From: Cyanobium sp. AMD-g
GTDB lineage: Bacteria; Cyanobacteriota; Cyanobacteriia; PCC-6307; Cyanobiaceae
NCBI RefSeq assembly: GCF_024346395.1
Contig: NZ_JAGQCW010000001.1
Span: forward strand, 62,001 to 126,000
Length of the DNA stretch: 64,000 nt
Reading direction: 5' to 3'
Positions 1 through 64,000 of this stretch are shown one piece after another; position 1 is the first letter of the stretch, and every line of letters begins with the position of its first letter. A program made the position numbers and the translations under genes. The notes below the pieces were generated by a model. The model searched no databases. It saw only the letters and a program-made list of their open reading frames with translations, and had not been told where the DNA came from.

Positions 1-117
1 TCAAGGGCAGAGTTACCACGGAGGCGAGCCGTGGATCCAGGACGTTCCAGGGGATCGCCGCCGACTCTGCTGTCCTCGCCGGGCATGAAGACTCACGCCC
101 AAGACCAATGCCAGGAC

Positions 118-510
118 ATGGTGACTGAACTGTTTCAGCAGATCGGCACGCGCCAAATGGAGGTGGAGTGGCGGAACAAAGAGTCTCAAGTGCTCTGATG
201 GCCGTGATCTGCGAAAACTGGTCGATCATGACCACCCTGATCTCACGGCCAGCCGTCAATGTGAGTTCCTGGGCCTGCATCGCGCCGCATTGCGTACGTG
301 GCTGTGCCGGTGAGTGAATTCACGCCACCAACCATGGCCATGACCGAGGCCATTGACCTGGAGCATTCCACCGCCGGCAGCTGTCGGATGATGCAGCACC
401 TGGGCTGATACGGGATCCCGACCTGCCGTGATTTTGTCCGAAGGCTCATGCAGCGCAGAGGATTGCTGGCGATCTACCGGAAGCCTCGCGCTCCAACCAT
501 GTCGCCCTGA
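118..510 (+). pseudogene. Degenerate IS3-family transposase (orfA tail plus orfB 5' part)
   Basis: Read across three frames, this stretch recovers pieces of an IS3-type transposase. Bases 118-198 give an OrfA-like C-terminus (TELFQQIGTRQMEVEW) ending in a stop. Bases 203-313 give the start of OrfB (LVDHDHPDLTASRQCEFLGL), which hits a TGA. A later frame from about 320 gives AIDLEHSTAGSCRMMQHLG, an in-frame stop, then FVRRLMQRRGLLAIYRKPR, the usual OrfB segment before the DDE catalytic core. The core itself is absent. Several stops and frame changes make it non-functional. It lies downstream of the P450 gene and marks past insertion. Family assignment rests on motif memory, not a search. Confidence 0.72.
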
Positions 511-549
511 CACCGTTTCCTTCTGGATCAACTTGGTGGCACTACACGC

Positions 550-1761
550 CTAGGCCGACCGCTGATCAAAGGCCACCGGCAACGCCTTGAGCCCGCGCAG
601 CTCCAGGTTGTCCTGATACGCCAGGGGGTCACCGGTCAGGCGCAGCCCTGAGCAGCGCCGCAGCAGTGCGGTGAAGGCGACGCTGGCCTCCATCCGGGCC
701 AGGGCCGCCCCCAGGCAGTAGTGGGGCCCATGGCCGAAGGCGAGGTGGACGTCGAACCGGCGTCGTACATCAAGCCGGTCGGGATCCGGGAACCGGGCCG
801 GGTCGCGATTGGCGGCGGCGAACATCAGGTACACCAGCTCCCCCTTGCGGATCGAACGGCCGCCGATCGTCAGATCCTCCCCCGCCTCTCGAGCCATGAA
901 CTGCACCGTGCCGTCGTAGCGGAGGAACTCCTCCACAGCATTCGGAATCAGCGACGGGTCGTCGCGCAGCACCTGGAGTTGCTCTGGGTGGCGCAGCAGG
1001 GCCAGCAGGCCGTTGCCGATCAGGTGGGTGGTGGTCTCGTGGCCGGCCGCCAGGAACAGATTGGCATTGGCGATCAGCTCCGTCTCACTGAGCCGGTCGC
1101 CATCAATCTCGGCGTGAACCAGCAGGCTCAACAGATCGTCGCTGGGTGTCGCCCGGCGCTTTTCGAACTCCGCACCGAAAAACTCCGTCAGCTCGTGGGT
1201 GCTCTGCAACGCCCGTTGGTACTGCTCGGGGGTCACGGCGGACGGGTCGGTGCCGAAGATCGCCGAAAAATCGTCCGACCAGCGCTTGAGGCTTTCCAGG
1301 TCGCCCGTTTCGAGGCCGAGCAGGCGGGCGATCACCCGGGCCGGCAACGGAAAAGCGAAGTCCGCGATCACATCGAAGCGGCCCTGCTTCGGCAGGCGGT
1401 GCAGCAGCTCATCGACCAGGGTCTCAACGGCCGGCCGCAGGTGGTCCACGGCCCGTGGCGTGAACACCTTGGCCACCAGGGCCCGGAGCCGATGGTGCCG
1501 TTCCGGGTCCGTGATGTTCATCTGGGCACCGATGACTTCGAAGAGCCGCTGCAGTTCGGGGCACCCGGCCCGCTCACCCATCCCGCCGGCACGATCGGAG
1601 CGCAGCCGTGTGTCCTGGGTGGCTGCCACCACATCGTCGTAGCGGGTCAGCACCCAGGCCCCGAACGGTTCATGCCAGTGGACCGGGTCTTTACGCCGCA
1701 ACGCGGCGTAGGTCGGGTAAGGATCAACCAGCATCGCCGGGCTGAACATGGCTGCGGTCAT
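550..1761 (-). CDS. Cytochrome P450
   Basis: A 403-residue soluble bacterial P450, a heme monooxygenase that would need a ferredoxin or flavodoxin reductant. The I-helix oxygen-binding motif AGHETTT is at residues 239-245, the K-helix ExxR at E278/R281, and the heme-ligand loop FGHGPHYCLG at 342-351 with Cys349 as thiolate ligand. There is no membrane anchor. Length and motifs fit the CYP107-like class of bacterial P450s; the substrate cannot be read from sequence. No ferredoxin or reductase gene is adjacent. It lies between an IS3 remnant and small accessory genes, which suggests it was acquired. Confidence 0.95.
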   Translation of the reverse strand: MTAAMFSPAMLVDPYPTYAALRRKDPVHWHEPFGAWVLTRYDDVVAATQDTRLRSDRAGGMGERAGCPELQRLFEVIGAQMNITDPERHHRLRALVAKVFTPRAVDHLRPAVETLVDELLHRLPKQGRFDVIADFAFPLPARVIARLLGLETGDLESLKRWSDDFSAIFGTDPSAVTPEQYQRALQSTHELTEFFGAEFEKRRATPSDDLLSLLVHAEIDGDRLSETELIANANLFLAAGHETTTHLIGNGLLALLRHPEQLQVLRDDPSLIPNAVEEFLRYDGTVQFMAREAGEDLTIGGRSIRKGELVYLMFAAANRDPARFPDPDRLDVRRRFDVHLAFGHGPHYCLGAALARMEASVAFTALLRRCSGLRLTGDPLAYQDNLELRGLKALPVAFDQRSA

Positions 1762-1813
1762 GGCCGGGAGGATGACGCCGTCACGGTAACGAGAAGCTCA
1801 TGCCCTCTTAGGA

Positions 1814-1836
1814 CCTCGGCCTTTTAGAGGCCGAGG
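1814..1836. terminator. Strong hairpin between the P450 and DUF1801 genes
   Basis: A perfect 8-bp inverted repeat (CCTCGGCC / GGCCGAGG) with a 7-base loop. It overlaps the stop codon of the DUF1801 gene and lies before the P450 start. There is no long T-run on the minus strand after the stem, so factor-independent termination is uncertain. It could still separate the upstream pair from the P450. Confidence 0.4.
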
Positions 1837-2216
1837 GCCTTCCTGCGTTCCTCCATCGCAGCCAGAAGAACGGCCCTTACCTCGGCGGATTGAGCCATTG
1901 CAATATTGCGCACCTTGATGTGCCTGAGCGCCTTGCCCGTCCCCTCAAGGAGTGAGTCTATTGAGGTGATACTGGCTCCGTGGTAGAAGCCGAGATTGGC
2001 GTAGGTCTTCTGCGGCATGATGTAGGCATAGGCTTCAGACATCTTCTTCTCACCGTAGCCATAGGCAGCCGAAGGTTCTCCGGGTCTGGGTACCTCCGTG
2101 GAGTCTGGGTGTAACTCGGAGATCAATCCCCTGAGGGCCCAGCAGATTTCAGCCACATCCTTCGATGCGGCCATCACCACCTCTTGGAATGTCCCCAGCC
2201 TGGTGATGCTGTTCAT
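1824..2216 (-). CDS. DUF1801 domain protein
   Basis: A 130-residue protein of the DUF1801 (YdhG-like) family; the molecular function is unknown. The family core is visible as GEPSAAYGYGEKKMSEAYAY, then an aromatic stretch ending NLGFYHGA, and a charged C-terminus (AMEERRKALGL). The start at 2216 overlaps the stop of the upstream DUF3592 gene by 4 bases, suggesting translational coupling. A second ATG at 2174, preceded by GAGGTGGTG, would give a 116-residue product nearer the usual family length and is a real alternative. Confidence 0.85.
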   Translation of the reverse strand: MNSITRLGTFQEVVMAASKDVAEICWALRGLISELHPDSTEVPRPGEPSAAYGYGEKKMSEAYAYIMPQKTYANLGFYHGASITSIDSLLEGTGKALRHIKVRNIAMAQSAEVRAVLLAAMEERRKALGL

Positions 2217-2542
2217 CGCCAGGCCAGATGGGCGGCGAGCGCCAGGATGCCAACGCCGAAGATGAGCCAGGACAGCCAGTCTGACGGTGCCGTGTTATCC
2301 AGCACAGCTGCGGCAGGATTCTTCGAAGAGACGCGATAGTCGATATAGATTTCACCGCCCACCTCGTAGCGATAACGCAGTACCGGTTTCATCGTTTCCA
2401 GATCCGTGTCATCCACCCGCGACCCGATGACGTGCCCCTTCATCCTCGGCCACTGCCTGGCTTGCTGGGATCGATCCCTCAACCACAGGCCCAGGGCAAC
2501 GAACGCGATGCCGGTCAGGAATGTGATGGTGGCGAACACCAT
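2213..2542 (-). CDS. Small membrane protein, DUF3592-like
   Basis: About 109 residues from the ATG at 2542. A hydrophobic N-terminus (TITFLTGIAFVALGLWL), a soluble middle with a DUF3592-type strand pattern (PVLRYRYEVGGEIYIDYRVS), then a second membrane segment (WLSWLIFGVGILALAAHL). Function unknown. The soluble part is shorter than typical DUF3592 proteins: the YRVSS strand runs directly into the NPAAAVLD segment, hinting at a small internal deletion. A GTG at 2593 would add 17 polar residues before the first helix; I prefer the ATG because the membrane helix then starts the protein. It overlaps the DUF1801 start by 4 bases. Confidence 0.7.
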   Translation of the reverse strand: MVFATITFLTGIAFVALGLWLRDRSQQARQWPRMKGHVIGSRVDDTDLETMKPVLRYRYEVGGEIYIDYRVSSKNPAAAVLDNTAPSDWLSWLIFGVGILALAAHLAWR

Positions 2543-2650
2543 GGAAGCTGATGCATCGTCGCCATGACTCTCAGAATCTCCTGTTCTGTGCACCGGATAA
2601 GTTGCACCACAATGATGGCTCCATGGCCAACGGGACGGCTGCCTTCCGAT

Positions 2651-3157
2651 TCAACCCTTGCCGCCGGACTCCAGGGCCAGGAGCTGGCGGCGCAGCAGTG
2701 CTGCGAGCAGAGCACGCTCCTCCGCCGTCGTGGCTTCCTCCAGCAGCTCCCGCTCCCGTCCAAGGATCTGAGGCAGCACGGCCTCCACGCGCTGTGCGCC
2801 CTTGGCCGTGAGCCGTACCAGGACGCTGCGTCGATCCATGCTCTCGCGGTGCCTCTCGACCAGACCGTCGCTCTCCAGGCGGTCGATCCGGTTGGTCATC
2901 GCGCCCGAGGACAGCATCAGGGCCCCGTAGAGCTCGGTGGGGGTGAGCTGGTGCGGCGGCGGCTGTCGCCTCAGGGTGGCCAGCACATCAAAGGACCAGA
3001 CGCTGAGTCCATGGGGAGCCAGCAGCGTTTCGCGCTGACGCTCCAGCAACCTGGCCATGCGCAGGATGCGCCCCACCACCGCCAGGGAGGAGACATCCAG
3101 TGCCGGGGACGCCTGATGCCACTGCCCAAGGATCTGGTCGATGCGGTCGGAGTCCAT
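2651..3157 (-). CDS. MarR-family transcriptional regulator
   Basis: A 168-residue winged-helix repressor. The N-terminal helix (SSLAVVGRILRMARLLERQ) contributes to the dimer; the recognition segment LSSGAMTNRIDRLESDGLVE and the wing RESMDRRSVLVRLTAKG are typical MarR features. Proteins of this family usually bind palindromes and release DNA on binding small aromatic or phenolic ligands or on oxidation. The gene is transcribed divergently from the transporter run starting at 3225, with two palindromes between them, so it probably represses both itself and that run. The ligand is not predictable. There is no cysteine in the protein, arguing against an OhrR-like thiol sensor. Confidence 0.95.
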   Translation of the reverse strand: MDSDRIDQILGQWHQASPALDVSSLAVVGRILRMARLLERQRETLLAPHGLSVWSFDVLATLRRQPPPHQLTPTELYGALMLSSGAMTNRIDRLESDGLVERHRESMDRRSVLVRLTAKGAQRVEAVLPQILGRERELLEEATTAEERALLAALLRRQLLALESGGKG

Positions 3158-3170
3158 GGAACGAGGATAG

Positions 3171-3182
3171 CTTGACGTCGAG
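3171..3182. promoter_or_regulatory. Putative MarR operator, site 1
   Basis: CTTGACGTCGAG, an imperfect palindrome (10 of 12 positions symmetric) just upstream of the marR start. It matches site 2 at 10 of 12 positions and is offset from it by 42 bases, four helical turns. Assignment as the MarR operator is inference from position and symmetry. Confidence 0.6.
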
Positions 3183-3212
3183 ACACCTTGCCTCTAGCTT
3201 CAGGCCAAGTCT

Positions 3213-3224
3213 CTTGATATCGAG
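3213..3224. promoter_or_regulatory. Putative MarR operator, site 2
   Basis: CTTGATATCGAG, flanked by T and A so that the symmetry extends outward. It ends directly before the proposed ATG of the first transporter gene. Binding here would block transcription or translation start of the run. It is the second copy of the element at 3171. Confidence 0.6.
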
Positions 3225-3728
3225 ATGTCTTGTCCTGGTCTGGCCCGCCCGGTGGCGCCCACCGTCCCCGTCATCCCGGCCTTGCCCATCGCCCTGGCTC
3301 TCCTCGCCGGAGCTCTGCTGCCGGTGCAGGCGGCCATGAACGCCCAGCTGGCCGACTCGCTTGAGTCCGTTCCTCTCGCCGCCGCCCTCTCCTATCTGGT
3401 GGGCTCGGCAACGTTGGTCGCGCTGCTGCTCAGTCGCCTCTTCCCCGCACCCGACTGGCGTTCGATCCGCACGGCACCACGCTGGACCCTCCTGGCTGGG
3501 GTTCTCGGCGCCTGGTACGTGAGCTCCAGCACCCTGGTGATCACCACTCTTGGCGCCACCATGACGCTGGGTCTGGTGGTGGCTGGCCAGGCGGTCGCGG
3601 GCCTTGTCATGGATCACCACGGTTGGCTGGGGCTCCCTCGCCAGCGACTTGGTGCCCGGGGCTACGCCGCCGTGGCGCTGTTCCTGGCGGCCATGACTCT
3701 GCTCACCCAGGCGGGGGGAGCACGATGA
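3225..3728 (+). CDS. DMT-type small membrane protein (DUF606/YdcZ-like), first of a pair
   Basis: A 167-residue protein with about five hydrophobic segments, containing the DUF606 signature near the start (LLPVQAAMNAQLADSLESVP) and the repeat-like ending GLVMDHHGWLG. Proteins of this group are half-size drug/metabolite transporters, often in pairs. Substrate unknown. It is the first gene of a MarR-controlled run and overlaps the next gene by 4 bases (ATGA). The first residues are poorly hydrophobic, so a start a few codons downstream is possible. Confidence 0.85.
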   Translation: MSCPGLARPVAPTVPVIPALPIALALLAGALLPVQAAMNAQLADSLESVPLAAALSYLVGSATLVALLLSRLFPAPDWRSIRTAPRWTLLAGVLGAWYVSSSTLVITTLGATMTLGLVVAGQAVAGLVMDHHGWLGLPRQRLGARGYAAVALFLAAMTLLTQAGGAR

Positions 3729-4228
3729 ACCTTCTCTCGGCCCTCCTCTGTGCGTTCTCGGCAGGGGGTCTGCTTTCCGTCGGTGGGGCAGCCAACGCCC
3801 GTCTGGCTGGATTACTGCGTTCGGCCACCGCCGCCGCCACGATCAACTTCCTGGTGGGGGCCACGGCCCTCAGCCTGCTGGTTTGCCTCGGCGGCTACAG
3901 AGCCAACATCATCGAGCGATTGGCCGGGGTCCCGCCCTGGGTCCTCTGCGGCGGCATGCTCGGTGCCCTCTACGTGACCCTGGCCACCCTGGTGATCCCC
4001 AGGCTCGGGCTCACCGCCACCACCATGACGGTGGTCTTCAGCCAGTTGATCGGCTCGCTGATGATCGACCACTGGGGCTGGCTTGGGGTCCCCCAACGGC
4101 CGAATGGGCCAAGCCGCTGGCTGGCGGTGCTGCTGCTCCTGCTTGCCGTGGCGCTGCGCCGGAGCGAGACCTCCACCTCGACCTCCACCTCGAGCGCCAC
4201 CTCCCCCCGATCCAGCTCCCATGACTGA
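3725..4228 (+). CDS. DMT-type small membrane protein (DUF606/YdcZ-like), second of a pair
   Basis: 167 residues, paralogous to the preceding gene: GGAANARLAGLLRSATAAATINFLVG parallels its N-terminal signature and LIGSLMIDHWGWLG its C-terminal one. The two probably form a heterodimeric transporter. The ATG at 3725 overlaps the upstream stop by 4 bases. The C-terminus ends in a low-complexity Thr/Ser tail (ETSTSTSTSS) encoded by an imperfect 12-base repeat near 4167-4200. It overlaps the MFS gene by 8 bases. Confidence 0.85.
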   Translation: MNLLSALLCAFSAGGLLSVGGAANARLAGLLRSATAAATINFLVGATALSLLVCLGGYRANIIERLAGVPPWVLCGGMLGALYVTLATLVIPRLGLTATTMTVVFSQLIGSLMIDHWGWLGVPQRPNGPSRWLAVLLLLLAVALRRSETSTSTSTSSATSPRSSSHD

Positions 4229-5411
4229 CTCCCCGGGCCATCTGCGGGTGGGGATGGCCTTCTCCGCCTTTCTGGTCATCGGTGCCGTGGAGGCGGCCTT
4301 CGGTGTCCTGGTTCCTTCGCTGCTGGACACCTTCGACCTGAGCACGGCGTCGGTGACGCTGTTGCTGGCCAGCCAGATCGGCGGTTACACCCTCGCTGCG
4401 TTGTTCAACGGTGTGGTGCACAACCGCCTGGGGCTGGGCCGGATGCTGGTGGTGGCGTTCTCGTTGCTGGTGTCGGCCCTGCTGGTGTACGCCCTGACCC
4501 CCCGCTGGGACCTGATGGTGGCGGGTGGTGTGGCTCTGGGGCTGGGCATCGGCCCGATCGATGCCGGCCTCAACACGGCCGTGGCCCGGCACGAAGCCGG
4601 GGCCGCTCTGATCGGCCCGCTGCATGGCTTCTACGGCGTCGGGGCCTGCGTGGGCCCGGTGATCGCCACCACGCTGCTGGCGCTGGGAAGCGGGTGGCGC
4701 CTGGTCTACGTGGTGCTGGCTGGCCTGGTCGGCCTGCTCCTGCTTGGGGTGTGGCGCCAGCGCCGGGGCTGCCTGTGGCAACGGCCGCCTGCGGCGGAGG
4801 GCAGTGACTGGAGAGTCCTGGGGCAGGCGCTTCGGCTGCCATCCGTGCGGCTGAGCGGCCTGGTGCTGCTCTGTGCTGTGGGCATCGAGGCTTCGATCGG
4901 CACCTGGGCCTTCAGCGTTCAGCACCTCGGCCGCTCCCAACCGGCCGTAGCTGCCGGGATCGGCGTCAGCCTCTACTGGCTGGGGCTCACCATCGGCCGC
5001 TTCTGTTTCGCCGGGCTGGTGGCACGGCTCGGCGGGATCCGATGGATCGCCTGCTCGCTTGGGCTGCTGCTGGCCGCCCAGATCGGCTGGTCCCATGGGG
5101 CCGTGCCGTTGGTCGCCCTGCCGCTGATGGGATTCGCCCTTGCCGCGATCTTTCCGGCCACGATCCTGCTGATCCCGCAGCGCCTGCCAGCCCATCTGGT
5201 GCCTGCCGCTGTCGGCTTCGGCACCAGTGCCGCCAGTGCCGGTGCCGTTCTGCTTCCCGCGTCGCTCGGCTGGATCGCCGCTGCCATCGGCCTGCCGGCG
5301 TTGCCTGGCCTGCTGGTGCCGGCGGTGCTGGGCCTGGCTGTCCTCTACGGCCTGCTGCTCCAGGCTCCCGAACCCGCAACGAACTCCTTACCCCTTCCTC
5401 GTCATGGTTGA
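4221..5411 (+). CDS. MFS transporter
   Basis: A 396-residue major facilitator with about 12 hydrophobic helices. The N-terminal half carries IGAVEAAFGVLVPSLLDTF and the helix 2-3 loop NRLGLGRML; the C-terminal half has LYWLGLTIGRF and a second RLGGIRWI loop. The general layout resembles the FucP/YbjJ-like group of sugar or drug exporters. Substrate unknown. The start at 4221 was chosen over upstream in-frame starts because it overlaps the previous stop by only 8 bases and begins just before helix 1. Third gene of the MarR-facing run. Confidence 0.9.
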   Translation: MTDSPGHLRVGMAFSAFLVIGAVEAAFGVLVPSLLDTFDLSTASVTLLLASQIGGYTLAALFNGVVHNRLGLGRMLVVAFSLLVSALLVYALTPRWDLMVAGGVALGLGIGPIDAGLNTAVARHEAGAALIGPLHGFYGVGACVGPVIATTLLALGSGWRLVYVVLAGLVGLLLLGVWRQRRGCLWQRPPAAEGSDWRVLGQALRLPSVRLSGLVLLCAVGIEASIGTWAFSVQHLGRSQPAVAAGIGVSLYWLGLTIGRFCFAGLVARLGGIRWIACSLGLLLAAQIGWSHGAVPLVALPLMGFALAAIFPATILLIPQRLPAHLVPAAVGFGTSAASAGAVLLPASLGWIAAAIGLPALPGLLVPAVLGLAVLYGLLLQAPEPATNSLPLPRHG

Positions 5412-6378
5412 CATCGGACTGACCCACGTGGCCCTCCCGGTCACGGATCTTGAGCGCAGCCTGACCTTCTATGCCACCTACACCGACCTGCGGGTGGTCC
5501 ACCAGCGGGGAAGCGAGGCAGGGTCGCGTGTCGCCTGGATCGGCGACGGCACCCGGCCCTTCGTGGTGGTGCTGATCGAGACTCCAGCGGTTGAGGCTCC
5601 ATTGCGGCCCCTAGGCCATCTCGGGGTGGGTTGCGCCACACCGCAACGGCTGCGGGAGCTTTGCGCGCTGGCCCGGGCCCGGGGGGTGCTGGTGTTAGAG
5701 CCCAGGGACGACGGGCCGCCGGTGGGGCTTTGGGCCTTCCTGCGTGATCCCGATGGCCACACCCTTGAGCTCTCCTATGGCCAGGAGATCGGCCGGAGTC
5801 AAGGACTCGATCCACGCCTGCACTGGCTGGCTGAACCACCCCGCTGGGAGTGGGATGCCGCCAGCGGCGGCCTGCGGGTCTGGCCGGCCGGCGGCACCGA
5901 CTTCTGGCAGCGCACCCACTACGGCTTCGAGGCCGACAACGGCCATGCCCTGCTCATGGAGGCGGCCGGTGATGTGGTGTGTACCACCCGGGTGTCGGCC
6001 CATCCCCGCCATCGCTACGACCAGGCCGGGCTGCTGCTGCGGCTGTCGCCGGCCAGCTGGATCAAGACGTCGGTGGAGTTCGAACCGGACGGCCCCAACA
6101 GGCTCGGCGCGGTGGTGACCAACGCCCAGGCCTCCGACTGGTCAACCCAACCCCTGGATCGGGCGATCACGACGGTGTGGTTCCGGCTGCGCCGCCAGGG
6201 CCGTGATGTCATCGCCGACTCCAGCCTGGATGGGGAGCATTGGGAGCAGCTGCGGATGGCACGGCTGCACGAGCTCAGCGAGTCGGGGCCGGTGCTGATC
6301 GGTCTGTATGCCTGCAGCCCCACGGCGGCTGGCTTCATGGCGGAGTTCGATCAGTTCGACTGCCGATCGGGACAGTGA
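5404..6378 (+). CDS. Two-domain VOC (glyoxalase-like) plus DUF1349 protein
   Basis: 324 residues. Residues 1-127 are a VOC/glyoxalase domain with candidate metal ligands His8 (THVALP), His72 (GHLGV) and Glu122 (HTLELSYG). Residues about 138-320 are a DUF1349 domain, a concanavalin-like fold, with its signature strands DFWQRTHYGFEADNGH (166-181), YDQAGLLLRL (205-214), ASWIKTSVEFEPDG (217-230) and SDWSTQPL. DUF1349 is suspected to bind carbohydrates or small ligands; the VOC domain suggests an enzyme or binding protein acting on a reactive metabolite or antibiotic. The start overlaps the MFS stop by 8 bases. The domain pairing is unusual; I know of no characterised example. Confidence 0.88.
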   Translation: MVDIGLTHVALPVTDLERSLTFYATYTDLRVVHQRGSEAGSRVAWIGDGTRPFVVVLIETPAVEAPLRPLGHLGVGCATPQRLRELCALARARGVLVLEPRDDGPPVGLWAFLRDPDGHTLELSYGQEIGRSQGLDPRLHWLAEPPRWEWDAASGGLRVWPAGGTDFWQRTHYGFEADNGHALLMEAAGDVVCTTRVSAHPRHRYDQAGLLLRLSPASWIKTSVEFEPDGPNRLGAVVTNAQASDWSTQPLDRAITTVWFRLRRQGRDVIADSSLDGEHWEQLRMARLHELSESGPVLIGLYACSPTAAGFMAEFDQFDCRSGQ

Positions 6379-6384
6379 AGGCGT

Positions 6385-6928
6385 GATGTCACCACCGCAT
6401 AGTGGCTCTGAACAAAACCAAAGGGATACATGTTTGACGAGATGCCGCCAAGCGTGATGTCCGCGTCAAGTTAGCCGAACAGCCTGAGACCGGAACCCAG
6501 GAGCACGGGGATGACGGTCAGCGTCAACTCCTTGATGAGACCGGCCGCCAGGAACGACTGGATGACTTTGTCGCCATCCACATACAGATGCTGGTGACCT
6601 GCTGCCGAAGCACGGCGGACCACTTCAGCCGGGCTCTCTCGGCTCAACTGAACGCTCTCTGGGAGTCCAGCTGGAAGCTGTTTGATGGAATGGCTCAGGA
6701 CGTACACTGGCATGGCGCCGTAGGGCCACTCTGGAAAGCTGAGCACCTTCTCGAAGGTTCCCCGTCCCATGATCAGCGCATCGATCGTCCCGATGAATTG
6801 CGCATAGCCACAGTCTTCGCCGGGCGGGACCGTTGCATGGGCCGATCCAGCCAATCGATGGAGCCGTCCGTGCGGGCGATGAAGCCATCCAGGCTGGTGG
6901 CGATGAAGACGCAGCACTTGGCGCTCAT
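6385..6928 (-). pseudogene. Broken RibD-C/dihydrofolate-reductase-like gene
   Basis: The ATG at 6928 opens a typical family N-terminus (MSAKCCVFIATSLDGFIAR), followed by DGSIDWLD. A one-base frameshift then moves the reading frame to HATVPPGEDCGYAQF, MGRGTFEKVLSFPEWPYG and the rest of the domain. After GSGLRLFG there is an in-frame TAA (6471-6473), but the same frame continues with LDADITLGG and YPFGFVQSHYAVV, the expected family C-terminus. So one frameshift and one nonsense mutation interrupt a RibD C-terminal/DHFR-like reductase. The ATG overlaps the stop of the upstream methyltransferase by 4 bases. End coordinate approximate. Confidence 0.8.
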
Positions 6929-7596
6929 GGGGTCCTGCTGAAGCTGTCAGCCATGGTCCCATCCATGCACTCGGATGAGCGATCGGCTAAAGCAGTCCTT
7001 GCGATCGCGACAATGCCATAGCGCCCCTTGTCACGGCCACGGGTGGGCGGGTTGATGAACTCGGCGTGTTCAATGCTGGCATCCAGTGACTTCAGGATGG
7101 TGATGACGGCAGATGGTGCGTGTGAGTCGTAGAAAAATGTCTGACCGAACATCGTGTCGGTGAATGGCGGATGGTCTGAGCCGCCCACCGTCAGGATCAG
7201 TCTTGAACCCTGCCGCAGGCTACCCAGTACTCTGCTCAGAATCGGCTCGTGGTGTTCGCGTGGAATGTGGAACAACGAGTCCCAGATGACGGCCCCATCG
7301 TAGGTCTCGTCGGGTTCAAACGTCTCCATCTCCGCTTGTCGCCAGCGACCAGCAGGAAATCGCTCCTTGGCCAGGGCGAGCAGGTTTTCCGCTTGATCAA
7401 TGCCGGTGACGGCCATGCCCTTCTGCAACAGGAACTCGGCCACGGGTCGGCCTGTGCCGCAACCCAGGTCAAGCACTTTGGCAGGTTTGGGAAGCTGCTG
7501 CGTCAAACGCTCCAGGAAGGGAACTTCATAGGGAAGCAGGCTTTCGCGGGCGGAGTCCCAGTCTTTGACGATGGCGTTGTAGCTTTGGCGATTCAT
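6925..7596 (-). CDS. Class I SAM-dependent methyltransferase
   Basis: A 223-residue Rossmann-fold methyltransferase. Motif I is VLDLGCGTGRPVAEF, followed by the acidic residue ending strand 2 (VTGID) and the motif IV region YDGAVIWDSLFHIP. Fits the broad Methyltransf_11/25 group that methylates small molecules; substrate not predictable. The C-terminal 30 residues are less family-like and run into the broken reductase gene with a 4-base overlap, so the two were once co-translated. Confidence 0.9.
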   Translation of the reverse strand: MNRQSYNAIVKDWDSARESLLPYEVPFLERLTQQLPKPAKVLDLGCGTGRPVAEFLLQKGMAVTGIDQAENLLALAKERFPAGRWRQAEMETFEPDETYDGAVIWDSLFHIPREHHEPILSRVLGSLRQGSRLILTVGGSDHPPFTDTMFGQTFFYDSHAPSAVITILKSLDASIEHAEFINPPTRGRDKGRYGIVAIARTALADRSSECMDGTMADSFSRTP

Positions 7597-8076
7597 TGAG
7601 GAGTTGCCTGATATGCATGTTTGAATGCGGGAGGTTTTTGTCTTTCCTCTGCCTGAACTGAGGATATGTGGAAGAAGTCATTGCCTGCTCATTGCTGATC
7701 TCCTAATTGTCTTCCGGATTAGAAAAAATTCGTAAACTCAACCGTCTTGGGCTCGACTACACCCCTTGGTTCTGGAGATACTCACATGAAGTTCTCAAAA
7801 GTCTATACCTGAATGCAGAACAGCTTCGGCGGTAAAATCACCCCTGATGGCATCGAAGCGGGGTTGTCATGCGCCATCTGGACGTCGGCAGCTGTCGCAT
7901 CACTACCAACGTATCCTCATAGTGATTGGCGGGACTGGTCTGATGGCTAAGTGTGGTGAGGCCATCAAGTCGATGTCTAATTCTCCAGATCGGAAACGGG
8001 CAAGTGCTGCTGGTGATTGACTGAATCCACAACTCCCGACTTCTGTATCTGGATGTTAAATGCCGTGAAGGAGTCC
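7597..8076. other. 480-base gap without a recognisable gene
   Basis: This stretch is visibly more AT-rich than the surrounding chromosome. All reading frames are short and none resembles a known protein. I found no tRNA cloverleaf, no clear terminator and no transposase motif. It may be decayed foreign DNA. Confidence 0.5.
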
Positions 8077-8493
8077 TCAGCGGAGTTTCTTGGCCTCAAC
8101 GTGACGAGCGAATCTGTCCAAGATAGCTTGCCAACCCTGCCGTTGCTGCTCACCCGAATTTGTCGATTCGGCATCGAAGCTCTCGCGAACAGTCACCGAC
8201 TCATCGCTCTCAACGAACTCCACTGCTACTAGTCGATCGTCTTCTAAAGCGAATTCGATGAGATCGTAGGGGGCTACTTTCGTGAAGGTGCCTTCGAAAT
8301 CAAAGCCCATGCTACCGTCTCTGGCTTCCATGCGGTAAGAGAACTTGCCGCCGTGGCTAAGGTCGATCTCTGCACTTGGGCAATGCCAATCTTCCGAAGC
8401 CGCATTCCACTGCTGAATGTCAGCAGGTGATGTCCACGCTTTCCACACTTCTTCGATTGGAGCAGCAACGTTGACTTCAATCGTGATTCGCAT
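8077..8493 (-). CDS. SRPBCC / AHSA1-like protein
   Basis: 138 residues of the START-like (SRPBCC) fold, Hsp90-ATPase-activator-like subgroup. Recognisable family features are VNVAAPIEEVWKAWTSPADIQQW near the start, GGKFSYRMEARDGS, FDFEGTFTKVAPYDLIEF and a C-terminal helix GWQAILDRFARHVE. These proteins bind hydrophobic ligands; the specific role is unknown. The ATG at 8493 has a good AAGGAG ribosome site about 6 bases upstream, so longer in-frame starts were rejected. Confidence 0.92.
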   Translation of the reverse strand: MRITIEVNVAAPIEEVWKAWTSPADIQQWNAASEDWHCPSAEIDLSHGGKFSYRMEARDGSMGFDFEGTFTKVAPYDLIEFALEDDRLVAVEFVESDESVTVRESFDAESTNSGEQQRQGWQAILDRFARHVEAKKLR

Positions 8494-8680
8494 GATTCTC
8501 CTTGGTTGTGACGTGCATCTGGATTGTTCATAGACGGTCTCCGTGAGCCACACCCAAAGGTCCAGCGCTTTCCGTGAACCACCCGACATCCTGAACCTCA
8601 TCCGCCGAGAACCCCACCGGTACCACGCTTCGTTTCTCATCTCGCCAGACCCTATCCATGGTTCACGTACCCGTGAACCC

Positions 8681-11032
8681 TCAAGTCTCCAGCAACATCT
8701 TCGACAGATTCGGCAGGCCCGCCCCCTGGTGGTAGCGGTCGCGTTTGAGGTCGGTGCAGTGCTCCAGCAGGATCCGCTTCACCCGGTCGGGATAGCCGAT
8801 GAATTCGGTGCGCACCGAGAGGAACCCGGCCAGCAGGCCGGAAATGTGGGGCGCCGCCATGCTGGTGCCGGAAAGGGCCACGTAGAGCTCATCAAGGCTC
8901 TTGCCCTTGTCGCGGCTGGGGGTGCGTTTGGGGTCGCTGCTGCTGCGGCAGGACAGGATCTTCTCTCCCGGGCCCACCACGTCGGGCTTGAGGCGGCCAT
9001 CGGCGGTGGGGCCCCGCGAGGAGAAGTAGGAGGTGCCGTAGCGGTGCGGCAGGGTCGGGTGCACCGAGCCCACGGCGATCGCCTCCTCCAGGTTGGCCGG
9101 ATCGCCGATCGACAGATCAAACGACCGGGTGGCGCTGAAGCCGTCCACGACGATGTCGCCGCTGCCCTCGTTACCCGCCGCCAGCACCACCAGCACCCCC
9201 TGGCGCACCAGCCGCAGCAGGGAGGCGCACAGGGGTGAATCGCCGCAGCCGAAGCTGGCCGGATCGAACGGTCCCCCCAGGCTCAGGTTCACCCCCTGGA
9301 TCGCCAGGCGCCGTCCGTCCTGGTTCTGCCGCCAGATGTGGTCGATTGCCTTGATGATCCAGGCGTCATAGCCGCCGCCGTTGTCGGCCAGCACCTTGTA
9401 GCTGACGATCCGGGCCCGGGGGGCCATCGCCAGCAGGTCGGGGCCGCCCTCGCCGCCCACCGACAGCAGCCCGCCGGCGATGATTCCCGCCACGTGGGTG
9501 CCGTGGCCGTTGGCATCGTTGCCGCTGCCCTTCTGCACCGGCCCCCGCGCGGTGCAGTCCCACTCCGCGGCGATCGTTCCTTCCGGGGCGAAGCTCGGGT
9601 TGTGGAAGTGGGGGTGCTGCCGGTCGATGCCGGTGTCCAGCACCGCCCAGGTGATGCCCTGGCCGCAGGCGTTGTAGCCCAGCTGGGCGGTGCGGGCCTG
9701 CACCGTGTGAATCGAATCGTGCATCAGCGCCTTCTTGCGGCTGTTGCTGAACATCCGGTACACCGCTGGAGTTGTGGCGCCGTACTGGCGGCTCATCGCC
9801 CCCGCCAGCGTCTCCACCTCGGCGCGGGTCAGGTTCACCGCCACGTAGCGATCCAGCTGGTCCTCCAGAAACACCGTCTCGGCGGTGATCGGACCCTGCA
9901 GCACATTCGCCTGGATCCAATCCAGCACCGACTCCCGTGCCTTCTGCAGCGAATCGCCCCCCTCCGGTGCCGCCGTTGAGCGATCCGCCAGCTCAATCAG
10001 CACCGGCACCCGGGCGGTGGCCTCCACATCCAGCGCATCGGCCAGGCTGCGGGCCACCGTCATCGGGCTCACCGGCTGGAAGCGGGAGCGGTCCAGGGCC
10101 GCCATCACCGTTTCCTGGGTCGACTGGCGCGACAGATAGCGGCTGGCGGAATGGGCCTTGCTGGGCGGCCACACCACCCCCATCACCCGTTCATCGACGA
10201 TCTTCGGCTTGCCGGCGGCGCTGTATTCGTCGGCCAGGCTCTGGTCGAGGCAGACGATGTCGCCGTCCTGGGCGATGTTCACCCAGCGCTTCACACCGGC
10301 CGGGATCGGCAGTTTCTTGCCATGCCATTTCTGCAGCACGTCGGTCACCTGGGGCAGCCCCAGCGGCGAGCCGATCGTCACGTACAGATCCACCTCCACG
10401 GCGGCGCCCAGCTCCATCAGCGCCTGGTAGGTCACCATGCTCCCCTGGCTGTGGCCCACCACCACGAAGGGACCGCCGCCTGTGCTGATCCGGGACTTCA
10501 CCGTCTGCACCATCCGTTGCCGCTTCGTCGTGTTGAACAGGAAGTCGTTCACATCGGCCATGAACGCCTTGGTGAACATCGCCGTCACCGGGCTCCACAG
10601 CCCCTTCGCTTCCACCGAGAGCGTCGCTGGCCCCCCCATCGGCGCCCCCCGCTGGGCCGCCGTCTGGGCGGCCGCCTCCAGCTGGGCCGTCAGCGCCTCC
10701 ACGAACGCCTGCGACGCTTCCGGCGAGTCGCTGTCCTGGATCGAGGCGGCCAGCAGCACCTCCGCCTGCGGCTGCAGCGTCGCCCGGTCGTCACCGATCG
10801 CCCGGGTGGAGAAGCCCGCCGTCTCCGGATAGCGCTCCCGATCGACCCAGTAGGCCATCCGGGTGCGCTCCCCCTGGTCGGCGCCGAACAGGGCCCGGTC
10901 CCACTCCGAGCGCAGCACACCCTCGGGGGGCATGTTGGAGATCCCGTGGCAGTAGATCACCGTGCGGGCCTGACCCCGCGTGGTGGGGGCGCTGGCGCTG
11001 CCGGTGGCGGCGGCTTTCTTCGGGGCGGTCAT
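8681..11032 (-). CDS. Alpha/beta-hydrolase fused to a subtilisin-like protease
   Basis: 783 residues from the ATG at 11032. Residues about 23-320 are an alpha/beta hydrolase: VIYCHGISN near the oxyanion region, nucleophile elbow GHSQG with Ser195, and a HSASRYL segment with candidate His294. Residues about 340-440 ([21 protein letters not shown]) resemble a subtilase inhibitor-type propeptide. Residues about 455-783 form an S8 protease with Asp466 (LDTGID), His510 (NGHGTHVAG), oxyanion Asn621 (AAGNEG) and Ser724 (SGTSMAAPH). No signal peptide or membrane helix is visible, so it is probably cytoplasmic unless exported by a dedicated route. All key residues of both enzymes appear present. Confidence 0.92.
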
Positions 11033-11134
11033 GGGGGCGCACAAGAAGGGAACCGACCCCCGCCCTAGCCAGCCCGGAGGCCACCGGGCCACGGCCCGCC
11101 GCCGCTGTCATCGTTCTTCAGCTCGCCCCCGCCC

Positions 11135-11860
11135 ATGACCCTGCTGCTCACCCTGCTGGCCCTGGTCCTGCTGCTGGATCTGCTGATCTTCGTGGTGCTG
11201 CTGCCCTCGCTGCTGATCCGCCTGCTGCTGGTGCCGCTGTGCCCGGAGGTGGTGTGGAGTGGCCGGGGCCGGCAGAAGCGGCTGGCCCTCACCATCGACG
11301 ACGGCCCCAGTGGAACCGGTTCGGAGGCCCTGCTGGTTCTGCTGCGGGAGCTGGAGGTGCCGGCCACCTTCTTTCTGATCGGCACCCACCTCGAGCGCGA
11401 CCGCCGCTTCGCCCGCCGCGCCCTGCAGCAGGGCCACGACCTCGGCAACCATCTCTGGCGCGACGAGCCCTCCGTTTCCCTGCCGCCGCCTCTGTTCCAG
11501 CAGCAGCTGGCCGACACCGAGCGGGCCATCGCCCGGTCCGCCGCCCCCGCCAGCCTGCGTTGGCGCTGGTTCCGGCCCGGTGGGGGCCGCTTCCACCGGG
11601 CCATGCTCGACGCCCTTTCGGCCCGCTCCTACCGCCTGGTGCTGGGTTCGATCTTTCCCTGGGACACCCTGCGCCCGCCCCTGTGGTTCGTATGCCTGTT
11701 CGTGGGCCTCAATGCCCACCCCGGCGGCATCCTGGTGCTGCACGACACCCCGGCCCTCAGCGGCCGCACCCTGGAGACCCTGCGCCTCGTGGTTCCCGAA
11801 CTGCGCCGCCGCGGCTACCGCTTCGTGCCACTGGCGGAGCTGCTGGATCCGGCCGCCTGA
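11135..11860 (+). CDS. Polysaccharide deacetylase (NodB-like), membrane anchored
   Basis: 241 residues. Residues 1-33 form an N-terminal membrane helix; the rest is a carbohydrate esterase 4 domain. Motif 1 TIDDGPSG supplies the catalytic and metal aspartates; motif 2 reads GNHLWRD, where the usual HxxxH has Asp in place of the second His; motif 3 is FRPGGG; motif 5 is LVLHDTP with the catalytic His. It would remove N-acetyl groups from an envelope polysaccharide. The second-ligand change may alter metal binding. It precedes lpxD by 56 bases, consistent with an envelope role. Confidence 0.88.
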
Positions 11861-11916
11861 TCCGGCGCCCGGCGGTGGGCGTGGGGCCTACGATCCGGGC
11901 CGTCCGCCCCCTGGGA

Positions 11917-12945
11917 ATGCGCTTCAGCAGCCTGCTCACCCGGATCGGCGCCGTGCAGGACGGCACCCCGCGGCACCTGGCAGGGGATCCGGAGATCTCG
12001 GGCGCCGAAGCGCTGGATCGCGCCGGCCCCGGCCAGCTGGCCTTCCTCGAACCCGGCAACGCCCTGGCGGCGGCCCTCTCCGCCAGCGGTGCCGCCGCCC
12101 TGCTGCTGCCCCTCGACGAAGAAATCCAGCAGCTGGCCAGCGAGCGCGGCCTGGCCTGGGTGGCACTGGCCAACCCCCGGCTCGGCTTCGCCGAAGCCCT
12201 GGCCGCCCTGCATCCGCCCACCCCGAAGCCCCCGGGGATCCACCCCAGTGCCGTGGTCGACCCAGGCGCTGCCGTGGCCGCCGAGGTGCACGTGGGGGCC
12301 CATGCGGTGATCGGTGCCGGTTGCGCCGTGGCCGCCCGCTGTGTGCTTCATCCCGGTGTCGTCCTTTATGAGGACGTTCAACTCGGCGAGGGATGCGAGA
12401 TCCATGCCCAGGCTGTGCTCCACCCCGGCAGCCGCCTCGGGGCGGGGTGCGTGGTTCAGTCCCAGGCGGTGATCGGCGCCGAGGGTTTCGGCTTCGTGCC
12501 CACCGCTTCGGGGTGGGTGAAGATGCCCCAGACCGGCCGGGTGGTGCTCGAGGACGGCGTCGAGGTGGGCTGCGGCTCCACCATCGATCGCCCCGCCGTC
12601 GGTGAGACCCGCATCGGCGCCGGCACCAAGATCGACAACCTGGTGCACGTCGGCCATGGCGTGGTCACAGGGAAAGGCTGTGCCCTGGCCGCCCAGGTGG
12701 GCATCGCCGGGGGCGCGGTGCTCGGCAACGGCGTCATCCTTGCCGGCCAGGTGGGTGTGGCCAACCGGGCCGTGATCGGCGACCGGGCCATCGCCTCTTC
12801 CAAGTCCGGCATCCACGGCGAGATCGCCGCCGGTGAGGTGGTCAGCGGCTACCCCGCCATCCCCAACCGCCTCTGGCTGCGCTGCTCCGCCGTCTTCAAC
12901 AAGCTGCCCGACATGGCTCGCACCCTGCGGCAGCTGCAGAAGTAG
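11917..12945 (+). CDS. lpxD: UDP-3-O-acylglucosamine N-acyltransferase
   Basis: 342 residues. LpxD adds the N-linked acyl chain in lipid A synthesis in the cytoplasm. The N-terminal uridine-binding domain (about 1-95) includes [12 protein letters not shown]; the rest is a left-handed beta-helix of hexapeptide repeats ([24 protein letters not shown]). The catalytic-His region is NLVHVGHGV, and [19 protein letters not shown] is the lipid-binding loop. The C-terminus ends in a helix ([19 protein letters not shown]). The ATG at 11917 starts at the usual family position; the frame is open much further upstream but overlaps the deacetylase. Confidence 0.96.
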
Positions 12946-12974
12946 CCTCGCCTGCTGCCCGGCCCCCCCTCGCG

Positions 12975-14057
<1,083 letters not shown>

Positions 14058-14136
14058 AGTCCCCGTCAGGTAACGGCGGCGGCGGGGGCGGACCGGCGAC
14101 CTGCCAAACTCACACCCTCTGAACCCCCCTGCGTCG

Positions 14137-15039
14137 ATGTCGAAGCGTCACCCGGTCGTGGCAGTCACCGGTTCCTCGGGGGCGGGAACCAGCACCGTCA
14201 AACGGGCCTTCGAGCACATCTTCTCCCGCGAGGGCATCATCCCGGCGGTGGTGGAAGGCGACAGCTTCCACCGCTTCGAGCGCGGCCCGATGAAGCAGGC
14301 GATGGCCGAGGCCCAGGCCCGCGGCGAGAACTTCTCCCACTTCGGCCCCGAGGCCAACATCTTCGACAAGCTCGAGGAGCTGTTCCGCACCTACAGCGAA
14401 ACCGGCAGCGGCGACCGCCGCTACTACCTCCACTCGGTGGAGGAAGCCGCCGAGCACAACGCCCGCCTGGGTACCAGCCTGGAGCCCGGCCAGTTCACCC
14501 CCTGGGAACCCATCCCGTCCGGCACCCAGCTCCTCTTCTATGAAGGCCTCCACGGCGGTGTGGTGGGCGATGGCTACGATGTGGCGTCCCTGGTGGATCT
14601 GCTGATCGGTGTGGTGCCGATCGCCAACCTGGAGTGGATCCAGAAGATCTCCCGTGACAACGCCGAGCGCGGCTACTCGGCCGAAGCGATCGTCGACACG
14701 ATCCTGCGCCGCATGCCGGACTACATCAACCACATCTGCCCCCAGTTCAGCCTCACCGACATCAACTTCCAGCGGGTGCCCACGGTGGACACCTCCAACC
14801 CGTTCATCTGCCGCAACATCCCCACCCCTGACGAGAGCTTCGTCATCATTCACTTCCGCAAGGGCGCTCGCGAGAAGTGGGGCATCGACTTCTCCTACCT
14901 GCTGCGCATGATCAACGGCTCCTTCATGTCGAGCCCCACCAGCATCGTGGTGAACGGCGGCAAGATGGGATTTGCGATGGAGATCATCCTCACTCCGATC
15001 ATCCACAAGATGATCGAGGAGCAGAAGAAACTCAGCTGA
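14137..15039 (+). CDS. prk: Phosphoribulokinase, proteobacterial class I type
   Basis: 300 residues. It matches the proteobacterial (class I, Rhodobacter-like) enzyme from end to end rather than the class II type of plants and most cyanobacteria. The P-loop is GSSGAGTST (12-20); the catalytic Asp42 sits in EGDSFHRF, Glu136 in FYEGLHG, and the substrate segment is NLEWIQKI..DNAERGY. It would make ribulose-1,5-bisphosphate. The N-terminal cysteine pair used for thioredoxin/CP12 control of class II enzymes is absent; class I enzymes are normally allosterically controlled by NADH and AMP. A role as a second PRK, or on another substrate, cannot be excluded. Confidence 0.85.
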   Translation: MSKRHPVVAVTGSSGAGTSTVKRAFEHIFSREGIIPAVVEGDSFHRFERGPMKQAMAEAQARGENFSHFGPEANIFDKLEELFRTYSETGSGDRRYYLHSVEEAAEHNARLGTSLEPGQFTPWEPIPSGTQLLFYEGLHGGVVGDGYDVASLVDLLIGVVPIANLEWIQKISRDNAERGYSAEAIVDTILRRMPDYINHICPQFSLTDINFQRVPTVDTSNPFICRNIPTPDESFVIIHFRKGAREKWGIDFSYLLRMINGSFMSSPTSIVVNGGKMGFAMEIILTPIIHKMIEEQKKLS

Positions 15040-15059
15040 AGATCAGTCTCTTGATCTTC
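15038..15059 (+). terminator. Hairpin after the phosphoribulokinase gene
   Basis: A perfect 8-bp inverted repeat (GAAGATCA / TGATCTTC) with a 6-base loop, starting at the prk stop codon and followed by CTTTC. It is a weak candidate terminator because the stem is AT-rich and the T-run short. A second inverted repeat (CTTTCGG / CCGAAAG) follows at about 15059-15086, directly before the next ribosome site. Confidence 0.45.
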
Positions 15060-15091
15060 CTTTCGGCCCTAAGATCGCCCGAAAGGAACCG

Positions 15092-15454
15092 GTGAATCCC
15101 ATCACCGCCCAGCCCCCTACCATCACCCCGTCCGGATCCGGCAGCCCTTCCTTCCAGATCCGCGGCGGGGAGTCCTCGGCGGCACCGTCCCAGGGCTCTC
15201 TGCGGCTCGATCGCATCAACAGCGCCGAGCTGCTGCGCCACGGGCGCCATGTCTATTTCCGATTTCTGGAATCCTGCCCCACCGCTCCTGAGCCGTTGGG
15301 GGTGGTGCTGCTCGGCGCCGGCCCCCAGGGACGGGTGGTGTTTGAGGCGCCGATCCTGTTGCCGGATGAGCAGTTCGTGCCGATGGACCTGCTGCGTCCC
15401 CGCTCGGTCCGGGGCCGCAACGCCAGGGGGGGATCCAGCCGCCCGCTCCCATGA
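15092..15454 (+). CDS. Conserved hypothetical protein
   Basis: 120 residues from a GTG preceded by GAAAGGA. The N-terminal 35 residues are Pro/Ser/Thr-rich and probably disordered; the middle (LDRINSAELLRHGRHVYFRFLES, PLGVVLLGAGPQGRVVFEAP) looks like a small beta-rich domain; the end is basic. Not recognised. It overlaps the prepilin peptidase start by 4 bases (ATGA), so it is probably cotranslated, but this does not identify a function. Confidence 0.7.
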   Translation: MNPITAQPPTITPSGSGSPSFQIRGGESSAAPSQGSLRLDRINSAELLRHGRHVYFRFLESCPTAPEPLGVVLLGAGPQGRVVFEAPILLPDEQFVPMDLLRPRSVRGRNARGGSSRPLP

Positions 15455-16302
15455 CCCCAGCCCCTCTCCTCCCGTCCGCCCTGCCGCTGTCCCTGCTGGC
15501 CCCGTTCGTGGCTCTGGCCGGCGCCTGCATCGGCAGCTTCCTGAACGTGGTGGTGTGGCGGTTGCCGCGGGAGGAGTCGCTGGTCTTCCCCGGCAGCCAT
15601 TGCCCCCGTTGTGGCGCCTCCCTGGCCTGGTTCGAGAACCTGCCCCTGCTCAGCTGGCTGCTGCTGCGTGGCCGCTGCCGCCACTGCCACGCCGCCATCG
15701 CCGTCCGCTACCCCCTGGTGGAGCTGCTCACCGCCGGCCTCTGGGTGGTCATGCTCTTCGCCCGCCCCGCAGCCATGGGCCCCGATCCCAGCCCCTGGCT
15801 GCTGCTGGCGGCGGGGTGGCTGCTGGCCAGCTGGCTGCTGCCCCTCGCCCTGATCGACCTCGACAGCCTCTGGCTGCCCGAACCCCTCTGCCGCTGGGGG
15901 GTGCTGCTCGGCCTGGCGGTCACCACCGCCGTCGGCTTCCAGCAGGGGACCGACGTGGGCCGCACCCTGCTGTTCTCGCACCTGCTGGCCGTGGCCGCCG
16001 GCCTGCTGGGCTTCGAATCCCTCAGCGCCCTGGCAGAGAAGGCGATGGGCCGGCCGGCCCTGGGACTGGGGGACGCCAAGCTGGCCGCCCTGATGGGGGC
16101 CTGGCTCGGACCGCTGGGTCTGGGCCTGGCCGTCAGCCTGTCCGTTCTCGGTGGCGCCCTGATCGGCGGGCTGGCCAGGATCACCGGCCGGCTCGGCCGC
16201 CAGCAGCCCTTTCCCTTCGGGCCCTTTCTCGCCGCCGGTGCCCTGGCCGTCTGGATCGGTGGCCACGCCCCCTGGCTGCGGCTGTGGGGCCTGGGTCTTT
16301 AA
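15451..16302 (+). CDS. pilD: Prepilin peptidase (type IV leader peptidase)
   Basis: 283 residues, polytopic membrane aspartic protease that cleaves and N-methylates type IV pilin precursors. The first cytoplasmic loop carries two CxxC pairs (CPRCG and CRHC) of the N-methylase-type domain after GACIGSFLNVVVWRLP. The catalytic aspartates lie in LIDLDSLWLPE and GLGDAKL (the GxGD motif). About eight membrane helices. Length is normal for the bifunctional form. Coupled by overlap to the upstream hypothetical gene and followed by accD after 36 bases. Confidence 0.95.
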   Translation: MTPAPLLPSALPLSLLAPFVALAGACIGSFLNVVVWRLPREESLVFPGSHCPRCGASLAWFENLPLLSWLLLRGRCRHCHAAIAVRYPLVELLTAGLWVVMLFARPAAMGPDPSPWLLLAAGWLLASWLLPLALIDLDSLWLPEPLCRWGVLLGLAVTTAVGFQQGTDVGRTLLFSHLLAVAAGLLGFESLSALAEKAMGRPALGLGDAKLAALMGAWLGPLGLGLAVSLSVLGGALIGGLARITGRLGRQQPFPFGPFLAAGALAVWIGGHAPWLRLWGLGL

Positions 16303-16338
16303 TGACTGGTCAGCCGTCACCCTTGCTTCCGTCGCCCC

Positions 16339-17229
16339 ATGTCCCTGTTCGACTGGTTCGCCGATCGCCGCAAGAACGCCCCGGCCGTGCGGGCCAGCAA
16401 GGGGCCCGAAGCCGACGAGGGGGATGGCCTCTGGAGCAAGTGCGCCGAATGTGGCCTGGTGGTCTACCGCAAGGATCTGATCGCCAATGCCAGCGTCTGC
16501 AAGGGTTGTGGCCACCATCACCGCATCGACAGCAGTGAACGCATCCGTCTGATCGCCGATGAGGGCAGCTTTGAGCCGATCGATGCCGATCTGGCCCCCA
16601 CCGATCCCCTCGCCTTCAAGGACCGCCGCAGCTACGCCGACCGGCTGCGGGACACGCAGCGGGCCACGGGCCTGCGGGATGCGGTGGTCACCGGCCTCTG
16701 CCGCCTGGAGGGGATGCCCCTGGCCCTGGGGGTGATGGACTTCCGATTCATGGGTGGTTCGATGGGCTCGGTGGTGGGCGAAAAGCTCACCCGGCTGGTG
16801 GAACTGGCCACCGCCCGCCGCTACCCGTTGCTGATCGTCTGCGCCTCCGGCGGCGCCCGCATGCAGGAGGGAATGCTCAGCCTGATGCAGATGGCCAAGG
16901 TGTCCGGTGCCCTGCAGCGCCACCGCAGCGCCGAACTGCTTTACCTCCCCCTGCTCACCCATCCCACCACCGGTGGGGTCACGGCCAGCTTCGCCATGCT
17001 GGGCGATCTGATCCTGGCGGAGCCCAAGGCGATGATCGCCTTCGCCGGCAGGCGCGTGATCGAGCAGACCCTGGGCGAGAAGCTGCCCGAGGGTTTCCAG
17101 ACCGCCGAGTACCTCCAGGACCACGGCTTCGTGGACACGATCGTCCCCCGGCCCGAGCTGCGCGGCACCCTGGCCACCCTGCTGCGCCTGCACGGCAGCG
17201 TGCGCACACCTTTGTCGGTCGCGCCGTGA
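16339..17229 (+). CDS. accD: Acetyl-CoA carboxylase carboxyltransferase subunit beta
   Basis: 296 residues. AccD pairs with AccA to transfer carboxyl from biotin to acetyl-CoA, the first committed step of fatty acid synthesis. The N-terminal four-cysteine zinc ribbon is clear (KCAECGLVV and VCKGCGHHH), followed by the crotonase-fold carboxyltransferase domain ([44 protein letters not shown]). Full length. The last codons overlap the next gene by 4 bases (GTGA). Confidence 0.98.
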
Positions 17230-17663
17230 GGGGGACCTCCATCAGACGCGTCACGGGCCGGCTGCTGGCGGCCCTGCTCGTGCTCGGCCTCTGGCTGGCT
17301 GCGCCGGCTGTCGTCTGGGCCGGTCCGGTCGACTGGCAGGAGGTGGAGGCCAGCCCTGAGGGCCGGCAGTGGTGGGATTCCGGCAGCCTCCGCTTCGATC
17401 GCGAGGGACGCCTCTCCGTGCTCAGCCGCTTCCAGCCCGCCGCCGCCGACGATGCGGCTGAAGACGCCCGTCCCCCCGTCGGCCAGCTGTATGTGATGCA
17501 GCTCGACTGCGACGAGGAGCTTTACCGCGACACGGCCGTCAACGGCCTGCCCCGCTGGGGCGCCACCTGGCAGGCCGCCGCCGGTGACAACCTCACGATC
17601 CGGGTGCTGCACGCCGCCTGCGCGGCCGCCCGCCTGTCCCAGGAGAGCGATGCGACGGCCTGA
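17226..17663 (+). CDS. Exported conserved hypothetical protein
   Basis: 145 residues from a GTG overlapping the accD stop. Residues 1-32 are a signal peptide (basic start, [18 protein letters not shown], then AGPVDW). The mature part contains [22 protein letters not shown] and an acidic, cysteine-containing segment ([18 protein letters not shown]), a layout seen in small cyanobacterial lumen or periplasmic proteins. Function not recognised. The gene overlaps the following oxidoreductase by 14 bases. Confidence 0.75.
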
Positions 17664-18744
17664 GGCGCCCCTGCGGGTGGCCGTCGCCGGCCTCGGCTTC
17701 GGCGAGAAGGTGATCCTGCCGGCCCTGCGGGAGGCCCCCGGCACCGAGCCGGTGGCCCTCTGGCATCCCCGCCTTGAGCGGGCCGCCGCCGCCGGCCAGG
17801 CGGCGGAGCTGCCCGCCTTCGACGACTTCGCTGCCCTGCTGGCCGATCCGGCCGTGGAGGCGGTGGTGATCGCGACCCCCCCCGAGCCCCGCTTCGCCCT
17901 GGCCAGGGCGGCCCTGGAGGCCGGCAAGCACCTGCTGCTGGAAAAGCCGGTGGCGCTCAACGCCGAGCAGGTGGAGGAACTGCAGCGCCTTGCCATCGAA
18001 CGGGGCCTGGTGGTGGCGGTCGACTTCGAATACCGGGCCGTGCCCCATGTCCAGCAGTTGGCGGCCCTGGTCGGCCAGGGGGTACTGGGAGATCCCTGGC
18101 TGGTGACGTTCGACTGGCTGATGAGCAGTCGCGCCGATCCCCGCCGGCCCCACACCTGGTACTCCCAGGCGGCGGCCGGCGGCGGCGTGCTCGGTGCCCT
18201 CGGCACCCACGCCTTCGACACCCTGCACTGGCTGATCGGCCCCAGCCGCAGCCTCAGCGCCCGGCTGAGCACCGCCATCGGTGAGCGGCCCATCCCCGGC
18301 TCCGGCGCCATGGGGCTGGTGGATGCCGAGGACAGCGCCCTGATCCAGCTCGATCTCGAAGACGTCCGGGGCCGGGCCGTTCCCGCCCAGCTGACGCTCT
18401 CCTCGGTGGCCCGGGCGGGAAGGGGCTTCTGGATCGAGCTCTATGGCAGCGAGGCCACGCTGGTGCTGGGCTCCAGCAACCAGGCCGACTATGTGCACGG
18501 CATGCAGCTGTGGATGGCCCGCCCCGGCGAGGCCCTGCGCCCCGTCCCGGCCGACCCTGCCCTGGCCTATGGCCGCACCTGGGAGGACGGTCGCATCGCC
18601 CCGGTGCGGCGGTTGCTGGGCTGGTGGTCGCAGGCGGTTCGGGAGCGCCGGCCCATGGTGCCGGGGCTCGCTGAGGCGGTGACCAGCCAGCGCTGCTGCG
18701 ACTGGGCCCGCCAGGGAGCAGGAACCCTGAAGGGCATCCCCTAG
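17650..18744 (+). CDS. Gfo/Idh/MocA-family oxidoreductase
   Basis: 364 residues. N-terminal Rossmann domain (VAVAGLGFGEKVILPAL) with AVEAVVIATPPEPRF and the signature Lys-Pro of the active site in LLLEKPVALNA; C-terminal alpha/beta substrate domain with GGGVLGALGTHAFDTLHWL. Such enzymes oxidise or reduce sugars and cyclitols with NAD(P). Substrate unknown. The ATG at 17650, just before the Rossmann strand, was chosen over a start 22 codons upstream that lies inside the previous gene. Confidence 0.9.
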   Translation: MRRPEAPLRVAVAGLGFGEKVILPALREAPGTEPVALWHPRLERAAAAGQAAELPAFDDFAALLADPAVEAVVIATPPEPRFALARAALEAGKHLLLEKPVALNAEQVEELQRLAIERGLVVAVDFEYRAVPHVQQLAALVGQGVLGDPWLVTFDWLMSSRADPRRPHTWYSQAAAGGGVLGALGTHAFDTLHWLIGPSRSLSARLSTAIGERPIPGSGAMGLVDAEDSALIQLDLEDVRGRAVPAQLTLSSVARAGRGFWIELYGSEATLVLGSSNQADYVHGMQLWMARPGEALRPVPADPALAYGRTWEDGRIAPVRRLLGWWSQAVRERRPMVPGLAEAVTSQRCCDWARQGAGTLKGIP

Positions 18745-18837
18745 ACTCCCCGGCAGACCCGGCGGGACGACCCCGCCAGCCGTCCTCCGACCACGGTTCT
18801 CCCCAACCGTACCCACCCTAAAACCGCGAGATTTCCC

Positions 18838-19911
18838 ATGGCGCTCGTACCGCTTCGTCTGCTGCTCGATCACGCCGCAGAAAACGGCTACGGCATTCCT
18901 GCCTTCAACGTCAACAACCTGGAGCAGGTGCAGTCGATCATGGAGGCTGCCTACGAAACCGACAGCCCGGTGATCCTGCAGGCCTCCCGTGGCGCCCGTC
19001 AGTACGCCGGCGAAAGCTTCCTGCGCCACCTGATCCTGGCTGCGGTGGAAACCTATCCCGACATCCCGGTGGTGATGCACCAGGACCACGGCAACAGCCC
19101 CGCCACCTGCTACGGCGCCGCCGCCAACGGCTTCACCTCGGTGATGATGGACGGCTCCCTGGAGGCCGACGCCAAGACCCCCGCCAGCTACGACTACAAC
19201 GTGGCCGTCACCAAGGAAGTGGTGGACGTGGCCCACGCCATCGGCGTGAGTGTCGAAGGCGAACTGGGTTGCCTGGGTTCCCTCGAAACCGGCAAGGGTG
19301 AAGCCGAGGACGGCCATGGTTTCGAGGGCTCCCTTGACCATTCCCAGCTGCTCACCGACCCCGCCGAGGCGGCTGACTTCGTCGCCAAGACCAAGGTGGA
19401 TGCCCTGGCCATCGCCATCGGCACCAGCCACGGTGCTTACAAGTTCACCCGCAAGCCCACCGGCGAAGTGCTGGCCATCTCCCGGATCGCCGAGATCCAC
19501 AAGGCCATCCCCAACACCCACCTGGTGATGCACGGCTCCAGCTCCGTTCCCCAGGAATGGCTGGACATGATCAACAAGTACGGCGGTGCCATCCCCGAGA
19601 CCTACGGGGTTCCCGTTGAGGAGATCCAGGAAGGCATCCGCAACGGCGTGCGCAAGGTGAACATCGACACCGACAACCGCCTCGCCTTCACCGCTGCCGT
19701 GCGGGAAGCCGCCGCCAAGGATCCCGCCAACTTCGATCCCCGCCACTTCAACAAGCCTGCCCGGGCCTACATGAAGAAGGTCTGCCTCGACCGTTATCAA
19801 CAGTTCTGGTGCGCCGGCAACGCCAGCAAGATCAAGCAGCGCGACATCAATTACTACGCCGCCCTCTACGCCAAAGGCGCCCTGGATCCCAAGACCGCCG
19901 TGGCCGCCTGA
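18838..19911 (+). CDS. fba: Class II fructose-bisphosphate aldolase
   Basis: 357 residues. Zinc-dependent aldolase making fructose- and sedoheptulose-bisphosphate in the Calvin cycle and gluconeogenesis. Evidence: [18 protein letters not shown], the zinc-ligand region [22 protein letters not shown], the second ligand region [26 protein letters not shown] with a zinc His, and [15 protein letters not shown]. Matches the Calvin-cycle (CbbA-type) class IIB enzymes. Preceded by a 93-base leader and followed by a strong terminator, so probably a single-gene unit. Confidence 0.98.
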
Positions 19912-19946
19912 TCGGCGTCCCTGCTGCGATCCATCAACCATCCATC

Positions 19947-19969
19947 GGGGGCCCACGGGCCCCTTTTTT
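19947..19969 (+). terminator. Intrinsic terminator of the aldolase gene
   Basis: A GC stem GGGGCC / GGCCCC with a 4-base loop followed by six T residues, 35 bases after the fba stop. It is the clearest factor-independent terminator in the window and separates fba from the convergent UPF0182 gene. Confidence 0.92.
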
Positions 19970-19997
19970 CATGGCCGGCCTTGCCCTTGCCGGCCGC

Positions 19998-22880
19998 TCA
20001 GGGCAGCGGCAGGGGCAGCGGCGTGCCATCGGGCAGGGGGGACTTTCCGGAGGCCGCCTCCTTGGCGGTGGGGGCCCCGTCCACCAGCCGCTCCAGGGCC
20101 CGGCGCAGGCTGCGCTCCATCACGAAGCGACGGCCGTCGGTGACCACCACCCGCACCAGGGTGGGCAGGTCGTTGCTCTTGGACTGCAGGTAGATCGGCT
20201 CCACGTAGAGCAGACCCTCGCCCACCGGCAGCACCAGCAGATTGCCGCGGAACAGCCGCGAGCCCAGCCGGTTCCAGAGGCCGAACTGGAAGCTGATCGT
20301 CGGGTCCTGATCAATCAGGGCGGTGATCTGCTGGGGGCCGAGCAGCAGCCGTTGCTGGGGGAAGCGCACCAGCTTCAGCTCGCCGTAGTGGGGCGGATCG
20401 TTGCGGGCCGCGAGCCAGCCCACCAGGTTGGAGCGCTTCAGCGGGGTGAAGGGCAGCAGCAGCACGAACTCGGAGCGCTGCTCGCCGGGCAGTTGCATCG
20501 TCAGGTGGTACGGCGACACCGGCACGCTGCTCTCGCCGTAGATCTCGGTGGGCACCGACCAGACGTCGTCGCCGTTGTAGAAGGTGCGCACGTCGGTGAC
20601 GTGGTAGCGCAGCAGCCGCTCCGCCTGGATGTCGAACTGGCTCTTCGGCACCCGGATGTGGGCCAGCAGCCCCGGCGGCATGGCCGAGAGGGGCCGGAAC
20701 AGTTCCGGGAAGGCGCGCACCCAGGTGCGCAGCACAGGGTCGCGGGCGTCGTTCACGTAGAGCCACAGCCGGCCGTCGTGGGCATCCACCACCGCCTTCA
20801 CCGGGTTGCGGAAATAGCGCAGTCCCTGCGGATTGGGATCGCTGTAGGGATAGGAGCGGCTGGTGGTGAAGCCATCCAGCAGCCAGTACTGGTACTGCTC
20901 CGGCCGGTACCCCGCACTGCCGGCCACCCGCGCCGTGACCAGGTAAGGCTGGCTTTCAAAACGCAGGAACGGTGCCAGGGCCCTCAGGCGCTGGTTCACC
21001 TGGCGCCGCAGCAGCAGCAGGGAGCGGTCGGTGAAGGACCCGGTGAACAGCAACCGAGGTTCCCGCAGGTAGATCGCCGCCCCCAGCCGGTTGAGGGGAG
21101 CGGCCAGGGAGATGCCCCGGGTGCCGGTGTAGTGGGTGTAGACGTTCAGTTCCCCTTCCGGATAGGAGAACTCCTTCACCTTGGTGGGGGCGATCGCGTA
21201 AGGGGAGGGGCCGGAGGCGAAGTAGAGGCTCGGGCTGCCCACCGGCAGGGCGGACCGGGCTTCCTGGTCGGTGATCCCGAGTTCGGGAATGCCCTGCACC
21301 CGGCCGCTGCTGCCCAGGTCCTTGACAAAGAACAGGGGCAGGCCGTCGGAACCGAAGGCGTTCACCGGCGAGACAGTGAAACCATGGCCGTTGGTGAAGA
21401 CCAGATGGCGGTTCAGCCAGGTACGCGAGCCGGGCGGCAGGGCGCTGCTGTCCAGCTCCCGGGCCGAGATCAGCACCTGCTGGGAGCCATTGCGGGCCGC
21501 CTTGCCCTGCAGCGGGTAGCGATCGACATCCGCTGAAGGGAAGTTGTAGTAAAGGCGCAGCTGCTGCAGCTGGCGGTTGGCGGCCAGCAGGGGCTGGCTG
21601 TCCCAGAGGCGGATGTTGTCCAGGGTGCCGGGGGCGCTGGCCAGATCCGCCTTCGTCAGGCCCTGGTTGGGTTCGAGCCGCAGCGTTCGCACATTCTCGA
21701 GGCCGAAGGCGCGGCGGGTGGCCCGGATGCTGCGCTCCAGATAGGGGGCCTCCACCGCCAGCTCCCGCGGCTGCACCCAGAAGCGCTGGGCCAGGGGCGT
21801 GATCACCCATTCGCTGATGGGCACCATCAGGGCCGTGCCGGCCAGGGGCAGCAAGGCGCCGCGGCGCACCCAGCCCCGCGGTAGGGGCACCAGCAGGGCA
21901 CAGGCCGTGAGCAGCAGCAGCACCGCAAACAGCAGCCGCAGGGGCAGGCGCACGTGCAGATCCACGTAGCCCGCCCCCGAGGCCACGCCGCTGCCTTGCA
22001 CCATCAGATCGAAGGGCGCCAGGGCGTTGCTGAGAGCCATCACGACAGCGAGCGCCGCCACCTGGGGCTGCAGCACCCGTTGCTGGGCCTTGCTGAGCCC
22101 GTCGAAGCGCAGATCGCTCAGGCTGCGGCCCTTGCCGATCGTCAGCAGCAGGCAGGCCGCCAGTCCCACCAGCCCCTGGGCCAGCAGCACGCTCAGCAGC
22201 AGCCGCAGGGCCGGCAGGCGCAGCACCGTGAACGACAGGTCGAAACCGGTGAGGGGATCCCCTTCACCGAAGGGGGTGGCCAGCAGCGCGGGCAGCCAGA
22301 GGCTCCAGCCCCGGGCCACCGCCGTGGCCGAGCCCGCCAGGGCGGCCGCCAGGGTGACCCGCAGGGTGGTGAGGGGCCAGAGCAGCAACGGCAACAGCAG
22401 GCCTCCCGCCAGGCCGGCCACCAGCAGGGGCGGCAGATCGCGCAGCACGGAGAAGCCTGTGATCACCTCGCCGTTGAAGGGGTTGGCGATCAGTCCCCTG
22501 GCCTGCACCAACAGGTAGCTCAGACCCCCGGCCAGCAGCAGCACCAGGCCGATCAGCACCGCCACCAGGGCGCCGTTCCCCAGCCGCAGCAGGGGCTGGC
22601 TCGGCCGGGGCGCCTCGGCACCCTGCAGCCGCAGGCGCCAGCAACGCTGCAGCTGGGCCAGCTGCAGGGCCGAACCGAGGCCGAAGACCGCCGTGAAGGC
22701 CGAGATCTGCAGCATCCAGCGCCGCAGCAGGATTCCCTGGAAGTCGAACTGGGCGAACCAGAGCCATTCGATGCCCAGCCGGGCCGCGGCCCACAGGGCC
22801 AGCAGCAGCCCGAAGGCAATGGCGAGGCCGGCGGCAAGGCGTGGCCCCACACGAGCCGGCTGGGGGGAGGAATCGGGCAC
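19998..22880 (-). CDS. UPF0182 family membrane protein
   Basis: About 960 residues of the UPF0182/COG1615 family, widespread in cyanobacteria and actinobacteria, function unknown. About seven membrane helices occupy the first 370 residues (LAAGLAIAFGLLLALWAAARL, then FTAVFGLGSALQLA and others), followed by a large extracytoplasmic domain with family motifs such as LRLYYNFPSADVDRYP, HLVFTNGHGFTVSPVN and YFRNPVKAVVDAHDG. I place the start at the GTG at 22880; the frame is open to 23102, but those residues would overlap the divergent thrC start and are not membrane-like. Confidence 0.9.
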   Translation of the reverse strand: MPDSSPQPARVGPRLAAGLAIAFGLLLALWAAARLGIEWLWFAQFDFQGILLRRWMLQISAFTAVFGLGSALQLAQLQRCWRLRLQGAEAPRPSQPLLRLGNGALVAVLIGLVLLLAGGLSYLLVQARGLIANPFNGEVITGFSVLRDLPPLLVAGLAGGLLLPLLLWPLTTLRVTLAAALAGSATAVARGWSLWLPALLATPFGEGDPLTGFDLSFTVLRLPALRLLLSVLLAQGLVGLAACLLLTIGKGRSLSDLRFDGLSKAQQRVLQPQVAALAVVMALSNALAPFDLMVQGSGVASGAGYVDLHVRLPLRLLFAVLLLLTACALLVPLPRGWVRRGALLPLAGTALMVPISEWVITPLAQRFWVQPRELAVEAPYLERSIRATRRAFGLENVRTLRLEPNQGLTKADLASAPGTLDNIRLWDSQPLLAANRQLQQLRLYYNFPSADVDRYPLQGKAARNGSQQVLISARELDSSALPPGSRTWLNRHLVFTNGHGFTVSPVNAFGSDGLPLFFVKDLGSSGRVQGIPELGITDQEARSALPVGSPSLYFASGPSPYAIAPTKVKEFSYPEGELNVYTHYTGTRGISLAAPLNRLGAAIYLREPRLLFTGSFTDRSLLLLRRQVNQRLRALAPFLRFESQPYLVTARVAGSAGYRPEQYQYWLLDGFTTSRSYPYSDPNPQGLRYFRNPVKAVVDAHDGRLWLYVNDARDPVLRTWVRAFPELFRPLSAMPPGLLAHIRVPKSQFDIQAERLLRYHVTDVRTFYNGDDVWSVPTEIYGESSVPVSPYHLTMQLPGEQRSEFVLLLPFTPLKRSNLVGWLAARNDPPHYGELKLVRFPQQRLLLGPQQITALIDQDPTISFQFGLWNRLGSRLFRGNLLVLPVGEGLLYVEPIYLQSKSNDLPTLVRVVVTDGRRFVMERSLRRALERLVDGAPTAKEAASGKSPLPDGTPLPLPLP

Positions 22881-23040
22881 AAGCGGAGCGTAGGCAGAAC
22901 CCTGCGGGCGACAAGGTGCCGCCTCCAGGCCAGTGCCCTCCGCCGCGGCAACGGCCGGATCCGGACGGCCAACTTCATACCCGATTCCAGATGTCGGCTT
23001 TAGAGGCAGGTGCTGGCCGCCGCTGTTAGCGTTGCCCCCA

Positions 23041-24336
23041 GTGACCGGGACCGACTTGACCGCCACCCTTTCCCGCTCCACCTTCACGGGCCTGCGCTGC
23101 AAGGAATGCGGTCATCCCTATGAAGCTGGGGCTCGGCACGTCTGCGAAGACGTCTGCTTCGGCCCGCTTGAGGTGGTCTACGACTACGACGCCATCCGCA
23201 GCCGGGTCAGCCGCGCCACCATCGAGGCCGGTCCCACCTCGATCTGGCGCTACCGCGAATTCCTGCCCGTCGAAGGTGACCCCATCGACGTGGGCACCGG
23301 CTTCACCCCCCTGCTCAAGGCCGACCGTCTGGCCAGGCGTCTCGGTCTGTCCTCCCTCTACATCAAGAACGACGGCGTCAACATGCCGACGCTGTCCTTC
23401 AAGGACCGCGTTGTCTCGGTGGCCCTCACCCGCGCCCGGGAGCTGGGCTTCACCACCGTCAGCTGTGCCTCCACCGGCAACCTGGCCAACTCCACCGCCG
23501 CCATCGCCGCCCACGCCGGTCTGGAGTGCTGCGTCTTCATCCCCAGTGATCTCGAACTGGGCAAGGTGCTGGGCACCCTCGTCTACAACCCCACCCTGAT
23601 GGCGGTGAAGGGCAACTACGACCAGGTCAACCGGCTCTGCTCCGAGGTGGCCAACACCTATGGCTGGGGCTTCGTCAACATCAACCTGCGCCCCTATTAC
23701 TCCGAAGGCTCCAAGACCCTCGGCTACGAGGTGATTGAGCAGCTCGGCTGGCAACTTCCCGACCACATCGTCGCCCCCCTGGCCTCCGGCTCCCTGTTCA
23801 CCAAGATCCGCAAGGGCTTCGACGAATTCATCAAGGTGGGTCTCGTCGACGAGAAGCCGGTGCGCTTCAGCGGCGCCCAGGCGGAGGGCTGCTCCCCCAT
23901 CGCCCAGGCTTTCGCCGCCGGTCGCGACTTCATCACCCCGGTGAAGCCGAACACGATCGCCAAGTCGATCGCCATCGGCAATCCCGCCGACGGCCCCTAC
24001 GCCATCGACATCGCCAACCGCACCGGCGGCACCATCGCGGCGGTCACCGATGAGGAGATCATCGATGGCATCAAGCTGCTGGCCGAGATGGAGGGGGTGT
24101 TCACCGAGACCGCTGGTGGCACCACCATCGCCGTGCTCAAGAAGCTGGTGGAACAGGGCAAGATCGACCCCTCGGAAACCACCGTCGCCTACATCACCGG
24201 CAACGGCCTCAAGACCACAGAAGCAATCGCCTCCTGCATCGGTGCGCCGTACACCATCGAGCCGCAGCTTGCCAGCTTCAATGCCGCCTGGGCCCAGTCC
24301 CAGGCCTCCCATGGCAGCAAGGCCGCGCCAGCCTGA
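23041..24336 (+). CDS. thrC: Threonine synthase
   Basis: 431 residues from a GTG. PLP enzyme converting O-phosphohomoserine to threonine. The N-terminus has a short zinc-ribbon-like segment ([22 protein letters not shown]), typical of this subgroup; the PLP lysine is in LSFKDRVV, followed by [13 protein letters not shown] and the phosphate-binding loop [10 protein letters not shown]. The C-terminal part includes [11 protein letters not shown] sulfur-carrier gene follows 43 bases downstream. Earlier in-frame starts overlap the divergent UPF0182 region. Confidence 0.95.
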
Positions 24337-24379
24337 CGTCGCCCGTTTCCCCTCCATTCCTGCCCCACTGACGCATTCC

Positions 24380-24655
24380 ATGGCCATCCAGGTTCTGATC
24401 CCCACCCCACTGCAGAAGTTCACCAACGACGAGGCCAGCGTCAGCCTCGAGGCCGCCAGCATCGACGGCCTGCTCCAGGCGCTGGAAGGCCGCTACCCCG
24501 GCATTCAGGCGCGCCTGTGTGATGAGAACGGCAAGCTGCGCCGCTTCCTCAACCTCTACGTGAACAGCGAGGACATCCGCTTCCTGGACAACCAGGCAAC
24601 GGTTCTCAGCGATGGCGACGAGGTGAGCATCGTTCCGGCGGTTGCCGGCGGCTGA
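24380..24655 (+). CDS. MoaD/ThiS-family sulfur carrier protein
   Basis: 91 residues with the beta-grasp (ubiquitin-like) fold pattern: [15 protein letters not shown] at the start, [13 protein letters not shown], and [20 protein letters not shown], ending in AVAGG. The C-terminal di-glycine is the site of thiocarboxylation by an E1-like enzyme. Families include MoaD (molybdopterin), ThiS (thiamine) and CysO (cysteine). Placement directly after thrC rather than beside moaE or thiG suggests an amino-acid sulfur role, perhaps CysO-like, but that is inference. Confidence 0.9.
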
Positions 24656-25672
24656 GTCCGGAGTAGGGCCCCATCAAGGGGCTCGCCGATGGGCTTCGGA
24701 TTTCCATAAGCTTTTATACCCATCCGCTTCCTGACCATGGAACCGACCCAGGCCCCCAGCCCCACGGTTTCTGCCGGAAGCAGCGGTCCCCCCCACGACT
24801 GGCTGTCGGCTGGTCTCTATTACGACTACCGCCAGGCCGCCAATCCGGTGCGGCCGGGGCTGACCGAGCCGATCCGCTACCACCAGTGGGGCGCCGAGCT
24901 CCATGGCCAGGGGCCGACGGCGGTGTTGCCCCTTGATCTGAGCGGTGCCCTCGGTTGCGAAGGTCCCGCCACCAGCCCTGGCCTGGCGGCCCACTTCCTG
25001 CGCCTGTTGGCCGGTGAGGGGCTCAAGGCGGCGGCCGCCGCCACCAGTTCGTTGTTTTACGTGCTGCGCGGCGCCGGCACGCTGGAGCGTCCGGCGGATG
25101 CCCTCGGCGCCCCGCTCAACCTCAGCTGGGCCCGGGGCGATCTGTTCGTGCTGCCCGCCGGCGCCGATCCGCTCCTGCACGCCACCGAAGAGAGCGTTCT
25201 GTACTGGGTGCATGACGCTCCCCTGCTGCGTTATCTGGGGGTGCTGCCCGCCAGCCCCCGCTTCACGGCCGTCCACTACCCGGCCGCCCGCCAGGAGGAG
25301 GCCCTGCGGCAGCTGCTGGCCGACCCCAGCGCCGCCCGCTCCAACCGGCTGAGCATCCTGCTGGCCCACGCCGATCTGCCCGCCACCCGCACCGTGAGCC
25401 ACACCCTCTGGGCCATGCTCGGGGTGGTGCCCGATAGTGCCGTCCAGCCCCCCCACCGGCACCAGTCGGTGGCCCTTGACCTGATCATCGACTGCGACCC
25501 CGGCTGCTACAGCCTGGTGGGCAGCGAGCTCGGCGCCGACGGCACCATCCTCAATCCCACCCGCATCGAATGGGAGCCCGGGGGCGCCTTCATCACGCCG
25601 CCCGGCCACTGGCATTCCCATGGCAATGAGAGTGGCCGCATGGCACGGCTGCTGCCGATTCAGGACGCCGGC

Positions 25673-27544
<1,872 letters not shown>

Positions 27545-27636
27545 AGGCCTGGCATCCTTATCAGGAATGGACTGTAGCCATTTGACGAAAGGCGAGTCGG
27601 CGGCGGAGGATCATCGTTTGGCAACGAGATAGCCGG

Positions 27637-27819
27637 ATGGCCGTACCCAAGAAGAAAACCTCCAAAGGCAAGCGCAACCAGCGCCACGCCCACTGGAAGG
27701 CCAAGGCCGGTGTGGCGGCCCAGAAGGCCATGTCGCTGGGCAAGGCTGTCCTCAGCGGTCGCGCCCAGGGCTTCGTCTACCCGATCGCCGAAGACGCCGA
27801 AGCCAGCGAAGAGAGCTGA
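27637..27819 (+). CDS. rpmF: 50S ribosomal protein L32
   Basis: 60 residues, standard bL32: [20 protein letters not shown] and a short tail ([10 protein letters not shown]). It carries none of the four zinc cysteines of the C+ form, so it is the zinc-free type. Divergent from ftsH. Its last 43 bases overlap the 3' end of the convergent glycerate kinase gene. Confidence 0.97.
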
Positions 27820-28715
27820 GTCCCCAGGGGGCGGCATCGCCTCCTGCCATCGAGGATCACACCGCCTTCCAGCTCCAGAGCTTGCTGTTGCTTGAGCAGC
27901 GGATCCTGGTAGAGCACCGGTGGGAGGGAACAGACCGTGGCCCGCACCAAGCCATTGAGCTTGTCGGCCGTGAGCCAGCCGCCACCGCTTCGCCGTTGTC
28001 TGGCTTCGGCCTGGAAGCGCCAGCGGCGTGGCAGGCTCCAGCGCTGCGGACGCAGCAGCCAGAGCCCATCACAGACGTCCCAGAGGTCCCCGTAGCTCGC
28101 CAGATGGCGGTCCCAGAAGGGCAGCCACTGGCGTTCCTCTGTGGTCAGTTCTTCCAGACCAGCCCCGCTTTGCAGGCCTGCCTCCAGAGCCTGTGGACCA
28201 AGGGCCCGGCATCCCATCAGCCAGCCCTCCATCACCAGGGCGTCCGCGGCTTGTTCCCGCCAGCCGGATCGTTCTCCTTCGCCTGAGGCCAGGGTCTTGT
28301 CGAAGCGGGGCAGCCGCAGCGGACCCCCGGCACGCCAGGCCGCCAGCGCCGCCAGCAGCAGCGGCAGGTCATGGCTGCCGGGCGGCACCCGGCTGACGCC
28401 GAAGGGATTGCCCGCCAGCACCTGGCGCCGTTGCTCGGCGGGCAGGTAAAGGTCGTCGATCGAGGCCACCACGAGCCGCAGGCCTCCCAGGGCGGCGAGG
28501 CGCTCCAGGGCGCGGCCCAGGCTGGTCTTGCCGGCACCCACCGGCCCATTCAGGGCCAGGACCGGTCGCCGCTGGTCGTTTCCGCAGCCCATGCCGTCCT
28601 CGAGACGCAGCAGCAGCGGCAGGGCCAGGTGCCGCAGCAGGCTGGGGTGCACCGGGCCGAGGTCGCCGGCCCGCTCCAGCCGCCGTTCCCAGGCGGCCGC
28701 CTGCTCAGGTCCCAA
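27777..28715 (-). CDS. glyK: D-glycerate 3-kinase (P-loop kinase)
   Basis: 312 residues. P-loop [13 protein letters not shown] (about 55-67), [29 protein letters not shown] and the C-terminal VLDGRRRC-like ending place it with plant/cyanobacterial glycerate kinases, which phosphorylate D-glycerate at the end of photorespiration. Start is a TTG at 28715 that overlaps the end of the upstream DUF565 gene by 11 bases; a later start cannot be excluded. The last codons are antisense to rpmF. Confidence 0.85.
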
Positions 28716-29052
28716 CCTTGAAGGCCTCCAGCACGATCGAGTACGTGGCGCCGATGCGCAGGTTGTCGACGATCACCCAGCCCAGGGGGGGCTCGGCCCG
28801 CACCAGCCGGCTGCGAACCCGCACCAGTGTTTCGATGACCAGCAACAGGCCGAGCACCACGGCTGGCCTTCCGCCTGGGGAGGCAAACAGCAGGAAGCTG
28901 GTGAGGTTCTGACCGGCGAAGAATCCCAGCAGCAGGGCCAGGGCCGCCAGGCTTCCGGTCCGCCAGCTGCGCCGCACCTGGCCGGCCACCTTTGTCCCCA
29001 GCCGGCTGATCAGGCCCTGGAAACGGGTGCGCTGCACGGGGAGGCGGGTCAT
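28705..29052 (-). CDS. ycf20: Ycf20-like (DUF565) membrane protein
   Basis: 115 residues with two to three hydrophobic segments (SLAALALLLGFFAGQNL, AVVLGLLLVIETLVRV) and the family-like N-terminus RFQGLISRLGTKVAGQVRRSW. DUF565/Ycf20 is shared by cyanobacteria and chloroplasts; plant members affect non-photochemical quenching. Its ATG overlaps the stop of the upstream HAD gene by 4 bases. The true reading frame is the C-terminal part of a much longer open frame antisense to recJ. Confidence 0.85.
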   Translation of the reverse strand: MTRLPVQRTRFQGLISRLGTKVAGQVRRSWRTGSLAALALLLGFFAGQNLTSFLLFASPGGRPAVVLGLLLVIETLVRVRSRLVRAEPPLGWVIVDNLRIGATYSIVLEAFKVGT

Positions 29053-29810
29053 GGCGGATCGAGCAGGCGCTGCAGCCACGACAGCGTCACCTGGTGGCCG
29101 GGGCAAGCCGGTCCCTGGCGTACCACCACCGCCCCCTTGGTTTCCTCCAGGTTCTCGACCACCGCCCGGGCGGCCCTGAAGGCGCTGGCAGGGTGCTCCC
29201 GGCTCGCCACACTCAGGCAGACAAGGCAGGGCAGGCCGGCAGCGCTGGCGGCCGCCAGGCCGGCCGGGGAGTCCTCCAGCACCAGGACCCCCTGATCGCC
29301 GGCCTCCAGGCGCTGCAGGGCCAGCCGGTAGGCCTCCGGATCGGGCTTCTTGCGTTCCACGTCCTCGCCGCAGATCCAGAACGCAAAGGCTCCGGCCAGC
29401 CCGGGCGGCGCGCCTTCGAGCAGGGATGCCACGGCACGGCGGCCACTGGTGGTGACGATCGCCTGCCGCAGGCCTGCCGCGGCTGCTGCCATCACCAGGC
29501 GGGCCACCCCCGGCCTGAGGGCCAGACCGCCCTGGCACACCAGAGACGTGTAAAGGGTCTGCTTGTGGCGTTGCAACGCCGCCACCCGCTCCGGCTCGGG
29601 GGCGCGGCCTTCTGCCTGCTCCAGAAAATGGGTGATCCGTTCGTGGCCGCCACTCACCGCCAACAGCCGGGCGTAGGTGGGGCGATCCCATCGCCAGGGC
29701 AGACCGGCGGCCGCGAAGCTGCGGTTGAACGCCACCCTGTGGCCCTCGAACTCCGTTTCGGCCAGGGTGCCATCCACGTCCCAGAGCAGGGCCGTCAGGG
29801 CCGGGGCCAT
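29049..29810 (-). CDS. HAD-superfamily phosphatase, CbbY-like
   Basis: 253 residues. HAD motif I LLWDVDGTLAETE with the nucleophile and general acid aspartates, a helical cap (EGHRVAFNRSFAAAGL), motif II IVTTSG, motif III with the lysines in VERKKPDPEAY, and motif IV VLEDSPAGLAAA. Resembles CbbY, which dephosphorylates xylulose-1,5-bisphosphate, an inhibitor of Rubisco. The next genes downstream are the ycf20-like gene and glycerate kinase, fitting a photosynthesis-related role. A GTG four codons upstream is an alternative start. Confidence 0.88.
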   Translation of the reverse strand: MAPALTALLWDVDGTLAETEFEGHRVAFNRSFAAAGLPWRWDRPTYARLLAVSGGHERITHFLEQAEGRAPEPERVAALQRHKQTLYTSLVCQGGLALRPGVARLVMAAAAAGLRQAIVTTSGRRAVASLLEGAPPGLAGAFAFWICGEDVERKKPDPEAYRLALQRLEAGDQGVLVLEDSPAGLAAASAAGLPCLVCLSVASREHPASAFRAARAVVENLEETKGAVVVRQGPACPGHQVTLSWLQRLLDPP

Positions 29811-29898
29811 CGGGTGCCGCACGTGTTGCCTTCCAAAGGCTAAGGGGTGCGTCGCGCTGCCCCGCCTCCCACAATGCGAAGGCCCCGCCCGTCGTTCG

Positions 29899-31815
29899 TT
29901 GCTGCCTGCCGTCGACGAGCGCCGCTGGTTGCTGCCCACTCCGCTGGACGGTGATGACCCGGCGGCGGCCGGCCGGGATGCCGGCGGCGAGCTGCCCGAG
30001 GAACTGCTGGCGATCCTGCGGCGTCGCGGTCTGCTGACGACGGCCGCGGTGCGTGAGCTGCTCGACCCCGAGGCGGCCCCCGAGCCCGACGCCCATTTTC
30101 CCAGTCTGGAGCTGGCGGTCGAGCGGCTGGTGCGGTGCTGCCAGACGGCCGAGCCGGTGGCCATCTGCGGCGACTACGACGCCGACGGCATGACCAGCAC
30201 CGCTCTGCTGGTGGGGGTGCTGGGGCGCCTCGGCGCCCGGCCCCGGGCCGCCATCCCGAGCCGCATGGAGGACGGTTACGGCCTCAACGCGGCCATGGTG
30301 GAGCGGCTGGCGGCCGAGGGCGTACGGCTGCTGATCACCGTGGATAACGGGGTGGCCGCCATCGAGGCCCTCGAGCGCGCCGCCGCCCTCGATGTGGAGG
30401 TGATCCTCACCGACCACCACACCCTGCCTCCCCAGCTGCCGCCGCACCTGGCCCTGCTGCACCCGGCCGTCACCCCGGTTGGCTCCCCCTACCGGGGCCT
30501 GGCGGGCGTCGGGCTGGCCCATGTGCTGGCCACCGCCCTCTGCCAGCGGCTGAAGAACCGCCAGGGGCTGGAAATCGCCCTGAACCTGTTCTGCATCGGC
30601 ACCATTGCCGACATGGCGCCGCTGCAAGGGGTGAACCGCCGCTGGCTGTTGGATGGTCTGCCCCATCTCGGCTGCAGCCCCCTGCCTGGTCTGCAGGCCC
30701 TGCGCCAACTGGCGGGCCTGGAGAAGCACCGGGTCGATGCGGAGGCGGTGGGCTTCCAGCTGGCCCCCCGCATCAATGCCGTGGGTCGGCTGGGCGATCC
30801 CCAGCTGGTGGTCGACCTGCTGACCACGGAGGATCCGGAACGGGCCCTGGAGCTGGCCCGCTCCTGTGAAGCCCTCAACCGTCAGCGACGGGAACTCTGC
30901 GGTGCGATCGAGGCGGAGGCCCTGGCCCTGCTGGAGGCTGACGGTCCCCGCCGGCCCGCCTTCCTGCTGCTGGCCCAGGGCCACTGGCACCACGGCGTCA
31001 TCGGCATCGTCGCCTCCCGTCTGGTGGAACGTTTCGGCCGTCCGGTGGCCCTGCTGGCGGCGGAGGGGGGCGGTCGACTGCGGGCTTCGGTGCGGGCGCC
31101 CAAGGGCTTTGCTGTGGATGCGGCGCTGACGGCCTGCGCCGAGCTGCTGGAGCGCCACGGCGGCCATCCAGCCGCCGGTGGCTTCACGGTGCGGGCCGAG
31201 AACGTGGCCCCCCTGCAGGAACGCCTCGATGCCCTGGCCGCCATCTGGCTGGAGGCGGCGGGGGATGGGCGGGCCGTCGAACCTGAGGCACTGCTGCGGC
31301 TGGATCGCATCGATCGGGAGTTCTGGCACCACCTGCAACGGCTGGCCCCCTTCGGCATCGGCCACCCCACACCCCTGTTCTGGACCAGTCGCTGCCAGGT
31401 GGTGGAGCAGAAGGTGTTGCGTGGCGGCCACCTGCAACTGCAGCTGGCCCAGGGGGAGGCGCGGCTGCGGGCGATCGGCTGGCGCTGGCAGGGACCCAGC
31501 CAGTGGGCCGGCCCGGTGGATGTGGCCTTCCGGCTGCGCCGCGATGACTGGCAGGGGGTGGAACGGTTCCAGCTGGAACTGGAGGCGATCCGTTGCAGTG
31601 GCGGGGACGGGGTGGTGCTGCAGCGGCGGGATCGCACCTACTGGTGCCGGCGCCAGGGGGACAGCCTGGTGATTCGCAACGCTGCCGGCGAAGAGCTGCG
31701 CTCGGCCATTCATCCCGACTCCGGCACCCTCGTGGTCTCGGAGGATTCCCCCCACCCCTACGTGCAGGCACTGCTGCGGGAGGCGGCCATGGCCCTGGGG
31801 ATGGCCGCAGGATGA
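29899..31815 (+). CDS. recJ: Single-stranded-DNA exonuclease RecJ
   Basis: About 638 residues. DHH-family 5'-3' single-strand exonuclease for recombination and mismatch repair. Metal-binding motifs: CGDYDADGMTST (motif I), VDNGVAAIEAL (II), LTDHHTLPPQLP (III), the next aspartate region GTIADMAPLQG, and DHHA1-type GGHPAAGGFTV. The C-terminal OB-like domain follows. No ATG fits; I use the TTG at 29899, just before the conserved core, but the true start could lie slightly elsewhere. It shares an 88-base gap with the divergent HAD gene and overlaps the next gene by 4 bases. Confidence 0.92.
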   Translation: MLPAVDERRWLLPTPLDGDDPAAAGRDAGGELPEELLAILRRRGLLTTAAVRELLDPEAAPEPDAHFPSLELAVERLVRCCQTAEPVAICGDYDADGMTSTALLVGVLGRLGARPRAAIPSRMEDGYGLNAAMVERLAAEGVRLLITVDNGVAAIEALERAAALDVEVILTDHHTLPPQLPPHLALLHPAVTPVGSPYRGLAGVGLAHVLATALCQRLKNRQGLEIALNLFCIGTIADMAPLQGVNRRWLLDGLPHLGCSPLPGLQALRQLAGLEKHRVDAEAVGFQLAPRINAVGRLGDPQLVVDLLTTEDPERALELARSCEALNRQRRELCGAIEAEALALLEADGPRRPAFLLLAQGHWHHGVIGIVASRLVERFGRPVALLAAEGGGRLRASVRAPKGFAVDAALTACAELLERHGGHPAAGGFTVRAENVAPLQERLDALAAIWLEAAGDGRAVEPEALLRLDRIDREFWHHLQRLAPFGIGHPTPLFWTSRCQVVEQKVLRGGHLQLQLAQGEARLRAIGWRWQGPSQWAGPVDVAFRLRRDDWQGVERFQLELEAIRCSGGDGVVLQRRDRTYWCRRQGDSLVIRNAAGEELRSAIHPDSGTLVVSEDSPHPYVQALLREAAMALGMAAG

Positions 31816-33245
31816 GCCGCCATCGGTTCGGCCTGCTGCGTTCCCTCGTCCAGCTGGCGCTGCTGGGGGCCCTGGTGGGGCTGGCCTGCTGGCCCCTCAA
31901 CCGCATCGACCTGCTCCAGGACCGTTTGCTCTCGGCCCTGCCGGCGTTCAGTGGCGGACGCTGGAGCGGCCCGGGCTGGCTGCTGGCCCTGGCGCCGATT
32001 CCCCTGGTGCCCCTGCTGCTCTGGTTCCAGGGGGGCCCCTGGCGCCGTGGCGCCGGCTCGGGCATCCCCCAGGTGATCCTTTGCCTGGAGGATCCCCATC
32101 GCGGCGCCCAGTTGCTCAGCGCCGCCCCCACCGCGGAACGGCTGGGGCTCTGGACCGTGGCCAGCCTGGCCCTGCTGCCCCTGGGCCGCGAGGGCCCGGT
32201 GGTGGAGGTGGGCGCCTCGGTGGGCCAGGCCCTGCTGCGACGCTGGCCGGGCCTGCTGCACCGGACCAGCCGGGGCCATCTGCTGGCCGGTGCGGCCGGT
32301 GCCGGTCTGGCCGGTGGTTTCAACACACCCCTGATGGGGGTGATCTTCGTGGTGGAGGAGCTCACCGGCAGCTTTCAGCAGCGATTGGTGTGGCCGGCCC
32401 TGGTGTTGGCGAGCGCGGCGGCGCTGGTGAGCAACCTGGGCGGTCAGCCGATGTTCGCCCTGGGGATCAACGCCAGCCCCGTGACGGAACTCGACCAGTT
32501 GCTGTGGGCGATTCCCATCGGCCTCGGCGGCGGCCTGCTCGGTGGTGGCTTCGCCTGGCTGCTGGTGCGGTCCACGGCGATGATCACCCCCATCGCCCGC
32601 CGCTGGCCCCTGCGTCTTGGCCTGGCCGCGGGACTGGTCTTGGCCCTGCTGGCCCTGCTCACCGGCGGCGCCAGCGGCGGTGATGGCGAAGCGCTGATGC
32701 GCCTGGTCCTCGACCAGGACGCCGACACGACCCTCGACTGGCCCTGGGTGGCCCTGCTGGCCTCACGGCTGCTCGGACCGGTGCTGGCCCTGTCGGCGGG
32801 AATTCCCGGCGGCCTGATCGACCCGGCCTTTGCCCTGGGGGGCGTGTTCGGAGCGGGGGTGGTGCGGGCCCTGGCCGGCGACCCCCACCTCGGCCTGGCC
32901 CTGGGCATGGCGGCCGGACTGGCGGGGGCCACCCAGCTGCCGGTGATGACGGTGGCCTTCGCCATCCGCTTGGCGGGTGACCAGCAGCTCCTACCTGGCT
33001 TGGTGGCCGCCGCCGCCATCGCCACCTATACCGGTCAGGCGATTCAGGGCCGTCCGGTCTATCACGCCCTGGCCGACCTGCTGATGCCCGTGGGCTCAGA
33101 GGGCGCCGCGGCGGTAGTAGAGGATGAAGATCACGGCCGGACCGGCCAGGGTGATCAGGGCCAGGGCGCCGAAGTTGGAGATGAGGTGGAAGTCGATACC
33201 CATGGGGCAACAGCTGGCGAAGGGGACGATCGGCATGGAGTGTAG
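31812..33245 (+). CDS. ClC-type chloride channel/antiporter
   Basis: 477 residues, about 12-18 membrane helices. Selectivity motifs: GSGIPQ (the Ser ligand), [11 protein letters not shown] (the gating glutamate) and GIPGGLIDP in place of the usual GxFxP; Tyr is present in [10 protein letters not shown] in VVEELTG matches the internal proton glutamate of CLC-ec1, so Cl-/H+ exchange is likelier than channel activity. The transmembrane core ends near base 33,090; the last 50 residues are hydrophilic ([18 protein letters not shown]) and are coded by the strand opposite psb30. Coupled to recJ by a 4-base overlap. Confidence 0.92.
33096..33203 (-). CDS. psb30: Photosystem II protein Psb30 (Ycf12)
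   Basis: 35 residues: a short N-terminus ([11 protein letters not shown]), one membrane helix ([18 protein letters not shown]) and the RRGAL ending. Helix-Gly-Pro followed by a basic Gly-Leu end fits Psb30/Ycf12, a single-helix photosystem II core subunit. An in-frame ATG 12 codons upstream exists but the short form matches the family. The whole gene lies opposite the 3' end of the ClC gene. Confidence 0.8.
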
Positions 33246-33324
33246 GTCGCCTGCGCGCCGCTTCCCAACAAGGACCTCGCAGCCGTGATCGGTTGTGATG
33301 GCTGGCCCCGGCCGTGGGGTGTGA

Positions 33325-33711
33325 GTGAATGGGACAACCTGTGGCGCTCCGTTGCCCCGATCCGAGCACTGGCACTGCATTAGCGGCTGCGGCTCCTGCT
33401 GCCGTCTTGATCCGGCCCTCAGGGGCGACGCGATCGAGGCCCTCGACCCCGAGCAGCAACAGCTCTACCTCTCGATGGTGGGTGAGGACGGCTGGTGCCG
33501 CCACTTCGACACCGGCTCCCGTCGCTGCCGCATCTATGCGGAGCGGCCCGACTTCTGCCGGGTGGATCAGCTGGTCGCCCTGTTCGGCCAGCCCGGCGAC
33601 GATCCCGAGGCCCTGGCCATCGCCTCCTGCAAGCAGCAGATCCGTGCCGAGCTGGGCGGCCGCCACACCGTGATGCACCGTTTTCTGCGGACGATCCGTC
33701 AGTCGTCATGA
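33325..33711 (+). CDS. YkgJ-family cysteine cluster protein
   Basis: 128 residues. The family's metal-binding cluster is clear: [13 protein letters not shown] near residues 18-30, then [23 protein letters not shown] and a later ASCK. Likely binds zinc or an iron-sulfur cluster; function unknown. GTG start at 33325. The stop overlaps the start of the first GDT1 half by 4 bases, so it may be cotranslated with these cation exporters. Confidence 0.88.
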
Positions 33712-34085
33712 GCAGCACCCCCGACGCCCCCGATCAGCCCATGTCTGCGCCGGAGCCGACCGACACCCCGGCTCCCTCCAGCTGGATCACGGTGTTCCTG
33801 AGCACCGCCACCACCGTTTTCCTGGCGGAACTGGGCGACAAGACGCAGTTGGCCGCCCTGTTGCTGTCGGCCCAGTCGGGCCGACCCTTCACGGTGTTCG
33901 TGGGGGCTTCGCTGGCCCTGATCTGTTCCAGCCTGGTGGGGGTGCTGCTGGGCCGTTGGCTTTCCACCGTCATGCCCGCCCACCAGCTCGAGCGGGCGGC
34001 CGGGGTGCTGATGGTGGCCCTCGGTCTGTGGCTAGGACGGCAGGCGGTGCTGCACCTGGCGCCCCTGCATCTGCTCACCTCCTGA
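33708..34085 (+). CDS. Half-size GDT1/UPF0016 cation exporter, subunit 1
   Basis: 125 residues, three membrane helices and one copy of the family motif ELGDKTQ (TVFLAELGDKTQLAALL). Full-length GDT1/TMEM165/Mnx proteins contain two such repeats; here each half is a separate gene. Members move Mn2+ or Ca2+ out of the cytoplasm; the split Hmx1/Hmx2 pair of Synechocystis exports manganese. Residues 1-28 are a disordered Pro/Ser-rich lead. Followed after 7 bases by the partner. Confidence 0.9.
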   Translation: MSSTPDAPDQPMSAPEPTDTPAPSSWITVFLSTATTVFLAELGDKTQLAALLLSAQSGRPFTVFVGASLALICSSLVGVLLGRWLSTVMPAHQLERAAGVLMVALGLWLGRQAVLHLAPLHLLTS

Positions 34086-34092
34086 GATCCCC

Positions 34093-34401
34093 ATGCCGTT
34101 CGCCCTGCTGGCCTCCACCTTCGCCACCGTCTTTCTGGCCGAGCTCGGCGACAAGACGCAACTGGCCATCGTCAGCATCAGCGGCACCTCCAACCGGCCC
34201 GGTGCCGTCTTCGCCGGCAGTGCCACCGCCCTGGTGCTGGCCAGTCTGGTGGGGGCGGCGGCGGGGGGTTCCCTTTCCAGCGTCATCCCCACCGATGGCC
34301 TGCAGCTGGCCGCCGCCGCCGGCTTCCTGATCATCGGCAGCCGCCTGATCCTCCGTTCCGGCGCCGGGAGCAGCGAGGACGCCGACACCCCCGCTCCTTA
34401 G
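34093..34401 (+). CDS. Half-size GDT1/UPF0016 cation exporter, subunit 2
   Basis: 102 residues with the second copy of the motif (TVFLAELGDKTQLAIVS) and about three helices. It would pair with the preceding protein to form a complete transport path in which both ELGDKT motifs coordinate the ion. The acidic C-terminal tail (GSSEDADTPAP) is short. Manganese is the likely substrate by family, not shown by sequence. Confidence 0.9.
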   Translation: MPFALLASTFATVFLAELGDKTQLAIVSISGTSNRPGAVFAGSATALVLASLVGAAAGGSLSSVIPTDGLQLAAAAGFLIIGSRLILRSGAGSSEDADTPAP

Positions 34402-34541
34402 AGTCGCGGCATGACCCGTGATGGCGAGCGCCCCCTCGGGCCATCCAGCCAGCAGCGGGGTCGCCGAACCCCCGTCTCGCTCCGGACCTCCCTGGCCATC
34501 GCGCTGCTCCGGCAGCGCCCTCCCCTGCGTACCCCCATCCG

Positions 34542-36830
34542 ATGAAGTTCACGGTCGCCGACCTGCTCGACCATCTCTCCACGACCGATGCGGTGGCCCT
34601 CGCCAAGCTGGAGAAGTCGCTGGGCCTCACCACCAAGTCCTGCAAGCAGCAGCTGCGCATCGGCCTGGAGGCCCTGCAGCGTCTGGGGCTGGTGGAGGAG
34701 GACGCCGAAGGTCTGCGCGCACGCGAGACCCCTGAGTTGATCCCGGCTCGCCTGCGTTGCTCCAGCAAGGGATTCTGTTTCGCCCTGCGGGAAGACGGCG
34801 GTGAAGACATCTACATCCGTGACCACCAGCTCAACCACGCCTGGAATGGTGACCGGGTGCTGGTCAGGATCACCCGTGAGGGGGGGCGGCGCCGCTCTCC
34901 GGAAGGGGGGGTCCAGTGCATCCTCGAGCGCCACACCCCCAGCCTGCTGGCCCAGGTGGAACGCCAGGACGGGCAACTGGTCGCCGTTCCCCTTGATGAC
35001 CGGCTGCTGACGTCCGTGTCCCTGACCGAGGACGATGCGGTCCACCTCGACCCGCCTGAGGAGGCGGTGGTGGAGGTGAAGATCGACCGTTTTCCGGTGG
35101 CCCAGTTCGGTCCGGCCGGCCATGTCGCCCGCAGCCTGCCGGTGCATGGCGGTGAGGCCGCCGACACCGAACTGCTGCTGGCCAAGCACCGCCTGCAGGA
35201 ACGGCCGGCCTGTCCCCGCACCACCCTGAAGCAGCCCGTGGCCAAGGGCCGTGCCGATCTGAGCGCCTTGACGACCCTGCTGCTGGAGGCCTGGGAGGGT
35301 GCTGAGGCCCCCTGTCTACCGGCGGTGTCCCTGGAGGAGCGGGAAGGGGGCTGGCGGCTGTGGGTGCACAGCCCCGCCATCGCCGAGCGGATCGGCATGG
35401 GCAACAGCCTTGACACCTGGTTGCGGGACCAGGGTGAGGCGATCTGTGTGGGACGCCGTTGGCTTCCCCTGCTGCCCCCGGCCCTGGCCAAGGCCAGCGG
35501 TTTCCGTCCCGGTGAAAGCCAGGCGGCCGTCTCGGTGGCCCTGGACCTGGACGGGGAGGGGAACCTGGAACATTTCCGCTTCAGCCTGAGCCAGGTCACC
35601 CCCGCTGCCCGGGTCGACCGGGCCGCCATGCAGGCCCTGGCCGAGCGCAAGCCCAAGGCCCGCACCACCCCCGCGCCCCTCAAGGCCCTCAAGGACCACC
35701 TGCCGCTGCTGGAGCAACTGGTCCAGGTGAGTGGCCTGCTGCGCCAGCGGCGGCTGGCGGCCGGTTCGATTGATCTCAATCTGCCGATGCCCGCGATCGA
35801 CAGCCTGGGCGACCTGCAGGTGCCCGCGCCGGATGCGGCCCAGCAGGGCTGGCTGGTGGAACTGCCCGCCGAGGATCCTGTGGCGATCCTGCGGGAAGCC
35901 GTCCTGGTCGCCCACCGGGCCCTGGGTCGCCATCTGCTGGCCCTGGAATTGCCCGCCCTTTTTGCCCTCAACCCGGCCGCGGAAGCCACCGAGATCAACG
36001 ACGTCGCCAAGGCGGCCCTGGCCCTGGACATCCCCATGGAGCTCAGCGCCGATGGCAATGCCAGCGCTGCCGAACTGGCCGCCGTCTTCGCCGCCACCGA
36101 CCGGGGCCGTCCGTTGCAGCAGCAGCTGCGTGATGCCCTGAGGCCGGTGCAGCTGGCGCCAGAAGCCGGCCCCCATGCGGTGGCCGGCGAGGCGATCGCC
36201 CTGGCGCCCTGGTGCTGCCCTGGCCTGCACTACGCCGACCTCTGGAACCAGCAGCTGCTCGTGACCCTGCTGGTGGATGGCAAGGACCGTCCCAGCGTGC
36301 GCCACAAGATCAGCACCGACCTGGCCAGTGACACCTGCCATGGCAGCACCGACTGGCCCCTGCTCACCCCTGGCCAGCTGGCCCCCTACCAGCAGGGCCT
36401 GGAGCATGGCCTGGCCCAGCGCCTCAACGGTCGCAGCCGCTTCCTGCAGGAACTGCAGGCCGATGCCCTGGCCCTGGCCCAGGCCCGCCACACCGAGCCC
36501 CTGGTGGGCCAGACCCTGCCTGGGGTGATCAGCGGCGTGCAGAGCTACGGCTTCTTCGTCGAGGTTCCCCCGTCCCAGGTCGAGGGTCTGGTGCACGTCA
36601 GCTCCCTCAAGGACGACTGGTACGAATACCGCTCCCGCCAGAACCGCCTGGTGGGCCGCAAGTTCCGTCGCACCTACATGGTGGGGGACGGGGTGGACGT
36701 TGAGATCCAGAAGGTCGACGCCCTGCGCCATCAGATCGACCTGGCCGTGCTCCAGCCCGAGACCTTTGAGCAGGACGGTGACAACGGCCCCACGGACAGC
36801 GAGCCGGCCCTGCCCGAGAGCGAGGCCTGA
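34542..36830 (+). CDS. RNase II/R-family (RNB) protein with degenerate active site
   Basis: 762 residues. Layout: N-terminal winged-helix-like segment (1-55), cold-shock-like domain (about 65-130), RNB domain (about 225-580), C-terminal S1 domain (about 640-740, GVISGVQSYGFFVEV). Alignment by eye places LWVHSPAIAERI (273-284) on the RNB strand normally reading HIADV. Just before it, where RNB enzymes have the four metal-binding aspartates (consensus with DDA), the sequence is AVSLEEREGG. The RRY motif near the end is GLHY (561-564). It therefore probably binds RNA without, or with altered, exonuclease activity. In many bacteria the RNase R gene is essential for RNA turnover. Confidence 0.88.
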   Translation: MKFTVADLLDHLSTTDAVALAKLEKSLGLTTKSCKQQLRIGLEALQRLGLVEEDAEGLRARETPELIPARLRCSSKGFCFALREDGGEDIYIRDHQLNHAWNGDRVLVRITREGGRRRSPEGGVQCILERHTPSLLAQVERQDGQLVAVPLDDRLLTSVSLTEDDAVHLDPPEEAVVEVKIDRFPVAQFGPAGHVARSLPVHGGEAADTELLLAKHRLQERPACPRTTLKQPVAKGRADLSALTTLLLEAWEGAEAPCLPAVSLEEREGGWRLWVHSPAIAERIGMGNSLDTWLRDQGEAICVGRRWLPLLPPALAKASGFRPGESQAAVSVALDLDGEGNLEHFRFSLSQVTPAARVDRAAMQALAERKPKARTTPAPLKALKDHLPLLEQLVQVSGLLRQRRLAAGSIDLNLPMPAIDSLGDLQVPAPDAAQQGWLVELPAEDPVAILREAVLVAHRALGRHLLALELPALFALNPAAEATEINDVAKAALALDIPMELSADGNASAAELAAVFAATDRGRPLQQQLRDALRPVQLAPEAGPHAVAGEAIALAPWCCPGLHYADLWNQQLLVTLLVDGKDRPSVRHKISTDLASDTCHGSTDWPLLTPGQLAPYQQGLEHGLAQRLNGRSRFLQELQADALALAQARHTEPLVGQTLPGVISGVQSYGFFVEVPPSQVEGLVHVSSLKDDWYEYRSRQNRLVGRKFRRTYMVGDGVDVEIQKVDALRHQIDLAVLQPETFEQDGDNGPTDSEPALPESEA

Positions 36831-36837
36831 GCCGCCC

Positions 36838-37488
36838 ATGGCGCCTGCCTCGCTTCCCGTGGTGCTGGCGGTGTCCGGCGCCTCCGCCCAGCCCCTTGCC
36901 GAACGGGCCCTGCAGCTGCTGCTTGAGGACGGCCAGTCGGTCGAAATGGTGACCAGCCGCGGCGCGATCGGCGTCTGGCAGGCGGAGATGGGCCTGCGGG
37001 TGCCGTCGGAGCCCGACGCCCAGGAGCGGTTCTGGCGTGAGCGCACCGGCTGCACGACCGGCCGGCTCCACTGCCATCGCTGGAACGACCAGGCTGCCGC
37101 CATCGCCAGCGGCAGCTACCTCACCCGTGGCATGGTCATCCTGCCGGCCAGCATGGGAACGGTGGGGCGGATCGCTTCCGGGGTGGCCCTGGATCTGATC
37201 GAACGGGCGGCCGATGTCCACCTCAAGGAGGCCCGACCCCTGGTGATCGCGCCGCGGGAACTGCCATGGAACCTGGTGCACCTGCGCAACCTCACCCGTC
37301 TTGCCGAGGCCGGTGCCCGCATTGCCCCGCCGGTGCCCGCCTGGTATCACCAACCCACCACGATCAGTGAGATGGTGGATTTCCTGGTGATCCGCGTCTT
37401 CGACACGCTCGGCCTCCAACTGGGCTCCCTGCAGCGCTGGCAGGGGCCCGTGGCCTGCTCTGCTGCGGATGAAGCCTCCATCCCCTGA
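36838..37488 (+). CDS. ubiX: Flavin prenyltransferase UbiX
   Basis: 216 residues. UbiX joins dimethylallyl phosphate to FMN, making prenylated FMN for UbiD-type decarboxylases; in cyanobacteria this serves plastoquinone synthesis. Evidence: AVSGASAQPLAERALQLL at the start, SYLTRGMVILPASMGTVGRIASGVALDL with the FMN-binding serines, RPLVIAPRELPWNLVHLRN, and PAWYHQPTTISEMVDFLVIRV. Full length, 7 bases after the RNB gene. Confidence 0.95.
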   Translation: MAPASLPVVLAVSGASAQPLAERALQLLLEDGQSVEMVTSRGAIGVWQAEMGLRVPSEPDAQERFWRERTGCTTGRLHCHRWNDQAAAIASGSYLTRGMVILPASMGTVGRIASGVALDLIERAADVHLKEARPLVIAPRELPWNLVHLRNLTRLAEAGARIAPPVPAWYHQPTTISEMVDFLVIRVFDTLGLQLGSLQRWQGPVACSAADEASIP

Positions 37489-37499
37489 CGCTCCGGACC

Positions 37500-38027
37500 G
37501 TGTTGCACCGCCTGTTGCTGCTGCCCCTGCTGTCGCCGTTGCTGGCGACCCTGCTGGTGGCGGCCCTCAACCCCAGGCCCACCCTGCCCCTGCGGTTGCT
37601 CACCTGGCAGACTCCCGCGTTGCCGATCGGCCTGTGGATGGCCATCGCCGCCGGTGGTGGTGCGGCCCTGAGCGCCAGCGCCACGGCCCTGGCCCTGCGC
37701 CAGGGGGAACGGCCGTCCCTGCGCCGCACCGTGCACCGCCGTCAGGAGCGTGAGCCCTGGAGCGCGCCCTGGGGTGGCAGCAGTGAGGCGCGATCCATGC
37801 CCAGGCCCCCCAGCAGCAGCGACTTCCCAGCCGCCGCGGCGCCCGCCGGCCCCAGCCGTGCCCCAGGCGAACCTGCACCCACGGTTTCGGTGCCCTACCG
37901 CGTGCTGCACCGCCCCGAGGGCGGTGCCCCCAGGCCATTTCGTCCCGAGCCGGCCGCGGTGTCGCGCCCTGCGGCCGTGGCCACCGTTGATGACGGCTGG
38001 GGCGATGGCGATGGCGAGGAGTGGTGA
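37500..38027 (+). CDS. Small membrane protein with disordered tail
   Basis: 175 residues from a GTG. Two hydrophobic segments (LLLLPLLSPLLATLLVAAL and IGLWMAIAAGGGAALSAS) form a hairpin, followed by a 100-residue Pro/Ala/Arg-rich cytoplasmic tail ending in the acidic DDGWGDGDGEEW. The arrangement recalls LapA-like cyanobacterial proteins. Not recognised further. Lies 11 bases after ubiX. Confidence 0.75.
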   Translation: MLHRLLLLPLLSPLLATLLVAALNPRPTLPLRLLTWQTPALPIGLWMAIAAGGGAALSASATALALRQGERPSLRRTVHRRQEREPWSAPWGGSSEARSMPRPPSSSDFPAAAAPAGPSRAPGEPAPTVSVPYRVLHRPEGGAPRPFRPEPAAVSRPAAVATVDDGWGDGDGEEW

Positions 38028-38104
38028 GACCCGTCTCCACGCACACCTGAGGCTGGAGCACGCTGCCTAAAGTCCCCACACCAACGCGCCCAGGGATCGC
38101 TCCG

Positions 38105-38548
38105 GTGACCGAGACCCCCAGCAACACGCCAGCCCCTGTCGCCACCACGCCGGAGGCGAAGACAGCTGCCCCGAAGGCGAAGCCCCCCGCCCCTGAGGAC
38201 AAGCCGTTCGAGGCGTTCGTGCCGGAGCTGCTGCTGCCGGCCCTGATCAAGGAGATCGAGGCCTACGGCGGTCCCGTGCCCGAACTGGAGTTTGAACAGG
38301 GCGCCATGCCCGTCGTGGGGGCGGACTGCTGGATGGTCCGCGGCAAGCTTCCCGGCGAGCGACGTTTCTGGCTCTGCTTCACCCAGCCGGACATCAGCTC
38401 CGCCAAGACCATCGCCCTGACGGAAGGGGGTGGCAGCCCCAGCCTGCTGGAGTCGTTCCTGATCGATGAGAAGAAGATGACCCTCCAGCTGCTGGTGTCG
38501 CGGGTGGTGCAGCGCCTCAACGGCCAGAAGTGGCTCGGCCCCAACTGA
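38105..38548 (+). CDS. DUF2996 protein
   Basis: 147 residues from a GTG. The first 35 residues are Ala/Pro/Lys-rich; the domain is recognisable from FEAFVPELLLPALIKEI, LEFEQGAMPVVGADCWMVRG and RFWLCFTQPDISSAKTI. DUF2996 is found in cyanobacteria and plants, where the LPA3 protein assists photosystem II assembly. A role in thylakoid membrane protein assembly is inferred from that family. Confidence 0.85.
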   Translation: MTETPSNTPAPVATTPEAKTAAPKAKPPAPEDKPFEAFVPELLLPALIKEIEAYGGPVPELEFEQGAMPVVGADCWMVRGKLPGERRFWLCFTQPDISSAKTIALTEGGGSPSLLESFLIDEKKMTLQLLVSRVVQRLNGQKWLGPN

Positions 38549-38566
38549 GGTCCACACCGCCCAGGG

Positions 38567-38594
38567 GGCTTCACATCCGCGGCTTCACATCCGG
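38567..38594. repeat. 14-base tandem duplication before acsF
   Basis: Two adjacent 14-base units, GGCTTCACATCCGC and GGCTTCACATCCGG, differing at the last base, in the 104-base gap between the DUF2996 gene and acsF. They may be a recent slippage duplication or a tandem protein-binding site in the acsF promoter region. Confidence 0.75.
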
Positions 38595-38652
38595 ACCGAT
38601 CGCAGGGATCGATGCCTACGATGGCGGCCGAGCTCTCTGAACGTCCAGCGCG

Positions 38653-39744
38653 ATGGTGCCTCCCACCACCCAAGCCCCCACCGCCCCCCGGGTGGGCACA
38701 CCGGATGCCCCGGCCATCAAGGACCCGGTGAAGGACACGATCCTCACCCCGCGCTTCTACACCACGGATTTCGACGCCATGGCGGCGATGGATCTGCGGC
38801 CCAACGAAGTGGAACTAGAGGCCATCTGCGAGGAGTTCCGCAAGGACTACAACCGCCACCACTTCGTCCGCGACGGCCAGTTCGAAGGTGCCGCCGACAA
38901 GCTCGATCCGGAAACCCGCCGGGTGTTTGTCGAGTTCCTCGAGCAGAGCTGCACCTCGGAGTTCTCCGGTTTCCTGCTCTACAAGGAACTCAGCCGCCGC
39001 ATCAAGGAGCGCAACCCGCTGCTGGCCGAGTGCTTCGCCCACATGGCCCGCGATGAGGCCCGCCACGCCGGCTTCCTCAACAAGGCCATGGCGGATTTCG
39101 GCCTCCAGCTCGACCTGGGCTTCCTGACGGCCAGCAAGGCCTACACCCACTTCCAGCCCAAGTTCATCTTCTACGCCACCTATCTCTCCGAGAAGATCGG
39201 CTACTGGCGCTACATCGCCATCTACCGCCATCTCGAGCAGCATCCCGAAAGCAAGATCTTCCCGATCTTCAACTTCTTCGAGAACTGGTGCCAGGACGAG
39301 AACCGTCACGGCGATTTCTTTGATGCCCTGATGAAGGCCCAACCGGATACGGTGCGTGGCTTCACAGCCCGCCTCTGGTGCCGCTTCTTCCTGCTGGCCG
39401 TGTTCGCCACCATGTACGTGCGTGACGTGGCCCGCAAGGAGTTCTACGAGGCCCTCGGGCTCGATGCCCGCACCTACGACAAGTACGTGATCGCCAAGAC
39501 CAACGAAACCTCCGCCCGGGTGTTCCCCGTGGTGCTCAACGTCGAGCACCCTGAGTTCTACGAGCGGCTGGAGAAGCTGGTGCAGAACAACGCGGCCCTT
39601 GATCGGGCAGAGCGTTCCGGCGCCCCGGCACCGGTGCGTGCCCTGCGCAAACTGCCCCACTGGGTCGGCAACGGAGTCCAGATGGCACGCCTTTTCCTGA
39701 TGGCACCGATTCGCAGCGAGCGCTTCCAGCCCGCCGTGCGCTGA
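38653..39744 (+). CDS. acsF: Mg-protoporphyrin IX monomethyl ester oxidative cyclase
   Basis: 363 residues. Aerobic diiron cyclase (AcsF/CHL27) that forms the fifth ring of chlorophyll. The diiron ligands lie in the ferritin-like four-helix core: [36 protein letters not shown] (the EARH pair), and [15 protein letters not shown] (DENRH). Full length and strongly conserved. The N-terminal 25 residues are Pro/Thr-rich. Essential for chlorophyll synthesis in oxygen-evolving cells. Confidence 0.98.
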
Positions 39745-39783
39745 GGCGACCCGCCAGAATCGGCCCAGTTCTTCTTTCGCCGC

Positions 39784-41244
39784 TTGGTCGTCTCTCCTCC
39801 CACCGGCGCCCTTGCCGCCACCGAGCGCTCCGCCTCTCCGGCGGCCCTCGGTGATCCGACCTGGCGGTCTGTCCTGGAACCTCTGTTGGCCGGTGGCCGC
39901 TCGGCGGGTGCCGACCTTGTCGAGGTGTTTCTGGAGCGCTCCGACCACCTCGGCCTGCTTGCCGAGCAGGACAGCATCACCAGCGTCAGTCCTGCCTTCG
40001 GCGCCGGCGCCGGACTGCGGGTGTTCCTGGGGGATCGCGACGGCTTCGTGTCCACCAACGATTTGAGCGCCGCCGGCCTGCGGGCCGCCCTGGAGCAGGC
40101 CCTCGGCATGCTGGGGCTGGTGTTGCCGGTGCAGACCGGCGGCCGTTTCGATGGCCTGCCTGAGCTACGGGATTTCGCCTCCACCAAAGAGGGTTGGCTG
40201 CACGCCTGCCCGTCCCTGGCCGAAGCCACGGGCCGGCTGCTGGAGGGCACCGACCGCTTGCAGGCCCATGGCCAGCACCTGCAGGTGCGCCGCGGCAGCT
40301 ACGCCCGCGACTGGCAGGAAGTGCTGGTCGCCGCCAGTGATGGCACCTACGCCCGCGATGTACGCCTGCACCAGTCGGTGGGTCTCAATGTGCTGGCGGC
40401 CGACGGCGACCACCGGGCCAGCCTGGGGAGGCGCTACGGCACGTCCGACAGCCCCGACGACCTGCGCCACTGGGATGCCGAAGCCGCCGCCGTTGATGTC
40501 TGCAGCAGCGCCGGCACCATGCTCTACGCCGATTATGTCGAGGCCGGCCAGTTTCCCGTCGTGCTGGCCAACCGCTTCGGCGGTGTGATCTTCCATGAGG
40601 CCTGCGGCCACCTGCTGGAGACCACCCAGGTGGAGCGGGCCACCACCCCCTTCGCTGAGATGGTCGGCCAGCCCATTGCCCACCCTTCCCTCACCGCCAT
40701 CGATGAGGGCCTCACCGCCGGCGCCTTCGGGTCCCTGGCGATGGATGACGAGGGCATGGAGCCCCAGCGCACGGTGCTGATCGAGAACGGCATCCTGCAG
40801 CGTTTCCTCAGCGACCGGGCCGGGGAACGCCGCACCGGCCATCCCCGCACCGGCAGCGGCCGGCGCCAGAGCCACGCCTTCGCCGCCGCCAGCCGCATGC
40901 GCAATACGTTCATCGCCGCCGGCCCCCACAGGCCGGAGGATCTGATCGCCTCCGTCGACAAGGGGCTGTACTGCAAGTCGATGGGCGGCGGCAGTGTCGG
41001 GCCCACCGGCCAGTTCAACTTCGCCGTGGAGGAGGGCTACCTGATCGAAAACGGAACCCTCACCAAGCCCGTGAAGGGGGCCACCCTGATCGGCGATGCC
41101 AAGGAGGTGATGCCCCGGATCTCCATGTGCGCCAACGACCTGGAGCTGGCCGCCGGCTTCTGCGGTTCGGTCAGCGGCAGCATCTTCGTCACCGTGGGCC
41201 AGCCCCACATCAAGGTCGACACCATCACCGTGGGGGGACGCTGA
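39784..41244 (+). CDS. tldD: Metalloprotease TldD
   Basis: 486 residues from a TTG. Zinc protease subunit, heterodimer partner of TldE; it degrades unfolded peptides and matures some peptides. The metal motif is [14 protein letters not shown], followed by the family C-terminus ([35 protein letters not shown] and [10 protein letters not shown]). The TTG was taken because it opens the N-terminal extension; a later start is possible. TldE follows 2 bases downstream. Confidence 0.95.
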
Positions 41245-41246
41245 GC

Positions 41247-42644
41247 ATGGCGAACACCGAATCGCTCACCGCCAGCCTCGACGCCGAGGTGCTGCGCCAA
41301 CGGCTCGCCAGCCTGGCCCAGGCCGAGGGCGTCAGGCGCTGGGACCTGGGAGCCTCCTGCAGCACCGACACCTCCGTGCAGGTCGACCGGGGTGAGGCCA
41401 AACAGATGAAGGGCGCCCAGCGCAGTGCCATCACCCTGAGGGTCTGGAACGACGACGGTCTGGTGGGCATCACCAGCACCTCCGACCTCTCCGATGCCGG
41501 CCTGGCCCGGGCCCTGGCCGGTGCCCGCGACGCCAGTGCCTACGGCAACGTCGATGAGATCCCCGACTTCTCCCCCCTGGCCACGGCCCCGCTGCCGGTG
41601 CTGGAGCAGCCCCTCAGCACCCCACTGAGCATCCTCACCCTGCTCGACACCCTCAAGGACGCCGAGCGCGACCTGCTCGGCCGCCATCCGGCCATCGGCA
41701 CAGTCCCTTACAACGGCCTGGCCCAGCGCAGCAGCGACCGGCTCTACATCAACAGCGACGGTGCCTGCCGCCAGCAGCGGCTCAGCACCGCCTCCCTCTA
41801 CCTCTATGCCCGAGCCGAAGAGGCGGGCCGCAAACCCCGCAGCAGCGGTGCGGTGCGGCTGGCCTACGGCGCCGCCGACCTGGACGTGGCCGGCTGCGTG
41901 CAGGAGGCGGCGGAGCGCACCATTGCCCACCTTGATTACGCCCCGATCGCCACCGGCCGCTACACCTGCGTGTTCAGTCCGGAGGCGTTTCTCGATCTGA
42001 TCGGCGCCTTCAGCAGCCTGTTCAACGCCCGTGCGGTGCTGGATGGTGTCAGCCTCAGCCGGCGCGAGTCCCTCGGTGAGCAGCTGGCCGTCCCCTTCTT
42101 CTCCCTGCACGACAACGGCCTGCACCCAGCCAACGTGGGTGCGGCCGCCTTCGACGGGGAAGGCACCCCCACCCGTCGCCTGTCGCTGCTGGAGGGGGGG
42201 GTGCTGCGCCATTTCCTCCACTCGGAGGCCACGGCCCGTGCCTTCGGGGTGTCCCCCACCGGCCATGCGGGCCTGGGGGCCAAGGTCTCGGTGGGCCCGG
42301 ATTGGTTCGAGATCGGCCCCACCCCCGGCAGCAGCGGCGGTGCCCCCGGCCTGGATCGCTTCGCGGCCGGTGCCAGTGGCGATCAGCGCGGCCTGGTGGT
42401 GATCGATTCACTCTCGGCCCTCCATGCCGGCGTCAAGGCCAGCCAGGGCTCCTTCTCCCTCCCCTTCGACGGCTGGCTGGTGCAGGACGGCGTCCCGCGC
42501 TCCATCGAGGCGGCCACCGTGGCCGGTGACATCCGCTCCCTGCTCAAGGCCATCCTCGGCTTCGAGGGTCCCGCCAAGGTGACACCCGATGGCCTTTGCC
42601 CCCACGTCTGGGTGGAGGGTCTCTCGATCACCGGCGACGCTTGA
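41247..42644 (+). CDS. tldE: Metalloprotease partner TldE/PmbA
   Basis: 465 residues. Non-catalytic partner of TldD with the same beta-sheet core but lacking the HExxxH motif. Markers: SAITLRVWNDDGLVGITSTSDLSD near the N-terminus, VFSPEAFLDLIGAFSSLFNA, PFFSLHDNGLHPANVGAAAFDGEG and SFSLPFDGWLVQDG. The start at 41247 follows the tldD stop by 2 bases; the stop overlaps the fmt TTG by 4 bases. Confidence 0.95.
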   Translation: MANTESLTASLDAEVLRQRLASLAQAEGVRRWDLGASCSTDTSVQVDRGEAKQMKGAQRSAITLRVWNDDGLVGITSTSDLSDAGLARALAGARDASAYGNVDEIPDFSPLATAPLPVLEQPLSTPLSILTLLDTLKDAERDLLGRHPAIGTVPYNGLAQRSSDRLYINSDGACRQQRLSTASLYLYARAEEAGRKPRSSGAVRLAYGAADLDVAGCVQEAAERTIAHLDYAPIATGRYTCVFSPEAFLDLIGAFSSLFNARAVLDGVSLSRRESLGEQLAVPFFSLHDNGLHPANVGAAAFDGEGTPTRRLSLLEGGVLRHFLHSEATARAFGVSPTGHAGLGAKVSVGPDWFEIGPTPGSSGGAPGLDRFAAGASGDQRGLVVIDSLSALHAGVKASQGSFSLPFDGWLVQDGVPRSIEAATVAGDIRSLLKAILGFEGPAKVTPDGLCPHVWVEGLSITGDA

Positions 42645-43672
42645 GGATCCTGTTCTGGGGCACCCCGGCCTACGCCGTGGCCAGCCTCGATGCGCTTCAG
42701 CAGGCCGGCCATGAGCTGGTGGGCGTGGTCAGTCAGCCGGACCGCCGCCGCGGCCGGGGCAAGTCCCTGGTGGCCTCGGCCGTCAAGCAGCGGGCCCTGG
42801 AGCTGGGCCTGCCGGTGTTCACCCCCGAGCGCATCCGCCGGGATCTGGCCTGCCAGCAGGAGTTGGCGGCCCTGGGGGCCGACGTCTCGGTGGTGGTGGC
42901 CTTCGGCCAGATCCTGCCGCCGGCCGTGCTGGCCCAGCCTCCCTTGGGCTGCTGGAACGGCCATGGCTCGCTGCTGCCCCGCTGGCGGGGCGCCGCGCCG
43001 ATTCAATGGGCCCTGCTGGAGGGGGACAGCGAAACCGGCGTCGGCATCATGGCCATGGAAGAGGGCCTCGACACCGGCCCGGTGCTGCTGGAGCGGCGCT
43101 TGCCCATCCCCCTGCTTCAGAACGCCGGCCAGCTGGGGGAGCGGCTGGCCCAGCTCACCGCCGAGCTGCTCCTTGAGGCCCTGCCGCGCATTGAGGCGGC
43201 GGGCCCCGGAGCAGAGGCGGAACGCCTTGCCCGTCTCGGGGTGCGGCCCCAGACCGGCGTCACCAGCCATGCCCGTCAGCTCAGCAAGGAGGACACCCTG
43301 GTGCTCTGGGAGGCCTCGGCCATGGCCATTCACCGCCGGGTGATGGCACTCCATCCCCAGGCGTCCTGCCCCTGGGGGGCCGAGCGGCTGAAGCTTCTCG
43401 CCACCGAACCCCTGGTCAGCCGCCTCGCCGACCAGCTCACGCCAGAGGGCGCGGCCCTGGCGGCCCGCTGGGGTGGGGAGGCCACCCCAGCGGTGGCCCC
43501 AGGCACCGTGCTCGAGCGGGTGGAGGGAGTGGGACTGGTGCTGGCCAGCGGCGGCTGCCCCGTGCTGCTGCGCCAGGCCCAGCTGCCGGGACGCCGGAGC
43601 AGCGAAGGGCAGGCCCTGATCCAGCAACTCGGGCTGGTTCCGGGTCAGCGCATCGGTGCAAATACCCCCTGA
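42641..43672 (+). CDS. fmt: Methionyl-tRNA formyltransferase
   Basis: 343 residues from a TTG overlapping the tldE stop (TTGA). It formylates initiator Met-tRNA with 10-formyl-tetrahydrofolate. Evidence: ILFWGTPAYAVASLDAL, SQPDRRRGRGK with the basic specificity loop, the catalytic NGHGSLLPRWRGAAPIQW, and METs MAMEEGLDTGPVLL with the conserved aspartate. The C-terminal tRNA-binding domain is present. Confidence 0.96.
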   Translation: MRILFWGTPAYAVASLDALQQAGHELVGVVSQPDRRRGRGKSLVASAVKQRALELGLPVFTPERIRRDLACQQELAALGADVSVVVAFGQILPPAVLAQPPLGCWNGHGSLLPRWRGAAPIQWALLEGDSETGVGIMAMEEGLDTGPVLLERRLPIPLLQNAGQLGERLAQLTAELLLEALPRIEAAGPGAEAERLARLGVRPQTGVTSHARQLSKEDTLVLWEASAMAIHRRVMALHPQASCPWGAERLKLLATEPLVSRLADQLTPEGAALAARWGGEATPAVAPGTVLERVEGVGLVLASGGCPVLLRQAQLPGRRSSEGQALIQQLGLVPGQRIGANTP

Positions 43673-43780
43673 AGCCCCGTTTCGGCAACAACTGTTGACG
43701 ATTTGTTCCCTTCGGTTCGTCTCAGTGTTGGACAGGTGCTGGAGGCGTTAGACCAAATCCAGTGATCGGATGCGGATGCC

Positions 43781-43978
43781 ATGGCCAGCGACCTTTCCTT
43801 CGTCAACAGCACCGGATCGGGATGCCAGATCTTTCGAGACCGGCTGGGGTGTTACGTGGTGAGCCACGTGCTCAGGCCTGGCCAGCGAACGGTCCGCCCG
43901 ACCCTGGCCGGCGCCTACGCGGCCTGCCAGGGATGGGAGCCCCGCTTCCAGGAGGAAACGGATGGTGGGGGTGGATGA
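43781..43978 (+). CDS. Small hypothetical protein
   Basis: 65 residues with a plausible small-domain pattern (CQIFRDRLGCYVVSHVLRPGQR, then AYAACQGWEPRF) and three cysteines. Not recognised. It stands alone between fmt and a convergent small gene; a caaca/tgttg inverted repeat lies 90 bases upstream. It may be a real picocyanobacterial small protein, but sequence evidence alone is modest. Confidence 0.5.
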   Translation: MASDLSFVNSTGSGCQIFRDRLGCYVVSHVLRPGQRTVRPTLAGAYAACQGWEPRFQEETDGGGG

Positions 43979-44015
43979 GACGGCTGTGAATGGCCCAGCG
44001 GCCCGAAGCACAGCT

Positions 44016-44225
44016 TCAGCCTGCGGTGCCGCTGCTGGAGGCGAGCTCTTCGGGCTGGCGACGGTGCAGTTCGTGCAGCCCTTCCAGCTGGTTGTGGACG
44101 GCCACCAACTGGTCACGGATGTGGCGGCTGTTGTCGATGCGTTCCAGGGCGAGGAGCATGCCTTCGATCTGGGCCTTGCAGTCGATCAGCACGCGGCACT
44201 GGGTGGATCCGGGTTCGTAGGGCAT
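44016..44225 (-). CDS. Small helical hypothetical protein
   Basis: 69 residues, almost entirely helix-forming, with heptad-like hydrophobic spacing (CKAQIEGMLLALERIDNSRHI, DQLVAVHNQLEGLHEL). Probably a small coiled-coil protein. Unknown function. It lies upstream of the DEAD-box helicase gene in the opposite order on the same strand (the helicase begins further downstream in the window), separated by 78 bases from its 3' end. Confidence 0.55.
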   Translation of the reverse strand: MPYEPGSTQCRVLIDCKAQIEGMLLALERIDNSRHIRDQLVAVHNQLEGLHELHRRQPEELASSSGTAG

Positions 44226-44303
44226 GTCGGGAAGAGGCTGATCCTCAGTTCAACGTAGGGCGGCCGTCAGGGTTGTCACAACCATTGCCATTCCCCGGGC
44301 CGC

Positions 44304-45560
44304 TCAGCGGGAGCCGGTGCGGCGCCGACCCCGCTCGTGGCCCTGGCCCTGGCGGGGCCCCTGGCTCCGGCGGCCCCGGCCGCCGCTGAGATCCAGCGGC
44401 GGGGCGGACAGCACGGTGGGCTCGAAGCCCGACACCTCCTGGCGGGGCAGGGGGGAGCCGACGAGGCGCTCGATGGCCCGCAGCAGCTCATGCTCTTCGG
44501 CCGCCACCAGGGAGATGGCATGGCCGTTCTGACCTGCCCGGCCGGTGCGGCCGATGCGGTGCACATAGTCCTCAGCCACGTTGGGCAGGTCGAGGTTGAC
44601 CACGTGGGGCAGTTGGTGGATGTCGATGCCGCGGGCGGCGATGTCGGTGGCCACCAGAACCCGCACCTCGCCGCTCTTGAACTCCGCCAACGCCCGGGTG
44701 CGGGCCCCCTGGCTCTTGTTGCCGTGGATCGCCGCCGCCCCCAGTCCCTCCTTCTCAAGCCGCTCCGCCAGCCGGTTGGCGCCGTGCTTCGTGCGGGAGA
44801 AGACCAGCACCTGGCGCCAGTCGTTGCTGCGGATCAGATGGCTGAGCAGATCCCCCTTGCGGTCCATGTCGCAGGGATGGATCACCTGGTCGACCAGGGG
44901 GGTGGCCTGGTTCTCCGGGCTGGCCTGCAGCTGCACCGGCTGGTGCAGCAGGCCGGTCGCCAGGCGGCGGATCTCGCTGGAGAAGGTGGCGGAGAACAGC
45001 AGGTTCTGGCGTTTCGCCGGCATCAGGGACAGGATCCGGCGGATGTCGCGGATGAAGCCCATGTCGAGCATGCGGTCGGCCTCGTCCAGCACCAGGATCT
45101 CCACCCGGTCGAGCCGCAGGGCGTTCTGCTGGTGCAGGTCCATGAGGCGGCCGGGGGTGGCCACCAGCACGTCGGCGCCCTTGCGCAGCCGCTGCATCTG
45201 GGGGTTGGCACTCACGCCGCCGAAGACGACATCGGAGCGCAGATCCAGGTAGCGGCCATAGGCGGTGACGCTTTCGGCCACCTGGGCCGCCAGCTCCCGG
45301 GTGGGGGTCAGCACCAGGGCGCGCACCACACCGGCACGGGCGTGGGGGCCGTGGCGCAGCCGCTCCAGCATGGGCAGGGTGAAACCGGCCGTCTTGCCGG
45401 TGCCCGTCTGGGCGGCGGCCATGACGTCGTGGCCCGCCAGCACCGCCGGGATGCACTGCAGCTGGATCGGGGATGGGCTGCTGTAGCCCTTGGCGGCCAC
45501 GGCCTTGAGGATCGGCTCGGATAACCCGAGGACAGCAAAATCAGTCGCCAGGCCAGCCAC
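44304..45560 (-). CDS. DEAD-box RNA helicase (RhlE/DeaD-like)
   Basis: About 418 residues from the GTG at 45560. Q-motif region [26 protein letters not shown], motif [10 protein letters not shown], motif Ia PTRELAAQ, motif II DEAD, motif III SAT, motifs IV-VI including [11 protein letters not shown] and [10 protein letters not shown]. The C-terminal tail is Arg/Gly-rich ([19 protein letters not shown]) and would bind RNA. It unwinds RNA, typically needed in the cold. The reading frame stays open upstream for another 50-60 Pro/Ser-rich residues without a clear ATG, so the N-terminus may be longer. Confidence 0.93.
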
Positions 45561-45739
45561 CGGCGGATTCAGGCCGGTGGCGGTGTGGCTCGGGGTGAGC
45601 GGTTCAGGGGCGGGGGCGGAACCGTTGCCGCTGGGTCGGCTGCGGATGACCTTGGCCTGGGGCCTGGAGGAAGGAGCGGTGATCGGGCGCGAAGACAGAG
45701 TTGGGCCCCAGCCTAGGACCGGCTGGAGGGGGGATCGCT

Positions 45740-46087
45740 TCAGCGGGGGCTGCGGTGGCTGCAGCGCTCGCAGGGGCCTTCGGGCAGCACCGCGCAGCGC
45801 AGCAGGGGGCTGCGGGCGTTGAAGCGGCAGTGGGGGTCGCCGATCACCCAGCGCCCGTCCCACCAGAGGGCATCGGCCGGTTGCTGCTGGGACTTCACCT
45901 GCAGCGCCACGGCCGTCAGTTCGTAGCGGCCCTGCCGCAGCCGGTAACGGTGGCGTCGCTGCAGCACCAGAAAGCTGCGATCACCCGTGATCAGCCAGCG
46001 GCCGGGATGGGGGACATCGCTGAGGTTCTCGATCTCGATGCTGGTGATCAGCTGGTCCGAGTCGATCTGGCGCAGTTCGATCCGCAT
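45740..46087 (-). CDS. DUF6464 family protein
   Basis: 115 residues. The cyanobacterial DUF6464 pattern is visible as [57 protein letters not shown]. Four cysteines in the second half (HCRF, RCAV, CERC) could bind a metal. Function unknown. ATG at 46087 was chosen because the family starts near there; further upstream residues are Arg/Pro-rich and unlike it. Confidence 0.85.
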
Positions 46088-46101
46088 CGTTCCGGTCGCC
46101 C

Positions 46102-46887
46102 TCAGGCGTCGCCGCTGCCCTGCTCGGGCAGGGCAGCGGGGGCCGTGCGCAGGGAAAAGCCCCAGGCGAACAAGGCGGCCACCAGCAGCAGCAGGGCCCA
46201 TTCCGGCACCTCCACCGCCGGCAGCATCAGGCGCAGCAGCAGCCGCAGGCCCACCAGCCCCACCGCCAGATAGCCGGCGGTTTCCAGGTGGGGGAAGATC
46301 TCCAGCCAGCGCAGGAACAGTTCGGCCGTCAGCCGCAGGGCAATGATGCCGATCACCCCACCGGCCATCACCAGGGGAAGCCGGTCGGTGACCGCCACCG
46401 CCGCAGAGACACTGTCGAGGGAGAAGGCCAGATCGGTGAGGGCCAGGGTCGCCACGATCGACGCCAGGGAGGCGCCGTGGTGGTGATGGCCGGACTCGTG
46501 GGAGCTTGGGACCTGGGCGGAAAGGCTTGTCTTCACACCCTCGTCAACGTCGTCCTTGTCGTCGTCCTGGCCCAGCAAGTGGCGCCCGCAGAGCCAGAGC
46601 AGATAGGCCGAGGCTAGCAGTTGCAGCGGCCAGAAATTGAGCACGAAGCTGGCCAGGGCGATCAGGCCCAGCCGAAAGATCAGGGCCAGCACCAGGCCAA
46701 GGTTCAGGGCCTGGCGTTGCCGGGCCGGGTCATGCAGCCGCCGGGAGATGGCGGCCAGGGCGATGGCGTTGTCGGCGGAGAGCACCGCTTCGAGCCCCAC
46801 CAGCAGCGGCAACAGCAGCAGCACCTCGCCCCACTGGTCCGCCTGCTGCAGCAGGGGTGTGAGGCTCTCCACCGATTCCACTTCCAT
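46102..46887 (-). CDS. TerC-family membrane protein
   Basis: 261 residues, about seven membrane helices. The family motif LEAVLSADNAIALAAISRRL and its internal repeat LTDLAFSLDSVSAAVAVTD carry the paired membrane aspartates thought to bind cations. A His-rich central loop (SSHESGHHHHG) and an acidic stretch (DDDKDDVDEG) link the halves and may also bind metal. TerC proteins export Mn2+ or act on metal-loaded secreted proteins; in plants they are needed for thylakoid formation. Located 14 bases before the DUF6464 gene. Confidence 0.92.
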   Translation of the reverse strand: MEVESVESLTPLLQQADQWGEVLLLLPLLVGLEAVLSADNAIALAAISRRLHDPARQRQALNLGLVLALIFRLGLIALASFVLNFWPLQLLASAYLLWLCGRHLLGQDDDKDDVDEGVKTSLSAQVPSSHESGHHHHGASLASIVATLALTDLAFSLDSVSAAVAVTDRLPLVMAGGVIGIIALRLTAELFLRWLEIFPHLETAGYLAVGLVGLRLLLRLMLPAVEVPEWALLLLVAALFAWGFSLRTAPAALPEQGSGDA

Positions 46888-46962
46888 TCCTGGCGTTCGC
46901 TCGGCCCTGGCGCCTTCAAAGGAGCACTCTAGAAAGACTGCCGGCCCCGCCTGACCCCTCCC

Positions 46963-47724
46963 ATGCAAGTTCAGGTCCGACTGCTGCACTGCGACGCTGG
47001 GCGCCGCGTTGTGCTGGTCTCGGCCCGTGAAGGGGAGCGCTTCCTGGGCAGTGCCCTGGGGGAGGCGGGCGATGCCGAGGAAGCGGAGGACCGGGCCAGG
47101 ACGCGCCTGCTGGCCAGCCTCCAGGGCACGGGCACCCCGCACCCGCCGCGGCAGGCTGTGGCCCCGGCCCCGGCTTCAGCCCCAAAGCCGCTGTCACCGC
47201 CAGCAGCCGAGGCGCCGAAGCCCACACCGGCACCAACGCCGACTCCGGAGCCGCCGCCATCTCCTGAATCGCCGCCCACGCCGGTGAGCCAGGAGGAGGA
47301 CCCCCAGGATTGGAGCGCCGAACTGACTCACCTGGATCTGCAGATGCGGAGGCTGGGATGGGACAGGGACCGGGAAGCCATTTATCTGCAGCGTTCCTTT
47401 GGCCACCCCAGCCGCGACCGCATCACCATCTATGCCGACCTGATCGCCTATCTGCAGGCGATCGAGGCCCTTGAGCCCGGCTGCGATCCCGCCACGGTGG
47501 CCGTACCTTTGCGCCGGGCCGACCTGCTCGATCAGTGCAACCTGTTGCTGCAGCAGCTGGGCTGGGACGGTGCGATGGGTCGCAGTTTTCTCGAGAAGCA
47601 TCTGGGTGTGAGCAGCCGGCAGCAGCTCAAGGACACCGATCTGCTGCGTTTCAACATGCTTCTGGAGGAGGAAACCCTGCTGGGCAAGGCCGATGGGCCA
47701 GCGGACACTGGCCCTGCCGACTGA
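46963..47724 (+). CDS. Hypothetical protein with Pro-rich linker
   Basis: 253 residues. An N-terminal small domain (1-50, QVQVRLLHCDAGRRVVLVSAREG), a Pro/Ala/Glu-rich linker (about 52-108), and a C-terminal helical domain (about 115-240) with LDLQMRRLGWDRDREAIYLQ and LLQQLGWDGAMGRSFLEKHLGVSSRQQLKD. The last part contains a repeated LGW element at roughly 75-residue spacing, suggesting an internal duplication. Not recognised; divergent from TerC. Confidence 0.75.
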   Translation: MQVQVRLLHCDAGRRVVLVSAREGERFLGSALGEAGDAEEAEDRARTRLLASLQGTGTPHPPRQAVAPAPASAPKPLSPPAAEAPKPTPAPTPTPEPPPSPESPPTPVSQEEDPQDWSAELTHLDLQMRRLGWDRDREAIYLQRSFGHPSRDRITIYADLIAYLQAIEALEPGCDPATVAVPLRRADLLDQCNLLLQQLGWDGAMGRSFLEKHLGVSSRQQLKDTDLLRFNMLLEEETLLGKADGPADTGPAD

Positions 47725-47740
47725 CAGCCAGCCGCAGGCT

Positions 47741-48763
47741 TCAGGAGAGTTCCCCCACCTGCATGGACTCCCCGTCCACGCTGAGCTGGTGGAAATACGC
47801 CATGTCGGCAGGGAGTGCCCGTGAGGACGTCACCGTGGCCGCCAGGGCTGGGGGAACCGGGGCGTCGGCTTGCCGCCTCCTCTGGGCACGGGCTTCGAGA
47901 GCTTCCTCCGCCTGCAACTGCTGCTGCCTCTGCCTGACCTCGAAGCGCTGTTGACGCCGCCGAACCGTCCTGGCCCTGGTGAGATCCCAGTGCATCTGGG
48001 CCTCCCGTAGCAGCGAGAGATCGCAGGCCCGACGCTGGCTACCTGCCGCGAAGGCCAGGGCGTAGACCGCGGCAAGAAGGAACACCCGCAGTGTGCGCTG
48101 CATGATTGCCCAGACACTTGGATTCCAGGGCGAGTGAATCACATCCGATGAGCTCTTGATGGACTCTTGCAGTCGCTTGGAGAGCATCGATTTCAGCGCT
48201 GTCAGCGATTGGCGCTGCTCGGTCAACTGGAGCCCGGGTCCCTGCAGGGTCGCAAGTCTCTGCTGCAGGTCTTCAATCGAGGTGGCGCCATCAATGGCGC
48301 GCTGGAACTCCTGGGCGCGCTCGGCCGCCACCTGCATGGCGCTGCTCTGGCTGCGGGCCACCAGCCCATGGCCCTGAACGGCGGAAGCGATTTGCAGGGG
48401 GAACAGCAGCAGGAAGCCGATGACGGCCCCGACCGCCCATCGGGCGATGGCATCGCGGCGGGCCTGGACCTGGATGTCGTCAGGCGCCAGATAGGCCACC
48501 AGATGCACCAGACCCAGGCCCAACAGCGCGAGGGGGGCACTGTCGAGCAGGGCGCTGATCAGGGTGACAAGCCAGGCCGGTTGCAGGATCGCCGGCGGCA
48601 GAATCGTGTTCAGCAGCGTCACCCCATAGGTGACGAAAAGGGCCAGGGCGATCAGGGACAGAAAATCGGTGGTGTTGACGCGGCGCAGGCCGTGTCCCGG
48701 GTCATGCAGGTTCATCAGAGGGTGCCAGACCCAGCGGGATCCAATCGCCAACATTGTGCCCAT
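47741..48763 (-). CDS. HpsJ-like membrane protein with coiled coil
   Basis: 340 residues. Three N-terminal membrane helices (FLSLIALALFVTYGVTLLN; LISALLDSAPLALLGLGLVHL; AVGAVIGFLLLFPLQIAS), a helical segment (about 140-200, AAERAQEFQRAI, LQQRLATLQ), a further membrane helix (VFLLAAVYALAFAAG) and a basic Gln/Arg-rich tail. The plan matches HpsJ-like cyanobacterial proteins of exopolysaccharide/pilus secretion loci. Annotated by layout, so moderately sure. A start at 48715 is possible. It faces the secreted protein at 48991. Confidence 0.6.
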   Translation of the reverse strand: MGTMLAIGSRWVWHPLMNLHDPGHGLRRVNTTDFLSLIALALFVTYGVTLLNTILPPAILQPAWLVTLISALLDSAPLALLGLGLVHLVAYLAPDDIQVQARRDAIARWAVGAVIGFLLLFPLQIASAVQGHGLVARSQSSAMQVAAERAQEFQRAIDGATSIEDLQQRLATLQGPGLQLTEQRQSLTALKSMLSKRLQESIKSSSDVIHSPWNPSVWAIMQRTLRVFLLAAVYALAFAAGSQRRACDLSLLREAQMHWDLTRARTVRRRQQRFEVRQRQQQLQAEEALEARAQRRRQADAPVPPALAATVTSSRALPADMAYFHQLSVDGESMQVGELS

Positions 48764-48900
48764 GCTGAGGCCATGTCTGCAGAAACTCGTTGGCCTGCGG
48801 CTGCAACTTCTCTGACTTTTGGCCTCTGCGGTCCAAAGGTCAGTGGCGCAGGTGTCCCTGACAACATGGCAGGAAGTGTTAGATTGTGAAGGAGCAATTC

Positions 48901-48959
48901 ATTCTTTAAGAATGCAGAGTGCTGCCTGAAAAAAGAGGAAGTCTTCATTCCTCTTCAGG
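48901..48959 (+). promoter_or_regulatory. Structured AT-rich leader of the PEP-CTERM-like gene
   Basis: Two inverted repeats in an unusually AT-rich leader. The first, ATTCTT-T-AAGAAT, is at 48901-48913. The second is a long hairpin at 48925-48959: CCTGAA, a four-A bulge, GAGGAA, a 7-base loop, TTCCTC and TTCAGG. It ends 31 bases before the GTG and could control transcription or translation of the downstream gene. Confidence 0.55.
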
Positions 48960-48990
48960 TCAAATCCTCTGAGCCAAGTGAACGTTTTCA

Positions 48991-50154
48991 GTGAGCACAC
49001 GATCACGCCCCATCGACAACGAGACCGTAGGCAGCCCCTTTGTCGGTGCCGATTGTCACCGGTTGTTTTGCCACTGTCGTCCCCCTGGCCGGGCCACCCT
49101 GTCCGGCCTGGCCAGCGGCCTGGGACTCTGCATCGTCCTGGTGCTGGAGCCATTCCTGCCGGCCCGGGCCAACGTTGCCCAGGCCAATGGTCTCAACCTG
49201 GGCTGCGCCGCCGGCTTCGGCCTGGTGAACATCACCTCGAGCACCGTGCAGTCCACCCTGGGCACCAGCACCAATTCGCCGAACCAACTCAATGGGGGAA
49301 GCACGGTATCGGTGCCGGCGAGCTGCAGCGTCGCTCCACCGGCGCCTGCCCAGCCTTCCAACGGCTCGGCGCTGGTGGGCGGCAATGCCCGGCTCAATGC
49401 CGGATCAATCCAGGCCAATCAGATCTTCCGATCCCAGTCCGCCACCGTCAGCAATGGCCCCGGCACCACGGTGATCAGCAATGCCTGGACCGTCCAGGCG
49501 CAAGCGGATGCGCTGGCTGTGGCCACCTACATCGGCGGCATCAACGCGTCCAATTGCACCGTGGCGCTCAGCTCCTGCCAGTTCAACGATGCCGTCAACC
49601 TCTCAGGCAGCTTGACGCTCACCGGTGCGATGTCCGGCACCGGAGGTATCAACTACTACAACGTCCAGGCCGTTGGCCGTAATGTTGATCTGAACTTTGT
49701 GGGATCCGGGCGCGACTACTTCATCTTCAACATGCCAACCAGCCTGAACACCAACCAGGATTGGACGCTGCAGGGGGATGTGGATCCCTCCAGGATCATC
49801 TTCAACTTTGCTCGCCCAGGCTCCAATCTGAGTCTGAGCGGCTCCGATGTCTTCGGCACTTTCCTGTTAACGGGCGGCGGGACGGCCACGCTGAATCGCT
49901 CTGGCAATGGCAATCCTTCCAGCATCACAGGTTCTCTGATCGTCATCAACAACGGATCTGCCCTGAGGTTTGGTTCAGACAACCCCAGTAATCGCGTCAA
50001 TGCCGTCATCAACGGCAAGCCCTTCAACCCCACCGCTCTGCGCAGCGTTCCCGTGCCGGGGCCCCTGCCCTTGCTGGGGGGTGCCATCGCGTTCGGCTGG
50101 AGCCGCAGGCTGCGGCAGCGCCTCCATCAGGCCCAGCAGGCTCCTGGTCACTGA
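48991..50154 (+). CDS. Secreted protein with PEP-CTERM-like C-terminus
   Basis: 387 residues from a GTG. A hydrophobic segment (SGLASGLGLCIVLVLEPFLPA, about 37-57) looks like a signal peptide, making the proposed N-terminus long; a start nearer that segment is possible. The middle is Ser/Thr/Gly/Asn-rich beta structure resembling choice-of-anchor-A adhesins (GGINYYNVQAVGRNVDLNF, DWTLQGDVDPSRIIFNF). The end has a sorting-signal plan: VPVPGPLPLLGGAIAFGWSR followed by RRLRQRLHQ. That is the cyanobacterial exosortase type. Probably a surface protein. Confidence 0.75.
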   Translation: MSTRSRPIDNETVGSPFVGADCHRLFCHCRPPGRATLSGLASGLGLCIVLVLEPFLPARANVAQANGLNLGCAAGFGLVNITSSTVQSTLGTSTNSPNQLNGGSTVSVPASCSVAPPAPAQPSNGSALVGGNARLNAGSIQANQIFRSQSATVSNGPGTTVISNAWTVQAQADALAVATYIGGINASNCTVALSSCQFNDAVNLSGSLTLTGAMSGTGGINYYNVQAVGRNVDLNFVGSGRDYFIFNMPTSLNTNQDWTLQGDVDPSRIIFNFARPGSNLSLSGSDVFGTFLLTGGGTATLNRSGNGNPSSITGSLIVINNGSALRFGSDNPSNRVNAVINGKPFNPTALRSVPVPGPLPLLGGAIAFGWSRRLRQRLHQAQQAPGH

Positions 50155-50183
50155 GCCCGTTTCAACTGGCGACAATGGCCTGA

Positions 50184-51248
<1,065 letters not shown>

Positions 51249-51270
51249 GGCCCTGGGCCGGGCCGGGCTT

Positions 51271-52152
51271 TCAGCCCGCCGTTCGGGTCCGGCAATGGGT
51301 GCGGATCAGGGTGGTGCCGATCTCCAGTTGCCGCTGGTTGGCGTAGGCCTCCCGCTCCAGGGCCTTTTCCCAGTTGGAGGCCCCGGCGTAGAGGGGATCA
51401 TCGAGATGCAGCCGCAGCTCCGGCGGCACCTCCTGACCCAGGCCAAGGGTTCTGGGGACAGCGCGCAGGCCGCCGGCCGCGCAGCTCTGGGCCACGTGGA
51501 TCGCCTCGTGGTTGAGCACCTGGGCGAAGTCCACCGTTCCCTTGGCCACCACCGCGGGCTTGATCCGCAGCGTACGGGCGGCGTGATCCCATTCCCCGGC
51601 GGCCCCCGTCTTCCTTGGCTCCACCAGCTCCACCTGCACCCCCACCTGGTCCAGAACGTTGAGCAGTTCGGCGATGGCCCGGTGTTTCTCGCCGTGGTCC
51701 GGCGGGGAGTCGATCAGGGCCTCCAGCTCAGGTACCGAGAGTTCAGGTTCACCGGCCCGCCGGCGGTAGAGAAAACGGGTGCCGCCCCCTGCCAGGGGCT
51801 CGGCTGTGGGAATCCACTGCCGGTCGGCTTCCTGAAGGTTCGCCAGCAGCCCGCCCTTCAGCAGGGCCATCGGCCGCAGGCGTGGATCGGGAGCCGGCTC
51901 GAAACGCTCCAGCAGGCGGGTGGTGACATCCGGGGCCTGCTCGGGCAGGCTCCCCACCTGCTCCAGCAAGCCGGGGAAGGCGGCCCCCCCCAGCACCAGC
52001 GCCGCCACGCCCAGGGCCAGGCTCCAGGCGCGCCCGTGGCGGGGCTTCGGCTCCAGCAGGTCGCCGCAGCGTCCGCAGCGGGGCATCCCCGAGAAGGGTT
52101 GCTCCAGCCTCAAGGGCCGATGGCGGCAGGTGGGACAGCGGAAACGGGGCAT
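51271..52152 (-). CDS. Zinc-ribbon membrane protein with HExxH motif
   Basis: 293 residues. N-terminal zinc ribbon with two Cys pairs (CPTCRHR and CGRCG, residues 6-29), one membrane helix (SLALGVAALVLGGAAFPG, about 45-65), then a soluble extracytoplasmic domain. Its later part contains LNHEAIHVAQSC, a HExxH zinc-protease-type motif followed by a helix. Not assigned to a named family; the motif and location outside the membrane suggest a putative metallopeptidase. A helix with a further Glu (EREAYANQRQLE) lies about 50 residues downstream and could supply the third ligand. Confidence 0.75.
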   Translation of the reverse strand: MPRFRCPTCRHRPLRLEQPFSGMPRCGRCGDLLEPKPRHGRAWSLALGVAALVLGGAAFPGLLEQVGSLPEQAPDVTTRLLERFEPAPDPRLRPMALLKGGLLANLQEADRQWIPTAEPLAGGGTRFLYRRRAGEPELSVPELEALIDSPPDHGEKHRAIAELLNVLDQVGVQVELVEPRKTGAAGEWDHAARTLRIKPAVVAKGTVDFAQVLNHEAIHVAQSCAAGGLRAVPRTLGLGQEVPPELRLHLDDPLYAGASNWEKALEREAYANQRQLEIGTTLIRTHCRTRTAG

Positions 52153-52226
52153 CGCAGGGCGAACCGACCCCCATCATCGACGCAAACGGGTTGCCAAGAT
52201 CAGCTTCGGTTTGATCCTGCCTTGCG

Positions 52227-55200
52227 ATGCCCCTCCACGCCCTCGTGCGCCAGTTGCAGGCCGCCACCCTCACCGCTGAGGTGAAGGCGCGCTGCGAGCG
52301 GCCCGAGCGGCTGCGGCTGAGCGGGGCGGGACGGGCGGCACGGGCCCTGGTGGCTAGCGCTCTGGCGGGCAGCAGCGAGGCCCCCCTCCTGGTGATCGTG
52401 CCCACCCTGGAGGAGGCGGGACGCTGGGCCTCCCTGCTGGAGCTGATGGGCTGGCCGCTGTGCCAGCTCTATCCCACCAGCGAGGGTTCTCCCTACGAAC
52501 CCTTCGATCCCACCAGCGAGATCACCTGGGGCCAGCTGCAGGTGCTCGCCGAACTGGTGGGCGACGGGGATGGCGCCCCAACCGCCAGCGTCGACCGCTT
52601 CGCCGTGGTGGCCACCGAGCGGGCCCTGCAGCCCCACCTGCCGCCGCCGCCTCTGCTGGCCGCCCGTTGCCTCACCCTGCGCCGCGGCGACCGGCTGGAT
52701 CTGGAGCAGCTGGCCCACACCCTGGCGGGCCTCGGCTACGAGAAAGTGCCGACCATCGAGCAGGAGGGCACCTGGAGCCGCCGCGGCGACATCGTCGATG
52801 TGTTTCCGGTCAGCGCCGAGTTGCCGGTGCGGCTGGAGCTTTTCGGTGAAGACCTCGAGAAGCTGCGGGAGTTCGACCCCGCCACCCAGCGCTCCCTTGA
52901 TGTGGTCGAGCGGGTGCGCCTCACCCCCACCAGCTACGCCCCCCTGATCGCCGAGGCCCTGCGCGAGCAGATGCCGGATGGGCTGGAGCGACTGCTGCAG
53001 CCTGCCGCCCTCGACCAGTTACTGGAGGGCGGCACGCCGGAGGGGATGCGGCGGCTGATGGGGCTGGCCTGGCAGCAGCCGGCCTCGCTGCTCGACTATC
53101 TGCCCGCCGCCACCCTGGTGGCGATCGATGAACGGCGCCAGTGCCTGGCCCATGGCCAGCAGTGGTTCGACCATGCCGCCGATCACCACGGCGAGGTGGT
53201 CAAGGCCACCGAAGCCGGCGACGGCGGTGGCAACGGCTCCCCCCTGCTCCTCCCTGGCCTGCTGCACCGGCCGATCGCGGCGGCCCTGGCGGACGTCGAG
53301 GCGTTCACCGGCTTCGACCTGGCGGAGCTGCACGAGAGTGACCGCCATCCCAACGACCTTGATCTGGCCAGCCGGCCGCTGCCAGCCCATCCCAACCAGT
53401 TCGGCCGATTGGCGGAGCAGATCAAGGGGCACCTGCGCGACAAGGCCAGGCTCTGGATCGTCTCCGCCCAGCCCTCCCGCGCCGTGGCCCTGCTGGAGGA
53501 GCACGACTGCCCCGCCCGCTTTGTTCCCAACGCCCGCGATTTTCCGGCCATCGAGCGGCTGGTGGAGCAGGCCACCCCGGTGGCGCTCAAGCTGCGCGGC
53601 ACCGCTGAACTGGAGGGGTTCCAGCTGCCGGCCTGGAAGCTGGTGCTGTTCACCGACCGGGAGATCTTCGGCCAACACAGCCTGGCGGCCGGGGGCTACG
53701 TGCGCCGGCGCCGCAAAGCCGCCAGCCGCACGGTGGATCCGGGCAAGATGCTCCCCGGCGACTTCGTGGTGCACCGCAACCACGGCATCGGCCGGTTCCT
53801 GAAACTGGAGAAGCTGGCCATCGGCGGTGAGGCCCGCGACTACCTGGTTGTGCAGTACGCCGACGGGCTGCTGCGGGTGGCCGCCGACCAGTTGGGCAGC
53901 CTGGGCCGCTACCGGGCCAGCAGCGACAGCCCGCCGGAACTCAACCGCATGGGCGGCACGGCCTGGACCAAGGCCAAGGAGCGGGCCCGCAAGGCGGTGG
54001 CCAAGGTGGCGATGGACCTGGTCAAGCTCTATGCCGAGCGCCACCAGGCACCGGGATTCGCTTTCCCTGCCGATGGCCCCTGGCAGAGCGAACTGGAGGA
54101 TTCCTTTCCCTACGACCCCACCCCCGACCAGCTCAAGGCGATCGTGGACGTCAAACGCGACATGGAGCGGGACCAGCCGATGGACCGGCTGGTGTGCGGC
54201 GATGTGGGCTTCGGCAAGACGGAGGTGGCGATCCGGGCGATTTTCAAGGCGGTGACCGCCGGCAAACAGTGCGCCCTGCTGGCCCCCACCACCGTGCTGG
54301 CCCAGCAGCACTGGCGCACCCTCAGTGAGCGCTTCGCCCCCTATCCGCTCAAGGTGGCCCTGCTCAACCGCTTCCGCACCGCGGCCGAGCGCAAGACGAT
54401 CCTTGAGAGCCTGGCCAGCGGCGCCACCGATGTGGTGGTGGGTACCCACCAGCTGCTGGGCAAGGGCACTGGCTTCCGCCAGCTGGGCCTGCTGGTGGTG
54501 GATGAGGAGCAGCGCTTCGGTGTCAATCAGAAGGAAAAGATCAAGGCGCTCCGAAAGGATGTGGACGTGCTGACGCTTTCCGCCACGCCGATCCCGCGCA
54601 CGCTGTACATGAGCCTCTCGGGGGTTCGGGAGATGAGCCTGATCACCACCCCGCCACCGCTGCGACGGCCGATCAAGACCCACCTGGCCAGCCTGGATGA
54701 GGAGGCGGTGCGCAGCGCCATCCGCCAGGAGCTCGACCGCGGCGGCCAGGTGTTCTACGTGGTGCCGCGGGTGGAGGGCATCGAGGAGGTGGCGGGTCAG
54801 CTGCGGGCGATGCTGCCGGGGCTGCGGCTGCAGGTGGCCCACGGCCAGATGCCGGAGGGGGAGCTGGAGAGCGCCATGGTGGCCTTCAACGCCGGCGAGG
54901 CCGACGTGATGCTCTGCACCACGATCATCGAATCGGGCCTCGACATCCCCCGGGTGAACACGATCCTGGTGGAGGACGCCCATAAGTTCGGCCTGGCCCA
55001 GCTGTACCAGCTGCGGGGCCGGGTGGGCCGCAGCGGCATCCAGGCCCACGCCTGGCTCTTCTATCCCGGCGATGCCTCCCTCAGTGACGCGGCCCGCCAG
55101 CGGCTGCGGGCGATCCAGGAATTCGCCCAGCTGGGCTCGGGCTACCAGCTGGCCATGCGTGACATGGAGATCCGCGGCGTCGGCAACCTGCTGGGGGTGG

Positions 55201-55832
55201 AGCAGAGCGGCCAGATGGAGGCGATCGGTTTCGATCTCTATATGGAGATGCTGCAGGACTGCCTGGCCGAGATCCAGGGCCAGGACATCCCGGCGGTGGA
55301 CGAGACCCAGATCGACCTGCCGGTGACGGCCTTCATCCCGGCCGATTGGATCACCGAGGCCGACGAGAAGATGGCCGCCTACCGGGCCGCTGCCGAGTGC
55401 GGCGGCAAGCCGGCCCTGGTGGAGCTGGCCGCCGGCTGGACCGACCGCTACGGCCCGATTCCGGCGCCGGTGCAGAGCCTGCTGCAGCTGATGGAGCTGA
55501 AGCTGCTGGCGCGCCGCTGCGGCTTCTCACGCATCAAGCCGGAGAAGCCCAACATCGCCCTGGAAACGCCGATGGAAGAACCCGCCTTCCGCCGCCTGCG
55601 CCAGGCCCTGCCCCAGCACCTGCACGGCCGGCTGGTGTACCAGGGTGGCGCCGGCAGCACCGCCAAGGTGCTGGCCCGGGGCCTGGGCGCCCTCGCTCCC
55701 GCCCAGCAGCTGGAGCAGCTGATGGAATGGCTCTCCGCCATGGCCGCCCAGATCCCGGAGGCCGATGGGCGCACCCCGGAGCAGCGGGCCGAGGAGCAGA
55801 GCGCCAAGAACGCTGCGGTGCTGGTGGTGTGA
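52227..55832 (+). CDS. mfd: Transcription-repair coupling factor
   Basis: 1201 residues. Mfd removes RNA polymerase stalled at lesions and recruits UvrA. Order of domains: UvrB-like N-terminus (1-330, [36 protein letters not shown]), the RNA polymerase interaction domain (about 510-575, [20 protein letters not shown]), the translocase with [10 protein letters not shown] (motif I), DEEQRFGV (motif II), [16 protein letters not shown] and [15 protein letters not shown], then the TRCF C-terminal domain. Full length, starting at the ATG 74 bases after the divergent gene start. Confidence 0.98.
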
Positions 55833-55902
55833 GGGGGTGCTTACGGCGACGCTTGAGCCCTGGAGTGCTTCTTGCTAACAGATGGTCTGTTCTGCCCAGC
55901 CG

Positions 55903-57144
55903 ATGATCGATCTCGCCAGCTACCGGCCCAGGGGCGACAAACGCAACACGGCCTTCTTCGAGGAGTTCCTGCCCCGGGTCTATGCCCGCCGGGCCAGCTC
56001 GGGGCTGGAGAAGGTGGTGGGGCCGATGGCGGCCATCGTCATCCAGGTGGACCACGGCAACGGCTTGCCCTATCTGGCCGAGCTGGCGCTCACCGGCCCC
56101 TACCGCTACCAGGAGTGCTGGATCAACGCCACCCACCGCATCTACCTGCTCAAGGGAGGCGAGGCCTTTCCGCGCCTGATCGTGCTGGAGCCGCTGTTTG
56201 ATGATTTCGAGGATGAGGTGACGCGCTGGAACGCGATGTATCCCCTCTCGATCGACAAACCCAATGCCCGCTACATCGGCGAGATCTTTCGGGTGTCCTC
56301 CTGCCACGAGCTGCGCGCCATCCTCGAACCGCAGAACATCCGATTCGCCTATCCGGGGGAGACCGCCAACCCCTTCTATGCCTCCAAGCACCTCTGTTTC
56401 ACGTTTCTCTCCGACTACACCTACAACCGGGTCGGCTATGTGGACCGGCCCCTCGATGGACTGGCGACCCTGGATCTGGGCGATCGGGTGCTGCTCGATG
56501 ACGATGCCCTGGCGCCCTTGACGGACGCCGCCCGCCGCCACCGGGAGCACGGGCTGGAGGGCAAGATCCTGGGCATCGATCACCTGGCCACCCGGGTGCT
56601 GGCCGGTGAACGGGAGGACGCCATCCTCGAGTACCTGACGATGGTTCCCTACTACTACTGGGGCTCCTATGACATCGCCGAGATGAACTCCTCCACCAAC
56701 GTCACCCGCCACCCCTCGGTGGGCGACGACAAGTTGTCCCCGGCCCGTGTGTTCACGGCCAACAACACCCCCTCCTATCTCAATTCCCTGTCCAACCTGC
56801 CCATGCCCACCGAAGACTTCGTGCGTAATTTCGGCCGGCGCATGCATCACATCGCCTATGAGGTGGTCGATGGCGACAGCAACGGCGAGAAGAACGTCGA
56901 TGTGGTGGTGCACACCCTGCGCGAGCTCGGTATCCCCTTCCTCGCCGACATGGTGGGGGAATGCGGCGACCAGCCCAACCTGCGTCAGATCTTCTCGCGC
57001 AGCTCCCCCTACTCGCTGCTGATCACCGAGTACGTCGAGCGTTGCCTGGGCTACGACGGTTTCTTCACCCGCGAGAACGTGGCGGCTCTCACCGAGGCGG
57101 CGGGCCATGCGGAGCGCTACGAGCACGGCCACGTCTTCGACTGA
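55903..57144 (+). CDS. HPPD-like VOC protein
   Basis: 413 residues. The C-terminal part aligns by eye with 4-hydroxyphenylpyruvate dioxygenases: the iron ligands appear as His227 (GIDHLATRVL), His316 (MHHIAYEV; His315 adjacent) and Glu376 (ITEYVER), followed by the C-terminal helix region GYDGFFTRENVAALTEA. The preceding 220 residues are unlike the usual HPPD N-terminal domain. HPPD makes homogentisate, used for tocopherol in some cyanobacteria. Here the substrate is uncertain. I prefer the ATG at 55903 because an ATG seven codons upstream adds an unrelated leader. Confidence 0.75.
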   Translation: MIDLASYRPRGDKRNTAFFEEFLPRVYARRASSGLEKVVGPMAAIVIQVDHGNGLPYLAELALTGPYRYQECWINATHRIYLLKGGEAFPRLIVLEPLFDDFEDEVTRWNAMYPLSIDKPNARYIGEIFRVSSCHELRAILEPQNIRFAYPGETANPFYASKHLCFTFLSDYTYNRVGYVDRPLDGLATLDLGDRVLLDDDALAPLTDAARRHREHGLEGKILGIDHLATRVLAGEREDAILEYLTMVPYYYWGSYDIAEMNSSTNVTRHPSVGDDKLSPARVFTANNTPSYLNSLSNLPMPTEDFVRNFGRRMHHIAYEVVDGDSNGEKNVDVVVHTLRELGIPFLADMVGECGDQPNLRQIFSRSSPYSLLITEYVERCLGYDGFFTRENVAALTEAAGHAERYEHGHVFD

Positions 57145-57203
57145 ACCGCCCACGGGAATGAGAAGGAACGTTAAGATGGCGACATCTTTCGTTACGTGGC
57201 CCC

Positions 57204-57371
57204 ATGGGTGAGCTGATCGAGGTCGTGGGTCCCACCCAGAACTCCCTGCTGCTGCCGGCCTTCCTGGGGGTCCTCGGCGTCGGTTTCTTCGCCCTGTTCC
57301 AGTCCGATACCGGCAACAACGACGACGATGACTCTTCCCCCGGTGGCGGGCTGATGCAGCCCGTCGCCTGA
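57204..57371 (+). CDS. Small single-helix membrane protein
   Basis: 55 residues: a short N-terminus (MGELIEVVGPTQNSLLLP), one membrane helix (AFLGVLGVGFFALFQ) and an acidic, Asp/Ser/Gly-rich tail (NNDDDDSSPGGG). A -10-like TAAGAT lies at 57172-57177. Pattern and context resemble small thylakoid-associated proteins of picocyanobacteria, but the family is not recognised. It falls between two genes on opposite strands and its composition strongly suggests a real gene. Confidence 0.65.
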   Translation: MGELIEVVGPTQNSLLLPAFLGVLGVGFFALFQSDTGNNDDDDSSPGGGLMQPVA

Positions 57372-57381
57372 GAACTGGAGT

Positions 57382-57630
57382 TCAGGCCCCGCCGCCGCTG
57401 GCCTGCGACTGTTTCCAGGCCGCCGGCATCAGCACCAGAAACAGCCACCACCAGGCGCCGATCACCACGGCGACCCCGGTGGTGAGCCACCAGAGGTGCA
57501 GCACCAGCCAGCTCACCCCGACAATGAACAGCCCGGTGAGCACGATGCTCCAGGGCTGACACCACCAGGGCTTGAGCTCCCATACCGAGCCGGGCGTGGT
57601 GTCCGGCCCGGATGGATCAGGGTTTGGCAA
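57382..57630 (-). CDS. DUF6737-like small membrane protein
   Basis: 82 residues from the TTG at 57630, which overlaps the stop of the upstream protease by 14 bases. Two adjacent membrane helices (WSIVLTGLFIVGVSWLVLHL and TTGVAVVIGAWWWLFLVLM) preceded by a Pro/Trp-rich lead (SVWELKPWWCQPW). The VWELKPWWCQPW segment and helix pair match my memory of the cyanobacterial DUF6737 family. Unknown function. Possibly cotranscribed with ctp, ispG and UDG. Confidence 0.75.
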   Translation of the reverse strand: MPNPDPSGPDTTPGSVWELKPWWCQPWSIVLTGLFIVGVSWLVLHLWWLTTGVAVVIGAWWWLFLVLMPAAWKQSQASGGGA

Positions 57631-58948
57631 GGGCCGCCGGCAGGTTGGCACTGCCGGGTTGGAACGCCTTCTGCAGCACGGCGCTGGCCTGCAGCTGCTT
57701 GCGCAGGGTGGATTCGGCCGCCCGGTACTGGCTGTCGCGGTTGGTGCCGATGTCTTCCAGTTTGAGGCGCTGCACCTCCAGCTCGGTCATCTTCACCGGC
57801 ACATCCGGATTGATGCCGTGCTTGTGGATGTCCCGGTTGCGGGGTGTGAGGTACTTGGCGATGGTCACCGTCATCCCGGATCCATCGGAGAGGCCGCGCA
57901 CCGACTGCACCAGCCCCTTGCCGAAGGTCTTCTGACCCACCAGCACGGCGCGGTTGTTGTCCTGCAGGGCGCCGGAGAGGATCTCGCTGGCGCTCGCCGA
58001 ACCCTCGTTGACCAGTACCACCATCGGCTTGGTGGTCAGGGCCTGGCCGGTGGCCCGTTTGACGTCCTGGATGCCGTCGCGGGTCTTGGTGGAAACGATG
58101 ATGCCTTCGTTGATCCACTGGCGGGCGATCTCGACGCTCGCCACCAGCAGACCACCGGGGTTGCTGCGCAGGTCGAGCACGTAGCCCTGCACCCCCTTGG
58201 CCTCCAGGTCCCGCACGGCCGCCCGCATGTCCTTGGTGGCGGTGGCGCTGAACTGCTTCAGGCGGATGTAGCCGATCTTGGTGCCGTCGGGGGCGGTGTT
58301 GACCTGGTGGTTGACCGCGTGGATCTCGATCAGCTCCCGGGTGAGGGGGGTGTCGAGGTTCTGGCCCTTGCGGCGCAGCACCAGGTTCACCGTGGTGCCG
58401 GCCTTGCCGCGGATCAGTTTCACCGCGTCCTCGGTGCTCATCCCCTTGGTGCTCTTGCCGTCGATCGAGACGATCACGTCCTTGGGCTGCACACCGGCCC
58501 GCGAGGCCGGTGAGCCCTCGATCGGCGAGATCACCACCAGTTCCTTGGTGTCCTTATCGACGCTCAGCTGGATGCCCACTCCGGAGAGCTCCCCGGAGGT
58601 GTCGATCTGCATCTCCTTGAATTCCCGCGGATCCAGGAAGCGGGTGTAGGGATCGTCGAGGGTGCCGAGCATGCCGCGGATGCCCTCGTAGGCATCCTTG
58701 GGTGTGCTGTAGCTCTTGGACAGCACGCTGCGGCGCAGCTTGCGCCACTGTTCAGGTGTGTACTTGCCTGTGGTGTCCAGGTAGTCGCGGAAAACGATCT
58801 GCCAGGCCTGGTCCATCACCTCCTTGGGGCTGTCGCTGATCGACACGGTTCCCGTGGGGGCCAGCACCATTTCCCGGGCCATCACCGCGGTGGCGGCGCA
58901 GGCACCGAGACCAACCAGCACCACGACGGTGGCGCGAGCTCTTCCCAT
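57617..58948 (-). CDS. ctpB: Carboxyl-terminal processing protease (S41)
   Basis: 443 residues from the ATG at 58948, preceded by TTGAGGA. Signal peptide/membrane anchor (VVVLVGLGACAATAVMA), a helical N-terminal region, a PDZ domain (about 115-195, GVGIQLSVDKDTKELVV), and the S41 catalytic core with Ser in NEGSASASEIL and Lys in KTFGKGLVQS. Ctp enzymes trim lumen/periplasm proteins; the CtpA member processes D1. CtpB-like is a guess between paralogues. Lies after ispG on the same strand with a 69-base gap. Confidence 0.93.
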   Translation of the reverse strand: MGRARATVVVLVGLGACAATAVMAREMVLAPTGTVSISDSPKEVMDQAWQIVFRDYLDTTGKYTPEQWRKLRRSVLSKSYSTPKDAYEGIRGMLGTLDDPYTRFLDPREFKEMQIDTSGELSGVGIQLSVDKDTKELVVISPIEGSPASRAGVQPKDVIVSIDGKSTKGMSTEDAVKLIRGKAGTTVNLVLRRKGQNLDTPLTRELIEIHAVNHQVNTAPDGTKIGYIRLKQFSATATKDMRAAVRDLEAKGVQGYVLDLRSNPGGLLVASVEIARQWINEGIIVSTKTRDGIQDVKRATGQALTTKPMVVLVNEGSASASEILSGALQDNNRAVLVGQKTFGKGLVQSVRGLSDGSGMTVTIAKYLTPRNRDIHKHGINPDVPVKMTELEVQRLKLEDIGTNRDSQYRAAESTLRKQLQASAVLQKAFQPGSANLPAALAKP

Positions 58949-59017
58949 GCTGGGGATCCTCAAGGAGGCTGAAACGTCTTTCCAACGTAGCGCCGCTGCC
59001 GGGGATGGGCCCCCTGT

Positions 59018-60271
59018 TCAGGGGTCGACCCAGCGACCGTCCTCCTTGATCAGGGCGATCAGCGCCTCCACCCCCTCGGCTTCCGGCACCCGGCGGATTT
59101 CCTCCCGCCCGCGGTAAAGGGAGATGGTGCCGGGGGTCTTGCCCACGTAGCCATAGTCGGCATCGGCCATCTCTCCGGGGCCATTGACGATGCAGCCCAT
59201 CACGGCGATGTCGAGCCCTGTCAGGTGGGCGGTGGCGTTGCGCACCACATGCAACACCTCTTCCAGGTTGAACAGGGTGCGGCCGCAGCTGGGGCAGGCC
59301 ACGTACTCCACCATCGTCTTGCGCAGACCCATGGCCTGCAGGATCGAATAGCAGACAGGGATCTCCTTTTCCGGTGCTTCGGTGAGCGACACCCGGATCG
59401 TGTCCCCGAGGCCCTCGGCCAGCAGGGTGGCGATGCCGGCGGTGCTCTTGATGCGGCCGTAGTCGCCGTCGCCCGCCTCGGTGACCCCCAGATGCAGGGG
59501 GTAGTGGAAGCCCTCGGCATCCATGCGGAAGGCCATCATCCGGTAGGCCGCCAGCATCACCGGGGCCCGGGAAGCCTTCATCGACACGACGATGTTGTGG
59601 AAGTCGAGCCGGTCGCAGATGCGGATGAATTCCATGGCGCTCTCCACCATCCCCAGGGGTGTGTCGCCGTAGGTGAACAGCATCCGCTCGGCCAGGGAGC
59701 CGTGGTTGACGCCGATGCGCAGGGCCTTGTCCTGCTCTTTGAGCAGGCCCACCAGCGGTTCGAGGGTGGTCTGGATGCGCTCGCCGATGGCTGCCACCTC
59801 TTCGGCCGTGAACTCCGTGCGGCTGGGATCGGGCTTGTCGAACACGTACAGGCCGGGGTTGATCCTCACCTTGTCGACGTGCTGGGCCACCTCCAGGGCA
59901 ATCTTCATGCCGTTGTGGTGCACGTCCGCCACCAGCGGCACAGGCTGGTAGCTGTCCTCCAGCCGCTGCCGGATCTCCTTCACCGCCTTGGCGTGGGCCA
60001 GGCTCGGCACGGTGAGGCGCACGATCTCGCAGCCCGCCTCGTGCAGCCGTCGGATGCCGGCGGTGGCCCCCTCGATGTCGAGGGTGTCCTCGTTGATCAT
60101 CGACTGCACCACCACGGGGTGCTCGCTGCCCACCCAGACGTCGCCGACCCGCACGCTGCGGGTGCGGCGGCGGCGGATCACCGTGTCGAAGCGGGGGTCA
60201 CGGGCCCAGTCGGCCGGGAGGGGGTTGGTCCCCGGGGCGGTGGTGGTGGCTGTGGCCAGGGTGCCGGTCAT
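59018..60271 (-). CDS. ispG: 4-hydroxy-3-methylbut-2-enyl diphosphate synthase
   Basis: 417 residues. IspG (GcpE) reduces the cyclic diphosphate of the MEP pathway to HMBPP, using a [4Fe-4S] cluster and ferredoxin. Cluster cysteines: [12 protein letters not shown] and [17 protein letters not shown]. The N-terminal TIM-barrel part has [22 protein letters not shown] and [10 protein letters not shown]. An in-frame TTG at 60295 could add eight residues. Essential for carotenoids and chlorophyll side chains. Confidence 0.97.
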
Positions 60272-60301
60272 CGCGGGTGGGCCGGTGATGGCCAAAGCCT
60301 G

Positions 60302-60949
60302 TCACAAAGTCGGTGGCGGCGGCTGGTCCTGCTCCAGCCGCCGCTGCACCTCCTTGAGATCCTGCCAGGTGAGCCATTTGGGGGAACCCTGCTCCCGCGA
60401 GGGGTTGCGCAACAGATAGGAGGGATGGAACACCGGCATCACCCAGCGGCCCTGCCAGGGGTGCCACTGGCCGCGGAGGCGGGAGATGCCTCCCTTGATG
60501 CCGAGCACCCCTTCCAGGGCCGTGGCACCGGTGAGCAACACCACGGCGGGATCCACAGCGGCGATCTGAACGGCCAGCCAGGGGGCGCAGGCTGCCATCT
60601 CCTGGGCCGTCGGTTTGCGGTTGTCGGGGGGGCGGCACTTCACCACATTGCAGACGTAGGCGTCCAGCTCGCTGTCCAGTCCCACGCTGGCCAGCATCTG
60701 GTCGAGCAACTGGCCGGCCCGCCCCACGAACGGTCGGCCGCTGGCGTCCTCCTGAGCACCGGGCCCTTCGCCGATCACCATCAGCCGTGCCGCCGGATCG
60801 CCCCGGCTGATCACCACCTGCTGGCGGCCCGCGGCCAGCCCGCAGCGGCGGCAGTCCTGGCAGCTCCGCTGCAGCCCTTTGAGGCTGGGCGTCGCCCCTG
60901 CCGCGAGGGTGTCACCCAGGAGGGACGGTTGCAGGAGGTCGCCGGCCAT
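60302..60949 (-). CDS. Uracil-DNA glycosylase, family 4
   Basis: 215 residues. Family 4 UDG with [4Fe-4S] cysteines in SCQDCRRCGL and YVCNVVKCRPP. Active-site motif GEGPGAQEDASGRPFVG and the C-terminal HPSYLLRN loop. It removes uracil from DNA. An ATG six codons earlier (60967) is possible; I keep the one at the family start. Divergent from the aminotransferase with about 85 bases between starts. Confidence 0.95.
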   Translation of the reverse strand: MAGDLLQPSLLGDTLAAGATPSLKGLQRSCQDCRRCGLAAGRQQVVISRGDPAARLMVIGEGPGAQEDASGRPFVGRAGQLLDQMLASVGLDSELDAYVCNVVKCRPPDNRKPTAQEMAACAPWLAVQIAAVDPAVVLLTGATALEGVLGIKGGISRLRGQWHPWQGRWVMPVFHPSYLLRNPSREQGSPKWLTWQDLKEVQRRLEQDQPPPPTL

Positions 60950-61033
60950 GGCGCCATTCTTGGCCATGGCCGCGGGGCGTAGGGCAAGATGGCCGGATTG
61001 CCGAATCGCGCCCTCCAGACGCCGCACACTGCC

Positions 61034-62212
61034 ATGCCGGCCCCGTTGTCGCTCTCCGCCCGGGCGCAGGCGTTGCAGCCATCGCTCACCCTCGCCATCA
61101 CCGCCAAGGCCCGTGAGTTGCGCACTGGCGGCAAGGACATCTGCAGTCTCAGCGCCGGGGAGCCCGATTTCGACACCCCCGCCTTCATCCGCCAGGCGGC
61201 GGCCGAGGCGCTCGAGGCCGGCCACACGCGCTATGGACCGGTGGCCGGTGAACCCCAGCTGCGCCAGGCCATCGCCGCCAAACTGAGCCAGGAGAACGCT
61301 GTTCCCACCCAGGCCGATCAGGTGCTGGTGACCAACGGCGGCAAGCAGGCCCTCTACAACCTGTTCCAGGTACTGCTCAATCCCGGCGACGAGGTGCTGC
61401 TGCCAGCGCCGTACTGGCTCAGCTACCCGGAAATGGCCCAGCTGGCCGGCGCCAGCGTCCGCTGCCTCCGCACTGACGCCAGCGGCGGCTTCCGCTTCAG
61501 CCCCGAGCAACTGGAGGCCGCAATCACACCCTTCAGCCGGCTGCTGGTGCTCAACAGCCCCTCCAATCCCACCGGCATGGTGCTCAGCCACGCCGAACTG
61601 GAGGCGATCGCCGCCGTACTGCGCCGCCATCCCGGCCTGGCGGTGGTGTGTGACGAGATCTACGAGATGCTGCTCTCGCCGGGCCATACGCACCACAGCC
61701 TGGCGGCGGTGGCCCCCGATCTGGCCGAGCGGATCTTCATCGTCAACGGCTTCGCCAAGGGCTGGGCCATGACGGGCTGGCGGATCGGCTGGCTGGCGGG
61801 GGCCCGCCACGTGGTGGCCGCCGCCAGCGCCCTGCAGAGCCAGAGCACCAGCAACGTCTGCAGCTTCGCCCAGTACGGCGCCCTGGCGGCGATCAGCGGC
61901 TCGCGGGATTGCGTCCGGGAGATGGCGGCCGAGTTCAGCCGACGGCGTGCCCGGCTCAGTGAAGGCCTGATGGCGATCCAGGGTCTGAAGCTGCTGCCCC
62001 CTGAGGGGGCCTTCTATGCCTTCCCGGACGTGAGCGCCTGGGGCCTCGATTCGATGACCCTCTGCGGCCGGTTGCTGGAGGAGGTGGGCCTGGCGGTGGT
62101 GCCCGGTGCCGCCTTCGGCGACGACCGCTGCATCCGCCTGTCCTGCGCCGCCTCCCCCGCCACGATCGATGACGGTCTGGAGCGGCTGCGTCGCTTCGGC
62201 GAAGGCCTCTGA
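61034..62212 (+). CDS. aspC: Class I aminotransferase (aspartate aminotransferase type)
   Basis: 392 residues. PLP-binding lysine in NGFAKGWAMTGWRIGW; other fold type I markers are LSAGEPDFDTP, VTNGGKQALYN, LNSPSNPTGM and VVCDEIYEML. Family 1 gamma/1 beta aspartate or prephenate aminotransferases share these; the exact amino donor cannot be fixed. The ATG at 61034 was preferred over 60989, which lies in the promoter gap with the UDG gene. Confidence 0.93.
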   Translation: MPAPLSLSARAQALQPSLTLAITAKARELRTGGKDICSLSAGEPDFDTPAFIRQAAAEALEAGHTRYGPVAGEPQLRQAIAAKLSQENAVPTQADQVLVTNGGKQALYNLFQVLLNPGDEVLLPAPYWLSYPEMAQLAGASVRCLRTDASGGFRFSPEQLEAAITPFSRLLVLNSPSNPTGMVLSHAELEAIAAVLRRHPGLAVVCDEIYEMLLSPGHTHHSLAAVAPDLAERIFIVNGFAKGWAMTGWRIGWLAGARHVVAAASALQSQSTSNVCSFAQYGALAAISGSRDCVREMAAEFSRRRARLSEGLMAIQGLKLLPPEGAFYAFPDVSAWGLDSMTLCGRLLEEVGLAVVPGAAFGDDRCIRLSCAASPATIDDGLERLRRFGEGL

Positions 62213-62256
62213 ACGTCCCGCCGTTGCTGGACCCTCTCCCCCGGACGGCTCCCCCG

Positions 62257-62928
62257 ATGCCGGTGCCGAAGAAGCTGGTGGTGCTCGGCGACAGCGGGGT
62301 CTACGGCTGGGGTGATCCGGAGCAGGGTGGCTGGTGCGAGCGCCTGCGCCGCCATTGGATGGATCTGCCCCAGGGGCCCGTGCTCTACGGCCTCGGGGTG
62401 CGTGGCGATGGGCTGGAGCGGCTGGCCGCCCGCGCCGAGGCGGAGGTGGGCCACCGGGGCGAGCTGCGCCGCCAGCGCCCCCAGGGGATCCTGCTGTCGA
62501 TCGGCCTCAACGACACCGCCCGGGTGGGACGGCCCGACGGCCGTTTCCAGCTGGCGCCGGAGGCCTTCCTGTTCGGCCTGCAGCAGTTGCTGCCCCGGCT
62601 GCGGGCCATCGCCCCGGTGTTCGTGCTGGGCCTCACCCCGGTGGACGAGGCAGTGATGCCCTTCGCCGGGATGCTCTGGTACGACCTGGCCAGCGTGCGG
62701 CTCTACGAGGGCCTGCTGGAGGAAGCCTGCATGGAGGCGGACGTGCCGTTCCTGCCCCTGCTCGATGGCCTGCTGGCCGACCCCCTGTGGCTGCAAGGGT
62801 TGTGCAGCGACGGCCTGCACCTCAACAGCGACGGCCACGGCCAGCTCTACCGTCGCCTGCGCGCCTGGGGCGCCCTGTTGCAATGGGCCGAACTGGACCC
62901 CCACAGCAGCGTGACAGCGGCGCACTGA
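62257..62928 (+). CDS. SGNH/GDSL-type hydrolase
   Basis: 223 residues. Block I VVLGDSGVYGWGD with the nucleophile Ser, block III SIGLNDTA with Asn-Asp, and block V SDGLHLNSDGH with the Asp/His dyad: a complete SGNH esterase triad. No signal peptide is seen, so it is probably intracellular. Substrate unknown; lysophospholipase or acyl-ester hydrolysis is possible. The ATG at 62257, directly before block I, was chosen; the frame upstream starts with a TTG 11 codons earlier. Confidence 0.9.
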   Translation: MPVPKKLVVLGDSGVYGWGDPEQGGWCERLRRHWMDLPQGPVLYGLGVRGDGLERLAARAEAEVGHRGELRRQRPQGILLSIGLNDTARVGRPDGRFQLAPEAFLFGLQQLLPRLRAIAPVFVLGLTPVDEAVMPFAGMLWYDLASVRLYEGLLEEACMEADVPFLPLLDGLLADPLWLQGLCSDGLHLNSDGHGQLYRRLRAWGALLQWAELDPHSSVTAAH

Positions 62929-63096
62929 CCCCTGCTTCAGGCTCCCTGCGACCGGCACGCAGCAGCCCACGGCGCTGCACCTGGCCGGCCCCGACGGCAT
63001 CACCCGATCGGAGGAAGCAAACTCCCCCCCTCCGGTGAACCTCCGCAGGCGGATGGCCGCGACTCTGAAGAAACGGACCCTGCTGGATGCATCACC

Positions 63097-64000
63097 ATGG
63101 ATCGCCCTCCGCCACCCCCTCCTCCGGCCCCTGTGCTGCTGGCGACACGCCGGGCGCCGCAGCCGGACCCCTGCGCGGGCTGCCGCGACATCCCCGAGGC
63201 GATCGTGGATCGCCGCAGCCGCAACCGCCGCCGGCTCAAGGCCTTCGCGGAGGCCACCGATCCGCTCAGCCGGCTGCGCTGGCGCAACTTGGTGGTGGAA
63301 GACAACCTGCCGCTGGTGTTCAGCATCGCCGGACGCCAGGGCGTCGACACCGGCCTGGCCTTCGAGGATCTGGCCCAGGTGGGCAGCCTCGGCCTGATCC
63401 GGGCCGTCGAGGCCTTCGATCCCGATCGCAACGTCAGCCTCAGCAGCTTCGCCGTCCCGTACATCCAGGGGGCGATCCGAAGGGAGCGGCGGGATCGCCA
63501 GCCCATGGTGCGCCCCCCCCGCCCCCTGTGGGATCTGCACCAGCAGGTGCTCAGCCTCCAGGAAACCCGCCGTCGCAAGGGGCTGGAGCCCTTGCCCACC
63601 GCCGGCCTTGCTGATCGGCTGGCCTGTGATCCGGCCCGGCTGGAGGAGGCCCTGCAGGTGCGCAGCGCCGGCAGGGTCCGCAGCCTGGATGCCCCTTTCC
63701 GCCAGGACGGCGGCGACAGCGACGCGGCCGGCTGCCTGCTGGATCTGCTGGCCTCTCCCGCCGCCATCGGCGGGGACGGGGAGCTGGCGATCGCCAGCGA
63801 GGCCCAAAGCGCCGAGCGCCAGTGGTTGCGCCAGCAGCTGGCAGATCTCGATCCCCGTGAGCGGCAGCTGCTCGTGGGCCGGATCGATGTGGGCTGCACC
63901 TGGGTGGAGCTGGGCCGGCAGCTCGGGATCCCGGCCCGCCAGGCCCAGCGCCGCTGCGATGCTGTTCTCGATCGCCTGCGGCGCGCTGCCCTCGCCTGGC
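63097..64000 (+). CDS. Sigma-70 family RNA polymerase sigma factor, cut at window end
   Basis: At least 301 residues; no stop before the window ends. A Pro-rich N-terminus (PPPPPPPAPVLL) and a CAGC pair precede sigma region 2: RNLVVEDNLPLVFSIAGRQG, FEDLAQVGSLGLIRAVEAFDP and SLSSFAVPYIQGAIRRERRDR. Region 3 seems reduced and region 4 follows with LADLDPRERQLLVGRIDVG and a helix-turn-helix ELGRQLGIPARQAQRRC. It resembles alternative (group 3) sigma factors of cyanobacteria. The CAGC pair may bind a metal. Confidence 0.9.
   Translation, partial: MDRPPPPPPPAPVLLATRRAPQPDPCAGCRDIPEAIVDRRSRNRRRLKAFAEATDPLSRLRWRNLVVEDNLPLVFSIAGRQGVDTGLAFEDLAQVGSLGLIRAVEAFDPDRNVSLSSFAVPYIQGAIRRERRDRQPMVRPPRPLWDLHQQVLSLQETRRRKGLEPLPTAGLADRLACDPARLEEALQVRSAGRVRSLDAPFRQDGGDSDAAGCLLDLLASPAAIGGDGELAIASEAQSAERQWLRQQLADLDPRERQLLVGRIDVGCTWVELGRQLGIPARQAQRRCDAVLDRLRRAALAW

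Follow-up and report, generated by a model that had tools for sequence, protein, structure and literature searches.

The 64,000-nt stretch of DNA analysed here (the window) is part of a 3.12-Mb, 13-contig genome and carries a gene for a 413-residue protein, for which we use the label HPL, a name of our own. An alternative ATG at position 55882 would add seven residues, but it is the less likely start because homologues in other phyla begin at the methionine of position 55903. The reading frame is intact and dN/dS is 0.06–0.16 against four orthologues (Nei-Gojobori), which rules out an artefact or pseudogene for the window copy. Searches of Pfam and NCBIfam at E values up to 1 returned no match to the protein, and the HPL profile matched no PDB chain at E values up to 10; the single protein sequence gave one PDB match, at E = 0.68, which we take as chance. 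Nine of 25 HPL members scored Pfam Glyoxalase_4, a VOC superfamily model, weakly (best E 1.7e-4), the window protein itself having no such match. The features on which the following analysis turns are collected in Table 1.

Table 1. Positions of the HPL gene and of its predicted structural and active-site features in the window.
Feature	Position	Strand	Basis
HPL gene (413-aa protein of predicted HPPD fold, uncatalogued family)	55903..57144	+	ORF; no Pfam, NCBIfam or PDB-profile match; 47 related loci
N-terminal half, residues 1–216: extra helix 17–33 and two VOC modules (~39–97, 122–196), predicted counterpart of the N-terminal domain in HPPD	55903..56550	+	AlphaFold, structural alignment
C-terminal, putatively catalytic domain, residues 222–405	56566..57117	+	profile-profile alignment of 216–404 onto HPPD 173–372, also 303–405
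His227, predicted iron ligand 1	56581..56583	+	aligns to HPPD DH motif; invariant (67/67)
His315-His316: predicted iron ligand 2 (His316), preceded by His315 where HPPD has Gln	56845..56850	+	aligns to HPPD QH motif; invariant
Gln362-Ile363-Phe364, counterpart of HPPD QIF motif	56986..56994	+	profile alignments
Glu376, predicted iron ligand 3	57028..57030	+	aligns to Glu of HPPD FFE motif; invariant
C-terminal helix region 388–405 (F388, N392, V393), V393 at the site of the HPPD stacking Phe	57064..57117	+	AlphaFold, alignments

A single scan of genome contigs recovered 47 HPL-related loci. The closest relatives of the window protein are named Cyanobium or Synechococcus, followed by proteins from Actinomycetota (67–68% identity), Planctomycetota and gammaproteobacterial MAGs (57–59%), Legionella (53–54%, with a partial copy at 58%) and a Gracilibacteria MAG (51%). 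One planctomycete class was sampled with 397 genomes, of which 26 match HPL, 25 of them along the whole protein. Within the genus of the window, 25 of 42 genomes match (20 complete copies, one running off a contig end, three broken and one reduced to a 23-residue remnant) and 17 do not, and none of the 23 cyanobacterial genomes sampled outside the genus has the gene. Phages, plasmids and viral contigs contained no HPL match, which excludes a phage or plasmid gene; canonical HPPD, searched for in viral contigs, likewise had no relatives there. Across 67 aligned HPL sequences from several phyla, 108 columns are invariant. HPL is a strongly conserved family, with no Pfam or NCBIfam model that matches the window protein, and apparently undescribed and unnamed: we found no paper on it, in a search that covered few subscription journals and does not prove absence from the literature.

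A tree of all 67 distinct HPL rows, midpoint-rooted for drawing only, places the 16 genus rows in one group (100/94) that joins the four Actinomycetota rows (100/100). This arrangement fits a lateral gain by the Cyanobium clade, in which HPL was probably acquired laterally and stands alone. The branch of the Gracilibacteria protein is very long and its position in the tree is correspondingly unsure. Two MAG rows labelled Synechococcus (L030 and L036) encode 58%-identical copies in other gene contexts and group with Blastopirellula (100/99), apart from Cyanobium, a result of either mis-binning or a separate transfer. Labels look wrong for two MAGs named Bifidobacterium breve (L017 and L018), whose protein and context are nearly the same as those of actinobacterium IMCC26207. 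A 262-residue planctomycete protein (L139:7668-8453) with no Pfam match was recovered by a weak match to the HPL profile (25.6 bits) and ends in a GFFT..NIAALT motif resembling the HPL C-terminus; it is possibly a single-domain relative of HPL.

The window protein was modelled with AlphaFold2 from an alignment of 25 rows, made up of the window protein and 24 of the 47 related loci, giving a mean pLDDT of 71 and a pTM of 0.78, with pLDDT mostly above 85 in residues 21–220 and below 50 in residues 287–314 and 352–413. A second AlphaFold model, of a Mariniblastus relative (L025, 36 rows), had a pLDDT of 74.7. Both models display the paired beta-alpha-beta-beta-beta modules of the VOC superfamily around a predicted metal site, arranged in the two-domain, four-module fold of HPPD, the enzyme that converts 4-hydroxyphenylpyruvate (4-HPP) to homogentisate (TIGR01263; human 3isq, Pseudomonas fluorescens 1cjx). 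All 50 Foldseek matches listed against the PDB were HPPD or hydroxymandelate synthase (HMS), with E values of 5.8e-9 to 2.9e-7. With VIA-align, the window model superposed on human HPPD 3isq with Z 18.6 (293 residues, 4.0 Å), and the best superposition of the Mariniblastus model reached Z 21.8 (313 residues, 3.5 Å, model residues 27–412 on chain residues 9–383). The predicted fold is equally that of HMS (2r5v, 3zgj, 7yvv), which superposes about as well as HPPD and is near the top for the Mariniblastus model (2r5v Z 21.0, 3zgj Z 21.1), the triad being placed there through the alignment to HPPD. Sequence identity in the structural alignments is low, at 8–16% to HPPD and 12–17% to HMS.

The first-pass annotation of this gene, made from the sequence, had described an HPPD-like protein with a foreign N-terminal half. 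The models do not bear this out: two beta-alpha-beta-beta-beta modules are predicted in that half, mostly at pLDDT above 85, and both models superpose on HPPD and HMS over all but roughly the first 27 residues, which removes a domain swap from consideration. The related statement that the first 220 residues differ from HPPD holds for the sequence, which lacks any Pfam, NCBIfam or PDB-profile match, and fails for the predicted fold, to which HPL adds an extra N-terminal helix. Two further proposals of that annotation stood. The C-terminal helix said to fit HPPD is predicted at residues 390–403 of the window protein and 390–407 of the Mariniblastus protein, at pLDDT below 50, and such C-terminal values in both models make the geometry of the active site tentative. 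The assignment of His227, His316 and Glu376 to an iron site of HPPD type was likewise supported: the three residues are at the stated positions, do not vary in any of the 67 aligned sequences and lie in the HPPD register.

This register was recovered by profile-profile comparison of HPL with 20 ORFs of HPPD type, taken from the genomes of carriers and of cyanobacteria; some are truncated, and 16 lie at places above the TIGR01263 cut-off. Without the register being imposed, all three predicted ligands (His-His-Glu, for Fe(II)) landed on HPPD ligands in an alignment of residues 216–404 that scored 36.5, compared with maxima of 25.1 for 60 column-shuffled HPPD alignments, 18.1 for the reversed alignment and 24.4 for six unrelated families. 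These controls, together with the conservation of the triad and the predicted structure, exclude a chance likeness of three residues. Other measures were lower: the probability assigned by hhalign itself was 31%, its global mode returned no alignment of HPL with HPPD, and HMMER in maximum-sensitivity mode, against a tiny database, gave best E values of 0.042 in one direction, which is not significant, and of 0.008 in the other, which is borderline. The kinship of HPL and HPPD in sequence is accordingly real but thin.

The VOC fold also serves enzymes without dioxygenation, and HPL could be a VOC-fold protein that uses its metal site for other chemistry, such as an isomerase or lyase, or a non-catalytic domain. 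The weak Glyoxalase_4 scores described above and the presence of an HPPD fusion protein (5hmq) among the structural matches are in keeping with this reading, as are two-domain dehydroshikimate dehydratases, which are reported to pair an HPPD-like domain with a dehydratase domain (PMC7442255). However, HPL keeps the 2-His-1-Glu triad, the QIF motif and the HPPD C-terminal helix all together, and the number of invariant columns among sequences from several phyla is that of a working enzyme. We therefore consider a departure from dioxygenase chemistry improbable.

The pocket around the predicted iron site departs from that of HPPD. In plant HPPD, Ser267, Asn282, Gln293, Gln307 and Asn423 are important for 4-HPP, inhibitors are stacked by Phe381 and Phe424, and the substitutions Q293A and Q307A lower catalytic efficiency about 3722-fold and 99-fold, respectively (PMC6750108). 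In HPL, the residues matching HPPD are Q362 and F364 of the QIF motif and N392 of the C-terminal helix, and S264 and N287 are candidate equivalents of plant pocket residues; all five are invariant. The correspondence between the plant residue numbers and the HPL motifs is in part presumed. Equally invariant are H315 and V393 at the positions of Gln307 and Phe424. Gln293 aligns to P302, with an uncertainty of a few residues; a glutamine between N287 and H316 occurs in only three of 67 rows, at residue 297 or 298, outside the columns aligned to Gln293 and Gln307. The YY..L segment found in HPPD between the strand of the second histidine and the QIF motif is absent. The substrate network of HPPD is thus partly kept (S264, N287, F364, N392) and lacks Gln293, Gln307 and Phe424, although by predicted structure the alignment of HPL to HPPD is nearly full length. 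The first-pass annotation had asked for both a full-length alignment and conserved substrate residues as marks of an authentic HPPD. From the aligned residues, we read HPL as a predicted 2-oxo-acid-binding iron centre with a changed side-chain pocket.

These substitutions bear on whether HPL is a very diverged but genuine HPPD that forms homogentisate from 4-HPP. The predicted fold, the triad and the kept QIF and N392 positions would allow it. A separate hppD gene was also looked for: TIGR01263 at E values up to 0.001 matched none of 37 genus genomes, that of the window included, so that HPL could be a replacement there, whereas 15 of 23 other cyanobacteria match this model, 11 of them over the cut-off. 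However, HPL itself gave no match to TIGR01263, the curated HPPD model (cut-off 277 bits), at E values up to 1, and five of 16 carrier genomes (two planctomycetes and three Legionella) already hold a canonical HPPD over the cut-off alongside HPL. In a different set of 16 carriers, only three, each of them a Legionella, had homogentisate dioxygenase over the cut-off, and two planctomycetes scored below it; the genome of the window had no match. HPL is, moreover, lacking from the 17 genus genomes noted above. Taken together, the genome tests for HPPD and homogentisate dioxygenase argue for a separate function, and the coexistence with canonical HPPD combined with the absence of Gln307, Gln293 and Phe424 equivalents, two of which are costly to lose in the plant enzyme, indicates that HPL is probably not an HPPD; we rate the HPPD reading as very unlikely.

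HPL also differs from HPPD in the genes that accompany it. ORFs around 63 loci, excluding that of the weakly matching 262-residue protein, were clustered by BLASTP, with wide flanks for 15 of the 25 full-length planctomycete matches. At least one of four partner genes occurs in 35 of 35 loci from Planctomycetota (27), Actinomycetota (4) and gammaproteobacteria other than Legionella (4). A type-II NADH dehydrogenase (NDH-2) is present in 25 loci, only 25–32% identical between groups, one copy matching the non-electrogenic NADH:ubiquinone reductase 9mqy at 401 bits. A malic enzyme is found in 21 loci, 41–93% identical to that of L046, which scores over the NCBIfam PRK13529 cut-off, and a protein with an FMN glutamate-synthase domain in 20 loci, 54–88% identical to that of L025 (Pfam Glu_synthase, 1.2e-83). 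The fourth partner, a TPP decarboxylase (15 loci, one outside Planctomycetota), comprises two enzymes about 24% identical to each other: seven are PoxB-like and eight of another type, for which the best score in the five scanned was indolepyruvate decarboxylase, below cut-off, while one searched against the PDB matched an ancestral reconstruction best, followed by bacterial pyruvate decarboxylases at about 560 bits. The PoxB-like gene of the Mariniblastus MAG (L025:3782-4190) is fragmentary, with just the start and the end recovered, side by side.

Many partner loci are co-directional, as in L132, which runs from the glutamate-synthase-like gene through HPL, malic enzyme and decarboxylase to NDH-2. 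Rieske, cytochrome b, CtaG or oxidase genes appear in seven planctomycete loci. Four further clusters are likewise found in two groups, one of which contributes just one locus in every case. Partner counts are not independent: one group contributes nine planctomycete loci whose sole partner is NDH-2, and two Blastopirellula loci seem to repeat a single context.

By clustering, and with some flanks short, none of the four partners was found in 17 Cyanobium, eight Legionella, two Synechococcus-labelled MAG and one Gracilibacteria MAG loci. Because ORFs are chosen greedily in the clustering, which dropped HPL itself from six of the 17 Cyanobium loci, absence was re-tested with tblastn, in which nine partner proteins had no match at 1e-5 at these 28 loci. 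The module is therefore not needed everywhere. Among the 15 genus loci with longer flanks (L002–L015 and L021), HPL lies between mfd and a ctp-type protease in 12, one shows ctp only, and L013 and L014 show neither; the broken copies in genomes G023 and G026 also adjoin mfd. Malic-enzyme homologues are encoded elsewhere in 34 of 37 genus genomes, whether HPL is present or not. Searches of the genus genomes with the glutamate-synthase and TPP partners returned mostly housekeeping-like relatives, the TPP search missing some decarboxylases encoded near HPL because the two types are only about 24% identical. Partner homologues elsewhere in these genomes are thus uninformative.

The quinone-linked neighbours, NDH-2 in 25 of the 35 loci and the cytochrome and oxidase genes in seven, raise the possibility of an enzyme akin to HMS or human HPDL that would supply the headgroup precursor of the quinone used by these proteins. 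HMS is among the best superpositions, and human HPDL, presumably of that fold too, makes 4-hydroxymandelate for the CoQ10 headgroup (PMC12257120). However, in the selection of neighbours that was scanned, none scored above the cut-off for an enzyme of quinone biosynthesis; an AMP-dependent ligase (L035) and an enolase-superfamily protein (L127) score menE and menC, respectively, below cut-off, with other models scoring better. HMS, too, uses 4-HPP, the HPL pocket differs, and the HPL carriers span phyla that differ in their quinones. A role in making a quinone headgroup is thus, in our view, a rather remote prospect.

We favour, at slightly better than even odds (about 0.55), the reading that HPL is a dioxygenase dependent on Fe(II) and O2 that acts on a 2-oxo acid different from 4-HPP and is linked to a respiratory module for the disposal of malate and pyruvate. 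Direct support comes from the family and its conservation, the predicted fold, the iron-ligand register, the gene neighbourhood and the selection on the gene, from which we infer iron binding, dioxygenase chemistry, the substrate class and the link to a pathway. The suggestion, made in the first-pass annotation, of another 2-oxo acid or a new dioxygenase is probably right. HPL would be a mononuclear Fe(II) dioxygenase of the two-domain HPPD/HMS fold, in which the keto and carboxylate oxygens of the 2-oxo acid would chelate the iron, O2 would decarboxylate the acid oxidatively, and the resulting ferryl would hydroxylate the same substrate. In Planctomycetota, Actinomycetota and gammaproteobacteria, the partner malic enzyme would convert malate to pyruvate, a pyruvate decarboxylase or PoxB-like partner would take pyruvate to acetaldehyde or acetate, and NDH-2 would send electrons to quinone and, in some loci, onward to oxygen through a bc/oxidase chain. 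The FMN glutamate-synthase-like protein would be a further partner, and HPL may serve as an additional, oxygen-dependent 2-oxo-acid decarboxylase. The occurrence of two different pyruvate-removing enzymes in one slot points to disposal of 2-oxo acids as the task of the module. A precedent for an aliphatic 2-oxo acid in the same fold is the alpha-ketoisocaproate dioxygenase of rat, although there it is an additional activity of a canonical HPPD (PMC7856465).

More tentatively, HPL might represent a new class of O2-dependent dioxygenase for a non-aromatic 2-oxo acid of central metabolism, acting with malic enzyme, pyruvate decarboxylase or PoxB, the FMN glutamate-synthase-like enzyme and NDH-2 in a decarboxylating module that consumes oxygen and has been exchanged among phyla, and of which Cyanobium would keep only the dioxygenase; we regard this fuller picture as a doubtful but conceivable one. 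The analysis gives an apparently unnamed enzyme family of at least four phyla, with strong conservation, a predicted HPPD fold and an altered pocket, an address in the genome, and an operon with two types of TPP decarboxylase in one slot narrows the candidate substrates to a short, assayable list.

In several Legionella loci (L037, L038 and others), the genes close to HPL encode a GDT1-type transporter, an LprI-like protein, an EntS-like MFS transporter or an uncharacterised protein of at least 1,638–1,747 residues. Directly downstream of HPL in the window, a 55-residue ORF with a hydrophobic stretch and no Pfam match occupies positions 57204–57371, DNA whose conservation in several genus loci was seen in a shifted reading frame. 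Further upstream, a 387-residue ORF without a Pfam match (48991–50154) ends in a C-terminus that presumably resembles a PEP-CTERM sorting signal.
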